48,353 nucleotides of DNA from an uncultured Clostridia bacterium. Lineage in GTDB: Bacteria > Bacillota > Clostridia > Oscillospirales > Ruminococcaceae. A program made the position numbers and the translations under genes. Below the pieces are notes generated by a model. That model was not told where the DNA came from. It ran no database searches and was given only the letters and a program-made list of their open reading frames with translations. Positions 1 through 48,353 of this stretch are shown in pieces (positions within the stretch are counted from its first letter, which is position 1; each line of letters opens with the position of its first letter). Location: NCBI GenBank assembly GCA_947629335.1, contig CANRDI010000015.1, positions 1 through 48,353 of the forward strand. The letters run 5' to 3'.

Positions 1-34
1 AAGCGGCTGTACATAAGTTTTTGCGAATTGTTTT

Positions 35-126
35 GGGGGAAAACTTTTGAAAAAGTTTTCCCCCAAACCCCTTTTCAAAACTTTTATGTAATGTGCTGTA
101 TGGAAAAAGCGTTTCCGCTGTCCGAC
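35..126. repeat. Dispersed hairpin repeat, copy 1
   Basis: The copy begins with a near-perfect hairpin in which GGGGGAAAACTTTT faces AAAAGTTTTCCCCC (35-64), followed by a conserved tail containing CCCCTTTTCAAAACTTTT and a second small hairpin (GGAAAAAGCGTTTCC). A nearly identical copy lies at 13194-13283 and a diverged one at 36371-36465. The hairpin could terminate transcription in either direction, but conservation of the tail argues for a dispersed element and not just a terminator. The rest of 127-311 is AT-rich and I see no gene in it. Confidence 0.8.
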
Positions 127-311
127 TTTTTTCTTACCTATGAAGCTCGTTCAAATTTCAAGGGTCTATCCCCGTTTGCATATTTCGATATTTTTCGACA
201 ATTTTTACTTCTTTTCTATCCCTGATATTACTCGAAAAAGCTCCACAAATCCGATAACAACAACGAAATTATCAATTTGTAAAAATATTTCCGAAATTTT
301 CCAAAAACTTG

Positions 312-340
312 TTGACAAAATTGTAAAATTCTGGTAATAT
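312..340 (+). promoter_or_regulatory. Sigma-A promoter of spo0A
   Basis: A TTGACA (312-317) and a TAATAT (335-340) are separated by 17 bp, with an extended -10 TGG at 332-334. The transcript would start near 347 and carry a leader of about 50 nt before the spo0A start. Confidence 0.8.
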
Positions 341-398
341 AAAGTCAGACCGAATGGAAATTAATGGAAATCGGTTAAAAATTTTGGAGGTAAAAAAT

Positions 399-1178
399 AT
401 GACAAATCAAATCAAGGTACTTATCGGAAATGACAGCGCCGACTGCGGAATGGCATGGGCAGGGGCGCTAAAAAGCGCGGGAATGTATGCTATAACCCGC
501 CGGTGTGACGGAAATTCGGTATTAAACTCGATTAAATCCGAAGCTCCCGACGCGGCGGTTCTTGAAGCAAAAATGCCTTTCTGTGACGCTGTGGAAATAA
601 TCCGTAGGCTGAAAACGGAAAAGAAATACGTCCCGAATGTTATTATCGTATCAAATACCGCCGACCCCGCTCTTGAACGCGAGGCTGCAAATTTGGGAGC
701 TTGCGTGGCGTTAAAGCCGCTTGATCCTAAAATGCTCGTGGCGAAGATAAACGAGATGTGCGGGGTCTGTGAAAAGCCAAACGAAGTACAGAGTGACACA
801 GATCTTGAAATCGCAGTCACGGAAATTATACATCAAGTCGGCATACCCGCACATATAAAGGGCTATCATTATTTGAGAACGGCGATAATGCTTTCGGTCA
901 ATAATGATGAGATGATAAACAGCATTACAAAGCTCCTTTATCCGACCATAGCTAAAACATACCAGACAACTTCTTCAAGGGTCGAGCGTGCTATTCGCCA
1001 TGCAATTGAGATCGCATGGGACAGAGGAAATATAGATGTCCTTGATAAATTCTTTTCATATACTGTCCATACCTCGCGCGGAAAGCCCACAAATTCCGAA
1101 TTTATCGCACTTATCGCCGATCATCTGCGCCTAAAGTCAAAGCAGAACGGTGGAGTACTTACAGGCGCGTTCAGATAA
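399..1178 (+). CDS. spo0A: Spo0A, sporulation master response regulator, with atypical receiver
   Basis: The 259-residue protein has a receiver domain (about 1-125) and a C-terminal Spo0A DNA-binding domain (about 150-255). The C-terminal half is strongly conserved: a YLRTAI-type helix, the [14 protein letters not shown] recognition region and the [14 protein letters not shown] segment that contacts DNA and sigma-A. The start at 399 is chosen because TTGGAGG precedes it by 8 nt; an upstream in-frame ATG at 354 has no ribosome site. The receiver is unusual. The aspartate phosphorylated in Bacillus Spo0A (Asp56) is Glu56 here (context AVLEAKMP), and the acidic pair before it reads Gly-Asn-Asp in place of Ala-Asp-Asp, while the LKP lysine is kept. 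This may mean phosphorylation-independent activity; that is inference. The gene is monocistronic, with its own promoter and a terminator. Confidence 0.95.
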
Positions 1179-1217
1179 ACAGGTGATAAATATTTACGGT
1201 TTATTTAATGCGAACCG

Positions 1218-1245
1218 AAGAACACTTTTTGAAGTGTTCTTTCGA
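1218..1245 (+). terminator. Intrinsic terminator after spo0A
   Basis: A perfect 10-bp stem, AAGAACACTT (1218-1227) with AAGTGTTCTT (1232-1241), has a 4-nt loop and a short T-rich tail. It lies 40 nt after the spo0A stop and may also serve the convergent SLOG gene. Confidence 0.75.
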
Positions 1246-1260
1246 TTTTCCCGACGCATT

Positions 1261-1746
1261 TTATATTGCTTCCGTATAATTTTTGTTTTCATCTGCTATG
1301 TTTATGATCTTACAATTTTGTTTTTGAGCATATTGGACAGTTTTATAAGCTCCTCCGCTTTTATGCTGAATACAGCAAACTACAAGGTCAGAACGGTCAA
1401 CCATAATTTGATTTCGTATCTGTATTGCACGCTTAAAATGCGCCTGAGACGACTCAAAGCATATTTCTATATCGTCATAATAATTTAGAAAACTCTCCTT
1501 ATTGTTGCGGAATTCGGCTTTTATATACGGCATTATCAGAACAAGCGAGCTGTTTGCATGATCGCCTGATGCCTGCCTTACAATTGACGAAACAAGCAAA
1601 TCAAAACCGCATTCTCTCCCCACCAGAAAATCAACATATTCTTTCTGTTTTATCAGCAAGGAAATAATTTTTTTAAGCCTGATCTCAATATCTTGTATGT
1701 GGTCTATCTCTTGATGTCCGAAAAAACTTACCGTAAAAATATTCAT
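1261..1746 (-). CDS. SLOG-family (DUF1273/YpsA-like) Rossmann-fold protein
   Basis: This 161-residue protein matches the clostridial SLOG group. It has an N-terminal VSFFGH strand-loop, a central FLVGRECGFDLLV segment with the nucleotide-binding-type glycine, then MPYIKAEF, and a C-terminal RNQIMVDRSDLVVCC helix-strand followed by SGGAYKTVQYA. Members of this superfamily are predicted to bind nucleotides or nucleotide-derived signals, and relatives act as sensors in stress and anti-phage systems; the exact ligand is unknown. The ATG at 1746 is preceded by a GGGAG ribosome site. The gene is transcribed divergently from the XRE regulator at 1883 with 136 bp between them, so a shared control region is likely. 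Confidence 0.75.
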   Translation of the reverse strand: MNIFTVSFFGHQEIDHIQDIEIRLKKIISLLIKQKEYVDFLVGRECGFDLLVSSIVRQASGDHANSSLVLIMPYIKAEFRNNKESFLNYYDDIEICFESSQAHFKRAIQIRNQIMVDRSDLVVCCIQHKSGGAYKTVQYAQKQNCKIINIADENKNYTEAI

Positions 1747-1834
1747 TTATTATATCTCCCGTCTTTTTATATAATACATTATACACCTAAAAGTCTATAA
1801 TTTCAAGTCCAAACGGATATTATTTTATTTTAAT

Positions 1835-1871
1835 TTTCAGTATATAATAAAAATGTAATAATATACTGAAA
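1835..1871. promoter_or_regulatory. Inverted-repeat operator over the XRE promoter
   Basis: TTTCAGTATAT (1835-1845) and ATATACTGAAA (1861-1871) form a perfect 11-bp inverted repeat with a 15-bp spacer. A TATAAT (1843-1848) overlaps the left arm, and the right arm runs into the ribosome site of the XRE gene. Such an arrangement is typical of autoregulation by an XRE repressor; binding has not been shown. Confidence 0.65.
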
Positions 1872-1882
1872 GGAACGTTTTT

Positions 1883-2191
1883 ATGGAAGTCGGCAAAAAG
1901 CTGAAAAAATTAAGAGAAAACAACAATATGACAATCTACCGCCTGACGCAGATAACAGGAGTATCCGGACATCATATCAAAGGTATCGAAGACGGCGAAA
2001 GACAGCCGACAATTGAAACACTGAAAAGACTTGTTTCGGCATTAGGCTCTTCGCTGGCTGATTTTTTTAACGAGGATACCGAATGTTATTATCTTACAGA
2101 AAACGAGAAAAAGCTGATAGAAAATTTCCGAAGGCTTGACAGCAAAAAAGCCGACACCCTTCTGACCCTTAGCGGGCAAATGTATAAATAA
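1883..2191 (+). CDS. XRE-family transcriptional regulator
   Basis: The protein has 102 residues. Residues 5-65 form a Cro/C1-type helix-turn-helix: GKKLKKLRENNNMTIYRL, then ITGVSGHHIKGIEDGER as turn and recognition helix, then PTIETLKRLVSALG. The C-terminal 35 residues (EKKLIENFRRLDSKKADTLL) look like a short dimerisation helix region, as in SinR/ImmR-like proteins. The start has a ribosome site (GAAAGGAACG) embedded in the right arm of the inverted repeat at 1835-1871, which fits autoregulation. The neighbour on the opposite strand is the SLOG protein, a plausible co-regulated partner. The target genes are unknown. Confidence 0.85.
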   Translation: MEVGKKLKKLRENNNMTIYRLTQITGVSGHHIKGIEDGERQPTIETLKRLVSALGSSLADFFNEDTECYYLTENEKKLIENFRRLDSKKADTLLTLSGQMYK

Positions 2192-2226
2192 AAGTCTGCT
2201 GCAACAATTTGCAACAGACTTTTTTA
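2192..2226 (+). terminator. Intrinsic terminator after XRE gene
   Basis: AGTCTG(C)TGCAA pairs with TTGCA(A)CAGACT across a CAAT loop and is followed by a run of T. Because the left side is A-rich it may also stop the V-ATPase operon arriving from the other strand. Confidence 0.8.
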
Positions 2227-2257
2227 ATTATAAAAACCTACGACCGTTTTTGTATTA

Positions 2258-2872
2258 TCAGTTCATTTTCTTTGCTTTTATTACCTTTTGCCGAGAAAAT
2301 TCTTCCCGTTCTTTTTCTTCGAGAGCGCCCGAAATAAACTTCAGCTGTGACTGAAATCGCGGTATTATGATATTTTTAAGCGCGTTTGCGCGTTTTTGCG
2401 TTTTCTTTATTGCAACTGCGAGCCTGTAGATGCTGTTTTCAAGTTCCGCTAAACGTACTGTTATTTCCTTTGCTCTGTTGAATTTTATATAAGCCTTGTC
2501 AAATTCCGAGCTTGTGAGCGTCATTGGATACTGCGGTCTGTCCGCCAAAGACAGCTCGGCGCTGACTTTTGGAAGTTCTACGCTCATGACCGACCGCGAC
2601 GAAAGTTTCAGCGAGTTTTCGACGGGAAATGTCTGCGCTATCGTATTCATAACGCCCAGCGTCATATTTGCATATTCGAGCGCACGGTATGCCTCGGAAT
2701 ATACTCGGTCTATCTCACCGCGCAGCTCCCGCGCCGCGTCAACCATTGACACCATTTCTCTTACAAGAACGCTGCGCTTTCTGTCCATAAGGTCATAGCC
2801 GAGCCGCGCCTGCATAAGCGAGCGCTTTATTTTTATAAGATTTCCCTTTGTGGGGAATATCTGTTCAGCCAC
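2258..2872 (-). CDS. ntpD: V-type ATPase subunit D (central rotor shaft)
   Basis: The 204-residue protein is predicted to be two long helices joined by a short middle domain. It opens with the family segment PTKGNLIKIKRSLMQARLGYDLMDRKRSVLVREM, seen in parts at residues 7-40, and ends with the helix containing KKTQKRANALKNIIIPRF that packs into the A3B3 head. Subunit D is the shaft that couples ring rotation to nucleotide binding in the cytoplasmic head. It is the last gene of the operon. Unlike the other junctions, it is separated from ntpB by 133 bp, so it may have some expression of its own. The length is usual for the family. Confidence 0.95.
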   Translation of the reverse strand: MAEQIFPTKGNLIKIKRSLMQARLGYDLMDRKRSVLVREMVSMVDAARELRGEIDRVYSEAYRALEYANMTLGVMNTIAQTFPVENSLKLSSRSVMSVELPKVSAELSLADRPQYPMTLTSSEFDKAYIKFNRAKEITVRLAELENSIYRLAVAIKKTQKRANALKNIIIPRFQSQLKFISGALEEKEREEFSRQKVIKAKKMN

Positions 2873-3005
2873 AACATCACCTTCTTACAAAAACGCATAA
2901 GAAAATAATTTCTACATCTTTGCCTGAAATAATTTTACGGTCGGTATTCTCCCGTTTCGCAGAAATATTTTACTACAGCCTCAATATCATTTGAGATAGG
3001 GAATA

Positions 3006-4424
3006 TTATTCGGTTTTCGGCTTCTCCTCTTTGGTAAATCTTTTGCCTCTGTTTTCATCATACTGTTCATCAAGGAGCTTTTCATCTATTCGGTCAAGTT
3101 CCTCTCTCGGCAATGTGCAGAGAAGATCCCACCCTAAATCAAGTGTTTCGTCAATAGTTCTGTTCTCGTCAAAGCCTTGATTTAAGAAATGATGCTCGAA
3201 AAGCTCTCCGAAAGCAATATACGCTCGGTCGGTCTCGGAAAGTTCTTCTTCGCCTATGACTGAAGCGAGGCTTCTTGCTTCCTGAACTTTCGCATAAGAA
3301 GCGAAAAGCTGATTTGAAACAGCCGAATGGTCGGCTCTTGTAAAGCCTTCTCCAATTCCGTCCTTCATAAGTCTGGACAGCGACAGCAAAACCGAAACTC
3401 CCGGATAAACTCCCATCTGGTCAAGCTCACGGTCGAAAACTATCTGACCTTCCGTAATATACGCCGTAAGGTCGGGGATAGGGTGGGTTATATCGTCGTT
3501 GGGCATAGTGAGTATGGGTATCTGCGTAACGCTCCCCGTGCTGCCCTCGATTATGCCCGCGCGCTCGTATATTGACGCGAGATTTGAGTAAAGATATCCG
3601 GGATAACCTTTTCTTCCGGGAATTTCTCCTTTTGACGAAGAAAATTCTCGAAGCGCCTCGGCATAGCTCGTCATATCCGTCATTATTACAAGTATGTGCA
3701 TATTTTTTTCAAACGCCAGATATTCCGCCGCAGTCAGCGCGCACATAGGTGTTAAAAGTCTTTCAATTATCGGGTCGTTTGAAAGATTTAAAAACATACA
3801 AACGCGCTCGATCGCGCCCGTATCCTCAAACGAGCGCCTGAAATAGTCCGCAACATCATTTTGAACGCCCATTGCCGCGAAAACTATAGCGAACTCGGCG
3901 TTTTCATCGCCGGTTATTTTTGCCTGACGTGCAATTTGAACGGCGAGTTTGTTGTGCGAAAGTCCCGACCCCGAAAATATCGGAAGTTTTTGCCCTCGTA
4001 TAAGCGTCATAAGCGCGTCTATCGAGGAGATGCCCGTATGGATATAGTTTCGCGGATATTGCCGAGCGACAGGATTAAGCGCTCTTCCGTTTATGTTTCC
4101 TCTTTTTTCGGGAAATATATCGCCAAGCCCGTCTATGGGTTTTCCCGCGCCGCTGAAAACACGTCCGAGTATCTCAGGCGAAAGCGGGATCTCAAGAGGT
4201 TTTCCTGTAAATATAGTGCGCGTGTTTTTGAGAGAAATTCCGCGCGTGCCCTCAAAAACCTGTAGAATAACCTTGTCTCCGTCAAGCTCGACAACTCTCC
4301 CGACGCGCTCTGTTCCGTCGTCAAGACGTATCCTTGCTATCTCGTCATATGCCGCGCCTTTCACTCCCTCAAGCGCGACGAGCGGACCGTTTATATCCGA
4401 AAGTCCCATATATTGTATATCCAT
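3006..4424 (-). CDS. ntpB: V-type ATPase subunit B (non-catalytic head subunit)
   Basis: The 472-residue protein is the regulatory partner of subunit A in the A3B3 hexamer. Evidence is the N-terminal beta-barrel start ([17 protein letters not shown]), the P-loop position replaced by [12 protein letters not shown], as expected for non-catalytic B, and the [15 protein letters not shown] segment, which is diagnostic for B. The start at 4424 is chosen because TGAGGT lies 5 nt upstream and family members begin at this point; a longer frame to 4463 lacks a ribosome site and runs toward the ntpA stop. The C-terminus ends in a charged, family-typical tail. Confidence 0.96.
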
Positions 4425-4471
4425 AATTACCTCATTTGCTGTCAGCGTAAATTTATTGTACACTGTACATT

Positions 4472-6220
4472 TTATACTGTTGTCAGCCCGCCTATTTTTT
4501 CGTTTATTTCCTCAAAATAATCGTCGAACATTGAGAGCTTGTCGTTTGGTATATCGTATTTCATTTTTACTGCTTTTTCAAAAAGTCCGAGAGCTTTTAT
4601 ATCCGAAAGCATTACTCCCGAATGTATCGCTTCGAGCGACTTCTTATAAAGATCTACAATGACCTTCATCATATGCCTCTGTTTTATCAGCGGAACATAG
4701 GTGTCGTCCTTGTGATAGGCATTCTGCTGTAAAAATCCTACGCGAACGACCCTTGCCGTTTCTATCGTCAGCTTTTGGTCGTCGGGCAGAACGTCCGCTC
4801 CTATGAGCTTTACTATCTCCATGAGCTTGTTTTCCTCGCTGAGAATATAGGATATTTCGTGCCTCAGTTCCATAAAATCGGGACTTACGGCATTAAAATA
4901 GTCCGAAAGCTCTTCGGCGTATTCCGAATAGCTGCTGTTCCAGTCTATAGCGGGGTAGTGCCTTGCATATGCAAGCGATTTGTCCAGCGCCCAGAAGCAC
5001 CTTACAAAGCGCTTTGTGTTCTGCGTTACAGGCTCTGAAAAGTCCGAGCCTTGCGGTGAAACCGCGCCGATTATCGTCACCGAGCCTTCGTTTCCGTTCA
5101 ATGTTTCGACATAACCTGCGCGCTCATAAAATTCCGCGAGCCTTGACGGGAGATATGCGGGAAATCCTTCTTCCGCAGGCATTTCTTCAAGCCGCCCCGA
5201 AATTTCTCTCAGCGCCTCTGCCCAGCGCGACGTTGAGTCCGCCATTATTGCAATGTGATAGCCCATATCGCGGTAATATTCGGCTAAGGTTATACCCGTA
5301 TAGATAGAAGCCTCGCGCGCTGCTACGGGCATATTTGAGGTATTTGCGATAAGTATAGTGCGGTCGGTCAGCGGACGCCCCGATTTCGGGTCGATAAGCT
5401 CCGAGAATTCCTCCAACACCTGCGTCATCTCGTTTCCGCGCTCTCCGCAGCCTATATATACGATAATATCCGCATCACACCATTTTGCGAGCTGGTGCTG
5501 GGTCATGGTCTTTCCCGTTCCGAAGCCGCCCGGAATTGCCGCCGTGCCGCCCTTTGCTATGGGGATAATGGTGTCGATTATACGCTGTCCCGTAACGAGG
5601 GGAACTGTCGCGCTAAGGTGTTTTTTTATCGGGCGCGGAATTTTTATCGCCCATTTTTGGACAAGCGAAAGCTCTCTTGTTTCGCCGTTTTCGAGCTTCA
5701 ATTTAAGCACTACGTCGTTTACTCGGTATTTTCCGTTTTCCGCGCAGAAAACGACCTCGCCGCTCATATTCGGCGGTATCATACATTTATGCGTGATAAG
5801 CGGCGTTTCGGGGCAAGTACAGTAAATATCGCCACCGCAGAGCTTGTCTCCCGTTTTTACCGTCATTGTCACGTCAAATTCGCGCTCGGCGTCGAGAGAA
5901 AACAGGCTGCTGCCTTCGGTCACGAAAACTCCCGAAATTTTTGTCATAGCCCGAAGCGGTCTTTCTATTCCGTCGAAAATGCCCGAAATTAACCCCGGAC
6001 CCAAATTTGCGCACACGGGCGCGCCTGTTCCGAAAATCGGCTCCCCGACTTTAAGACCTGCTGTTTCCTCGTAAACCTGTATTGTCGTAAACTCGTCGTT
6101 TATGCCTATGACCTCGCCTATAAGCCTGCGTTCGCCCACAAAAACCATTTCGAGCATCGAAAAATCCTTTGTGCCTGCGGACTTTACGACAGGTCCGTTT
6201 ATTGAATAAATCGTGTTCAA
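4472..6220 (-). CDS. ntpA: V-type ATPase catalytic subunit A
   Basis: At 582 residues this is a full-length catalytic subunit. It carries the Walker A GGFGTGKT (231-238), the GERGNEM motif holding the catalytic glutamate, the [15 protein letters not shown] segment, and the A-subunit-specific bulge domain inserted near residues 115-190. It hydrolyses or makes ATP at the A/B interfaces in the cytoplasm. It begins 12 bp after the ntpE stop and ends 47 bp before ntpB, consistent with one transcript. No missing catalytic residue was noticed. Confidence 0.97.
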
Positions 6221-6232
6221 TTTTTCACCCGC

Positions 6233-6817
6233 TCACAATCTTAATTCTTTTTTGTCGGAAAACGCCGCTTTTTCGTCGTCGAAAGCCTTGTCGAGAGTAA
6301 TGTCGCAGAACAAGCCCTTTTCCTCGTCGAGCGCGCCTATTCCTCCGAGCAATATGGCATTGTCGGCGCGCACCTCGTTTTTACACAGCGCTTTCAGTTT
6401 TTCAACGTCCTTCGGCGCGCAGAGTATAACGCATTTTTCTCCGAGCGATTTTTTCACCTTTTCGAGAGAACGTTTGAGATATTCGGAATATTTTTCGCTT
6501 TCGGAAAATGCTTTAAGGTCGTTTTTTATCTCTTCAAAAAAGTTTTCCGTAAGCTCTTTTCTGTATGTGCGTACAGCCTTTGTCGTTTCATAGTCGCAGC
6601 GCGAAAGCTCTTTTTTATAGCGCTGTTCAAAGGCGGTCTGTTCGCGGCGGATTTTGGACAGCTCTGTCCGAGCGGCGGCTTCTTCTTTTTCTTTTCCCGC
6701 AGCATTTTTCCTGTCGCGTATCTTTGCTGTTATAACGGCGATCTCCTCGTCCGCCTGTTTATTTATGTTCTCTTTGAACATTCCTATTTTATAGCGGTTC
6801 AATTCGTTTAAATCCAT
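6233..6817 (-). CDS. ntpE: V-type ATPase subunit E (peripheral stalk)
   Basis: The 194-residue protein has a long charged N-terminal helix (about 1-100, rich in Lys, Glu and Arg) and a smaller C-terminal alpha/beta domain, the usual layout of subunit E, which forms the stator with subunit G/H. The start at 6817 is chosen because AGGAGA precedes it by 6 nt; the longer frame to 6847 has no ribosome site. The gene follows subunit F after a 148-bp gap and is 12 bp from ntpA. Confidence 0.85.
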   Translation of the reverse strand: MDLNELNRYKIGMFKENINKQADEEIAVITAKIRDRKNAAGKEKEEAAARTELSKIRREQTAFEQRYKKELSRCDYETTKAVRTYRKELTENFFEEIKNDLKAFSESEKYSEYLKRSLEKVKKSLGEKCVILCAPKDVEKLKALCKNEVRADNAILLGGIGALDEEKGLFCDITLDKAFDDEKAAFSDKKELRL

Positions 6818-6965
6818 AAAAATCTCCTGATAATTGGCTGTTTTCAAAAGGGATCTTCCCGTAAATCTCGGTCTTAATTATTCAAAAGCTCTGAAATGCT
6901 GTGCGAATAAAATGTTTAAAATGCTCTCAAAGCAATTTGATAATTGTCCCGAAAAACAGCTTTTT

Positions 6966-7274
6966 TTACAGCTTTATGCCTATAGATTCTTCTATATATC
7001 GGCTTATTGACTGTGAAATGCCGTTTGAGCCGTGGCGGTCGGGAATTTCGACAATAAGAGGGCGGCGGGAATTAAGCTTTATGTCATATATTTTTTCATG
7101 ACAAAGCTCAGAGCATTTCTCCGTTATAAGAACGACAGCTGTTTCCTTATCGTCTGCCGCGTCGGAAAGCGCCTTTGAGACTTCTTCGGCAGTATGTGCG
7201 ATAACGCCCTCAATGCCCGCTATTCTCATTCCCATTTTTGTGTCGATATTATCGCTTATCAGAAAAAACTTCAT
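6966..7274 (-). CDS. ntpG: V-type ATPase subunit F (central shaft)
   Basis: The 102-residue protein shows the subunit F fold pattern: MKFFLISDNID at the start, RIAGIEGVIAHTAEEV as the second strand-helix unit, ETAVVLITEKC, and RPLIVEIPDRHG near the end. Subunit F (called NtpG in Enterococcus) binds subunit D at the base of the shaft. The ribosome site AGGAT lies just upstream, and the gene starts 15 bp after ntpK stops. Confidence 0.88.
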   Translation of the reverse strand: MKFFLISDNIDTKMGMRIAGIEGVIAHTAEEVSKALSDAADDKETAVVLITEKCSELCHEKIYDIKLNSRRPLIVEIPDRHGSNGISQSISRYIEESIGIKL

Positions 7275-7289
7275 ATTATCCTCATGTTA

Positions 7290-7733
7290 TCAGCCGAACA
7301 GTATAAGTATCGAAATAAGCAGACCATAGATAGCTACGCCCTCGCCGAGCGCAACGAATATCAGCGCCTTTGAAAGAAGTTTTTCGTTTTCGGAGATCGC
7401 GCCTATCGCCGCCGGCGCAGCCGCTCCTACGGCAATACCCGCCGCTATCGAGCCGACGCCCGTTGAAAGAGCCGCCGCGAGATATTTTATACCCTCGTCG
7501 GTTATCATACCCGCTGCGTTTGCGACTGCTTCGGTTGTTTCGGCAAATGCGTTTGTAAACGGAAGTATTGTCGTCATTATCATTATTCCGAAAAATGAAG
7601 CTATATTTGCAATTACCGCGCGCTTTGCGTTTGCGGGTTTTCCCTGATGTTTACGGTAAAGCGCGATAAATATCGGCGACATTGCGAGTGCCAGCGCTAT
7701 AAGCGGCAAAACAAAAAACATAATTTTTTCCAT
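7290..7733 (-). CDS. ntpK: V-type ATPase membrane ring subunit K/c
   Basis: The protein has 147 residues and four predicted membrane segments (about 5-26, 40-62, 84-115, 121-146). Only the second pair resembles a c-ring hairpin: a Gly/Ala-rich helix (GVGSIAAGIAVGAAAPA) and a helix with the ion-binding carboxylate Glu131 in ALGEGVAIYGLL. The Enterococcus NtpK sodium ligands (Gln in GIAQG, Thr after Glu in VETYA) are replaced by Val102 and Gly132. This favours proton coupling, though that is inference. The first pair of helices, ending NAFAET, is an N-terminal extension seen in clostridial members. A GGAGG ribosome site precedes the start. Confidence 0.88.
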   Translation of the reverse strand: MEKIMFFVLPLIALALAMSPIFIALYRKHQGKPANAKRAVIANIASFFGIMIMTTILPFTNAFAETTEAVANAAGMITDEGIKYLAAALSTGVGSIAAGIAVGAAAPAAIGAISENEKLLSKALIFVALGEGVAIYGLLISILILFG

Positions 7734-7758
7734 AGTAGTTATTCCTCCGAAATAAAAT

Positions 7759-9708
7759 TTAATCTTTGTATGTTTTGAGAGTCATCGGCGTAAAAGCTTT
7801 TCCGTTTCCGTCATAGAAACGGCTGAATACCTCGTAAAATTCCAGCCTCAAGACCTGAATTCCCGAAAGCAGACCCTCTATTCCCATAACGAGAATATTG
7901 CCTATAATATAAGTGATCACCGTTGCGAATGTTACGGGGGCGTCGGGATCTGCCGTTCCCGCAAGCTGAGATACTACGAGCATAAAGCCCGCGTGTGAAA
8001 GAACAAACCCGCCTATTCTGAGATAGCTCATGGTGTTCGACAAAAATGTTATCGCGCCCTCTAAAACGTCTATAAAAGCCTCTGCAACGCTGAACTCGGC
8101 TTTTCTCTTTTCAATAAGCGCCGACAGCGGAGCTTTCAAAAATATAAGGACTGCGGGAATTCCGATAAGGCAGATAACATAAGGCGCGCTGAAAATTTTC
8201 ATTCCGAACAGGAAAGTTCCTGCCGCTCCAAACAAAAGCGCAGCATAAACCAATGCGCCCGAAACGCCGTTTACCGAAAACAACGCCTCGCCGTATTTTT
8301 TCGCGCGGAAATTCTTTGAGATGTTGAATATTATCGAAATCAGTATCAGTACTGCTCCGATCATAAGCGCGAATATAAGTACGACCATTGCCGCTTGGAA
8401 TATGTTTTCGGGATGTTCGGGTATCCCGAAAGCGCTGAATAGCTTGCAAACTCCGTTCCAGATATTTTCGCGGTGGTAAATGGGTTTTATTATTGTTTCA
8501 ATGCCGAAAACCGACCCGTAAACGCACCCGAAAAGCGCCGAGAAAACTCCGAGCCTTGTCATTATCGGCGGGAGCGGATTTTTCGTCACTTTTGTCAGAA
8601 CAATCCCCAAAAGCGATAAAACTATTCCTTGTCCTACGTCGCCGAACATTATCCCGAACATAAGCATATAGGTAAATGCGACATAAGGCGTCGGGTCAAA
8701 ACCGCTGTAGTTCGGAAGTCCGTACATTTTTATGAACATCTCAAACGGGCGCGTTATTATATTGTTTTTGAGCTTTACGGGCACTCCGTCCGAAGCGTTT
8801 TTTCGCTCAATAGGTATCGCGTCGCACATAACGTCCGCTCTTTCGAGAAGCTCCGAGAGCCTTTTGCTTTCCGCAGTCGGCGCGTATCCCGAAAACGAAA
8901 ATCTTCCTCCGGAAACTATCGCCCTTTGTCTCAGCTCAAAACATTCGCTCTTGAAATTGAGTTTGTATAAAACCTCCGACAACTCGCCGCGTATCTTTTC
9001 CGTAAAGTACGAAAGTTCTTCTTCGGTCTTTATTTTTGCGGCTTCTTCTTCGGCTATTATTTCTGCAAGTTTTTTGTCGGCATTTTCAGCGTTGTCTTCA
9101 AGATAGTCCGGAAGTCTTGTTCGTTCAAAGCCGAGGGCGTTCATTATCTCGTCGGCAAATTCCGCAAGATTTTTCGGAACAACATATATCCCGTATACAT
9201 ATTCGCTGCTTCTCTCAAAGGCTCTGAACACAAAACATTTTTTCACATAATATCCGAGCTTTTCCTCGTTTTCCGCAGGAAGCCTTCCTATGCGCGTTTT
9301 TACATACTTCATTGAGAAAAGGTCTTTAAACGAAACGTCAAGCCCCATCAGATGTTTTACATAAGCGTCCGTCCGTCGGTGTTCTTCGAGATCGGCGTTT
9401 GTTTTTTCCAGTTTGTCCGAAAGCTCTTTAAACCGCGAACTTATGTCGTTATAATATTCTTCAAACTGTTCGGGCGTATCGAGCGCAACCTCGTCTGTAT
9501 CGCATATTTTGGCGGTTATACCGAGATTTGCCGCAATGTCGTTTATTTTTGAAAGCATATCACGATAGGGATTTTGCTCATTAGGGCTGTGGGCTTTTCC
9601 GTGGGCGGAGAACTGAAAAACTCCGCTTTCACACAGAGCCGCCAAAGCCGCGTCAAGTTTATTTTCATCTCCCTCGACCGACCACAGCGACATTTTTTCT
9701 ATCGCCAT
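7759..9708 (-). CDS. ntpI: V-type ATPase subunit I (membrane stator, a-like)
   Basis: The 649-residue protein has a cytoplasmic N-terminal half with coiled-coil stretches (about 80-260) and a membrane C-terminal half. Diagnostic segments are FTYMLMFGIMFGDVGQG, and SYLRIGGFVLSHAGF, which contains the arginine that faces the ring carboxylate. It forms the ion half-channels beside the K ring. It begins 12 bp after ntpC, with GGTGG as ribosome site. Confidence 0.95.
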   Translation of the reverse strand: MAIEKMSLWSVEGDENKLDAALAALCESGVFQFSAHGKAHSPNEQNPYRDMLSKINDIAANLGITAKICDTDEVALDTPEQFEEYYNDISSRFKELSDKLEKTNADLEEHRRTDAYVKHLMGLDVSFKDLFSMKYVKTRIGRLPAENEEKLGYYVKKCFVFRAFERSSEYVYGIYVVPKNLAEFADEIMNALGFERTRLPDYLEDNAENADKKLAEIIAEEEAAKIKTEEELSYFTEKIRGELSEVLYKLNFKSECFELRQRAIVSGGRFSFSGYAPTAESKRLSELLERADVMCDAIPIERKNASDGVPVKLKNNIITRPFEMFIKMYGLPNYSGFDPTPYVAFTYMLMFGIMFGDVGQGIVLSLLGIVLTKVTKNPLPPIMTRLGVFSALFGCVYGSVFGIETIIKPIYHRENIWNGVCKLFSAFGIPEHPENIFQAAMVVLIFALMIGAVLILISIIFNISKNFRAKKYGEALFSVNGVSGALVYAALLFGAAGTFLFGMKIFSAPYVICLIGIPAVLIFLKAPLSALIEKRKAEFSVAEAFIDVLEGAITFLSNTMSYLRIGGFVLSHAGFMLVVSQLAGTADPDAPVTFATVITYIIGNILVMGIEGLLSGIQVLRLEFYEVFSRFYDGNGKAFTPMTLKTYKD

Positions 9709-9720
9709 TTTTTCACCACC

Positions 9721-10755
9721 TTATATTACAAGCATTTTTAGTATCTCCGTTCCGCTAAGTCCGTATCTTACTCCCTCTATAAGCGTCCTGATATTTTTCA
9801 TCTCTATCAAAAGACACTGCGTAAGTGCGAAGTAAACTACCGCGGGACTTTGCGAAAGGCGGAGTTTTTTTTCGAGTTCTCTCTGACTTATCGAGTCTGT
9901 CAGAAGCTCTATGGTTTCGGGATTTGTTCCGTAAAATCCTTTTTTTTCAAGATAAAGCGCGATTTTCTCTACGCTTTTTTCTTTTGCAAGTTCCTCGGTT
10001 TCTTCCGCTGAGAGCCTGTATTTAAACGGAATAAGCGACGCTCGGTTTTCGCCCGAAGTCATACCCGAAAACTGAGCCTTACGATAGATAAAAACAACGT
10101 TTTCCATATCAATCGTTCTTAGTACGGCGGTTTTAAATTCTTTTTTCTCGCGCCCGTGAAACTCGTTTTCTATGAGTTTCAGAAGGTTCAGATAATACTC
10201 TGCATACAGCTCGCTTTCAAATTCAGGTATGCTCAGTTCTCCGGTAGCCGCCGCCTCGGAAAGCATTTTCTTGATCTTTTTTCCTGAGCAATACGGGGTT
10301 TTCCTCAATATCTCCGCGGCGGTTTTTATGTTTTCGGCGCTCGCTATCGCGGGAAGATCGAAATATGAATGTTCTGCGATAAACTGCGGAAGCGCCGCTA
10401 TATAATAGTCGGAGCTTTTGGAGATAACGGCGCTGACCGCCGCTATCATCTGCTCTATTTCAACTCTCGCAACTATAAACTTGAAATAACTGCGGCAGTT
10501 GCTGTAATCAAAGATATGAAAGCTCTCGAAAACATCATAAACCGCGCGTTTTAGAAGTTCTTCGAGCCTCCCTCTGTGGATCGTTCTCGAATTTACGTCC
10601 GACAGAGCTTTTTCATAGCGCGGAGTTTGTCTCAGATACTCGCATACATCCGAAACGGATTTCATAGAAGCGAGCCGCGCATAATCTTCGCGCGTAAGCC
10701 TTCGCCCGTAGACCGCGCGGCTTTTCGCAAGCACCGCATTTGCAGAAAACGACAT
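9721..10755 (-). CDS. ntpC: V-type ATPase subunit C (ring-shaft adaptor)
   Basis: The 344-residue, all-helical protein matches the bacterial/archaeal subunit C (AC39 family). It has an N-terminal AKSRAVYGRRLTREDYARL segment, MIAAVSAVISKSSDYY in the middle, and a C-terminal ALTQCLLIEMKNIRTLIEGVR. It is the socket between the membrane ring and subunits D/F. The start lies one base after the stop of the preceding stalk gene (TAA-A-ATG), so translation is probably coupled. Confidence 0.92.
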   Translation of the reverse strand: MSFSANAVLAKSRAVYGRRLTREDYARLASMKSVSDVCEYLRQTPRYEKALSDVNSRTIHRGRLEELLKRAVYDVFESFHIFDYSNCRSYFKFIVARVEIEQMIAAVSAVISKSSDYYIAALPQFIAEHSYFDLPAIASAENIKTAAEILRKTPYCSGKKIKKMLSEAAATGELSIPEFESELYAEYYLNLLKLIENEFHGREKKEFKTAVLRTIDMENVVFIYRKAQFSGMTSGENRASLIPFKYRLSAEETEELAKEKSVEKIALYLEKKGFYGTNPETIELLTDSISQRELEKKLRLSQSPAVVYFALTQCLLIEMKNIRTLIEGVRYGLSGTEILKMLVI

Positions 10756-10756
10756 T

Positions 10757-11065
10757 TTACCCCTCCGTTATGCGCGAAATTATCTCCGACTTCCATTGCG
10801 CCCGGTTTTTGTCAAAAATGTCCGAAAGTTCTTTACAGCGGCGCGATCTTTCCTTTTCTGCGCCCGACAGCTTTTCGGAGAGGATCTTTTCCTGTTCTCC
10901 GCGGAGCTTTACAGCTTTTTGGCGCTCATTTTCGACCTTTTCCGCACGGAGTTTTACTTCGGCGTTTCCTTCTTCGGCGGAGCGCTTTAGAGCGGTCTCG
11001 ATCTCCGCTTCGGCGCGCGCAGCCGCATTTTTATCAAGCGCTATGATTTCGTTTAAAATATTCAT
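10757..11065 (-). CDS. ntpF: V-type ATPase subunit G/H (peripheral stalk coiled coil)
   Basis: This first gene of the operon encodes 102 residues that are nearly all charged helix (alternating Ala, Glu, Lys and Arg), with no globular domain. Position and composition identify it as the G/H partner of subunit E, called NtpF in Enterococcus. Identification rests on context more than on sequence, since such coiled coils diverge fast. The ribosome site GAGGT lies upstream. Confidence 0.75.
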   Translation of the reverse strand: MNILNEIIALDKNAAARAEAEIETALKRSAEEGNAEVKLRAEKVENERQKAVKLRGEQEKILSEKLSGAEKERSRRCKELSDIFDKNRAQWKSEIISRITEG

Positions 11066-11134
11066 TTTCCGACCTCGGTTTTCGTTCGGTATTAAAAAAG
11101 CATTAAAACAAAAATAATGCTTACTGCTTATTTA

Positions 11135-11163
11135 ATAATATAACAAATTATCCCTCTCGTCAA
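11135..11163 (-). promoter_or_regulatory. Promoter of the V-ATPase operon
   Basis: On the minus strand TTGACG (11163-11158) and TATTAT (11140-11135) are 17 bp apart. Transcription would start near 11128, about 60 nt before the first stalk gene. The rest of 11066-11411 holds this promoter, a copy of the 21-bp dispersed repeat (11212-11232) and the divergent flotillin promoter; I see no gene there. Confidence 0.7.
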
Positions 11164-11211
11164 TAGGTATTTTAAATTTTCTCAAAAATTTCAAACTGTA
11201 TATAGAAAGTT

Positions 11212-11232
11212 AAAACTCAGACTGTTGAGAAA
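11212..11232 (-). repeat. 21-bp dispersed repeat, copy 1
   Basis: Read on the minus strand this is TTTCTCAACAGTCTGAGTTTT. Closely matching copies lie at 21927-21947 and 22446-22466 on the plus strand, with a partial one at 35756-35770. Each has the small inverted pair CTCA/TGAG and is intergenic. Confidence 0.65.
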
Positions 11233-11322
11233 TCCACGGTTTGCACGCGTTATCGACAGCCTGAAAAAATTGTCTTTTTTACAGCCTGTCTTTATATTTT
11301 CCGACAAAATTTTACCGTCCTA

Positions 11323-11352
11323 TTGACAAGAGGCTTGTGTATATTGTATAAT
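11323..11352 (+). promoter_or_regulatory. Promoter of the flotillin gene
   Basis: TTGACA (11323-11328) and TATAAT (11347-11352) are 18 bp apart, about 55 bp upstream of the flotillin start. Confidence 0.8.
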
Positions 11353-11411
11353 ATAATCAGCGCATAAATGGTTGAAAATTGATTTGCGCAATGTTTGAAA
11401 GGAGTATTTTT

Positions 11412-12932
11412 ATGCCCGAAAATTTATTTGTCCCTATTACAATAGCCGTCGTTATAGCGGTCATTGTCATAATTATGTTTGCGGCAGGCTATCGCAAAGC
11501 GCCGCCCGATAAAGCGTTTATCATAAGCGGTCTTAGAAGAAAAGCAAAGGTCGTTATCGGAAAAGCGGCGGTAAAACTGCCGTTTTTTGAGAGATGCGAC
11601 GTGCTGGAGCTTGCGCTTATGTCGGTCGATGTAAAGACAGCGCAGGCTGTTCCCACCGCCGATTATATCAACATTATGATAGACGCGGTGGTAAACGTCA
11701 AGATTTCTCCTTCCGAAGAAACCATTGAAAAAGCACAGCAGAACTTTTTGAACAAAAATGTTCAGTACATAACGAGCGTAGCAAGAGAAGTACTCGAAGG
11801 AAATATGCGTGAGATAGTCGGACAGATGCGGCTTGAGGAAATGATTTCAAACCGACAGGCTTTTGCGGATAAAGTGCGGCAGAACGCCGACCCCGACTTG
11901 AAGGCTATGGGTCTGGAGATTGTTTCGTTCAACGTCCAGAATTTCGTTGACGACAACGGCGTTATAAACGATATGGGTATCGACAACACTATGCAGATAC
12001 GCAAAAAAGCGGCGATATCCAAGGCAGAAGCAGAGCGCGACATTCGCATAGCGCAAGCTGAAGCCAACCGCAAGGCAAACGACGCAAAGGTGGACAGCGA
12101 AACGGCTATCGCCGTGCGCCAGAACGAGCTTGAAATAAAGCAGTCAGAGCTTAAACGCGCCGCCGACATCAAACAGGCGGAAGCAGACGCGGCGTATAAA
12201 ATTCAGGAGGAAGAACAGCGCAAGACTATTGAGATAACAACCGCCAATGCAAACCTTGCGCGTCAGGAAAAAGAAGTTGAGATAAAGGCTAAAGAAGCCG
12301 AAATCAAAGAGCGCGCGCTCGAAGCGGAAGTCAAAAAGACCGCAGAAGCGCAGAAATATGCCGCACAGCAAAAGGCTGACGCAGAGTTGTACACAATTTC
12401 CAAAAATGCCGACGCGAAAAAGTATGAGGACATCAGAAACGCCGAAGCGGAGCTTGAAATAAAGAAAAACGAAGCGGCGGCAATTTTAGTGACGGCTGAA
12501 AACGAGGCGGCTGCTGCAAAGGCAAGGGCAGAAGCTGCACGCTATGCCGCAGAGCAGGAAGCCGAGGGTATCCGCGCAAAGGGCCTGGCAGAAGCTGAAG
12601 CCGTCAGGGCAAAGGCTCTCGCAGAAGCGGAGGGTCTTGACAAAAAGGCTGAAGCAATGCGAAAAATGGAAGAAGCGGCAGTCTTGCAGATGTATTTCGA
12701 GCAGATGCCCGCGATTGCACAGGCGATAGCAAAGCCGCTTGAAAATATCGACAAGATAACGATGTACGGCGACGGAAACACCGCGAAGCTCGTCAAGGAC
12801 ATCACAGAAGCCACAACGCAGGCTTCTTCGGGACTGCTTGACGGCTTGGGAATTGACATAAAGGATATGCTGAACTCGTTTGTCGAAAAGAAAGTGCGCT
12901 CGGACAGCGAAAAGCCGAAGCAGAATGTGTAA
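11412..12932 (+). CDS. Flotillin-family (SPFH) membrane scaffold protein
   Basis: The 506-residue protein has one N-terminal membrane segment (about 5-27), an SPFH/band-7 domain (about 30-200, with YRKAPPDKAFIISG and a VREVLEGNMREIVGQM-like segment) and a long Ala/Glu/Lys-rich coiled coil (about 200-430), then a C-terminal tail ending in a KDMLNSFVEKK helix. This is the architecture of FloT/YuaG, which organises functional membrane microdomains. The start at 11412 follows AAAGGAG by 6 nt; an earlier ATG at 11379 has no ribosome site. It is followed 20 bp later by a small unknown gene, probably in the same transcript. Confidence 0.92.
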   Translation: MPENLFVPITIAVVIAVIVIIMFAAGYRKAPPDKAFIISGLRRKAKVVIGKAAVKLPFFERCDVLELALMSVDVKTAQAVPTADYINIMIDAVVNVKISPSEETIEKAQQNFLNKNVQYITSVAREVLEGNMREIVGQMRLEEMISNRQAFADKVRQNADPDLKAMGLEIVSFNVQNFVDDNGVINDMGIDNTMQIRKKAAISKAEAERDIRIAQAEANRKANDAKVDSETAIAVRQNELEIKQSELKRAADIKQAEADAAYKIQEEEQRKTIEITTANANLARQEKEVEIKAKEAEIKERALEAEVKKTAEAQKYAAQQKADAELYTISKNADAKKYEDIRNAEAELEIKKNEAAAILVTAENEAAAAKARAEAARYAAEQEAEGIRAKGLAEAEAVRAKALAEAEGLDKKAEAMRKMEEAAVLQMYFEQMPAIAQAIAKPLENIDKITMYGDGNTAKLVKDITEATTQASSGLLDGLGIDIKDMLNSFVEKKVRSDSEKPKQNV

Positions 12933-12952
12933 GTTTATGAGGAGAACGAAAA

Positions 12953-13186
12953 ATGTTGATTTTTTCTCAGAACAAAAGGCAGATAACTGAATGTAAAACT
13001 ATTTCGGTCACGAAAAATATCGGCGGCAAAAAAGAAGAAAAGTTTGTCATTGTAGGCTCGTCGGGAGCAACCGATTTTGTCGGAAGCAACATACTCGCTT
13101 CATTCCCCGATGAAAAAACGGCTCTTGACGCTCTTGAAAAGGCATTTACGGCATTTGAAAACGGCGCGAAATCCTACAGATTTTAA
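12953..13186 (+). CDS. Small unknown protein downstream of flotillin
   Basis: The protein has 77 residues, no membrane segment and no cysteine pair motif. It opens with MLIFSQNKRQIT and a predicted strand-rich half, followed by an acidic helix (FPDEKTALDALEKAFTAFENG). The pattern of short strands followed by EKA-LE-AFxA resembles small Firmicutes proteins of unknown function with the MIVSQDK-type opening, a resemblance I cannot verify. GGAGAACG gives a ribosome site at the right distance. Co-transcription with the flotillin gene is likely. I do not know its function. Confidence 0.6.
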   Translation: MLIFSQNKRQITECKTISVTKNIGGKKEEKFVIVGSSGATDFVGSNILASFPDEKTALDALEKAFTAFENGAKSYRF

Positions 13187-13193
13187 GGCAGCT

Positions 13194-13283
13194 GGGGGAA
13201 AACTTTTGAAAAAGTTTTCCCCCAAACCCCTTTTCAAAACTTTTATGTAACGTGCTGTAGTGGAAAATGTTTCCGTTTTCCGA
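13194..13283. repeat. Dispersed hairpin repeat, copy 2
   Basis: This is a near-identical copy of the element at 35-126. It has the same GGGGGAAAACTTTT hairpin (13194-13223), the same CCCCTTTTCAAAACTTTT tail and a related GGAAAATGTTTCCGTTTTCC end. It starts 8 nt after the stop of the small gene, so it may double as its terminator. Confidence 0.8.
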
Positions 13284-13454
13284 CCGCACCGCAAGGCTTG
13301 GGGTCGCAGGGCGCACCCGCGCCCCGCACTATTCCCCCTTCCCCTTCGGGGAAGAGGGAAGGGGGATAGGGCGAGTAAACGTTATTTAGAGATAAGAGGT
13401 TAGAGGTAAGAAGTAAGAGGTCAGATTAAAACGTTATTTGCTGAAAATTACGCA
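13284..13454. other. Gene-free stretch with hairpin and purine-rich repeat
   Basis: This segment has a GC-rich part, then a hairpin around 13324-13361 (CCCCCTTCCCC facing GGGAAGGGGG), then a purine-rich repeat at 13388-13424 built from TAAGAGGT/TAGAGGT-like units. The same units recur at 42432-42467, 42663-42698 and, inverted, 42741-42777. No coding frame is evident. Confidence 0.6.
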
Positions 13455-13496
13455 TAAAAAAGCAAGAGGTTAAAGTCCAAAACTTTAACCTCTTGC
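13455..13496 (-). terminator. Terminator of the FapA-like gene
   Basis: A perfect 15-bp stem pairs GCAAGAGGTTAAAGT (13462-13476) with its complement at 13482-13496 across a 5-nt loop. On the minus strand it is followed by TTTTTT, immediately downstream of the FapA-like stop codon. Confidence 0.9.
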
Positions 13497-13503
13497 AGCC
13501 TTT

Positions 13504-14889
13504 TTATCTCAGCGGCACAAAAATTATCTCGCCTTGATTTACGATAGCCTTTACGTTGTTTTCGACATTTTTCACGGCAAGTATACATGAGTTGATCCTC
13601 AGCTTTACTCCGGGATATATCATGCGCTTTGCAGAAACGGAAATATTCTGCGTAAGCTCAAGGTCTTTGTCGATTTCTTCAATACGCGCCTTGTTCCTTT
13701 TTATCTCCTGCTGCATTTTAATGCGGTTTCTGAGAGCGTCGCTCTTCATTGTTTCGCGTTCGGGAGAGAGCTTTCCGACCTTTGAAAGCTCCGTAAGCGT
13801 TGTAAGTATTTTTGAAAGCTGATCGATCTTGTCTTCCATTTCCGTAATGCTTCTTTCAAGACCGTCGCGCTCCTCGCTGAGAATAGCGTTATTTCCGAGA
13901 GTAAGCTCGGTCTTTACATACTTATCCGAGCCGATGACCGACGCTTCAACTCCGTCGAGAGCGGTATACTTTCCGCCCATCATAACGCCCTTTCCCGAAG
14001 CAATTATCTTTTTGCCCGCAAAGACGTTTCCTCCGACAAATGACGCGCTTTCAACATTTCCTTTGCATCTTACGTTTGAGTTCTCGCAAAATCCGAGCTT
14101 TACGTTTCCGCGGCACTCGATGCTGGAATTTATGCTTCCTATTTTGATATTTATATTTCCGTCGGCATAAAGCTCTGCATTATTTACCGAGCCGAAGATA
14201 TTTATATCCTTTTTCGAGGTCACTCTGAAGCCTTCAAAAACGCTTCCTTTTATGGTTACGCTTCCGATAAAATCTATATTTCCGCTCGAAATATCGACGT
14301 CGCCGTTTACCAAAAGCGTTTCATCTACGCAAAACGCACCGTTTCTGAACGCAAGATTTCCGTCTATAGCGGCGATTATCTCCGTACCGTCGTTTATAAG
14401 CGACGTTCCCGCACCCACGTTTACCTTTGCGGGTACGCCTTTTTTCTGTACAACTATTCTGCCCGTAATATCTTTTCCGGGTTTTCCTTCGGTAGGCATT
14501 GAAATGGTAGCTATGGGAGTTCCCGCGGTTATGTTTCTGACAAGTCCGAGATCTTTATAGTCAACGATCCCGTGCTCGTTTTCAATCGGCGCTATGTTCC
14601 GTTCGGGCTTATAGAAATATTTTATCTCGCCGTCGATCCCGTCTTCCGGAGGTTCCCACCTTGCCACGCAGATATTTTCGTCGTAAAGCCTGCGGTCTAC
14701 GACTTTTTCAATAATATCACGCATAACTCCGAAGCAGATGTTTTTCTCTTCAAGAGCCGCCATTATCTTAGATACGGAAATATCCATACCGCCGTTTTCG
14801 GGTCTGGTGAAAGAAACGAAAGCGGTTGTGCGGTTAGCGTCCATAGAAATATCGATTATTGAATGAATTACCAATCTGTCTTCTGCCAT
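13504..14889 (-). CDS. FapA-family (DUF342) protein
   Basis: The 461-residue protein fits the FapA/DUF342 family. It has an N-terminal domain with the GMDISVSKIMAALEE and NICFGVMRDII segments, then the family hallmark GKPGKDITGRIV, then a right-handed beta-helix of short strands (about 165-315, many GNVxxx repeats such as LLVNGDVDISSGNIDFIG), and a C-terminal coiled coil (about 325-400) before a final strand domain. Family members are implicated in flagellar assembly or polymer and surface organisation, but no flagellar genes are here, so no specific role can be given. The ribosome site GGGGGGAT precedes ATG at 14889. It is a single-gene unit with its own promoter and terminator. Confidence 0.85.
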   Translation of the reverse strand: MAEDRLVIHSIIDISMDANRTTAFVSFTRPENGGMDISVSKIMAALEEKNICFGVMRDIIEKVVDRRLYDENICVARWEPPEDGIDGEIKYFYKPERNIAPIENEHGIVDYKDLGLVRNITAGTPIATISMPTEGKPGKDITGRIVVQKKGVPAKVNVGAGTSLINDGTEIIAAIDGNLAFRNGAFCVDETLLVNGDVDISSGNIDFIGSVTIKGSVFEGFRVTSKKDINIFGSVNNAELYADGNINIKIGSINSSIECRGNVKLGFCENSNVRCKGNVESASFVGGNVFAGKKIIASGKGVMMGGKYTALDGVEASVIGSDKYVKTELTLGNNAILSEERDGLERSITEMEDKIDQLSKILTTLTELSKVGKLSPERETMKSDALRNRIKMQQEIKRNKARIEEIDKDLELTQNISVSAKRMIYPGVKLRINSCILAVKNVENNVKAIVNQGEIIFVPLR

Positions 14890-14923
14890 ACATATCCCCC
14901 CTGCTTACTATTCTACATATACA

Positions 14924-14951
14924 TTATAACACATATGAAAAAATTTTTCAA
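14924..14951 (-). promoter_or_regulatory. Promoter of the FapA-like gene
   Basis: On the minus strand TTGAAA (14951-14946) and TATAAT (14929-14924) are separated by 16 bp, about 35 bp before the start codon. Confidence 0.65.
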
Positions 14952-15004
14952 CAGTATTTTTGCCGCAACAGCAAATTTTTAGCCTGTCAAGTTTAAATAC
15001 TGCT

Positions 15005-15033
15005 CAAAAATGCCGAAAAAACGAGCCTTCGGC
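15005..15033 (-). terminator. Terminator after metA
   Basis: On the minus strand GCCGAA and TTCGGC (15033-15028 and 15017-15012) form a stem followed by ATTTTT, 4 bp after the metA stop codon. Confidence 0.7.
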
Positions 15034-15037
15034 GTTT

Positions 15038-15955
15038 TCAGACGCTTTTTGAAATATCGAACGGCGTTGTTTGATAAACGAAATAGTTGAGCCAGTTTGT
15101 AAACAAGAGAGTTGAATGCGCTCTCCAGCACAGTTCGGGTTTTTTTGTCGGATCGTTGTCGGGATAATAATGCTTCGGTATCTGCGGTTCAAGTCCCCGT
15201 TCAAGGTCGCGGCGATATTCGCCGTCAAGAGTTTCAGCGTCATATTCGGAGTGACCGGTTATGAAAAAGCGCGAGCCGCTTTCGTTCCCGACCGCATAAA
15301 CGCCCGCCTCGTCAGATACTGCCATAAGTCTGAGATCGGGATTTTTCAGGATATCTTCCGCACGCGTTTCGGTATGGCGGGAATGGGGCGCGTAAAATAC
15401 GCTGTCAAATCCGTGGAAAAGGCGTGATTTCGGCGTAAGGAGCTTATGAAGAAAAACTCCGGAGCATTTTTGAGCGAGCGGGTATTTAGGTATACCGTAG
15501 TGATAGAACAGCGCCGCCTGCGCTCCCCAACAGATATGAAGCGTAGAATGGACGTGAGTTGTCGTCCAGTCCATTATCCTGCAAAGTTCTTCCCAATAAT
15601 CCACTTCTGTAAATTCAAGATTTTCAACGGGCGCTCCTGTAATTATAAATCCGTCGAAATTTCTGTCTTTTATATCGTCAAAAGTTTTATAAAATTCAAG
15701 AAGATGTTCCTGCGGAGTATTTTTATTTTCGTGAGTGGACATACCCACAAGCTCTACCTCGATTTGGAGCGGAGTATTCGACAGACATCTTAATATTTGT
15801 GTTTCGGTCGTGATTTTTGTCGGCATAAGATTTAAAAGTCCTATTTTGAGGGGTCTTATGTCCTGATGAAGAGCGCGGTATTCCGTCATAACAAATATAT
15901 GTTCGTCCTCAAGAACGCTTTGTGCGGGAAGCCCGTCAGCAATTTTTATCGGCAT
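15038..15955 (-). CDS. metA: Homoserine O-acyltransferase MetA, acetyl-CoA type predicted
   Basis: This 305-residue enzyme acylates homoserine at the entry to methionine synthesis. The nucleophile Cys142 ([10 protein letters not shown]), and His235 and Glu237 of FITGHSEYD, are all present, as is the [11 protein letters not shown] opening. Residue 111 is Glu ([11 protein letters not shown]), as in Bacillus cereus MetA, which uses acetyl-CoA; succinyl-CoA enzymes such as that of E. coli have Gly there. An acetyltransferase is therefore predicted. The gene is monocistronic with a consensus promoter and terminator. A GGGTC/GACCC dyad (15985-16005) in its leader could be an operator or hairpin. 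I see no S-box. Confidence 0.95.
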
Positions 15956-15984
15956 TTATATCATTCCTTAAACATAATATCGGC

Positions 15985-16005
15985 GGGTCATTCAGAATAA
16001 GACCC
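15985..16005 (-). promoter_or_regulatory. Dyad in the metA leader
   Basis: GGGTC (15985-15989) and GACCC (16001-16005) form an inverted repeat with an 11-nt spacer containing an imperfect ATTC/GAAT pair. It lies about 12 nt after the predicted transcription start of metA. It may be a repressor site or a short RNA hairpin. Confidence 0.4.
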
Positions 16006-16023
16006 ATATGATTATACGAATAA

Positions 16024-16052
16024 TATTATATAATTTTTTTTTGGATTTGTCA
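16024..16052 (-). promoter_or_regulatory. Promoter of metA
   Basis: On the minus strand TTGACA (16052-16047) and TATAAT (16029-16024) are separated by exactly 17 bp, a full consensus match. Confidence 0.85.
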
Positions 16053-16180
16053 AGTGGTTGAAATGCGGTCGAAAGGGGAATTGTTCGGAATATGAAATGT
16101 CCGGCGCGCTGAACAGCACGTTAATTCCGTACAGCACAGTGACTTTTTGTCCCGAACAGTGAATTTTATAAAAAAAGCAC

Positions 16181-16209
16181 TTGACAAATCAAAGATGATG
16201 TGCTATAAT
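16181..16209 (+). promoter_or_regulatory. Promoter upstream of tRNA-Ser region
   Basis: TTGACA (16181-16186) and TATAAT (16204-16209) are separated by 17 bp. The predicted start is near 16216, about 155 nt before the tRNA. That is long for a tRNA leader and suggests an additional RNA. Confidence 0.85.
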
Positions 16210-16215
16210 AAAACT

Positions 16216-16342
16216 CACAAGTGTTTTTGCTGTAAGTTTAAGTGCGGCTTTCCCGCAGCAGGCGCAGCGGGACAAGCGCGGAAGTGATACAGACGAATGT
16301 CACAAGCGCAGCGTTATTTGCTGTTTGAGGATATAACACTTG
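16216..16342 (+). ncRNA. Candidate structured RNA or leader before tRNA-Ser
   Basis: The first bases of the predicted transcript contain CAAGTGTT (16218-16225), which pairs perfectly with AACACTTG (16335-16342), closing a roughly 110-nt region. Inside are smaller hairpins, including GTGA...TCAC around 16281-16303 and GC-rich elements near 16245-16270. It has no open reading frame of note. It could be an independent small RNA processed from the tRNA transcript, or only a tRNA leader. It lacks the motifs of SRP RNA, tmRNA and RNase P RNA. Confidence 0.35.
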
Positions 16343-16370
16343 CAAATTAAATATTTTCGTATCATCATTC

Positions 16371-16460
16371 GGAGAACTACCCAAGTGGTGAAGGGGCTCC
16401 CCTGCTAAGGGAGTAGGTCGGGTGACCGGCGCGAGGGTTCAACTCCCTCGTTCTCCGCCA
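16371..16460 (+). tRNA. tRNA-Ser (GCT)
   Basis: The 90-nt class II tRNA has acceptor stem GGAGAAC with GTTCTCC, encoded CCA at 16458-16460, anticodon GCT at 16404-16406 in the loop between CTCCC-type stems, a long variable arm (AGTAGGTCGGGTGACCGGC region) and a GGTTCAA T loop. It reads AGC/AGU codons. Confidence 0.95.
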
Positions 16461-16465
16461 GTATG

Positions 16466-16506
16466 AAAAACCCTGTTGCTATGCTTTGCACAGCAACAGG
16501 GTTTTT
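16466..16506 (+). terminator. Terminator after tRNA-Ser
   Basis: A perfect 15-bp stem pairs AAAAACCCTGTTGCT (16466-16480) with its complement at 16492-16506, ending in TTTTT. Confidence 0.9.
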
Positions 16507-17661
16507 CAGTGTACAGGGTAGTGTATAGTTAAATATAGGAAGTTGTATAATAAAAGTAGACACACGAAACAGAGAATGATATAATAAGTGAAGCAAAAGT
16601 ACAGTAAGGAGTTCAAAGTTACAGCGTGCAATTTGGTGATAAAGGACAAGCTAAAGCAGAAAAGATGAAAATAAGCGTATGAATGCTCTATCGTTGTACC
16701 AATTAAATGGCAATCAGGCGTTTATGGGTACAGGACACCCGGCACCCGTTGATGTGGAGTTGTGCAAATTGAAGCTGGAAAACGAAATCCTAAAAAAGCA
16801 GCGGTACACTTTGCGAAACACCCGGCAGGAAAATAGCTTTTGCCAAAAAGCGTTGAAAGGGTATGACAGCGGCATGGTATGCAGGATCTTGAAGGTGTCA
16901 AGGATTGCATATTACCGCAAGGCTAAGCAATATGAAGTGAAAAAATCCGAGATAGAAAGCGCGGTTATTCACTGTTTTCAGCAAAATAAAAGCAGGTATG
17001 GTCGATTAGGATCCGCAAGGCGCTTGAAATGCAAGGCATTACAGTTGAAGAATGGCGGTTTGCTCGAATTTTGAAGAAGAACGGTCTTATTGCAAAGAGC
17101 GGTCGAACAGGTAAGAGAAGGCTGCCTAAGCCGACGGAAGAGCAGTATATTGAAGAGAATTTAGTTAAAGACAAATTTTACGTAAAAGTGCCGAATATGT
17201 TGTGGTGTTCAGACATTTCCGAGCTTATATGTCGCAACGGCAAGCTTTATGTATGCAGGGTCATTTATGTGGCGACGCGCCGAATGGTGGACTGGGCAAT
17301 TGAGCGCCATCAGCGGCAGACTATTGTGCAGGACGTGTTCTTTATGGCAGTCGGAAGAAATCCGAATAGACTGAGTGGTGCAGTTTATCACAGTGAAAGG
17401 GGATGTCAGTATACAGCAAGGCAGACAAAAGAAATTGTAGAGAAATATAAATTCCGCAAGAGTATGTCGCGTCCCGGAACTCCGAGTGACAACCAATCGA
17501 GAGTTTTTGGCAAATGCTCGAATCAAAACCACGCGTGAAACGCGTGGTTTGCACTTGCGCTTCAAGCGCCTAGTACCGGCTTGCGCCTGAAGGCGCATTG
17601 AATGGTCTGGCAACCGCATCTCATTCACAAGCAGCCGCTTAAGCGGCTGCTTTTTTGCCTC

Positions 17662-18150
17662 TTAGTTCTTGCTACCCGTAAACGGGTCTATATACTCTTT
17701 CAACGTTAATTGGTCATTCGCTATGTCCTCTGCCAATTGATTGCGTATATACTCTTCTATCGCTTTTTTATTCTTTCCTACCGTATCTACGTAGTACCAG
17801 CGTTATTCGCCGCAGGCGAATAATGCGTGCACACAAAAGTGTCGGTTTCCATACTTGTACTTCAAATTCGCGTGCCTGTCAAATATCATCAACGAACTTT
17901 TTCCTTTCAGGTATCCCATAAAACTTGCTACACTTATGTTCGGCGGTATTTCTACTAACATATGTATATGGTCCGGACACGCTTCTGCTTCTATTATGTT
18001 TACTTTCTTCTGCTCACATAACTGCCGCAAAATTTTCCCTATGTCCGCTTTTAGCTGTCCATATATTACTTGCCTACGATATTTTGGTGCAAACACTATA
18101 TGGTACTTGCAATTCCACTTAGAATGTGATAAACTATGATTGTCAAGCAT
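17662..18150 (-). pseudogene. tnpA: IS200 TnpA (Y1 HUH transposase) with in-frame 27-bp insertion and stop
   Basis: The frame from ATG 18150 reads KYHIVFAPKYRRQVIYG, then the HUH motif CPDHIHMLVEIPP, then VASFMGYLKGKSS and YGNRHF. It then meets TAA (minus strand, 17805-17803). Reading on in the same frame gives YYVDTVGKNKKAIEEYIRNQ, which holds the catalytic-tyrosine helix region, and ends at TAA 17664-17662. The break is a 27-bp palindrome at 17800-17826. Removing it restores a 153-residue protein, the normal size for IS200 TnpA. The protein as it stands ends after 115 residues and lacks the tyrosine helix, so it should be inactive. Confidence 0.85.
17800..17826. repeat. 27-bp palindromic insertion in tnpA
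   Basis: GCGTTATTCGCC-GCA-GGCGAATAATGC is a 12-bp palindrome with one mismatch and a 3-nt centre. It interrupts a conserved part of tnpA without changing frame. A related half, GCGGATAATGCGTGCA, occurs at about 22422-22437. Similar tips (TATCCGCTTCGCGGATA) occur in the larger palindromic elements at 18464 and 35899. Confidence 0.7.
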
Positions 18151-18463
18151 TTGACATCCCCCTTTGTTTCTTAGATGTGGTCGCCAAACCTACACCTATT
18201 ATATCACAGCAGGATCTTTTTTTCCTTTTATCTAAAGATTTTTATTCCACCGCTTCAAGCGGTGGTTCCTTTGTGCTGAAGCGACAACGGGAGATGCCGG
18301 ATATCCGGCATCTCCCGTTTGAAGAAGCCAAGCTGGCTTTGGTGAAGTACATTGAGTTATACTATAACGCCACTCGACTGCATTCGTTTATTGGCTATTT
18401 GATTCCCAATGATTTTTTCACTGTTTTTAGTGTCCACAATACTTTACAAGTTTCGTAGAAATG

Positions 18464-18591
18464 TATCCGCTTCGCGGATAATATTAGATTGTTTTTAAAA
18501 GATAAGGTTAGGCTTGAACTCACGCGGGTTCAAACCTATGCGTTCCAATTCCGAAACAATCCGATAAAATAATCCGCCGAAGGCGGATACC
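18464..18591. repeat. Palindromic mini-element, copy 1
   Basis: The unit has a left tip hairpin TATCCGCTTCGCGGATA (18464-18480), a central hairpin TAGGCTTGAAC...GTTCAAACCTA (18509-18538) and a right tip AATCCGCCGAAGGCGGATACC (in two parts, 18571-18591). Flanking arms ATTAGATTGTTTTT and AAACAATCCGAT are mutually complementary in part. The same order of parts occurs at 42898-43053, and a left end only at 35884-35915. It is non-coding and MITE-like or REP-like. Confidence 0.7.
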
Positions 18592-18633
18592 TTAACTATT
18601 CACTATACACTTTACCCAGTACGCTGACAGCAA

Positions 18634-18656
18634 ACTCCCGCCTTTAAAGCGGGAGT
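18634..18656 (-). terminator. Terminator at the end of the large candidate RNA
   Basis: ACTCCCGC (18634-18641) and GCGGGAGT (18649-18656) form an 8-bp GC-rich stem, followed on the minus strand by TTTGCTG. The T-run is short, so it is only a moderate terminator. Confidence 0.45.
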
Positions 18657-19245
18657 CGATAATATTCAATTTTTAAATTACAAGTATTACATCGGACCAT
18701 ACCTCACCGTTCAATAAAATCCGCACATTAAACAAACTTTATCGGACATCGGACTCAATCCTTTCAGCATTTTTTCCCTTTCCACAGTCTTAAAGCGCAC
18801 ATCTCAATCACCTGATTCATAAGCTGATGTATATGTAAACGCCTTTTGGCGAACCCTGTCGCCGTAAGCGGTAGAAAATGTCTGCGGACTGCCTCACGCA
18901 AAGGTGTTAGATCACATCGGGCTATGCCCCGTACATAAGCGGATTTTGCGCTTTCCCGCGCAAATCATCGCCAAAAAATTAACCTCAGCGGTCAGCGGAT
19001 ACCGAATCCGCAGACTGTTCAGAAAATCCTTCGCTCATTTCCATCGGACTCGCTTCCTTTCTGCTTAAAGCTGAATTTTTTTGGCATTCAGACCCGTCGG
19101 ACTTTTCAGTTTTAAAACATCGGACATTGGCTGTATACCTACAGACCGCCCGTCTGCCCCGAAACCGAAACCCCTGTCGGAACGAACCGCCTCAGAGAAT
19201 TTCTCCTTAAAGGAAGATCCGCCATCGCGGTTTGTCTTTCCTTGT
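18634..19245 (-). ncRNA. Candidate large structured non-coding RNA (~0.6 kb)
   Basis: This block lacks a convincing reading frame on either strand but has its own minus-strand promoter and a terminal hairpin. The predicted RNA begins with a strong nested hairpin (19243-19210: AAGGAA...TTCCTT enclosing CCGC-GATG-GCGG). It contains a perfect 9-bp long-range helix, GTCTGCGGA (19015-19007) with TCCGCAGAC (18888-18880), enclosing a 118-nt multi-branched part with the hairpin TTTGCGC/GCGCAAA (18964-18945). Local hairpins include CAGAC-GTCTG, CTGT-ACAG and TTCGCC-AAAA-GGCG. The octamer GTCCGATG occurs four times. Size and ornate structure recall large bacterial RNAs of the ROOL/OLE/GOLLD kind, but I cannot assign it. 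It lacks RNase P, tmRNA, SRP and rRNA signatures. Confidence 0.55.
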
Positions 19246-19251
19246 GATTAT

Positions 19252-19280
19252 ATGATAACATATTTTTTGTTAAAAGTCAA
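19252..19280 (-). promoter_or_regulatory. Promoter of the large candidate RNA
   Basis: On the minus strand TTGACT (19280-19275) and TATCAT (19257-19252) are 17 bp apart. The predicted start near 19245 falls directly at the first hairpin of the candidate RNA. Confidence 0.6.
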
Positions 19281-19397
19281 TAGAAGTTTTTAATTTTTTT
19301 GTTGTCATTTTGTATATAATTTTCAAATATCTTTTGTTCAAACTAATGATAATTTCGTAAAAGCCGCGTAAAATGGGATTTTTTCAGAATTTACCTA

Positions 19398-19426
19398 TTG
19401 ACAGCGGCGAAGAAATAGTGTAAAAT
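19398..19426 (+). promoter_or_regulatory. Promoter of the DUF1292 gene
   Basis: TTGACA (19398-19403) and TAAAAT (19421-19426) are separated by 17 bp. Confidence 0.75.
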
Positions 19427-19483
19427 AATATAGTCGGCGTTATTCATCAAACGAAAATCCTGCGCCGGAAAGGCGGAAAAAAT

Positions 19484-19807
19484 ATGTCTGAAAGCAACGG
19501 TGCATTTCTTGATGAAGAAGAGGGTATAATTGAACTGGAGGACGAAGAAGGAAACGTCACGAGGTTCGAGTTTGTGGATCAGGCGGAATTTAACGGCACG
19601 ATATACTACGCTCTTATCCCTGATGATTATGACGAAAACGACGACGATACGGCTCAGTTTGTTGTTTTGAAACAGCAGGAAGCGAACGGCGATATAATGT
19701 TGGCTACTGTAGATGACGACGACGAATATAATGCCGTAGGGGAGATGTTTTTGAAAAGGTTTTCGGAGCTTCCGGATCTTGAAGAGCCGGAGGAAACCGA
19801 CGGGTAA
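19484..19807 (+). CDS. DUF1292 family protein (YrzB-like)
   Basis: The 107-residue, strongly acidic protein shows the DUF1292 pattern: IIELEDEEGNVTRFEFVD, then YYALIPDD, then FVVLKQQE and a DDDEYNAVGEMFLKRF end. These proteins are common in Firmicutes, often next to ruvX, and have no known function. Here the gene stands alone, with its own promoter and an AAGGCGG ribosome site. The divergently transcribed neighbour is the large candidate RNA. Confidence 0.85.
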   Translation: MSESNGAFLDEEEGIIELEDEEGNVTRFEFVDQAEFNGTIYYALIPDDYDENDDDTAQFVVLKQQEANGDIMLATVDDDDEYNAVGEMFLKRFSELPDLEEPEETDG

Positions 19808-19824
19808 TTTGTTTACATACTGCC

Positions 19825-19853
19825 TTGCAGCGCGAATGTGTGCTGTTTATAAT
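19825..19853 (+). promoter_or_regulatory. Promoter of a candidate small RNA
   Basis: TTGCAG (19825-19830) and TATAAT (19848-19853) are separated by 17 bp, downstream of the DUF1292 stop codon and upstream of a structured gene-free stretch. Confidence 0.6.
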
Positions 19854-19859
19854 CCGAAC

Positions 19860-20057
19860 ACGTTGTAAAAGGGATTTCGGCTCCGACAGCGGATTGCAGA
19901 CCTCCTGTACTCATTTTATGAGACAGTCGGCGGGAGCGTGAACCTGTTGGGCGATTTTACCCACCCTGCTATTTGCGGGTTTTATATTGCATCTTACGGC
20001 AAGGCGGTACAATTTAAAAAACAAAAGCGGTGGAATTTTTCTGCCGCTTTTTGTTTT
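19860..20057 (+). ncRNA. Candidate ~200-nt small RNA
   Basis: Between its own promoter and an intrinsic terminator lies about 200 nt with no coding frame. An apical hairpin CTGT(A)CTCAT-TTT-ATGAG(A)CAG (about 19904-19926) sits on a helix GCTCCGAC/GTCGG..AGC, followed by TGGG-loop-CCCA. Bases GTTGTA near the 5' end can pair with TACAAT near 20008. The overall rod shape and length would suit a 6S-like RNA, but no diagnostic motif was recognised. The following gene has its own promoter, so this is not simply its leader. Confidence 0.45.
20021..20057 (+). terminator. Terminator of the candidate small RNA
   Basis: ACAAAAGCGG (20021-20030) pairs with CCGCTTTTTGT (20044-20054) and is followed by more T residues. 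Confidence 0.8.
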
Positions 20058-20168
20058 TGATAATGAGCATAAAACCGTTCTTCAAAATACAACCGCCGTT
20101 TATGCTTAGACTTTTATCAGCAGACAACTGCACGCCGTTATCTGCCCTTATTGCCGACAACATCCGAC

Positions 20169-20197
20169 TTGACACTGATGATGTAAAATGTTATAAT
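20169..20197 (+). promoter_or_regulatory. Promoter of the DUF1015 gene
   Basis: TTGACA (20169-20174) and TATAAT (20192-20197) are separated by 17 bp, a full consensus match 42 bp upstream of the gene. Confidence 0.85.
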
Positions 20198-20238
20198 GTA
20201 AAAAACGGAGATTTTTCTCTTAAAAACAGGAGGATATT

Positions 20239-21486
20239 ATGACGGCATTTCAAAGAGCGGATATTTTGCTTCCAAAACTCAGCGATGAGGAAATGACAAA
20301 ATGGGCAGTCGTAGCCTGCGACCAATATACCGGAGAACCGGAATACTGGCGCGAGGTCGAAAATATTGCGGGCAAAAGCCCCTCGGCACTTAACCTTATC
20401 TTTCCGGAGGCATTTTTAGGCGATCACGACGAAGAACGCATTGCAAAAATAAATCGGAATATGCATGATTATCTGAAAGCCGATCTGTTTGAGGAATATA
20501 AGAACTGCTTTATCCTTTTAAAGCGCACCCAGTCCGACGGACGGCTCCGCGCAGGACTTATAGGAAAAATCGACCTCGAAATGTACGATTACAACAAGGG
20601 CAGCCATTCTCAGGTACGCGCAACAGAAGCTACGGTAGCTTCAAGAATACCTCCGCGCGTTAAAATAAGAATGGACGCGCCGCTGGAGCTTCCGCATATT
20701 ATGATACTGATTGACGATAAGGACGAAACCGTTATCGAGCCGCTTCTCCAAAAAAATTTACAGAAAGTATATGACTTTACTCTTATGCAGAACGGCGGCA
20801 GCGCAGAAGGATATTTAGTCGATAAAGAAAATGCAGAACAAGTCGAAAACGCGCTCGAAAAATTAGCGGAAAAACTTGCTCAAAAAGAGGGATGCAGCGC
20901 CGAAAACGCTCTTGTTTTCGCTATGGGCGACGGAAATCATTCTCTTGCCTCGGCAAAGGAGACCTACGAGCGCAAAAAGCGTGAAAACAGCCCCGACGCG
21001 GAACTTGCACGCTATGCACTGGTTGAAATCGTAAACCTCCACAGCCCCGCGCTTGAATTTGAAGCAATACACAGAGTAATATTTGATACGGATTTTGACA
21101 AATTGTATAAAGAAATGACAGAAAAATTAGGTCTTGTAAAGGAAAATACCGAGCAGAATTTTTCCGTTATGTTAGGCGGCAGGACTGAAACTTTCGGCAT
21201 AACAAAGCCCTGCTCGAACCTCACCGTCGGTTCTGTCCAGCAGTTTCTGGACGAATACCTTGCGCAAAACGGAGGAAAGATAGATTATATCCACGGCGAG
21301 GACACCGTAAAAAAGCTCTGCGAACGCGAAAACGCTATGGGAATACTGCTCCCGTCAATGAAGAAAAGCGAGCTTTTCCCGACGGTAATAAAAGACGGCG
21401 CGCTTCCGAGAAAAACATTTTCAATGGGTCACGCTCACGACAAGCGTTTTTACTGTGAAGCAAGACGAATTTCAGTCGAAAAATGA
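20239..21486 (+). CDS. DUF1015 family protein
   Basis: The 415-residue cytoplasmic protein matches DUF1015. It has an N-terminal VVACDQYTGEPEYW segment, LKRTQSDGRLRAGLIGKIDLE, RATEATVASRIPPRVKIR, LVFAMGDGNHSLASAKE, and a C-terminal GILLPSMKKSELFPTVIKDG followed by LPRKTFSMGHAHDKRFY. The conserved GDGNHS and GHAHDKRFY segments suggest an enzyme with a phosphate or metal site, but the reaction is unknown. AGGAGG lies directly upstream of the start. The RimI-like gene follows after 16 bp and is probably co-transcribed. Confidence 0.88.
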   Translation: MTAFQRADILLPKLSDEEMTKWAVVACDQYTGEPEYWREVENIAGKSPSALNLIFPEAFLGDHDEERIAKINRNMHDYLKADLFEEYKNCFILLKRTQSDGRLRAGLIGKIDLEMYDYNKGSHSQVRATEATVASRIPPRVKIRMDAPLELPHIMILIDDKDETVIEPLLQKNLQKVYDFTLMQNGGSAEGYLVDKENAEQVENALEKLAEKLAQKEGCSAENALVFAMGDGNHSLASAKETYERKKRENSPDAELARYALVEIVNLHSPALEFEAIHRVIFDTDFDKLYKEMTEKLGLVKENTEQNFSVMLGGRTETFGITKPCSNLTVGSVQQFLDEYLAQNGGKIDYIHGEDTVKKLCERENAMGILLPSMKKSELFPTVIKDGALPRKTFSMGHAHDKRFYCEARRISVEK

Positions 21487-21502
21487 TAAAATTTAAATTA
21501 CT

Positions 21503-21910
21503 ATGAGCAATATTGACGAAATATATTACATAGAGGAAAATTGTTTTGCCGAGCCTTGGACAAGGAAAATGCTCGAAAGCGAGCTAAAAAACAGCCTCTG
21601 CGTTCTGACTGCCGAGACCTGCGGAGAAAAACTCTGCGGATTTGCGCTGGGGAGAGTTGTCGCAGACGAGGCGGAGCTTTTTAAGATCGCGGTACTTCCC
21701 GAATACCGCAGACAGGGTATAGCGGAAAAACTCCTTATTTCACTGCACAAAGAAATGAAAGAGCGCGGCGCAAAGACCTGTTTTCTTGAGGTAAGGGCAA
21801 AAAACGCTCCTGCTTTGGCGCTCTATAAAAAGCTCGGCTATGAAAAAATACGCGTTATTTCGCGCTATTATCCCGACGACGACGCGGCAGTAATGCGCGC
21901 CGAACTTTAA
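21503..21910 (+). CDS. rimI: GNAT acetyltransferase, RimI-like
   Basis: The 135-residue protein has the GNAT acetyl-CoA site LPEYRRQGIAEKLL (about 62-75), the preceding strand EAELFKIAVLPEYR, and the RimI-type CFLEVRAKNAPALALYKKLGYEKIRVISRYY end. RimI acetylates the N-terminus of ribosomal protein S18. The protein is slightly short because the usual first strand (IRxATxxD) is missing. An in-frame stop at 21494 rules out a longer start, and no clear ribosome site is seen, so translation may depend on coupling to the DUF1015 gene. RimI is likely but another N-acetyltransferase is possible. Confidence 0.75.
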   Translation: MSNIDEIYYIEENCFAEPWTRKMLESELKNSLCVLTAETCGEKLCGFALGRVVADEAELFKIAVLPEYRRQGIAEKLLISLHKEMKERGAKTCFLEVRAKNAPALALYKKLGYEKIRVISRYYPDDDAAVMRAEL

Positions 21911-21926
21911 AGTTTTCGGTTCGGGA

Positions 21927-21947
21927 TTTCTCAACTGCCTGAGTTTT
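21927..21947 (+). repeat. 21-bp dispersed repeat, copy 2
   Basis: TTTCTCAACTGCCTGAGTTTT differs by two bases from the copy at 11212-11232 and by one from 22446-22466. It lies between rimI and the convergent PH-domain gene and overlaps the end of that frame. Confidence 0.6.
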
Positions 21948-22326
21948 GATTTTTTATACAGTCCGAGTTGTCGTCATTTTCGAGTTTTCCGAATATTATC
22001 ATACTTCCGTATGGCGTATACAAGACCGAAATAAAAACGCTTTTCCCTATTCCCGCCGTTGTTTTTGAAATTATCGAGGAAAGCTCTGCCTTTCGTGTTT
22101 TCTTTATGATAATTCCGCTCTTTGCGATAAGGTCGTTTCCCGAAAGCTCATATTTTATTGAATGATAATATACGCACCAGTACGCCGCGGCAAGACCCCC
22201 GAAGATAACAGCAAAAATGCGGATAAACACGGATACTTCGGGAAAGATGAAAAAAATCAAATGCGGCAGAGCTATAATTATTGCGGGGATAATAAAATAA
22301 ACCGCGCGGCTTTTGATTATTGTCAA
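21931..22326 (-). CDS. Small membrane protein with PH-like (bPH_2/YdbS-type) domain
   Basis: The 131-residue protein has two N-terminal membrane segments (about 8-28 and 32-52) and then a short bacterial PH-like domain (YHSIKYELSGNDLIAKSGIIIKKTRKAELSSI, read in parts, about 54-115). The order of two helices, then a strand-rich domain beginning YxLxxxxLxxxxGIxxKxxxxxxL, is typical of YdbS/YdbT-like proteins of unknown function. The C-terminal residues are coded by the 21-bp dispersed repeat, so the true ancestral end may have been different. A weak AGGATAGGTG ribosome site lies upstream. Confidence 0.65.
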   Translation of the reverse strand: MTIIKSRAVYFIIPAIIIALPHLIFFIFPEVSVFIRIFAVIFGGLAAAYWCVYYHSIKYELSGNDLIAKSGIIIKKTRKAELSSIISKTTAGIGKSVFISVLYTPYGSMIIFGKLENDDNSDCIKNQNSGS

Positions 22327-22546
22327 CTCTTTTCACCTATCCTGTGGGAATTTTCAAAACAGCCCGTATATTCAGGCTGTCGATAAAGCCCCGTCTGCGT
22401 CGTAGCTTTTTCCGACGAATGCGGATAATGCGTGCATACCGGAGCTTTCTCAACAGCCTGAGTTTTGTGTTTTTATACATTCTGTGCATATTTTTATGAT
22501 TTTTATATAAACTGTGAAATTTTTCTGAAAACTTTTTAACATAGTA
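22327..22546. other. Gene-free stretch with dispersed repeat copies
   Basis: The stretch holds a third copy of the 21-bp repeat (22446-22466, TTTCTCAACAGCCTGAGTTTT) and a GCGGATAATGCGTGCA segment (about 22422-22437) related to the palindrome inserted in the IS200 tnpA. An AT-rich part then leads to the ABC transporter promoter. No coding frame is convincing. Confidence 0.6.
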
Positions 22547-22575
22547 TTGACAAAAGCCCGAAAAAGATGTAAAAT
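22547..22575 (+). promoter_or_regulatory. Promoter of the ABC transporter gene
   Basis: TTGACA (22547-22552) and TAAAAT (22570-22575) are separated by 17 bp. Confidence 0.75.
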
Positions 22576-22620
22576 AAAAGTTGTTTTATTATAAGTAAAA
22601 TATTAGAGAAGGAGAAGACC

Positions 22621-25419
22621 ATGCTTGAAATCAAGAACATCAAAAAGGACTACATTACATCGAGCGAAACGGTCCATGCGCTGAGAGACGTTTCCATAAG
22701 TTTCCGCGAAAGCGAGCTTGTGGCGATACTCGGTCATTCGGGCTGCGGAAAGACCACGCTTTTGAACATAATCGGCGGTCTTGACCAATACACCTCAGGC
22801 GACCTCATCATAAACGGAAAGTCTACAAAACAGTTTAAGTCAAGAGATTGGGATACATACAGAAACCATTCTGTCGGGTTTATTTTCCAGAGTTATAACC
22901 TTATCCCCCACCAGACAGTGCTTGCAAATGTCGAGCTGGCACTGACGCTTTCGGGAATTTCAAAGCGCGAGCGCAAAGAACGCGCGGCGCTTGCGCTCGA
23001 AAAGGTCGGACTTGGCGACCAACTCAATAAAAGACCGAACCAGATGTCGGGCGGACAGATGCAGCGAGTAGCTATCGCAAGAGCGCTCGTAAACGACCCC
23101 GATATCCTTCTTGCGGACGAACCGACGGGCGCTCTCGACAGCGAAACATCCGTACAGATAATGGATCTCATAAAGGAAATAGCCAAAGACAGGCTCGTTA
23201 TTATGGTAACGCATAACCCCGAACTTGCCGAGCAGTATGCGACGAGGATCGTTCGTCTTGTCGACGGGCAGATAAAGAGCGACAGCATGCCGTTTGACCC
23301 GTCAGGCGACGAACCGAAAAAGGAAAAATCCGAGCAGACCGCGAAAAACAAAACGAAGAAAACAAAGATGTCGTTTTTAACGGCTCTCGCGCTTTCCAGA
23401 AACAACCTCCTTACGAAAAAAGGCAGAACGTTTCTTACTGCCTTTGCGGGAAGTATAGGCATAATCGGCATTGCGCTCATTCTCTCGCTTTCAAACGGCG
23501 TTCAGCTTTATATCGACAGCGTTGAGCGTTCTACCCTCGCGGCTTACCCCGTTTCCATACAGCAGGAAACTATCGACTATACAAGTATGATGTCGGCAAT
23601 GATGGGCATACGCGATGAAGAAACGACCGAGCGCGACCCCGACCGCGTTTATACAAACAATATCTCTACCGAAATGATGAAAACAATGCTTTCGGAGATA
23701 ACCACAAACAATCTTGCCGAATTTAAGGAATATATCGAAAGCAATCCCGACAATATCCTCGACAGCATTTCGGAGATAAAATACAGCTATTCTCCGAGCC
23801 TTTACATCTACGGAACTGACTTGAACGGCGAAATTATGCGCGTAAACCCGTCCACGGTCATGCAGTCGATGTTCGGCGACGGAATGGCGTCAAGCGTAGA
23901 GCAGATGACGGGCACATACAGCTCGATTTTAGGCGGCTCAAACGGAAGTATGTACGACGTCTGGGAAGAACTTATGAGCGCCGAGGCGGTAAAAGACCAG
24001 TATGAGGTTCTTTCGGGAAAACTTCCCGAAAGCTATAACGAAGTCGTTATAATCGTAAACGAGCATAACGAGCTTTCCGATATCACGCTCTATGCGCTCG
24101 GACTGCGCGACCAGTCGGAGCTTGCGGATATGATGTCGAAAATTCTCGCGGGCGAAACGTTTGAAATTGACACAGGCGACCTTTCGTTCTCGTATGACGA
24201 GCTTACCGCGCTTTCGTTCAGGCTTCTTGTTCCGAGCGATTTCTACCAAAAAAATGCCGACGGCGGCTATGACAATATGACAAAAGACAAGGACTTTATG
24301 AAAGAGGCATATGAAAATGCTCCCGAAATAAAGGTCGTCGGAGTTGTACGTCCAAACGGCGACAGCCTCGTAAATTCGACTAACAGCGGCGGTATCGGCT
24401 ATACCCACGCCCTTACGGAATTTATGATAGACAAAGCCAACAACAGCGAGCTTGTAAAACTGCAAAAAGAAAATCCCGATATTGACGTATTTACGGGCAT
24501 AGAGTTTCCGAAAAAGGACGAAGAACCCGAAGAGCCTATGACCCAGGAAGAGGCTATGCAGGTCATTATGGGAATGCTCACTCCCGAACAGAACGCACAG
24601 CTTTCTCAGTCGCTTATTTCTTCGCTCACTCCCGAACAGCAGGCGCAGCTCATGCAGCTTCCCCCGGAACAACAGCAGGGAGCGCTCTTTACAATGGTCG
24701 AACAAACGAAAATAACTCAGGCGTTCATGTCCGTACTTACTCAGGAGCAGCTCCAGACGCTCATGCAGCTTACGCAAAAGCCCGAAACGACCGAGGCTAC
24801 TTATGACGGGAACCTTGAACTTTTGGGCACAGCAGACCTTTTAAAGCCCTCGGCTATCAGCATATATGCTAAAGATTTCGACAGCAAGGAAAAAATAACC
24901 CAGTTCATCACCGACTACAACAACAGAAAGATCTCCGAAGATAAGCAGGAGGACGCAATAAATTATACCGACTATGTAGGAATGATGATCTCGTCCGTAT
25001 CTACGATAATCGACTCCATTTCGTATATTTTGATCGCGTTTGTCGCTATCTCGCTTGTTGTTTCATCGATAATGATAGGCATTATAACCTACATTTCAGT
25101 TCTTGAAAGAACAAAGGAGATAGGTATTCTCCGCGCAATGGGCGCGTCAAAGAAGGACGTTTCAAACGTATTCAACGCCGAAACTCTTATCATAGGATTT
25201 ACGGCGGGCGCTATCGGAATAATAGTAACGCTCTTGCTGAACATTCCGATTAATATTATTATTGAATATCTTACGGATATTGAGAATATGTCGAAACTGC
25301 CGTGGCAGGGAGGGATCATACTCGTATTGATAAGTATGTTCCTTACGCTTATCGCAGGACTTTTCCCTGCGAGCATTGCAGCAAAGAAAGACCCTGTTGA
25401 GGCGCTAAGGACAGAATAA
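22621..25419 (+). CDS. ABC transporter, fused ATPase and FtsX-type permease (MacB-like)
   Basis: The 932-residue protein joins an ATPase (1-230) to a permease (about 250-932). ATPase motifs are Walker [10 protein letters not shown] (38-46), Q-loop Gln90, signature MSGGQ (142-146), Walker B ILLADE (162-167) and a VTHNPEL switch near 195-200. The permease has one membrane helix near 275-295, a large extracellular domain (about 300-790), and three C-terminal FtsX helices (about 800-925, including [21 protein letters not shown]). A Gln/Met/Leu-rich segment with repeated LTPEQxAQL units (about 655-730) lies in the extracellular part. Such exporters work mechanically on peptides, lipoproteins or antibiotics; the substrate is unknown. 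AGAAGGAG precedes the start. No partner protein is adjacent, except for the lipoproteins downstream on the other strand. Confidence 0.92.
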
Positions 25420-25429
25420 AATACTTTGG

Positions 25430-25453
25430 GGTATGCAGAGCATACCCCAAATC
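25430..25453 (+). terminator. Hairpin after the ABC transporter gene
   Basis: GGGGTATGC-AGA-GCATACCCC is a perfect 9-bp stem with a 3-nt loop. It probably terminates transcription from both sides, since the lipoprotein gene converges on it. An identical hairpin lies at 26859-26879 as part of the tandem duplication. Confidence 0.65.
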
Positions 25454-25482
25454 CGTATAGGAATTATGTACATAAAGACAAT

Positions 25483-26211
25483 TCAGGAAAGTTCGGCGTC
25501 TATTTCATCAGCAGTCCAAAGCAGCTTCCCGTCCTTGACTTTGATCAGCAGTTCTTTAATATCATCTTTTGCGCCGCCGAACACCAGCTGCTGATCGTCA
25601 AATGATACAACTTCGTGCTGTACCTGTTCTCTGACTATATCAAAATCACTTTCGGTCAGAACATATAACCCTGTTGCAAAATCAACGCTGCCAAGATAAT
25701 CGCCTACTTCGTTATATACTTTAGCGATGTTCTCTCCCGTAAGATTGTCGCCTGACGACACAATGATGCTTGTTATAGCATATTCGGGAGAATTAGCCTC
25801 AATAAATTCATCAAGCGTCATATCAGGTTCAGCTTTGACATCTTTTCTTGAATCAAATGTAACAAAACATTCCGATCTGATGCCGCAATTATCAAACGCT
25901 TCATTTATCTTATTTTCCACATCACGGCACATAAGGCGAAACGCGTATCTCTCAAAGACAACTTTTCCGCTTTTGTCTGTTCTGACTTCAAACCACATTG
26001 TTGGGTCGTCGTCTGCAAAAACATACGCTGTCGCAGTATCTCTGTCAATTCTGTCGCCGAGGGCGGCTACAGTAAACGATTTGCCGTATTTTTCGGACAA
26101 ATCGCTTTTTATATGCGAACTGTACCTGTTGTTTAAAGCGTTGCAGCCCGAAAGAGTGAACACAATTGCTGCTGTAATGACTGCTGAAATGATAATTCTT
26201 ATATGTTTCAT
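25483..26211 (-). CDS. Predicted lipoprotein, paralogue 1
   Basis: The 242-residue protein has a signal peptide (MKHIRIIISAVITAA) ending in lipobox FTLSGC (lipid-modified Cys23). The rest is a soluble, acidic alpha/beta domain with no recognised family: DPTMWFEVRTDKSG and VVFERYAFRLMCRDVENKI in the first half, and PDMTLDEFIEANSPEYA and GLYVLTESDFDIVREQV in the second. It is predicted to sit on the outer face of the membrane. The neighbouring paralogue (26912-27640) is over 80 percent identical by eye. A ribosome site AAAGGA precedes the start. Association with the convergent ABC exporter is possible but unproven. Confidence 0.75.
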   Translation of the reverse strand: MKHIRIIISAVITAAIVFTLSGCNALNNRYSSHIKSDLSEKYGKSFTVAALGDRIDRDTATAYVFADDDPTMWFEVRTDKSGKVVFERYAFRLMCRDVENKINEAFDNCGIRSECFVTFDSRKDVKAEPDMTLDEFIEANSPEYAITSIIVSSGDNLTGENIAKVYNEVGDYLGSVDFATGLYVLTESDFDIVREQVQHEVVSFDDQQLVFGGAKDDIKELLIKVKDGKLLWTADEIDAELS

Positions 26212-26349
26212 ATTATATTCCTTTCAAATATTTTCCCTTGCCGCGAAATGCCGCAGCAAGGGGACTGATATGATCTGCAATAAATTTTACTTAAAATAAT
26301 ACGCCGATATTGCGGCTTCGGTTGGGTCTGAAAGGACATTTCCCGACCG

Positions 26350-26691
26350 TTAAAAATTCCCGCCGTTCCAGCCCCAGTTGTCCGTGGGCGAATACTTTAC
26401 ATAAACCTTGTCGGCGGGAACGCCGAGCGAATTTCCGAGTATTTTGCAGACTTCGCCCGTAAATTTGTCATAAGCCGAACCGCCTGCATTTCCGAAAAGA
26501 CTGACCTCGACAAAAGCGATTTTCGGACTTTTCTCGCCCTTAAAGTACAGCGGGACATTCTCCTCAAATCCGACCATAAGCCAGCTCTCGCTCTTTCCGA
26601 GAACAGAGACCGCTTTTCCGAAAGCGGTTTTTATTTCGTCCTGCTGAGCACCGGTTATTTCTCCCGAAAATTTTGTGTTGATAAAAGGCAT
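26350..26691 (-). CDS. MIF/tautomerase-superfamily protein
   Basis: The 113-residue protein follows the MIF pattern. It has Pro2, which becomes the N-terminal catalytic proline after removal of Met, then the PFINTKF strand, KTAFGKAVSVLGKSESWLMVGFEE, a VEVSLFGNAG strand, and a VPADKVYVKYSPTDNWGWNGGNF end close to mammalian MIF. Phenylpyruvate/enol-keto tautomerase activity is plausible; the physiological substrate is unknown. GGAGGAG is the ribosome site. A second copy was largely deleted after tandem duplication (see 27697-27728). Confidence 0.85.
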   Translation of the reverse strand: MPFINTKFSGEITGAQQDEIKTAFGKAVSVLGKSESWLMVGFEENVPLYFKGEKSPKIAFVEVSLFGNAGGSAYDKFTGEVCKILGNSLGVPADKVYVKYSPTDNWGWNGGNF

Positions 26692-26842
26692 AAATTCTCC
26701 TCCTGATATTTTTTCTTTATTGTAGCATATTTTGGCGAAATAATCAAGAAGTTATTTAAAAAATTTTCAGAATGTGTTATTTTTAAAACAATAGTGAAAC
26801 ACTAAGCGTTTTTATTAGCAAGACGGCATGGAAAGGCGGACG

Positions 26843-27691
26843 AAATAAAATACTATGGGGTATGCAGAGCATACCCCAAATCCGTATAGAAATTATGTAC
26901 ATAAAGACAATTCAAGAAAGTTCGGAATCTATTTCAGCCGCAGTCCAAGGCAATTCCCCGTTCTCAATTTTAATATGCAGTTCTTTAATATCGTCGCTTG
27001 CACCGCCATACTTCAAATCTTGTTCGCCAAATGTTACAACTTCATGCTGTACTTGTTCTCTGACTGTATCAAAATCACTTTCAGTTAAAACATATATCCC
27101 TGTTCCAAAATCCACACTGCCAAGATACTCGCCTATTTCGGTATATACTTTAATGATGTTCTCTCCCGTAAGGTTATCACCTGACGACACAATGATGCTT
27201 GTTATAGCATCTTCGGGAGAATTAACCTCAATAAATTCATCGAGTGTCATATCAGGTTCAGCTTTGATATCTTTGCTTGGAGAAAATGTAACAAAACATT
27301 CCGATCTAATGCCGTAATTCTCAAATGTTTCATTTATCTTATTCTCCACATTGCGGCATATAAGACGAAACGCGTACCTCTCAAAGACAACTGTTCCGCT
27401 GTTATCTGTTCTGACTTCAAACCACATCGTGGGGTCATCGTCGGCATAAACATACGCGGTCGCAGTATCTCTGTCGATCCTGTCGCCAACGGCAGCTACT
27501 GTAAACGATTTGCCGTATTTTTCGGACAAATCGCTTTTTATATGCGAACTGTACCTGTTGTTTAAAGCGTTGCAGCCCGAAAGAGTGAACACAATTGCTG
27601 CTGTAATGACCGCTGAAATGATAAATTTTATACGTTTCACGTTATATTCCTTTCAAATATTTTTCCATTGCCGCTAAATGCCGCAGCAAGA
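26843..27691. repeat. Tandem duplication, second unit (lipoprotein part)
   Basis: This unit repeats 25415-26290, including the GGGGTATGC hairpin (26859-26879) and lipoprotein gene. Its left junction falls right after a short remnant resembling the start of the flavin reductase gene (GGCATGGAAAGGCGGAC near 26825), which shows that the copied unit once ran from the ABC gene end into the reductase start. Confidence 0.8.
26912..27640 (-). CDS. Predicted lipoprotein, paralogue 2
   Basis: The 242-residue paralogue of the lipoprotein at 25483-26211 has the same signal peptide and lipobox (FTLSGC) and collinear throughout with no gaps. Differences cluster in the second half (for example FGEQDLKYGG against FDDQQLVFGG) and are mostly conservative, so both copies look functional. 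Shared features are a serine-rich SSGDNLTGEN turn and the GLY/GIYVLTESDFD strand-helix. AAAGGA precedes the start. The family is unknown to me. Confidence 0.75.
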   Translation of the reverse strand: MKRIKFIISAVITAAIVFTLSGCNALNNRYSSHIKSDLSEKYGKSFTVAAVGDRIDRDTATAYVYADDDPTMWFEVRTDNSGTVVFERYAFRLICRNVENKINETFENYGIRSECFVTFSPSKDIKAEPDMTLDEFIEVNSPEDAITSIIVSSGDNLTGENIIKVYTEIGEYLGSVDFGTGIYVLTESDFDTVREQVQHEVVTFGEQDLKYGGASDDIKELHIKIENGELPWTAAEIDSELS

Positions 27692-27696
27692 GTTGT

Positions 27697-27728
27697 TTCT
27701 TCCGAAAATTTGTGTTGATAAAAGGCAT
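27697..27728 (-). pseudogene. Scar of a deleted tautomerase copy
   Basis: The first codons of the tautomerase gene (ATG at 27728, reading MPFINTNF) and its upstream region (27729-27835, including ATAATCAAGAAGTTATT) are conserved from the first unit. The remaining roughly 310 bp are gone and the sequence jumps to the lipoprotein upstream region. This is a deletion inside the second unit of the duplication. Confidence 0.75.
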
Positions 27729-27850
27729 AAATTTCCCTGCTGATATTTCCTTTATTTTAGCATATTTTGGTGAAATAATCAAGAAGTTATTGAAAAAATT
27801 TTCATAATATGTTATACTTATAACAATAATGGAATACGAGGTGTTTTTTT

Positions 27851-28465
27851 ATGAGCAAGACTACATGGAAAGGCGGAACGCTTTTAGCTCCCGTGCCGGT
27901 GGTGTTGGTGTCGTGCGGAACAGTCGAAAAGCCCGCTGCGCTTACCATAGCATGGACGGGAACGATAAGCTCCGACCCGCCCAGACTTTATATCTCCGTA
28001 AGACCCGAACGAAATTCATACGGCATAATAAAGGAAACAGGCGAGTTTTGCGTAAATATGCTCCCATCCGAGTTTACGCGAAAACTCGACTACTGCGGGA
28101 TAAAATCGGGAAAGAACGAGGACAAGCTCGCAAAGCAAAAACTTACGGCAATTCCCTGCTCGAAAATTTCCGCCCCTCAGATTGCGCAGAGCAAAATTTC
28201 TCTCGAATGCAAGGTCGCCGATATTATCCCCCAAGGCTCGCACGATATGTTTATTGCGGATATTGTCGCAGTAAATGTTGAAGAAGATCTTGTTTCGGAA
28301 AGCGGAAAGCTGAAGATAGAACAGGCGGGGCTTATAGCCTATGCCCACGGGTCATATTTCGCGCTCGGCAAAAAAATCGGCTCGTTCGGCTTTTCCTGCA
28401 AGCAAAAGCGCGAAAAAAGCGTATCGGTAAAAGACCCGAAAAGACGCAAAAAGCTGAAAAAATGA
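27851..28465 (+). CDS. Flavin reductase family protein (FMN-binding)
   Basis: The 204-residue protein has the FMN-binding split-barrel pattern of the flavin reductase/HpaC-type group: PVPVVLVSCGTVEKP, then LTIAWTGTISSDPPRLYISVRPERNSYGIIKETGEF in parts (about 31-66), with the phosphate-contact serines and arginine, then DMFIADIVAV and the terminal AYAHGSYFALG. It probably reduces flavin with NAD(P)H or is a related FMN oxidoreductase. The C-terminus is a very basic tail (KDPKRRKKLKK). GAGGTG is the ribosome site. It is followed 61 bp later by ung. Confidence 0.85.
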   Translation: MSKTTWKGGTLLAPVPVVLVSCGTVEKPAALTIAWTGTISSDPPRLYISVRPERNSYGIIKETGEFCVNMLPSEFTRKLDYCGIKSGKNEDKLAKQKLTAIPCSKISAPQIAQSKISLECKVADIIPQGSHDMFIADIVAVNVEEDLVSESGKLKIEQAGLIAYAHGSYFALGKKIGSFGFSCKQKREKSVSVKDPKRRKKLKK

Positions 28466-28526
28466 AACGCACTTCTGCTTTTAAAACAGCGCTATACGGA
28501 TAAAAAGGTTTTGCAAAGGAGAAAAT

Positions 28527-29192
28527 ATGGTAAATATAGGAAATGAATGGGACGAGCTGTTGGCTGATGAATTTAAAAAGGACTATTATTTAAATCTTCG
28601 GCAGTTTTTGATCTCGGAGTATAATTCGCGCAGAATTTTCCCGCCGATGAACGATATTTTCAATGCCCTTCGCTATACGTCTTACAGCAATGTAAAAGCC
28701 GTTATTATCGGTCAAGACCCGTATCACGAGATAGGACAGGCTCACGGTCTTTGCTTTTCGGTAAAAGAGGGAGTTGCTCCGCCGCCTTCGCTTTTAAACA
28801 TCTTCAAGGAAATCAAGGACGAACTCGGCATAGAGCCGCCGAAAAGCGGAGAACTTACAAAATGGGCAAAAAGCGGAGTGCTGCTGTTAAATGCGGTGCT
28901 TACCGTCCGCGAGGGCGCGGCAAATTCTCATAAAGGCAAAGGCTGGGAAATACTTACCGACCGTGTTATAGAACTGCTGAATGAGCGGGAACAGCCGATA
29001 GTTTTCCTGCTTTGGGGAAGAAACGCCCGCGACAAGGCTCGTCTCGTCACAAACCGCCGACATCTCGTTTTAGAATGCGCTCACCCAAGTCCCCTTTCAG
29101 CTTCAAACGGCTTTTTCGGCTGCGGGCATTTTAAAAAAGCAAATGAATTTCTTGTCAAAAACGGGATTGAACCGATAAACTGGGAGCTTTAA
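28527..29192 (+). CDS. ung: Uracil-DNA glycosylase
   Basis: This full-length family 1 enzyme (221 residues) removes uracil from DNA for base excision repair. It has the catalytic water-activating motif GQDPYHE with Asp64, the uracil-pocket LLLNAVLTVREGAANSH, and the DNA-minor-groove loop HPSPLSA with His186. AAAGGAG precedes the start by 6 nt. Nothing unusual was seen. Confidence 0.97.
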   Translation: MVNIGNEWDELLADEFKKDYYLNLRQFLISEYNSRRIFPPMNDIFNALRYTSYSNVKAVIIGQDPYHEIGQAHGLCFSVKEGVAPPPSLLNIFKEIKDELGIEPPKSGELTKWAKSGVLLLNAVLTVREGAANSHKGKGWEILTDRVIELLNEREQPIVFLLWGRNARDKARLVTNRRHLVLECAHPSPLSASNGFFGCGHFKKANEFLVKNGIEPINWEL

Positions 29193-29353
29193 AGGCAAGT
29201 ATAAATTTCAGACAGCTGATAAAGCTGCGTCGGAGTTTGGAGATCAAAGCACGAAATTTCAGCCGAACGCTTTTGAAGAAAAGGCTGCGCTTAAAAATGA
29301 TACATAAACGATCTCTGATACGGCAGTTTGATAAATTGATATGGTGATGTTAT

Positions 29354-30505
29354 ATGCTCGAATACTGCGTTTGTCCGAAATGTCAGAGAATGATAATGCT
29401 CGACAATGAATTTGAAACGGGTTTTTGCTGCTGCTGCGGAACGCATATTTCCTACGAAGACGCGCGCGAAGAGCTTCTTGCGGGACTGAAAAAGTCTATT
29501 CCCGACGAGTTTGAGATAGAAGCCGATCTGTCGGAGCTTATCGACGAGGACGACGCTAATATTGACTCTTACGGACTTGACGAATGTAAAACAAAGCGCG
29601 AAGCAGCGAAAGAATACCTCGGAAAATGGGATTTCAGCGGTGCTTTTAAGGCTTTTTCCGAGGCGCTCGACTTTTATCCCGCTGATTTTGAAAGCCGCTG
29701 CGGGCTTATGACGGCGGGACTTTTAAGAATGAAAGACACCGAAAACTGGGAAAGCTATTTTACGGAATGTATCTCGCAGATACGCTCGCAGAGCGACTGG
29801 AGAATGGCGAGCAGCGCGCTGAAATATGTTTTAGACATAATGAAGAAATTTCTGTCGAAAGGCGGGAGATATGTTTCTCCAAGCTATACGATAGGTTTTT
29901 GGGAACGTCTTCCGAAAAGTTTTCCGGAGCTGAGACAGACCGCCGCGGAAATTCTGGCGCACTGTATGAACGTAGAATACGCGCCGTTTACCGACGCGGC
30001 AAGGCTCGACCATGAAACGACGCGTTTTGCCGTAGGAAACTGTCCGTCAGAGCCTGATAAGAATATGCGGCGCGGAATGCTCGCAGTAATACGCTTTCAC
30101 TGCGACATAAACAAGAAAGAACGCCTTTGCAGAGCGCTTTATGTTTACGACCGCGCGGTATGGCTGCGCGCGAAAGATGAAGTAAGGATAAACGACGCGA
30201 TAATGCTGTGCGAGGAAATTACGAGCGGAGAATTTACGCTCGAAAACGTAAAGCTCGTTTTGAATACGATATATGATTTTCTAATGATGGGCGGTCTGGA
30301 ACAAAACTCGACCGAGCATGAAAAAATATTGTTTTTGTCTACGGTCTACACGTTCCCGCAAATAAAAAAAATGGAGCGTTTTTTCAGCGGCAAACTCTTT
30401 TTCAATAAACTCTACGCCGAAATTTATCTGAAACAAAAAGGCGCGTCGCTTATATCTGCGGAATATAAAAAAATTCAGGCAAAAATCCGTGAGCTTTCGG
30501 TATGA
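29354..30505 (+). CDS. Unknown protein with N-terminal zinc ribbon and helical repeats
   Basis: The 383-residue protein starts with a likely zinc ribbon (CPKC at 7-10 and CCCCG at 27-31, with a further cysteine at position 5), followed by an acidic linker (about 55-75). The rest looks wholly helical: KTKREAAKEYLGKWDFSGAFKAFSEALDFYP reads as a TPR-like pair, read in parts at about 80-112. No catalytic motif was seen. The start at 29354 has only a weak GGTGATG site. TPR plus zinc-ribbon proteins often act as adaptors, but its role is unknown to me. The gene stands alone. Confidence 0.6.
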   Translation: MLEYCVCPKCQRMIMLDNEFETGFCCCCGTHISYEDAREELLAGLKKSIPDEFEIEADLSELIDEDDANIDSYGLDECKTKREAAKEYLGKWDFSGAFKAFSEALDFYPADFESRCGLMTAGLLRMKDTENWESYFTECISQIRSQSDWRMASSALKYVLDIMKKFLSKGGRYVSPSYTIGFWERLPKSFPELRQTAAEILAHCMNVEYAPFTDAARLDHETTRFAVGNCPSEPDKNMRRGMLAVIRFHCDINKKERLCRALYVYDRAVWLRAKDEVRINDAIMLCEEITSGEFTLENVKLVLNTIYDFLMMGGLEQNSTEHEKILFLSTVYTFPQIKKMERFFSGKLFFNKLYAEIYLKQKGASLISAEYKKIQAKIRELSV

Positions 30506-30593
30506 TTTTGTTGTCGGTGAGCATACTATTTAGGTATTTTGACAGTAATAGAGGATATAAATTGTCTATAATTGCCAAAAATTGCGATAGCTA

Positions 30594-30622
30594 TTGCTTT
30601 TTTATTGGAAAAGGTGTATAAT
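30594..30622 (+). promoter_or_regulatory. Promoter of the small acidic membrane protein gene
   Basis: TTGCTT (30594-30599) and TATAAT (30617-30622) are 17 bp apart. Confidence 0.6.
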
Positions 30623-30667
30623 GTTCTCAGCTTTAAATTTTTTGATAGCAGATTAGGAGGCAAAAAA

Positions 30668-30940
30668 ATGAAAACATTCGGGATCTTTTTGATAGGATTT
30701 CTTGCTGCGGCAGGAGGCGTTGCTGCGGCGGCGTATGTCGCAAAGAAAAAACTTGAAAAGGAAAATGAGGACGATTATTTCGACGCTTGGGACGATGAGG
30801 ACGACGAGGACTGGGATTTCGATTTCGACGACGAAAACGAGCCTGAAGACGCTGACGACTCCGACGACGCGGAAGATACGACTTCGCGCGGGGTCTTTGC
30901 AGAAGAACCTTCAGACGATTTTTCGGGCGAAGAGCTTTGA
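30668..30940 (+). CDS. Small acidic single-span membrane protein
   Basis: The 90-residue protein has an N-terminal Gly/Ala-rich membrane helix (about 4-25, IFLIGFLAAAGGVAAAAY), a short KKKLEK stop-transfer, and then about 60 residues dominated by Asp and Glu with aromatic pairs (DYFDAWDDEDDEDWDFDFDD). The acidic tail would face the cytoplasm. AGGAGG lies 8 nt before ATG 30668; the longer frame upstream has no ribosome site. Such tails can bind cations or basic proteins. The function is unknown. Confidence 0.7.
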   Translation: MKTFGIFLIGFLAAAGGVAAAAYVAKKKLEKENEDDYFDAWDDEDDEDWDFDFDDENEPEDADDSDDAEDTTSRGVFAEEPSDDFSGEEL

Positions 30941-30956
30941 TCATTCTGAGCATAGC

Positions 30957-31007
30957 GCGGCGGTTTTGTTCTGTCAGATCTTCGGCAGAATAAAGCGCCG
31001 CTTTTTT
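30957..31007 (+). terminator. Terminator after the small acidic protein gene
   Basis: GCGGCG (30957-30962) pairs with CGCCGC (30996-31001), followed by TTTTTT. The long loop contains a second small hairpin. Confidence 0.65.
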
Positions 31008-31018
31008 ATTAAAACCCC

Positions 31019-31047
31019 TTGAAAAAATAAATGGATTGTGATATAAT
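31019..31047 (+). promoter_or_regulatory. Promoter of the SCIFF operon
   Basis: TTGAAA (31019-31024) and TATAAT (31042-31047) are separated by 17 bp, 38 bp before the precursor start. Confidence 0.75.
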
Positions 31048-31084
31048 ATTATTTAAAGAAATTTATATGAAAGAGGTGTTTCCT

Positions 31085-31231
31085 TTGAAGCATATCGTAA
31101 CCATCAATAAGGCTGATCTTAAAAAAAGCGCGGAAAAGGGCGGATGCGGAAAGTGCCAGTCATCCTGCCAGTCTGCCTGCAAAACGTCTTGTACAGTTGC
31201 AAACCAAAAGTGCGCGTCTGTCAACAGGTAA
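31085..31231 (+). CDS. scfA: SCIFF ranthipeptide precursor
   Basis: The 48-residue peptide is the six-cysteines-in-forty-five-residues (SCIFF) precursor found across Clostridia. It opens MKHIVTINKADLKKS, and its cysteines at 21, 24, 28, 32, 36 and 43 lie in the conserved GGCGKCQSSCQSACKTSC core followed by TVANQKC. In the studied homologue CteA a thioether links Cys32 to Thr37; both residues are at the same positions here. The TTG at 31085 is chosen as start because AGAGGTG precedes it and family members begin MKHI; an ATG 15 nt upstream lacks a ribosome site. The natural role of SCIFF is still uncertain, possibly signalling. Confidence 0.95.
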   Translation: MKHIVTINKADLKKSAEKGGCGKCQSSCQSACKTSCTVANQKCASVNR

Positions 31232-31247
31232 AACTCAAAACAGCAGG

Positions 31248-31280
31248 AAGCGCAGGTCGAGAGCTTGCGCTTTTTGTTTT
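31248..31280 (+). terminator. Attenuating hairpin between precursor and maturase genes
   Basis: AAGCGCA (31248-31254) pairs with TGCGCTT (31266-31272), followed by TTTGTTTT. It lies 17 nt after the precursor stop and should reduce read-through into the maturase gene, giving more peptide than enzyme. Confidence 0.7.
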
Positions 31281-31398
31281 GCGTTCAAAAACAATAAATT
31301 ATTATGATTGGCGAGGAATGTCGTTATACCGACCTTTGCCATTGGAACAGCTGAAAGACTGCTTGTTCGATATAAATTAAAATTTACGGAGTGTAATA

Positions 31399-32763
31399 AT
31401 GATACATAAATTCAAACAGCTCGGACATAATATAGTACTTGATGTAAACTCAAACGCAGTCCATGTTATGGACGACTGCGCGTTTGATATGATAGATCTG
31501 CTGAAAGTTCCGATACCGGAAGAAATGCCCGAAGTGTTCTTAAAACTGCTGTCGGGTTATCCTGAGGAAACCGTCCGCGAGAGCTATGCGGAGCTTTTAG
31601 AACTTGTCAAAAACGGAACGCTTTTCTCTGAGGACACCTACGAGCGCTATTCGGACACAATGGTAAAAAGCCCGATAAAGTCAATGTGCCTGAATGTCGC
31701 GCATGACTGCAATCTGAGGTGCGAATACTGCTTCGCCAAAAAGGGAGATTTCGGAGGAAAGCGCGAAATAATGTCCCCCGAAACAGCAAAAAAGGCTGTA
31801 GATTTTCTTATTGCAAATTCGGGAAACCGCGAAAATCTCGAAATGGATTTCTTCGGCGGAGAACCGCTTATGGCATGGGAAACAGTCACTTCCACGGTCG
31901 ATTATGCGCGGTCAATTGAAAAACAGTACGGAAAGAAATTCCGTTTTACCATAACGACAAACGGCGTTCTGCTTGACGACGAAAAAATAGACTACATAAA
32001 CCGCGAGATGTCAAATGTAGTGCTTTCTTTGGACGGAAGGCGCGAGGTCACCGACAGAATACGCACGTCTTTAAACGGAAAGAGCGTTTTCGACCTTATT
32101 GTGCCGAAATTTCAAAGGCTTGTCGAAAAACGCCCGAAAAATAAGGATTATTACGTCCGCGCGACGTTTACAAAATACAATCTTGACTTTGCGAATGACA
32201 TTTTGGCGCTTAGAGATTTAGGTTTTGACCAGCTTTCGGCAGAACCCGTCGCGGCTGACCCGAAAATGCCGTATGCGCTGTCGGAAAGCGACTTGCCCGC
32301 GATTTTTGCCGAATACGACAGGCTTTGCAAAATTATGGCGGAGCGAACGGAAAACAAGTTCAATTTCTTTCACTTTATGATAGACCTCGACCAAGGTCCG
32401 TGCGCTGTAAAGCGGCTCAGGGGCTGCGGCTGCGGAAACGATTACGTCGCGGTCACGCCGAACGGCGATATCTACCCTTGCCACCAGTTTGTGGGAATTG
32501 AAAACTGGAGAATGGGCAGCGTTCTTGACGGCAGCTTCAGCAATGACATTAAGACCTATTTCTCAAAAACGCATATTTACACCAAGAAAGGCTGCCGCGA
32601 CTGCTGGGCAAGATTTTACTGTTCGGGCGGCTGCAATGCAAACAGCTTTATCTACGAGGGAGACTGCCGCACGCCGTATAAGATAGCGTGCGAATTGCAG
32701 AAAAAGCGGCTCGAATGCGCGATAGGGCTTGTTGTCGAAAATTCGCTCAAAGAGCAGGAATAA
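31399..32763 (+). CDS. scfB: SCIFF radical SAM/SPASM maturase
   Basis: The 454-residue enzyme installs thioether cross-links in the SCIFF peptide. It has an N-terminal peptide-recognition (RRE-like) domain (about 1-90), the radical SAM cluster motif CNLRCEYC (Cys104, Cys108, Cys111), the FFGGEPL SAM-binding segment, TTNGVLL, and a SPASM domain (about 335-420) with many cysteines: GCGCGNDYVAVTPNGDIYPC in parts, GCRDCWARFYCSGGC, and a later Cys in GDCRTPYKIAC. It resembles CteB throughout and is full length. It lies 167 bp after the precursor, past an attenuating hairpin, with GGAG as ribosome site. Confidence 0.96.
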   Translation: MIHKFKQLGHNIVLDVNSNAVHVMDDCAFDMIDLLKVPIPEEMPEVFLKLLSGYPEETVRESYAELLELVKNGTLFSEDTYERYSDTMVKSPIKSMCLNVAHDCNLRCEYCFAKKGDFGGKREIMSPETAKKAVDFLIANSGNRENLEMDFFGGEPLMAWETVTSTVDYARSIEKQYGKKFRFTITTNGVLLDDEKIDYINREMSNVVLSLDGRREVTDRIRTSLNGKSVFDLIVPKFQRLVEKRPKNKDYYVRATFTKYNLDFANDILALRDLGFDQLSAEPVAADPKMPYALSESDLPAIFAEYDRLCKIMAERTENKFNFFHFMIDLDQGPCAVKRLRGCGCGNDYVAVTPNGDIYPCHQFVGIENWRMGSVLDGSFSNDIKTYFSKTHIYTKKGCRDCWARFYCSGGCNANSFIYEGDCRTPYKIACELQKKRLECAIGLVVENSLKEQE

Positions 32764-32895
32764 TTTTTCCTGATTTTAATTATATCTTCAATTTTATTTC
32801 ACATAAAAAACACATTGGGGTATTATAATCGTTTCAGAAAGCAAAAAACAGCAGCTTTTAGAACAAGTTCCGACATATAGAAAGGATATATGATT

Positions 32896-34182
32896 ATGAA
32901 CGAATTTTTTGAAAACAATGATGAGACCGAAGTAAAAACCGAAACTCCCAAGAAGAAACCCCGCAAAAATCATACGACGGCAAAGGTTGCGGCGCTTATT
33001 GCAGCAGTGGCAATTGTCGGAAGCGGTTCGGGATTTGTGGGAACATATTTTGCGAGCAAACAGTTCAGCCCCGTAATTTCGCAGGATGATACTGTCGAAA
33101 ACGGTCAGACCCCCTCGTCGAACGATACGTCCAAAGATAATAACAATAACGCAAATTCGTCCGCGCCTACTCTTGACGAGCTTCAGGAGGGAATAACCGC
33201 CCCGACGGCAAATGCAGGCGTCGAATACAACAGCGACGGAACGTACAAATATACAAGAGATCTTGTAAACGCGGTTTCGGACAGTATAGTTTACATTGAC
33301 GTTTCCGTAAACTACTACGGCGAAGAAACACTTTACAGCAGAGGAAGCGGCGTTATCATCTCAAAGGACGGATATATTGTTACAAACAACCATGTTGTTG
33401 AAAACGGAGATCTTTTTTCGGTAAAAGTAAACGACAACGCGAACGGCGGAGAATCAAAGACCTATGACGCGATACTTATCGGAACGGACAGCGATACCGA
33501 CCTCGCGGTCTTGAAAATAGACGCGAGCGGACTTCCTGCGGCGCTTCTCGGCGATTCTGATAAGCTCCGTATAGGCGACGATTGCTTTGCGATAGGAAAT
33601 CCTCTCGGACTTGAAACGTCCGTTTCAAAGGGAATTATTTCGGGACTTAACCGTCAGGTAAGCACCGCCGACTACGGACTTACTTCAATTCAGACCGACG
33701 CGGCAATAAACAGCGGAAATTCGGGCGGCGGACTTTTTAACGGATATGGCGAAGTTATCGGTATCGTAAACGAAAAATATGTATCGAGCTATGCTGAAAG
33801 TCTTGGCTTTGCAATTACGATAAACGACGCAAAGAGCGTTATTAACGACCTTATTTCAAAGGGCTATGTTACAGGAAGATCGCTGCTCGGAATTACCTAT
33901 AAACTTATACCTGAGTCTTATGCCGACAGATATGGTCTTACCGCAGGTATGCGCGTAGAATCTATCGACAGTTCGCTTGCTGTAGGAAACAGCGATCTCA
34001 AGGTAGGCGACACTATAATCGAAATGGACGGACAGTCTGTTGTAACAGGCGAGGTTTCAAAGATACTTGCATCGAAAAAGCCTGGCGAAACGATAGTTTT
34101 AACAGTTGTACGCGAAGTAAACTCGAAAAAACAAACGCTGAAGATCAAAGTTGAGCTTTCCGAAAGTACGGGAAATAACTAA
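32896..34182 (+). CDS. htrA: HtrA/DegP-like membrane-anchored serine protease
   Basis: The 428-residue protein has a cytoplasmic basic N-terminus (KKKPRK), one membrane segment (about 31-54), a low-complexity extracellular linker (about 62-95), a trypsin-like S1C domain with triad His166 (TNNHVV), Asp202 (TDLAVL) and Ser276 (GNSGGG), and one PDZ domain (about 330-420). It degrades or refolds misfolded proteins outside the membrane. The ATG at 32896 is preferred to 32890 because AAAGGA is at the better distance. Terminated by the hairpin at 34206-34233. Confidence 0.93.
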   Translation: MNEFFENNDETEVKTETPKKKPRKNHTTAKVAALIAAVAIVGSGSGFVGTYFASKQFSPVISQDDTVENGQTPSSNDTSKDNNNNANSSAPTLDELQEGITAPTANAGVEYNSDGTYKYTRDLVNAVSDSIVYIDVSVNYYGEETLYSRGSGVIISKDGYIVTNNHVVENGDLFSVKVNDNANGGESKTYDAILIGTDSDTDLAVLKIDASGLPAALLGDSDKLRIGDDCFAIGNPLGLETSVSKGIISGLNRQVSTADYGLTSIQTDAAINSGNSGGGLFNGYGEVIGIVNEKYVSSYAESLGFAITINDAKSVINDLISKGYVTGRSLLGITYKLIPESYADRYGLTAGMRVESIDSSLAVGNSDLKVGDTIIEMDGQSVVTGEVSKILASKKPGETIVLTVVREVNSKKQTLKIKVELSESTGNN

Positions 34183-34205
34183 TGAATTTAAAGTTTATAA
34201 CCGAG

Positions 34206-34233
34206 AAAAGGCTGCATTTATATGCAGCCTTTT
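34206..34233 (+). terminator. Terminator after htrA
   Basis: A perfect 12-bp stem, AAAAGGCTGCAT (34206-34217) with ATGCAGCCTTTT (34222-34233), has a 4-nt loop and is followed by more T. Confidence 0.9.
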
Positions 34234-34364
34234 TCAATGGTAAGAAATAAATGCCAAAAAATTTTTGCTTATCCGGCTTGAAATTGAAATGTTGTCCCGT
34301 ATATATTGTCTTATACAAATGCTTTAATTAAGACGGCTGAAAATCCTTAATAAATATTATCGTT

Positions 34365-35627
34365 TTACTCATCAGACTCTGTATCGGCATCCATTTTAAA
34401 GCGCCCGTTATCATATGTAATGTGTGTTGTGTTTTCACTGTTTCTAACTGCGTCAAGTATTAAAAACATTTCCTTTATGTCCTTAGGCGCAGAAGCGGCT
34501 TTTGAACACCAAACAGGTCCCGAATGTATCTGAAACATATCTTCAAAACACAGCGCCGAACAGATAAAACATGGGCGGCGTATCCCGCCGAGCCTCAATG
34601 GATCAAGATACATATTCCTGTTATTTTTTTTGCGCAAATAATACAATATTTTTCTTTCTGCGTGAAGTCCGTTTATTTGCACGTCAATATCGCTGCTTTT
34701 TATCAGTTTGAATTTTGCTTTTTTGAGAGCGGTCGGGCATGTCAAAGTATGCGTAAATCTTTTTAAATGCGGTTTGTTTCCATCGCCCGATAAAATAGCG
34801 TCAACTATTTTATCATTGAATTTTCTCAAAACAGAAGAATTTCCTTTATTATACTTGTTTTTATTTATTTCTCTGAAAGAATGACGGAAAATTATCGAAT
34901 ATTTTAAGATCATTTCGCCGTCGATCTCAGATAATTTTTTCTCATCATCTTTGGTATTTGCTGAAACATATACCGTATTGTTCTCATCGTTGTAATAGCA
35001 TTGTATCTCATTCTCTGTTTCAAAAATGACTTTAAGCGCGGCGGCACAGTGACGCAGATACCTTTTCATTTCTTCTTCATCTGTATATTTTCTGCGCATT
35101 TGTATGCCCGAACCCTTTTTATACAGCTCATTTATTTTCGTGATTTTTTCTCGGACGCTTCGTTCGGATAATTCTGCGGAATTATTACTTTTTGGTCTGT
35201 GGAAAGTAAGGCTCGGTCTTGCTCCGTATCCTCTAAAACCGCAGCGTTCAAGAAAACGCGGAAAAAAAGTTTCCCAATTTTCAAATATCCTCATTATGTT
35301 CGGATCGTTAAGAAGCTCATTTAAACTATTTCTTTGACAATTCTTTGGTAACATGTCTAAAATAAGATCCACATCATTTGAACTGTCCGACAGCACATCA
35401 TAAGACGCTCCTGCCCCGTCCGCAGAGTATCGTTCTTCCGCCTGAGGCATTACGGCAGGACAAGACGAAGTTTGAGTTATGTGATTAAACGCTTGTATAT
35501 TGTTTTGCCGAACCGACGGATAAAAACGGCTAATTCTTCTCGAACCGATATTTTTATTCTTATTTGCTGAAAACGTTTTTCCTAAAGCGGCAGACTTCTT
35601 GCTTTCATATTGAAACATCTTTGTCAT
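34365..35627 (-). CDS. Unknown protein with C-terminal cytidine-deaminase-like domain
   Basis: The 420-residue protein has no close family I can name. Its C-terminal part carries the two zinc motifs of the CDA-like deaminase fold in order: His322-Ala-Glu324 (NGLHAERKILYYL) and Pro352-Cys353-x-x-Cys356 (RPCFICSALC), separated by 28 residues. The N-terminal third is low-complexity and basic (SKKSAALGKTFSANKNKN), the middle (about 85-300) is mixed helical and includes CGFRGYGARPSL. There is no signal peptide. The arrangement resembles polymorphic-toxin or effector deaminases of the YwqJ-like kind, but no secretion system, repeat domain or immunity gene is visible nearby. The gene is AT-richer than its neighbours and sits in a repeat-rich patch, suggesting transfer. 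Confidence 0.6.
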   Translation of the reverse strand: MTKMFQYESKKSAALGKTFSANKNKNIGSRRISRFYPSVRQNNIQAFNHITQTSSCPAVMPQAEERYSADGAGASYDVLSDSSNDVDLILDMLPKNCQRNSLNELLNDPNIMRIFENWETFFPRFLERCGFRGYGARPSLTFHRPKSNNSAELSERSVREKITKINELYKKGSGIQMRRKYTDEEEMKRYLRHCAAALKVIFETENEIQCYYNDENNTVYVSANTKDDEKKLSEIDGEMILKYSIIFRHSFREINKNKYNKGNSSVLRKFNDKIVDAILSGDGNKPHLKRFTHTLTCPTALKKAKFKLIKSSDIDVQINGLHAERKILYYLRKKNNRNMYLDPLRLGGIRRPCFICSALCFEDMFQIHSGPVWCSKAASAPKDIKEMFLILDAVRNSENTTHITYDNGRFKMDADTESDE

Positions 35628-36370
35628 TCATCTTTTCTGTTGTTTATTGAGCGGAAATATATTTTATACCTTCATTATAATATAATACAGAAAAGTTTTC
35701 AAGTGAACAGCAAAATTATTCAAATAAGATACAGCTTGTATAAAAGCAAACATATCAGACTGTTGAGAAAGCCCCAATATGAACGCAATGCAACAATTCT
35801 TTGTGCTGCATTGCATTCATTATCTGCATTCGGCGGAAACCCTGCGACGCAGATTCTGCTTGATTATAGTATACAGTGCATAAGTAAACAGTAGAATGTA
35901 TCCGCTTCGCGGATACTATTTGATCGTTTGGGATTAAAGGTTTTTGGTGAGGTGAGGAAAGTGGGGCGCTGTTCATCTTACCTCTTTCATCTGATTTCAA
36001 GGTTCGCTTGCTCCACACTGTGGAAAAACCAAACCGAATAAAAACTTACACTTTCAACGTTTTAATTTACGTTGCTTTGGTTTAAACGCACGCACCCGCA
36101 GCCGTCTTCCTCGCCCCGCACGCACTCCGAGCGGACGCGCCGTGCTGCTTGCTGCGCTGCGCAGCTGCTCACTCCGCTTCGCTCCGTTCGTGTTTTCGCT
36201 GCGCGAAAACACGGCGCTGACTACTTCGTGGTTCGCTTGCTACTAACTGTGAAAAAACCAAACGGCGGTGGAAACTCTTGTTTTCACTGTACCCAAGATT
36301 AAAAGCCACAGGCTTTTTATTCTGATGCGCATACGCTGACGCGAAATTTCGCGGCTTCGCCGCGACCGAA
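35628..36370. other. Repeat-rich, gene-poor accessory stretch
   Basis: About 0.75 kb without a convincing gene. It holds a partial 21-bp repeat (35756-35770), the left end of the palindromic mini-element (35884-35915), and two copies of a 35-bp imperfect direct repeat starting GGTTCGCTTGCT (36001-36035 and 36230-36264, both ending AAACCAAAC-like). Between these copies is a markedly GC-rich segment (36085-36225) with a perfect 11-bp hairpin CGTGTTTTCGC/GCGAAAACACG (36189-36213). The composition differs sharply from both sides. Confidence 0.6.
35884..35915. repeat. Palindromic mini-element, partial copy
   Basis: GTAAACAGTAG (35884-35894) followed by the tip hairpin TATCCGCTTCGCGGATA (35899-35915) matches the left end of the elements at 42898 and 18464. 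The central hairpin and right end are missing. Confidence 0.65.
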
Positions 36371-36465
36371 AGGGAAAACTTTTTAAAAAAAGTTTTCTCC
36401 TCCGGACTTCCTTTTCAAAAAACTTTTGTACCGCCGCTTACGCGGCAGTCGGAAAGCGGAAGCGT
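36371..36465. repeat. Dispersed hairpin repeat, diverged copy 3
   Basis: GGGAAAACTTTTT facing AAAAAGTTTTCTCC, then CTTCCTTTTCAAAAAACTTTTGTA and a final hairpin around GGAAAGCGGAAGC, follow the same order as the copies at 35-126 and 13194-13283 with many substitutions. Confidence 0.65.
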
Positions 36466-36643
36466 TGTTCCTCTTTCATCTTACCTCTAAACGAAGTTTT
36501 CGGACTAAGCCTGCCGTAAAAAACCTGCCCCCATATTATAGAGAAAAAATATAAAAAATATAAAAAATCCTCTTTTATTTTTGGAAATAATATGCTATAA
36601 TGTATATAAGTATTATTATATAATTTGATCGGGAGGCGAAAAA

Positions 36644-37516
36644 ATGGCTTTTTGCGATTTAAGACCTGTTCGTGTGGGAGATGACAAAGCCGGCACAACA
36701 TATATAATCGGAGAGGTTTTCGCTGTTTACACCTTTGGCTCTCAGTTTCCTGCGATATATAGCTGGGATATGCTCAAAAGCGTTTCAGTCACTCGCAAAG
36801 ATATGACGTTCAGCTTTGTCGGAGCAAAAAAGAATTTCTCCATTTCAAACAAAGTTTTTAATTCCGCAGAGGACGTCCTGCGCGCAATTGCAATAATCGA
36901 ACATCGGCAAAAAATTTACGGGTTTGAATATCAGCACGAAAGACGTATCTTCCCGCTTAAATCAATGTATTATGAGGTTTCTCCCGGAAAAGATTCGTAT
37001 GTCGGAGAGGGAGTTCTCGACGAGGCGGATACAGCGGCGGCGCTTATTGTACTGTTGGATTTCAAACTTATGAAATTTCTGTGGCTCATGGCGCTTCTTG
37101 TGATGCTTGTGATGTTCGGGATACTTAATTATGTGCTCGGAATGACCCGCGACAATATCCTGTACATTATCCTCATTTCTTTAGTGACAGGCGGAATCTT
37201 TGCGCTTCTTATCTACATCATAACCCACGCCGTCGCAAGAGCGCGAGTAAAATCTTTTTCAGGCGCGGATCTCGCGGCAAAGGAAACCATAACGTTTGTT
37301 ATAAGCAGAGCCGGTTTTGCCGCATGCGAAAGCTGTGTTTATCAAAATCATGACCTTGTTCCGTGGGACGCGGCGGATTATTTTGTAGAATCGGATAAGA
37401 TGTTTATAATTTTCAAAGGCAAAACGCCGCTCGCATATATCCCCAAAAAGGCGTTTCCGAAAAAACAGATCGGCGGAGTAGCCGATATTATCGCTCTGAG
37501 TCTTGAGCAAAGATGA
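36644..37516 (+). CDS. Membrane protein with two PH-like halves (YcxB-like)
   Basis: The 290-residue protein has two adjacent membrane helices (about 146-165 and 173-197) flanked by soluble strand-rich domains. The N-terminal domain ends in MYYEVSPGKD, and the C-terminal one contains AAKETITFVISRAG, HDLVPWDAADYFVESDKMFIIFKGKTPLAYIPKKAF, read in parts. The order helix pair, then strands, then FxIxxxxGxxxYIPKxxF is typical of YcxB-like proteins of unknown function. GGGAGG precedes the start, and an extended -10 (TGCTATAAT, 36593-36601) lies upstream. The following gene starts 34 bp after its stop, so the two form an operon. Confidence 0.65.
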   Translation: MAFCDLRPVRVGDDKAGTTYIIGEVFAVYTFGSQFPAIYSWDMLKSVSVTRKDMTFSFVGAKKNFSISNKVFNSAEDVLRAIAIIEHRQKIYGFEYQHERRIFPLKSMYYEVSPGKDSYVGEGVLDEADTAAALIVLLDFKLMKFLWLMALLVMLVMFGILNYVLGMTRDNILYIILISLVTGGIFALLIYIITHAVARARVKSFSGADLAAKETITFVISRAGFAACESCVYQNHDLVPWDAADYFVESDKMFIIFKGKTPLAYIPKKAFPKKQIGGVADIIALSLEQR

Positions 37517-37550
37517 TTTTAACAGATCGAAAATTAAGGAGCTGAAAAAA

Positions 37551-38954
37551 TTGAGCGTTGAAATTAAATCTGAGACCATTGATGTAAAAGGTCAGAGCGT
37601 TATACTTGTTTCCGTGAGGGGCGGAGAAAACGCTATCGGAACTTTTTCCATAGGCTCAAATTCTCGTGACGGCGTTTTGGGAACTGAAACGCGCCTTCTT
37701 TATATCGGAACCGATCCTATTATAAATATGACCTGTTCGAGCGGAGCAAGTAAAAAATCGGATAAGCTCATGTCATTTAGTCCCGGATTTCACGGATATG
37801 ACCAAAAGGTATTCGACGTTCTTACTTCTGCCTTTTTAAGCCTTAATCGCGGAGATTCTCTTACGGCGGGACTTAAAGGAATTTTCAGCCTGCTTCAGGA
37901 CGGCGTTTACGCTGTATATACTTCCGATTATTATCCCACAGACGGAAACGGAACTTTTTTCTGGGGCGCATATAATACAAATCACGAGGTCCACGGAACA
38001 GCCGAACATAACCGTATTACCATGAGCGGAAATGTCTATAAGCCGTGTTTCCTTATTCCTACGCAGAGTATGGGTTATTTTACGGCAAGAGCTCTCGCAA
38101 GCACGGAAGAATTCGTGAAAAAACGCCGTATTCACGGCATAGTTTATCATGTTTCGGGATTTCATTCCGCGCTTCTTAAAGGTCATCACGGAGCGGTTGC
38201 CTGTACGAAAGAAAATATTCCGTATAAATGTGCAGTAATAGAAAAGATCTCCGACCCGTATACCGAAAAGATCGCTCCTGTTCAAATGGTCGAAAATCAA
38301 GAAGAGGAAAACGGCGAAAACCAAAGCGCGCCTGTTCCGCCGACGCCTGTGCCGGTCGAACGCGAAGGAATTACCGGTTTCAGAAGTCCGTCAATAAAAA
38401 TACCGATCGAAGCGTTTCCGAAGGATATGCTCAATATTATCGTAAACGGACTTAGCGAATATAAGCCGCCTCATTTTGAAGTTATAACGGCAAAACTTGA
38501 CAGCGTGCGGAAAAAAGCGGTTACAAACAACATTTTTTCAAACGAAGTTCTTGAAAAAGCCGAGCAGATGCCCGACGCGGGTATGGTCGAGTCGGCATAT
38601 GCAATTTCGAGCCTTTCCGACGAAGAACTTAACCGTCTGCTTGCGGGAGACGTCGAATTTAACGGAAAGGTAATTATTTCGCCGAACTTCTATTCGAGCA
38701 TAGTTACCGCTTGTAATTTCCTGCAATTTACGGATATGAAGCGGTTTATTGACTTTTCAATAGCTATAATGGATAACCCCGACCTCTCGGCAACACACGA
38801 ATATGTCGCTCAGAGAGTTCTTTCTCAGGAGAAAAACACAAAACTCTATAATTTCTTTAAGTCTGCGGCGGCAAGCGGAGACGCGAAATATGAAAAAATA
38901 CTTCCCGCGGCAAATACCTTTTTAAAGAGGTATGAAGCAGACAACCGCAGATAA
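37551..38954 (+). CDS. Unknown two-part cytoplasmic protein
   Basis: The 467-residue protein has no recognised family. Its N-terminal half (about 1-230) looks like an alpha/beta globular domain, with notable segments YIGTDPIINMTCSSGASKKS, DYYPTDGNGTFFWGAYNTNHE (in parts) and HVSGFHSALLKGHHGA. A proline- and glutamate-rich linker (about 245-275) leads to a helical C-terminal half (about 290-467). The TTG at 37551 is chosen because TAAGGAG precedes it; a TTG at 37503 would overlap the previous gene. No signal peptide is seen. It is probably co-transcribed with the YcxB-like gene. Confidence 0.6.
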   Translation: MSVEIKSETIDVKGQSVILVSVRGGENAIGTFSIGSNSRDGVLGTETRLLYIGTDPIINMTCSSGASKKSDKLMSFSPGFHGYDQKVFDVLTSAFLSLNRGDSLTAGLKGIFSLLQDGVYAVYTSDYYPTDGNGTFFWGAYNTNHEVHGTAEHNRITMSGNVYKPCFLIPTQSMGYFTARALASTEEFVKKRRIHGIVYHVSGFHSALLKGHHGAVACTKENIPYKCAVIEKISDPYTEKIAPVQMVENQEEENGENQSAPVPPTPVPVEREGITGFRSPSIKIPIEAFPKDMLNIIVNGLSEYKPPHFEVITAKLDSVRKKAVTNNIFSNEVLEKAEQMPDAGMVESAYAISSLSDEELNRLLAGDVEFNGKVIISPNFYSSIVTACNFLQFTDMKRFIDFSIAIMDNPDLSATHEYVAQRVLSQEKNTKLYNFFKSAAASGDAKYEKILPAANTFLKRYEADNRR

Positions 38955-39030
38955 GCCGTTTTGTCGGCAATATGTCGGAGAACGCGCAGTTTTCAGCTTT
39001 AATACAGCTTTTTTGAACGGAGAGTTTACT

Positions 39031-41889
39031 ATGAAATTCAAAAAAAACAAGCTCATTGCGGTCATTGCCGCTTCGGCGGTCTTATTATCGGGCTGTGAAA
39101 GGAGTATACAGCGCCTTGATTTTTCGGACATTGGACATGGCGGATCGGGCGTCTCGTCAAACAGCTCGTCAACAAACAATGTTTCCGAAAGTTCTTCGGA
39201 AGGCTCGAACGGTTCTTCTTCGGTGAACGAGGAAAACCCCGAAAGCTCGTCTGCGGAAAGTTCTTCCGAAACTTCAAGCCCGTCAAACGGTTCTTCGTCC
39301 TCAGCTCCTTCGAGCAGTTCAAAGCCTTCGGGAAATAATTCCTCAAGTTCAGCTTCGGGCAGTTCTTCGGCAAGTCCATCGTCAAGTTCTTCCAACAAGC
39401 CCTCGTCAAGTTCTTCCAACAAACCCTCCGCAAGTTCTTCAAGCAGCACAAAACCTTCGGGCAGCGGACTTTCTCCGAGCGGAACAGGAACGAGCGGAAC
39501 TGCCTCGACGGGTAAATTCAACTATGGCGAGGCGCTGCAAAAGTCGATACTTTTCTATGAATTGCAGAGAAGCGGCGACATTGACGAGAAAACAATAAGA
39601 ACAAACTGGCGCGGCGACAGCGGTATGAACGACGGCGCGGACGTTGGGCTTGACCTTACGGGCGGGCTTTACGACGCGGGAGATAACGTAAAATTCAATC
39701 TGCCTATGGCGTACACCGCGACTGTCCTTGCGTGGAGCGTCTACGAGGACAAGGACGCATATGAAAAAAGCGGGCAGTTGAGCTACGCCCTCGCAAATAT
39801 AAAGTGGATCTGCGATTATCTCATAAAATGCCACCCCGAAGCAAATGTTTATTACTATCAAGTAGGAAACGGAAGCGCCGACCACGCATGGTGGGGTCCC
39901 GCAGAAGTTATGCAGATGGACAGACCCGCGTATAAAGTGGATAAGAACAACCCCGGTTCTACTGTCGCAGGAGAAGCTGCGGCGGCGCTGGCGGCTTGCG
40001 CGGCAGTTTATAAGAATATAGACAAGTCATATTCGGATAAATGCCTAAAACACGCGAAAGAGCTGTACAACTTTGCGGAAACTACCCACAGCGACGCGGG
40101 TTATACCGCCGCACAGGGCTTTTATAACAGTTGGAGCGGCTATCAGGACGAACTTGCATGGGCGGCGACATGGATATACATAGCAACAAACGACAACTCT
40201 TGGCTCACAAAAGCTAAAACCAACGAAAGCAAACTTAACGGCGACCCTCAATGGACGCTCTGCTGGGACGATAAATTTATCGGCGTAGAGTGCCTGCTTG
40301 CAAATCTCACGGGCGACAGCAAGTATAAAACTAAACTTGAACAAAGCCTCGACTGGTGGTGTAACGGCGCAAAAGGCTTTACTCCGAAGGGTCTTGCATG
40401 GCTGGATACATGGGGAAGTCTGAGATATGCAACGACTGCGGCGTTTATCGCGGCAAGCTATGCCGAGGGCGGAAATTGCCCGTCAAATAAAGTGCAGAAG
40501 TATATGAACTTCTGCGAAAGTCAGATAAATTATGCCTTGGGTTCTTCGGGCAGGAGCTTTATGGTCGGATTTGGCACAAATCCCCCGCAGCACCCCCACC
40601 ACCGCACTGCACAAGGTTCTTGGGCGGACAATATGAACGAGCCGAATTATCACCGCCACACGCTCTACGGCGCGCTTGTCGGCGGGCCGAGCCAGTCTGA
40701 CGGCTATAACGACACCGTAAGCGACTATACCGCAAACGAGGTTGCGTGCGACTATAATGCGGGATTTACGGGCGCGCTCGCAAAAATGTACAACAAATAC
40801 GGCGGCAAGACAATATCAAACTTCGGTGCGGTCGAAACAGTCGGCGAAGAAATGTATGTCGAGTATTCGCAAAATGCCACGGGAAACGACTTTACCGAGA
40901 TAAAGGCTATGGTCTACAACAAATCCGCGTGGCCCGCAAGAGTTGCAGACAACTTAGAGCTTCGTTATTTTGTGAACCTTTCGGAGCTGTCCGACCCGTC
41001 GAGCGTTAAAGTCAGCTTTAACTACAACAACGGCGCGAAGTTTGGCGGTCTTTATGAGTGGGACAAGAAAAACGGAATTTATTACGTCAGCATTGACTTT
41101 TCGGGTGTCAAGATCTATCCGGGCGGTCAGAGCGCGTTTAAAAAGGAAGTTCAGTTCAGAATGAGCGCGGCGGGCTGGGATCCGTCAAACGACCCCTCGT
41201 ATAAGGAGCTTGTCGGGACGAACGGTTCAAGCCTTATAAAAGCGGTAAGCTGCGGACTGTATGAGGGCGGAAAGCTCGTTTTCGGAACAGAGCCGAACGG
41301 AAAATCATCGGGAATTGTAACTCCGAGCAGTTCTTCAAGCTCATCAAGCAAGCCGCAAACGCCTTCATCAAGCTCGTCCTCAAAACCGAGCACTCCTCAA
41401 AGCTCGTCATCAAGCTCATCAACTCCATCAACTCCTCCTGCAAACAAGGGAGTAGCGGTTACGCTGTCGCAAAGCCCGACAAGCGGAACAACGGGCAATA
41501 TCCAGTTTACAGTAAAAATTACCAACAATACGGGCGCTGACATTGACCTGTCAAAACTTGAGATAGACTATTTCTTCACGAAAGACAGCGCGAAAGAGCT
41601 TGCGTTTGACTGTTATTATGCTTGTGTTTCAGGCAGCTCATACGCCGCGATAACCGATAAGATAAGCGCGTCATATTCGAGCGCTTCGGGAACTAACACC
41701 GACACAAAATGTGCTGTCAAAATAAGTTCCGGAACGCTCAAAAACGGAGATACTGCTGAAATTCAGGCTAACATAAGGGATAAAAACTGGCAGCAAAGCC
41801 TGAACCCTGCAAACGACTTCTCCTGCGGCAATGCCGACAATATCTGCATAACCAACAACGGCACAGTTATCTACGGTCGCAAACCCTGA
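39031..41889 (+). CDS. GH9 cellulase lipoprotein with CBM3 modules
   Basis: The 952-residue protein has a signal peptide with lipobox VLLSGC (Cys22), so it should be anchored to the cell surface. Order of parts: a serine-rich linker (about 38-160), a GH9 catalytic domain (about 164-610) with the Asp pair in DAGDNVKFN (215, 218) and the acid Glu570 in NEVACDYNAGF, a CBM3c-type domain (about 620-765), a second Ser/Pro linker (about 770-810), and a C-terminal CBM3-like domain (about 812-952). GH9-CBM3c enzymes are usually processive endoglucanases. There is no dockerin, so it is not a cellulosome component. GGAGAG precedes ATG 39031. Confidence 0.93.
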   Translation: MKFKKNKLIAVIAASAVLLSGCERSIQRLDFSDIGHGGSGVSSNSSSTNNVSESSSEGSNGSSSVNEENPESSSAESSSETSSPSNGSSSSAPSSSSKPSGNNSSSSASGSSSASPSSSSSNKPSSSSSNKPSASSSSSTKPSGSGLSPSGTGTSGTASTGKFNYGEALQKSILFYELQRSGDIDEKTIRTNWRGDSGMNDGADVGLDLTGGLYDAGDNVKFNLPMAYTATVLAWSVYEDKDAYEKSGQLSYALANIKWICDYLIKCHPEANVYYYQVGNGSADHAWWGPAEVMQMDRPAYKVDKNNPGSTVAGEAAAALAACAAVYKNIDKSYSDKCLKHAKELYNFAETTHSDAGYTAAQGFYNSWSGYQDELAWAATWIYIATNDNSWLTKAKTNESKLNGDPQWTLCWDDKFIGVECLLANLTGDSKYKTKLEQSLDWWCNGAKGFTPKGLAWLDTWGSLRYATTAAFIAASYAEGGNCPSNKVQKYMNFCESQINYALGSSGRSFMVGFGTNPPQHPHHRTAQGSWADNMNEPNYHRHTLYGALVGGPSQSDGYNDTVSDYTANEVACDYNAGFTGALAKMYNKYGGKTISNFGAVETVGEEMYVEYSQNATGNDFTEIKAMVYNKSAWPARVADNLELRYFVNLSELSDPSSVKVSFNYNNGAKFGGLYEWDKKNGIYYVSIDFSGVKIYPGGQSAFKKEVQFRMSAAGWDPSNDPSYKELVGTNGSSLIKAVSCGLYEGGKLVFGTEPNGKSSGIVTPSSSSSSSSKPQTPSSSSSSKPSTPQSSSSSSSTPSTPPANKGVAVTLSQSPTSGTTGNIQFTVKITNNTGADIDLSKLEIDYFFTKDSAKELAFDCYYACVSGSSYAAITDKISASYSSASGTNTDTKCAVKISSGTLKNGDTAEIQANIRDKNWQQSLNPANDFSCGNADNICITNNGTVIYGRKP

Positions 41890-41904
41890 ACTTATACAAA
41901 TAAA

Positions 41905-41946
41905 CAAAGAGCCGCATTGCTTTCTGCTATGCGGCTTATTTGTTTT
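41905..41946 (+). terminator. Terminator after the GH9 cellulase gene
   Basis: AGCCGCAT (41910-41917) pairs with ATGCGGCT (41929-41936), followed by TATTTGTTTT. Confidence 0.75.
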
Positions 41947-42021
41947 ATGCAGTCATAAAAATTTAAATTTTATAGTCAAAGTAAGAAATTTACAAAATTA
42001 CAGAAAAATTTCAAAAAGTAC

Positions 42022-42050
42022 TTGACAAAGTAAATGAAAGGTGGTATAAT
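42022..42050 (+). promoter_or_regulatory. Promoter of the tRNA cluster
   Basis: TTGACA (42022-42027) and TATAAT (42045-42050) are separated by 17 bp, with an extended -10 TGG, 15 bp before the first tRNA. Confidence 0.9.
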
Positions 42051-42065
42051 GATAAAGCATTCAAT

Positions 42066-42139
42066 GCGGGTGTAGTTCAATGGTAGAATCCCAGCCTTCC
42101 AAGCTGGTCGCGTGGGTTCGATTCCCATCACCCGCTCCA
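42066..42139 (+). tRNA. tRNA-Gly (TCC)
   Basis: Acceptor GCGGGTG pairs with CACCCGC, encoded CCA at 42137-42139, anticodon TCC at 42098-42100, T loop GGTTCGATT. First gene of the cluster. Confidence 0.95.
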
Positions 42140-42221
42140 TTTACAGCGCTTTCGGGCGAGGTTATGATTTAAAGCTGCCGAGGGCATTGCTTCAGGCGGT
42201 TTATTTTTTGAAAAACTATCC

Positions 42222-42298
<77 letters not shown>

Positions 42299-42307
42299 AA
42301 TAATATG

Positions 42308-42384
42308 GTGGGTATAGCTTAGCTGGTTAAAGCGCCGGATTGTGGTCCCGGAGACCGAGGGTTCGAATCCCTCTCCCCACCCCA
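42308..42384 (+). tRNA. tRNA-His (GTG)
   Basis: Acceptor GTGGGTA faces TCCCCAC with one mismatch, a G at 42307 can act as the histidine-specific G-1 opposite C42381, encoded CCA at 42382-42384, anticodon GTG in the loop TTGTGGT (GTG at 42342-42344). It follows tRNA-Arg by 9 bp. Confidence 0.92.
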
Positions 42385-42392
42385 CTTGATTT

Positions 42393-42480
42393 TCGGAGGT
42401 TGGAAGTAAGGCTCTTGCTTCTGACCTCAACTTTTAGAAGTAAGAGGTTAGAGATAAGAAGTAAGAATTTTAAACCAAAC
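42393..42480. repeat. Purine-rich repeat after tRNA-His
   Basis: GGAGGTTGGAAGTAAGG and later TAGAAGTAAGAGGTTAGAG and TAAGAAGTAAGAA (42393-42467) are built of the same RAGGTAAGA-like units as 13388-13424 and 42663-42698. A CTCTTGCTTCTGACCTC part is partly complementary to the left end. Non-coding. Confidence 0.55.
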
Positions 42481-42585
42481 GTGAATTTTGAGCTCAGAAT
42501 ACTTTTGAAAATTGGAAATTAGATATTGAAATTAAAACCAAACGCGAATTTTGTTTCAGCACAAAACGCGCTGCAAAAAACATAC

Positions 42586-42661
42586 TGGGATATAGCCAAG
42601 CGGTAAGGCAAGGGACTTTGACTCCCTCATTTCGCAGGTTCAAATCCTGCTATCCCAACCA
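42586..42661 (+). tRNA. tRNA-Gln (TTG)
   Basis: Acceptor TGGGATA pairs with TATCCCA, encoded CCA at 42659-42661, anticodon TTG at 42618-42620 in loop CTTTGAC, T loop GGTTCAAAT. It lies 200 bp after tRNA-His, past a repeat, so it may be the last gene of the same transcript. Confidence 0.93.
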
Positions 42662-42662
42662 G

Positions 42663-42777
42663 TTAGAAATAAGAGATTAGAGGTAAGAGGTAAGAGTTTA
42701 GGTCAAAACAAGGTTTGAAAAGGAAATCTTGTCACGGCTCAAATTCTTACCTCTTACTTCTAACCTCTTATCTCTAA
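42663..42777. repeat. Inverted purine-rich element after tRNA-Gln
   Basis: The left arm (42663-42698, units TTAGAAATAAGAGATTAGAG and GTAAGAGGTAAGAG) is complementary over most of its length to the right arm (42741-42777, TTCTTACCTCTTACTTCTAA and CCTCTTATCTCTAA). The 42-nt centre is unrelated. This is a MITE-like foldback with about 36-bp arms, directly abutting the tRNA CCA end. Confidence 0.7.
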
Positions 42778-42851
42778 ACGCGCACGCTCCTGCGGGACGT
42801 TTTCTTTTCGCTCGACCGAAAAAATCTTTTTTGCAAAGGTTAGACAGTGTA

Positions 42852-42888
42852 CAACTCCCATGCTATACGAAGCATGGCATGGGAGTTG
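42852..42888 (+). terminator. Strong hairpin downstream of the tRNA cluster
   Basis: CAACTCCCATGC (42852-42863) pairs perfectly with GCATGGGAGTTG (42877-42888) across a 13-nt loop, but no T-run follows. It lies just left of the palindromic element, as a similar hairpin (16466-16506) lies left of the mobile-element region. Confidence 0.45.
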
Positions 42889-42897
42889 CAGTACACA

Positions 42898-43053
42898 GTA
42901 AACAGTAGTAAGTATCCTCTTGCGGCGGATAATATTTAGATTGTTTTCAAGAGTTAAGATTAGGCTTGAACCAAAGTGAGTTCAAGCCTATGCGTTTTTA
43001 ATTTAAAAACAATTTAAAATTATCTGCGTCAGCAGATACCTACTACTGTTTAC
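42898..43053. repeat. Palindromic mini-element, complete copy
   Basis: The 156-bp element has perfect 13-bp terminal inverted repeats, GTAAACAGTAGTA (42898-42910) and TACTACTGTTTAC (43041-43053). Inside each end is a tip hairpin (GTATCCTCTTGCGGCGGATA and TATCTGCGTCAGCAGATACC), followed by arms ATTTAGATTGTTTTC and AAAACAATTTAAAAT. At the centre is a perfect 11-bp hairpin TAGGCTTGAAC/GTTCAAGCCTA (42961-42990). The whole sequence folds as one long imperfect palindrome. It is non-coding, with related copies at 18464-18591 and 35884-35915. Confidence 0.75.
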
Positions 43054-43083
43054 TTTCCACTATAAACTGTAAACTATACAAGT

Positions 43084-43109
43084 TGACGCAGCTCTAAAAG
43101 AGCTGCGTT
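43084..43109 (-). terminator. Hairpin after the hpf operon
   Basis: GACGCAGCTCT (43084-43094) pairs with AGAGCTGCGTTC-side bases (43098-43108). On the minus strand it lies 14 bp past the last gene of the hpf operon, without a clear T-run. Confidence 0.5.
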
Positions 43110-43122
43110 CTTGCTTGTATTA

Positions 43123-43647
43123 TTACTTAAAAAGGCACTCCATAGGCTCCATAAATTCCTCGCCGTAGAGCTTAGGGAAAAAACCGAAAACCAAGTCATA
43201 AAACTGCTCGGACGAAAGCGCCCCGAACTCGCCGAAAATATACCCCGGATAGCTCTTCATTGCGTCGCACATTGTCTTTGCCTTATCGGTTTCTCCGTTC
43301 GTGATCTTAGCACATATCCTGTCATTTGCGAAAATTATCGCAGGAATATGCCGATTTGCTTTGTCGCTGTCAAACTCAGGTACAAAACAACCCCGCCCGA
43401 AACATTTCTTGACTTTTGCATAAAACGGTTTGTGCATAGCTTTGATCTCAAGTTTAAGCGGCTTTAAAAGTTCCGAGATCGGCTCTTTTTCGTCTTTATA
43501 ATGCGACAAAACCTTTGACAATCCGTCAAGCAGCCTTCGCGCGTCTGTTTGTAAGTTCCCGCTTCCAATCCATTTGTACGCTTCTGCACAAACGAGAAGG
43601 ACGCGCCCTAAAGCGTTTTTTTCGGATATTTTCGCAAATCCAAACAT
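43123..43647 (-). CDS. Unknown protein downstream of hpf
   Basis: The 174-residue, apparently all-helical cytoplasmic protein has no recognised family. Segments include LGRVLLVCAEAYKWIGSGNL, DARRLLDGLSKVLSHYKDEKEPI (in parts), KCFGRGCFVPEF and a C-terminal SSEQFYDLVFGFFPKLYGEEFMEP. It starts 9 bp after the hpf stop with AAAGG as ribosome site, so it is almost certainly in the hpf operon. A role linked to ribosome hibernation is possible only by position. Confidence 0.6.
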   Translation of the reverse strand: MFGFAKISEKNALGRVLLVCAEAYKWIGSGNLQTDARRLLDGLSKVLSHYKDEKEPISELLKPLKLEIKAMHKPFYAKVKKCFGRGCFVPEFDSDKANRHIPAIIFANDRICAKITNGETDKAKTMCDAMKSYPGYIFGEFGALSSEQFYDLVFGFFPKLYGEEFMEPMECLFK

Positions 43648-43656
43648 CAGCCTTTA

Positions 43657-44178
43657 TCAGTTTTCTTCCGGAACAAGCACAGCATAGTTCCCGTCGTCGC
43701 GCTTGTAAACAACGTTTACAATTCCCGACGAGGCGTTTTTGAACATAAAAAAGTTGTGTCCGACAAGGTCCATTTGTAAAATCGCTTCTTCAACAGTCAT
43801 AGGTTTCATACGGAAATTCTTATATCGAATGATCTCGTAATCCGCCTCTTCGGGTTCGGGAGCAAGCCCCGCAAAAGCGTTTTCGCGGAGACTTTTCTCG
43901 ATTTTTGTTTTGTGCTTTCTTATCTGACGTATAATACGGTCGATCGTAACATCAAGCGCGTCGTTTTTATCTTTCGCTGTTTCTTCGGCACGGTAGATCA
44001 TACCGTTATAGCTTACGGTAAGCTCTAAAACTATCTGGTCGCGCCGCTCGGAGAGCGTTATCTTTGCTTCTGCTTCGTCTGGGAAAAATCTATCGAGCTT
44101 TGCGCCGAGCTTTTTTTCTGCATAGTCGGTAAATGCCTGTGAGATATTGAGTTTTTTTGCGGTAATAGTAACCTTCAT
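43657..44178 (-). CDS. hpf: Ribosome hibernation promoting factor, long form
   Basis: The 173-residue protein is the long Hpf of Gram-positive bacteria. It has an N-terminal RaiA/YfiA domain (MKVTITAKKLNISQAFTDYAEKKL, read in parts, about 1-100), a linker, and a C-terminal dimerisation domain (about 118-173, with KNFRMKPMTVEEAILQMDLVGHNFFMF and VVYKRDDGNYAVLVPE). It dimerises 70S ribosomes into inactive 100S particles. The start follows GAGGG. It leads a two-gene operon. Confidence 0.96.
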   Translation of the reverse strand: MKVTITAKKLNISQAFTDYAEKKLGAKLDRFFPDEAEAKITLSERRDQIVLELTVSYNGMIYRAEETAKDKNDALDVTIDRIIRQIRKHKTKIEKSLRENAFAGLAPEPEEADYEIIRYKNFRMKPMTVEEAILQMDLVGHNFFMFKNASSGIVNVVYKRDDGNYAVLVPEEN

Positions 44179-44431
44179 CGGTCAGACCCTCTTCCATTTG
44201 TTATTAGGCTTATGCCTTATTTAATTTTATCATATTCTTTAAATTATTGCAATAGTTCAAACGAATTTTCAGTCAATTTTCACAAAAATTAGTGGAAAAA
44301 TTCTCCGTTCAGGGGCAGAGCTTAAAAAACAGAACTTATAAAAAATCTTTAAAAAAAGCCGAATTTCTGGCTGTAGAGAAAGCCCTGAGCTGTAAAACAC
44401 CGCAATGCCCGCAATAAAACGCATCTTTCCA

Positions 44432-44845
44432 TTATTTTATACGGTCAAGACTTAGCGTATGGTCGTATGAATCGGTTTTGTCGGTTATATGACCGACTAT
44501 CATTTCAAAAAGCGTTGCTTCTTCGTGATTTTTCGCGTCGTCAAGATGTTTCTGCACGCTCTCGCGGTTTGAAGGGTGACATTTTTCGAGCAGCCTTTCA
44601 TAATATTTGACCGTTTCATCATATCCGAGGTCGGCTCGGCTTTTTTCCGAATTTACCCAGATAAAATCTACGCTCTCTCCGTATTCAAAAACGCCGAATC
44701 CCCCTCGCAGAAGGTCGTGGAATGCGCTGAAATTATGTCCTCGGCATACGTCGGGATCTTTTGAAAGTATACGATTTGTCTCGTCAAAAAACTCACTGAG
44801 GGTCGAAAAATTGTTCCCGTCAATTATTATTTTTTTCCTTTCCAT
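44432..44845 (-). CDS. Barstar-family protein
   Basis: The 137-residue protein matches the barstar (ribonuclease inhibitor) family. The KKIIIDGNNFSTLSEFFDETNRIL opening corresponds to strand 1 and helix 1 of barstar, and GHNFSAFHDLLRGGFGV to the NLDALWDCL region that contacts barnase. The C-terminal third (about 85-137) is an extra helical region not in classical barstar. No barnase-like gene lies beside it, so it is an orphan antitoxin or a housekeeping homologue. AAAGGAG precedes the start. The 250 bp between it and hpf (44179-44431) is AT-rich with no gene. Confidence 0.8.
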   Translation of the reverse strand: MERKKIIIDGNNFSTLSEFFDETNRILSKDPDVCRGHNFSAFHDLLRGGFGVFEYGESVDFIWVNSEKSRADLGYDETVKYYERLLEKCHPSNRESVQKHLDDAKNHEEATLFEMIVGHITDKTDSYDHTLSLDRIK

Positions 44846-45267
44846 AATTACTCCTTTAAAAAATGTTTTTCTTTATTGTAGCATAAATCTTCGGTTATTT
44901 CAAGCGTTATATAAAAACAATGCAGTTATATTGACGATAACGTTTGGACAAAATAGACAAATGCAAAATTAAAGATATGTCTAATTGCACAAAAAAGTAA
45001 TTGTTGAAATAAAATACTTGATTTTACTGAACATCAAATGGTACAATAAACTTGAAGTTTTCTGCATGAAATTATTCGGCAATTTTTGCTCTTACAGCAA
45101 CTAAACGCACGTCTTTCGGCAAATTTACAGCATAACCTCGTCAAGTTTTCTTGTCCTGCTGAAAATTAACTGCGCAGGCAGAGCTTTTTGTACATCTAAG
45201 AACAAATTCTTAAAAATACGGCGCTTTTCGAGAGATAAAAATGCGCCTTTAATTCAAGGAGATAAAA
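44846..45267. other. Intergenic region between barstar-like gene and fruK
   Basis: A possible promoter for fruK, TTGATT (45018-45023) and TACAAT (45042-45047) with an 18-bp spacer, would give a 5' leader of about 215 nt. Just before the fruK ribosome site GGCGCTTTT (45221-45229) can pair with AAAATGCGCC (near 45238-45247), a terminator-like hairpin ending in TTT. I see no gene or named riboswitch here. Confidence 0.45.
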
Positions 45268-46167
45268 ATGATCTATACAGTAACTTTTAATCCCGCCATA
45301 GATTATGTCATGTACCCAAAGACCATAACTTTCGGAAGAGTGAACCGCTCGGAAAGAGAGGAATTATATTTCGGCGGGAAAGGCATTAATGTGTCTGTTA
45401 TACTGAACGAACTCGGAATACAGTCGATAGCGCTCGGATTTGCCGCGGGATTTACGGGAAAAGCCATAGAAGACGGACTTTCACAGGCGGGCGTCAAGAC
45501 GGATTTTGTGCGGCTGAAAAGCGGGAATTCCCGCATAAACGTAAAGCTGAGATACGACAGCGTGACCGAAATAAACGGTCAGGGACCCGAAATCACAGAA
45601 AATGATTTGAAAGTGCTTTTCGGAAAGATAAAAGCTCTTAAAGACGGCGACGCGATAGTGCTTGCGGGGAGTATTCCCAAAAGCCTTCCCGAAAATATTT
45701 ATGAGAAAATTCTTGAAGAGATTTCGGACAGGAAAATAAAAATCGTCGTTGACGCGGAAAAGGAGCTGCTCTTAAACGCGCTTAAATACAAGCCGTTTTT
45801 GATAAAACCAAATGCTCATGAGCTTGAAGATATATTCGGCGTAACGCTCGAAACAAAAGAAGAAATAAAGGTCTATGCGAAAAAGCTGAAAGAAATGGGC
45901 GCAAGGAATGTTCTTGTTTCAATGGCTGGCGACGGCGCGCTGCTGCTTGACGAAAACGGCGAAACACATATCTGCGGCGTTTGCAAAGGAGAAGTGAAAA
46001 ACTCGGTCGGCGCGGGCGACTCAATGGTCGCAGGATTTATCGCGGGTTCTGCAAACGGCGATTATGAATACGCTCTGAAACTCGGCACAGCCGCAGGCGG
46101 CGCAACGGCTTTTTCGGACGGCTTGGGAAAGAAAGATGAAATATTCAGACTTTTGAAGCAGCTTTAA
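45268..46167 (+). CDS. fruK: 1-phosphofructokinase (PfkB family)
   Basis: The 299-residue sugar kinase has the PfkB signature pair: GGKGINVS near residues 37-44 and the C-terminal NSVGAGDSMVAG with catalytic Asp251. The TVTFNPAIDYVM start and the GKAIEDGLSQAGVKTDFV segment fit the FruK/LacC subgroup, which phosphorylates fructose-1-phosphate or tagatose-6-phosphate. No fru PTS gene is within the window, so the substrate is inferred. AAGGAG is the ribosome site. Confidence 0.85.
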   Translation: MIYTVTFNPAIDYVMYPKTITFGRVNRSEREELYFGGKGINVSVILNELGIQSIALGFAAGFTGKAIEDGLSQAGVKTDFVRLKSGNSRINVKLRYDSVTEINGQGPEITENDLKVLFGKIKALKDGDAIVLAGSIPKSLPENIYEKILEEISDRKIKIVVDAEKELLLNALKYKPFLIKPNAHELEDIFGVTLETKEEIKVYAKKLKEMGARNVLVSMAGDGALLLDENGETHICGVCKGEVKNSVGAGDSMVAGFIAGSANGDYEYALKLGTAAGGATAFSDGLGKKDEIFRLLKQL

Positions 46168-46248
46168 TAAATCGTTTTTTATCAAATCTCCGCTCTTTAT
46201 CATACAGAACTTTTAAAAACAGTGAAAGACCGATACTCTGAACAATAC

Positions 46249-46283
46249 GGACAGGCGCAATTTTAAAGCGCCTGTCTTTTTTT
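46249..46283 (+). terminator. Terminator after fruK
   Basis: GACAGGCGC (46250-46258) pairs with GCGCCTGTC (46268-46276), followed by seven T. Confidence 0.9.
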
Positions 46284-46288
46284 AGATG

Positions 46289-46317
46289 TTGACATTTTCA
46301 ATATAGTATGGTAAAAT
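46289..46317 (+). promoter_or_regulatory. Promoter of the small immunity-like gene
   Basis: TTGACA (46289-46294) and TAAAAT (46312-46317) are separated by 17 bp, with an extended -10 TGG. Confidence 0.8.
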
Positions 46318-46380
46318 AAGTTTAATATACAGCAAAATTTAGTTTGCTTGTACAAACCGCAGTTTATGGAGGGAATTAAC

Positions 46381-46734
46381 ATGAGCAGAGATTTGGCATT
46401 TTGGAAATATGATGAAGGCACATATCTTGACCACAAAAAAGTGTACGGGCAAACTTGCATAGAAGGGCATAGGACAGAGGGACTTTCTGTTCTTCCTATC
46501 AATAAGATACTGTTAAAAGTCAGTGATGTTTTTAGTGATTATGAAAAACTTGACGAGCATAACTACGAAAGTTCAAACGGCGGGTTTACAATAGAGACAA
46601 CAGAGCAAAGTGTTTTGTTTAATTGTAGTTTCAGTATGCCCGAAGAAGAACTGAACAAGATAATTGATATAATGCTTGAATACAATTGCCCGCTTTATGA
46701 CCCTCAGATCAATATTCGATTTGACGGTAAGTAA
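46381..46734 (+). CDS. Small unknown protein, immunity-like
   Basis: The 117-residue cytoplasmic protein opens MSRDLAFWKYDEGTYLD and ends CPLYDPQINIRFDGK, with the pattern VLPINKILLKVSDVFSDYEKLDE between. This opening and ending are familiar from small Firmicutes proteins often found near polymorphic toxins, and an immunity role is a guess from that resemblance. No toxin gene is adjacent. ATG 46381 is chosen because GGAGGG precedes it; an upstream ATG at 46348 lacks a site. It is followed by a terminator. Confidence 0.6.
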   Translation: MSRDLAFWKYDEGTYLDHKKVYGQTCIEGHRTEGLSVLPINKILLKVSDVFSDYEKLDEHNYESSNGGFTIETTEQSVLFNCSFSMPEEELNKIIDIMLEYNCPLYDPQINIRFDGK

Positions 46735-46792
46735 ATTCCGATTTATTTTGACTGTCGTCTGTTTTGTACAAGCCCGATCAAATATTGTATAT

Positions 46793-46832
46793 AATAAAGC
46801 CTGCCGGACAATATGAGCCGACAGGCTTTATT
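46793..46832. terminator. Bidirectional terminator
   Basis: AATAAAGCCTG (46793-46803) pairs with CAGGCTTTATT (46822-46832), with an inner CGG/CCG pair. A-rich and T-rich flanks suit termination from both strands, although the LRR gene ends 130 bp away. Confidence 0.7.
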
Positions 46833-46962
46833 TAATTCAAATTTTTAATTGCGGCTTGCACAAGACTGACAGTTTCTTGACCTAAACTGCCAAAGCTGCC
46901 GCAGACCTGTCCATATGGGCGTTGCTCATACCGAACACGCGGACAATTTCTGAAAAACGAAG

Positions 46963-47847
46963 TTAATATATATCGCAGTTCGGCAATTGCGCTTTGAGCC
47001 GAGCTATATTTTCTTCGCTTATCTCATTGTCGGACAAACTCAGATCTGCAAGCTTTAAAAGATTTGCAAGCGGAGATATATCGCTTATCTTGTTATTGCA
47101 CAGCCACAGACTTTTAAGTTTTACAAGATTTGAAAGCGGCGCTATATCGCTGATACGGTCGGCGCTCAACTCAAGCCATTCAAGCTCTGCAAGTTTTGCG
47201 AGCGGCGCTGTATCGCTTATCTCGTTCTCCCCCAGATCAAGGTCAGTCAAACGGGAAAGATCCGAAAGCGGGGATATATCGCTTATCTTATTGTTTCCGA
47301 GATACAAAACCTTGAGTTTATCAAGCTTTGCGATAGGAGTTATGTCGGATATCTCGTTGCCGCTAAGCTGTAGATGCGTCAGCTTATCAAGTTTTGAGAC
47401 CGGAGTTATATCGCTGATCTTACTATAGCTTAAATACAGCTCGGTCAAATTATTTAGCTTTGCAAGCGCCGTTATATCGCTGATTTGATTGTTGACCAAA
47501 TTGAGCAGCGTCAAATCTGCAAGACTTTCAAGCGCAGTTATGTCGCTTATCGAACTGTTCCATATGCTTAAATATGTAAGATTAACAAGTTTTCCGATTT
47601 CAGAAATATCTTCATTTGTGACATTCCCGCCAAACAGTGATAATTCTGTCGTTGAGGCTATGTCGTACTCTTTGCCGCTGATTTTCGCCAAGCCCATAGA
47701 GCCCCGCGGCGGGCTTTTTTCGGCTTTTCCGAGCGGAATTGTCGGATCTGAAGTGTTTGAGGATCTGCTGTTCTGAGTGCTGCAATTGTTTTGGCTGTTG
47801 GTTGAGCATAATGCTGACGCTGTTGGTGAAATTTTTGTTGGTTTCAT
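46963..47847 (-). CDS. Leucine-rich repeat protein (internalin-like repeats)
   Basis: The 294-residue protein has an 80-residue low-complexity N-terminus (Ser, Thr, Asn and three Cys) and then about eight 22-residue leucine-rich repeats of the form ISDIxPLxxLxxLxxLxLxxN (about 85-280), closing with a capping helix (IARLKAQLPNC). The repeats match the bacterial internalin-type spacing. I see no signal peptide or anchor, so it may be cytoplasmic. The start at 47847 is set by GAGGAGG 5 nt upstream; a longer open frame to 48060 covers the leader and has no ribosome site. It has a long leader with a terminator just before the ribosome site. Confidence 0.8.
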   Translation of the reverse strand: MKPTKISPTASALCSTNSQNNCSTQNSRSSNTSDPTIPLGKAEKSPPRGSMGLAKISGKEYDIASTTELSLFGGNVTNEDISEIGKLVNLTYLSIWNSSISDITALESLADLTLLNLVNNQISDITALAKLNNLTELYLSYSKISDITPVSKLDKLTHLQLSGNEISDITPIAKLDKLKVLYLGNNKISDISPLSDLSRLTDLDLGENEISDTAPLAKLAELEWLELSADRISDIAPLSNLVKLKSLWLCNNKISDISPLANLLKLADLSLSDNEISEENIARLKAQLPNCDIY

Positions 47848-47870
47848 TTTCGACCTCCTCAAAATTGATA

Positions 47871-47899
47871 AAAAAAGTGCGCAGCCGAAACCGCGCACT
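47871..47899 (-). terminator. Attenuator-like terminator in the LRR gene leader
   Basis: On the minus strand AGTGCGC (47899-47893) pairs with GCGCACT (47882-47876), followed by TTTTTTT, only 24 nt before the start codon and before the Shine-Dalgarno site. A second AAGTGCGC lies upstream in the leader (47983-47976) and could compete for the same GCGCACT. Confidence 0.75.
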
Positions 47900-47960
47900 T
47901 GTAAAAATGCTGGCTCCGATTGCTGCGACACAACTTTCGTTATTTTTTCACCTAATAAAA

Positions 47961-48003
47961 GGTACACGAAAAAGAGCGCACTTTTACCACAGTAAAGTGT
48001 ACC
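47961..48003 (-). promoter_or_regulatory. Structured 5' part of the LRR leader
   Basis: GGTACAC (47961-47967) and GTGTACC (47997-48003) form an outer inverted repeat. Inside, CACTTTTAC and GTAAAGTG can form an alternative hairpin that includes the second AAGTGCGC (47983-47976). Confidence 0.5.
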
Positions 48004-48041
48004 TGAATCAGATGAAAAATATTCAGTTATGCCGCAAAATA

Positions 48042-48070
48042 ATTGTAACATACCTTTCAAAATTTGTCAA
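48042..48070 (-). promoter_or_regulatory. Promoter of the LRR gene
   Basis: On the minus strand TTGACA (48070-48065) and TACAAT (48047-48042) are separated by 17 bp, giving a leader of about 190 nt before ATG 47847. Confidence 0.8.
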
Positions 48071-48201
48071 TACTTTTTAGAAAATAATAAATCCGCGTGA
48101 ACTTTGCACGGAATATTGCATAACTTTTCTGTTTGAGCGGAGAATGCGTCTGACGCTGCCCCTCCTTTTGGAACAAATATTTTCAAAAAGTTTGCAAAGT
48201 A

Positions 48202-48228
48202 TGCTATACTGATTTTGTAAAGCTTACT
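48202..48228 (+). promoter_or_regulatory. Promoter/operator region of the second XRE gene
   Basis: An extended -10 TGCTATACT (48202-48210) lies within the short inverted repeat AGTATGCTATACT. Two TTTGTAA motifs, near 48215-48221 and 48229-48235, flank AGCTTAC and may be operator half-sites. Confidence 0.4.
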
Positions 48229-48255
48229 TTGTAATTATAAAAAGGAGGATCGTCA

Positions 48256-48353
48256 TTGAATACAAGAATAAAAGAGCTCCGAAAAGAAAAAAAGCTATCC
48301 CAAGAAGAATTGGCATTAGCGGTAGGAACTACCCGGCAAACAATTACTTCTAT
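48256..48353 (+). CDS. XRE-family regulator, partial (runs off the end)
   Basis: The frame starts at TTG 48256, with AAAGGAGG 7 nt upstream, and reads MNTRIKELRKEKKLSQEELA followed by LAVGTTRQTITS, the first two helices and turn of a YozG-like compact helix-turn-helix. The gene is cut by the window end after 32 codons. Proteins of this subgroup are usually 65-70 residues long and are often paired with a small membrane-protein gene. Confidence 0.8.
   Translation, partial: MNTRIKELRKEKKLSQEELALAVGTTRQTITS

Follow-up and report, generated by a model that had tools for sequence, protein, structure and literature searches.

The window analysed here, 48,353 nucleotides of DNA from an uncultured Clostridia bacterium assigned to the Ruminococcaceae, contains an intergenic block from whose minus strand a putative RNA, here called the array RNA, would be transcribed. 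It diverges from a DUF1292 gene that is directly followed by a 6S RNA, and it combines helices with a series of short open reading frames (ORFs). The features, in the 5' to 3' order of the minus strand after the two neighbours, are as follows.

19484..19807, plus strand: DUF1292 gene, the divergent neighbour (PF06949, 55 bits)
19814..20014, plus strand: 6S RNA directly after DUF1292 (38.4 bits, below the Rfam gathering score of 46.4; E 4.1e-6)
19252..19280, minus strand: promoter TTGACT-N17-TATCAT, with A-rich DNA upstream, as in the genus
18632..19243, minus strand: predicted array RNA of ~612 nt, starting near AAGGAAAG and finishing at the terminal stem, both ends placed from the sequence
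19210..19243, minus strand: 5' nested hairpin in which the AAGGAA 5' end is paired (sequence and folding)
19129..19147, minus strand: hairpin GGTCTGTAGGTATACAGCC, stem letters varying and pairing kept in near relatives (by eye)
19045..19064, minus strand: Module L, extended Shine-Dalgarno GCAGAAAGGAAGCGAGTCCG immediately 5' of AUG (sequence)
18985..19044, minus strand: ORF-L, 19 codons (MEMSEGFSEQSADSVSADR), crossing the 5' strand of the long-range helix (sequence)
19007..19015, minus strand: long-range helix P1, 5' strand (covariation, RNAalifold and sequence)
18938..18972, minus strand: inner hairpin P2, the best-covarying helix, with both sides changed in 10 of 11 pairs (also proposed by RNAalifold)
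18919..18930, minus strand: hairpin P3, 67.5% of cells paired in this alignment (not proposed by RNAalifold)
18880..18888, minus strand: long-range helix P1, 3' strand (covariation, RNAalifold and sequence)
18792..18843, minus strand: helix P5, GGCGTTTACAT / ATGTGCGC(TTT), covering the ORF4 start codon (not proposed by RNAalifold)
18764..18802, minus strand: ORF4, 12 codons (MCALRLWKGKKC), after CAGGTGATTGAG, its stop abutting the next module's Shine-Dalgarno (sequence)
18711..18768, minus strand: Module 5, GCTGAAAGGATTGAGTCCG and ORF5 of 12 codons (MSDKVCLMCGFY) (sequence)
18687..18708, minus strand: Module 6, GGTGAGGTATGGTCCG and the start-stop AUGUAA (sequence)
18632..18656, minus strand: terminal stem, terminator-like, with a poor T-run in the window copy (sequence)

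The sequence-only reading of this stretch had proposed a large structured RNA with its own promoter, and the end signals it named are in place. TTGACT (19280-19275) and TATCAT (19257-19252) are separated by 17 nt on the minus strand and match 10 of 12 consensus bases, and the 5' nested hairpin (19243-19210) and the terminal stem (18656-18632) were likewise located. The stem has no good T-run and was unscored in a terminator scan, whose sole match lies at 18588-18572. With a promoter of its own and an end stem that is conserved, the array RNA would be a stand-alone transcription unit, and from these signals we infer its transcription as drawn. The same reading had seen no reading frame of note; no long ORF covers the block, but the short ones (ORF-L, ORF5 and AUGUAA) had been overlooked. 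The window also holds the remains of an IS3-type element (16679-18455), of which rve (17029-17538) and, weakly, rve_2 (18126-18455) are recognised. Between these two pieces lies a minus-strand Y1 (IS200-like) transposase (17803-18150), and the rve_2 remnant contains a perfect, loopless 17-bp palindrome (18286-18319).

Four GTCCGATG octamers had been noticed in the block, and all lie on the minus strand (18690-18697, 18747-18754, 19042-19049 and 19118-19125). The pattern GTCCRATG occurs five times in the window (the fifth copy at 39129), where 1.93 would be expected; a count of five came up in 2 of 100 shuffles. Three of the four octamers contain an AUG after a strong Shine-Dalgarno, starting ORF-L, ORF5 and AUGUAA, and the fourth (19118-19125), the only one 5' of ORF-L, has an AUG and a 2-codon ORF without a good Shine-Dalgarno. 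ORF4 completes the set of short ORFs in the window copy. A role of the octamers as loop motifs was rejected, as they appear instead as the start-proximal ends of predicted ribosome-binding modules followed by short ORFs. Read from the homologues, the plan of a module is GAAAGGAG or a like sequence, separated by a short spacer from TCC(A/G/C)ATG and a short ORF, with GTCCGATG as the end of the unit. The general form is a Shine-Dalgarno and (T/A)CC(R)AUG at initiation spacing. Over half of the modules meet a stop within the next 1-3 codons, and besides the modules there is usually one ORF of ~13-29 codons.

Rfam searches of the block gave no match at gathering score. Up to E = 5, the interval 18150-19480 gave eight chance-level matches (best E 0.95), and none of these was ROOL, OLE or GOLLD, the large RNAs to which a kinship had been suggested. 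At gathering thresholds, the array RNAs of 20 homologous loci also gave no match to ROOL, OLE, GOLLD or raiA. Two further identities were rejected: 6S RNA, as the array RNA has no RF00013 match up to E = 5 and a 6S RNA was found separately at 19814-20014 on the plus strand, and tmRNA, as that of the genome lies elsewhere (G000:C8:16534-16881, 161 bits).

The element is single-copy in its genome, where the only other match is a 46-nt promoter-like piece. Elsewhere in the genus, 39 of 42 genomes carry it; the three that lack it are 73-89% complete. Outside the genus, the same search matched five genomes with promoter- or end-sized pieces only. In total, 40 loci were extracted (L001 and 39 others), of which L028 is interrupted by a contig end, and L029 was missed by the promoter rule yet has the element. 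The common order in the genus is two ORFs of 2-3 codons, ORF-L (16-23 codons), ORF4 (9-15 codons, starting in P5), ORF5 (11-12 codons, or 3) and a last module that is often AUG-stop. Each of 39 genus RNAs has 2-6 TCC-type modules, with five in 24 of them, and a stop directly follows the ATG in 33 of 173 module ATGs. Across the 40 genus loci, the genes 3' of the array RNA are common only to small groups of near relatives. A leader with a mini-ORF acting in cis was rejected on this ground, as clustering of the downstream ORFs gave no constant downstream gene.

The fold was examined in an alignment of 30 of 38 extracted genus sequences; L005, L007, L012, L013, L019, L023 and L029 were left out as near-duplicates and L039 for a long insertion, and L041 failed the extraction rule. 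The perfect 9-bp helix that had been pointed out, pairing GTCTGCGGA (19015-19007) with TCCGCAGAC (18888-18880) across 118 nt of the minus strand, corresponds to P1, of which 96.6% of cells are paired, with two covarying and five invariant pairs. P5 consists of two segments, one 89.2% paired with two of five pairs changed on both sides, the other 95.7% paired with none changed. Over all named helices 89.8% of cells are paired, a percentage favoured by the derivation of the structure partly from L001 and L016. Homologues with compensatory changes, named as a check on the proposed RNA, were found: 17 of 33 pairs changed on both sides, and the covariation score of 0.255 exceeded every one of 500 shuffles (mean 0.157) and all slid versions (at most 0.076). 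RNAalifold recovered P1 and P2 unaided and proposed other pairs in place of P3 and P5, and the fold energy of the minus strand in the window was better than that of shuffles (z = -2.44, 20 shuffles only). By these compensatory changes in a shared fold, the array RNA is a structured non-coding RNA in the general sense. Of the original proposal, the putative large structured RNA with homologues, a good promoter and no Rfam match thus stood, whereas the likeness to ROOL, OLE and GOLLD and the role given to the octamers did not.

In the other genera read, the central fold of the genus is not recognisable by eye, though the modules persist there, and it is the row of initiation modules, more than the elaborate fold, that appears to define the conserved element. 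These observations bear on the explanation that the mini-ORFs are only shields, whose parked ribosomes would protect the RNA from nucleases, the function lying in the structured centre or in contacts with other RNAs. Covariation of the central fold in the genus fits such a role, and in the available text of one source mRNAs are reported to be protected by ribosomes that occupy mini-ORFs (PMC8708949). Yet the modules outlast the fold as read by eye, and in locus L123 of a second family the RNA comprises little beyond promoter, modules and terminal stem, so we regard pure shielding as unlikely, if deserving some weight.

ORF-L runs into the 5' strand of P1, and the distance from its ATG to the helix is 30 nt in 33, 27 nt in three, 33 nt in two and 28 nt in one of 39 RNAs. 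The distance is a multiple of three in 38 of 39 RNAs, so that members of the genus preserve the reading frame, whereas, judged by eye, the common GCGGCTCG stretch is read in different frames in different genera. It could be speculated that translation of ORF-L opens the long-range helix and thereby reports on translation or on a substrate, much as leader peptides do in attenuation; the output would lie in the array RNA or the next gene. The kept frame would suit such a switch, as would the covering of the ORF4 start by P5 and the abutting of the ORF4 stop on the next Shine-Dalgarno. However, the RNA has its own end stem, the downstream genes are common only to close relatives in small groups, ORF-L shows by eye no stretch of one repeated codon, and ORF-L peptides differ between genera. 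A translation-driven switch therefore seems to us rather unlikely.

The peptides themselves show recurrent features in part. ORF-L often starts M(E/D)..E, and ORF4 of the genus often reads MC(A/E)L...GK(F/Y), while peptides of other genera are unalike beyond a frequent acidic start. Codon variability in ORF-L has no third-position excess (0.97, 1.22 and 1.18 bits), and pN/pS over the 9-11 codons after the start lay within the column-permuted range for ORF-L (0.77 vs 0.98, n = 30), ORF4 (0.79 vs 1.10) and ORF5 (0.93 vs 1.09; n = 10 each), all tests of low power. Strong-Shine-Dalgarno ORFs of 8-20 codons outside TCC modules have a mean net charge of 1.82 in the family loci, against 1.14 without a Shine-Dalgarno; the same comparison in the genus gave 1.45 and 1.53. 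We conclude that start and stop signals appear to be kept and that the peptides are not detectably selected, the sequences being short and the tests weak. The array RNA might alternatively serve as an mRNA for several micropeptides, which could be formyl-methionyl di- and tripeptides, as its strong initiation signals, the recurrent ORF-L and ORF4 motifs and the somewhat more basic peptides of the family loci (not the genus) would allow. Such a messenger is improbable, given that many ORFs have only 1-2 codons, that peptides are unalike across genera, that some modules lack a start codon and that pN/pS, at low power, lay within the range of the permuted controls.

The exact start pattern of ORF-L was found in 30 stretches among 84,980 species genomes, whose titles name Oscillospiraceae, Clostridia or Ruminiclostridium bins, except for one Bacteroides and one Saprospiraceae. 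Of 13 stretches read, 12 are the array RNA and the Saprospiraceae one is a chance match, and a DUF1292 gene lies near 7 of 10 further loci from this pattern search. The DUF1292 gene, present in 82 of 90 family genomes and in 112 of 117 of an order-wide draw, was used as the anchor of a survey. A locus counted as positive if the strand divergent from DUF1292 carried two or more modules whose ORFs do not exceed 29 codons. The survey comprised 84 family loci (80 of 81 other family genomes and four from the order-wide draw), six loci of a second family (f24) and 49 loci of 22 other families, the last two sets being a subset of the order-wide matches. Arrays were found in 42 of 84 family loci, three of six in the second family and none of 49 in the 22 other families; the module rule was built on the genus and the first other genera read and is not fully independent of the family loci. 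The remaining 42 family loci have fewer than two modules at this site, and 42 of 84 is a lower bound, since in at least one genome (G052) the array (L230) and DUF1292 lie on different contigs (C8 and C23, respectively). Two or more modules on the opposite strand were seen in none of the 84, six and 49 loci. Individual modules number 136 on the RNA strand and five on the opposite strand in the family loci, against two and two in the 49 loci of other families.

All 45 positive loci have a promoter before the first module that matches 10-12 of 12 consensus bases (mean 11.0), while an equal length of the opposite strand scores 6-10. Across genera, the plan of an ORF of ~13-29 codons followed by ORFs of 1-3 codons, e.g., AUG UAC UAA or AUG AAA UAG, recurs. 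A conserved RNA with a strong promoter spans at least two taxonomic families and has no match in Rfam 15, and the array RNA, defined by a promoter and serial modules, with a covarying fold inside the genus, is well supported as a conserved sequence class. Besides L230, a motif search gave module arrays in L234 (G268:C1) and L249 (G269:C38). On the reverse strand of L054, 3' of ORF-L, three nearly identical modules, each with a short ORF (GAGTGATTCCAATGGAAGGCGAATACTTACC..), stand in tandem, as if modules multiplied by tandem duplication. In the 3' part of the array region of L077, three hairpins carry GGAGGATGGTTCCCTC, with a module-like core in the stem. An element AATTGAATA, near the 3' end in the genus, occurs on the RNA strand of 15 of 45 positive loci and on the other strand of none.

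By a longest-ORF rule, a divergent DUF1292 gene stands beside 21 of the 40 genus loci, another 13 have an overlapping frame and six have neither. The 6S RNA scored above gathering in 8 of 20 and 11 of 20 loci, in all 19 cases within ~0.4 kb downstream on the DUF1292 strand, and three further genus genomes have a 6S RNA beside the array locus just under the cut-off (43.6-46.2 bits). The array RNA is thus divergent from a DUF1292-6S unit. The linkage of 6S and DUF1292 also occurs without an array, in four module-less family loci and three loci of other families, and the closeness of the array RNA to 6S may therefore be mere locality.

Module ATGs open ORFs of at most three codons far more often than other ATGs of the same RNAs in the genus (102/173 vs 33/296) and in the family loci (70/126 vs 116/776), counts that overstate the evidence because related sequences are not independent. 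The family loci had also been selected on having two or more ORFs no longer than 29 codons, a choice that favours short ones. Restriction to ORFs of at most 30 codons gave 102/172 vs 33/242 and 70/124 vs 116/633, respectively. Start-to-start distances have a floor near 48-52 nt: only 2 of 93 distances in 45 loci fall below 46 nt, against 15 expected from uniform placement, and none of 5000 runs was as low. This floor fits what separate ribosome footprints would need, and it could also arise from a fixed length of one hairpin-plus-module unit. Second codons depend on the clade: the commonest are TAC and AAA in the family loci, but GGT and GAA for the genus, and the modules therefore do not seem directed at any one elongator tRNA. 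This variation counts against a minigene-type control by toxicity, in which repeated start-stop translation would drain peptidyl-tRNA or initiator tRNA; very short ORFs after a strong Shine-Dalgarno would suit it, and known minigenes are of this length in the available part of PMC8708949, but we consider it very improbable.

By eye, GGNGTGAGTCC is retained without a start codon in ~20 modules at 15 loci. Start-less variants of the form GGnGTGAGTCC(A/G) lie upstream of DUF1292 in L095, L096, L099, L102, L123, L145, L154, L219 and others, and many have CC next and, as judged by eye, a small hairpin after that. Such modules point to 16S-like pairing, or to a protein, over peptides. The latter option, in which an unknown protein would bind the GUGAGUCC boxes and its preferred site would give rise to start codons and stops only incidentally, draws on the unusually constant module spacer AGTCC and on a motif nearly confined to the array RNA in its genome (GGN5GTCCRATG has three matches in 2.48 Mb, one of them in the array RNA). 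It leaves the excess of stops within three codons of the AUG and the initiation spacing unexplained, and we judge it rather unlikely.

The 16S 3' end reads GGCTGGATCACCTCCTTTCT in nine operon copies of six relatives of other genera, and modules such as AGAAAGGCGGTGATTCC are near-complementary to this tail. The best duplex with the tail includes AUG-adjacent bases in 313 of 316 modules. Mean duplex energies are -15.0 for genus modules (n = 177) and -14.3 for family modules (n = 139), against -10.6 for 29 long ORFs of the window and -11.7 for 104 of the first 60 loci. The modules are thus 2.6-4.4 kcal/mol better than long ORFs whose best candidate start was taken, a difference biased upward by a module rule that requires a Shine-Dalgarno and CC. 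When two rRNA operons were scanned, the tail was in each the top partner for two of four module consensi. The window-type module pairs better with another 16S site (-23.5) than with the tail, and for AAAAGGTGAGTCCAATG the tail is outside the top four. In Staphylococcus aureus, extended start-proximal Shine-Dalgarno helices are described by cryo-EM and profiling in the available text of a 2026 study, which links such helices with the fact that bS21 is shorter in Firmicutes (PMC13009471).

Strong ribosome sites of which many meet a stop a few codons on may hold or count ribosomes rather than make protein. We tentatively prefer, at somewhat below even confidence, the reading that the array RNA is a multivalent ribosome-binding RNA that holds or recycles ribosomes, a translational analogue of 6S RNA. 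On this proposal, 30S subunits or initiating ribosomes would pair with the modules, the 16S 3' tail forming an extended helix; they would start there and terminate at once while still tethered, and so be held on or recycled along the array RNA instead of elongating. The array RNA may thereby buffer, sequester or sense free ribosomes, as 6S RNA does for RNA polymerase, and ribosomes that traverse ORF-L would unpair the long-range helix, which could switch the fold. The reading is favoured by the strand bias of the modules, their excess of early stops, the floor in start-to-start distances, the strong 16S duplexes, the start-less variants, the promoters of all 45 loci, the lack of detected coding selection, the neighbouring 6S RNA and the S. 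aureus precedents of extended Shine-Dalgarno helices and of SprF1. Against it weigh the selection bias in modules and loci, the mixed outcome of the rRNA scan, the other possible origin of the spacing floor, the 6S-DUF1292 linkage without an array and the 42 family loci with fewer than two modules. More speculative, and on balance doubtful, is the wider idea of a new class in gut Oscillospiraceae-type bacteria in which decoy start sites with immediate stops capture ribosomes and, together with DUF1292 and 6S, one locus controls the supply of the transcription and translation machines. If true, bacteria would possess a dedicated RNA whose serial start-stop sites compete for ribosomes. Whatever the mechanism, the array RNA offers a clean test bed for the effect of AUG-stop modules on ribosomes.

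A literature search found no description of an RNA competing for ribosomes via serial start-stop sites, and several known systems share parts of the design. ROOL, OLE and GOLLD are long structured intergenic RNAs. In this the array RNA is like them, although no covariance model of ROOL, OLE, GOLLD or raiA/ModT matches it up to E = 5. 6S RNA imitates a promoter and thereby engages RNA polymerase. The array RNA resembles 6S RNA (SsrS, RF00013) in its proposed logic only, substrate mimicry, with start signals in place of a promoter; the target differs, and the 6S RNA is detected separately beside it, adjoining DUF1292 on the opposite side. As for raiA/ModT, the source text available likewise describes a long structured intergenic RNA. 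SprF1 of S. aureus, compared by description only, is a non-coding RNA that binds ribosomes through a purine-rich stretch, competes with mRNA and attenuates initiation, as proposed for the array RNA, but it is a type I antitoxin, and the available part of its description mentions no array of start-stop ORFs (PMC8938821). Bacterial minigenes or mini-ORFs are, like the modules, ORFs of two to six codons after a Shine-Dalgarno; as far as the available text of the source describes them, they lie in the leader of a regulated gene, whereas the array RNA carries 2-6 modules in series, stands alone and has changing downstream genes (PMC8708949). Finally, the extended Shine-Dalgarno sites of S. aureus share with the modules a start-proximal pairing with the 16S tail beyond GGAGG; in the part of that study available they belong to mRNAs and uORFs, whereas the array RNA sets its modules in series, many of them ending at once in stops (PMC13009471).
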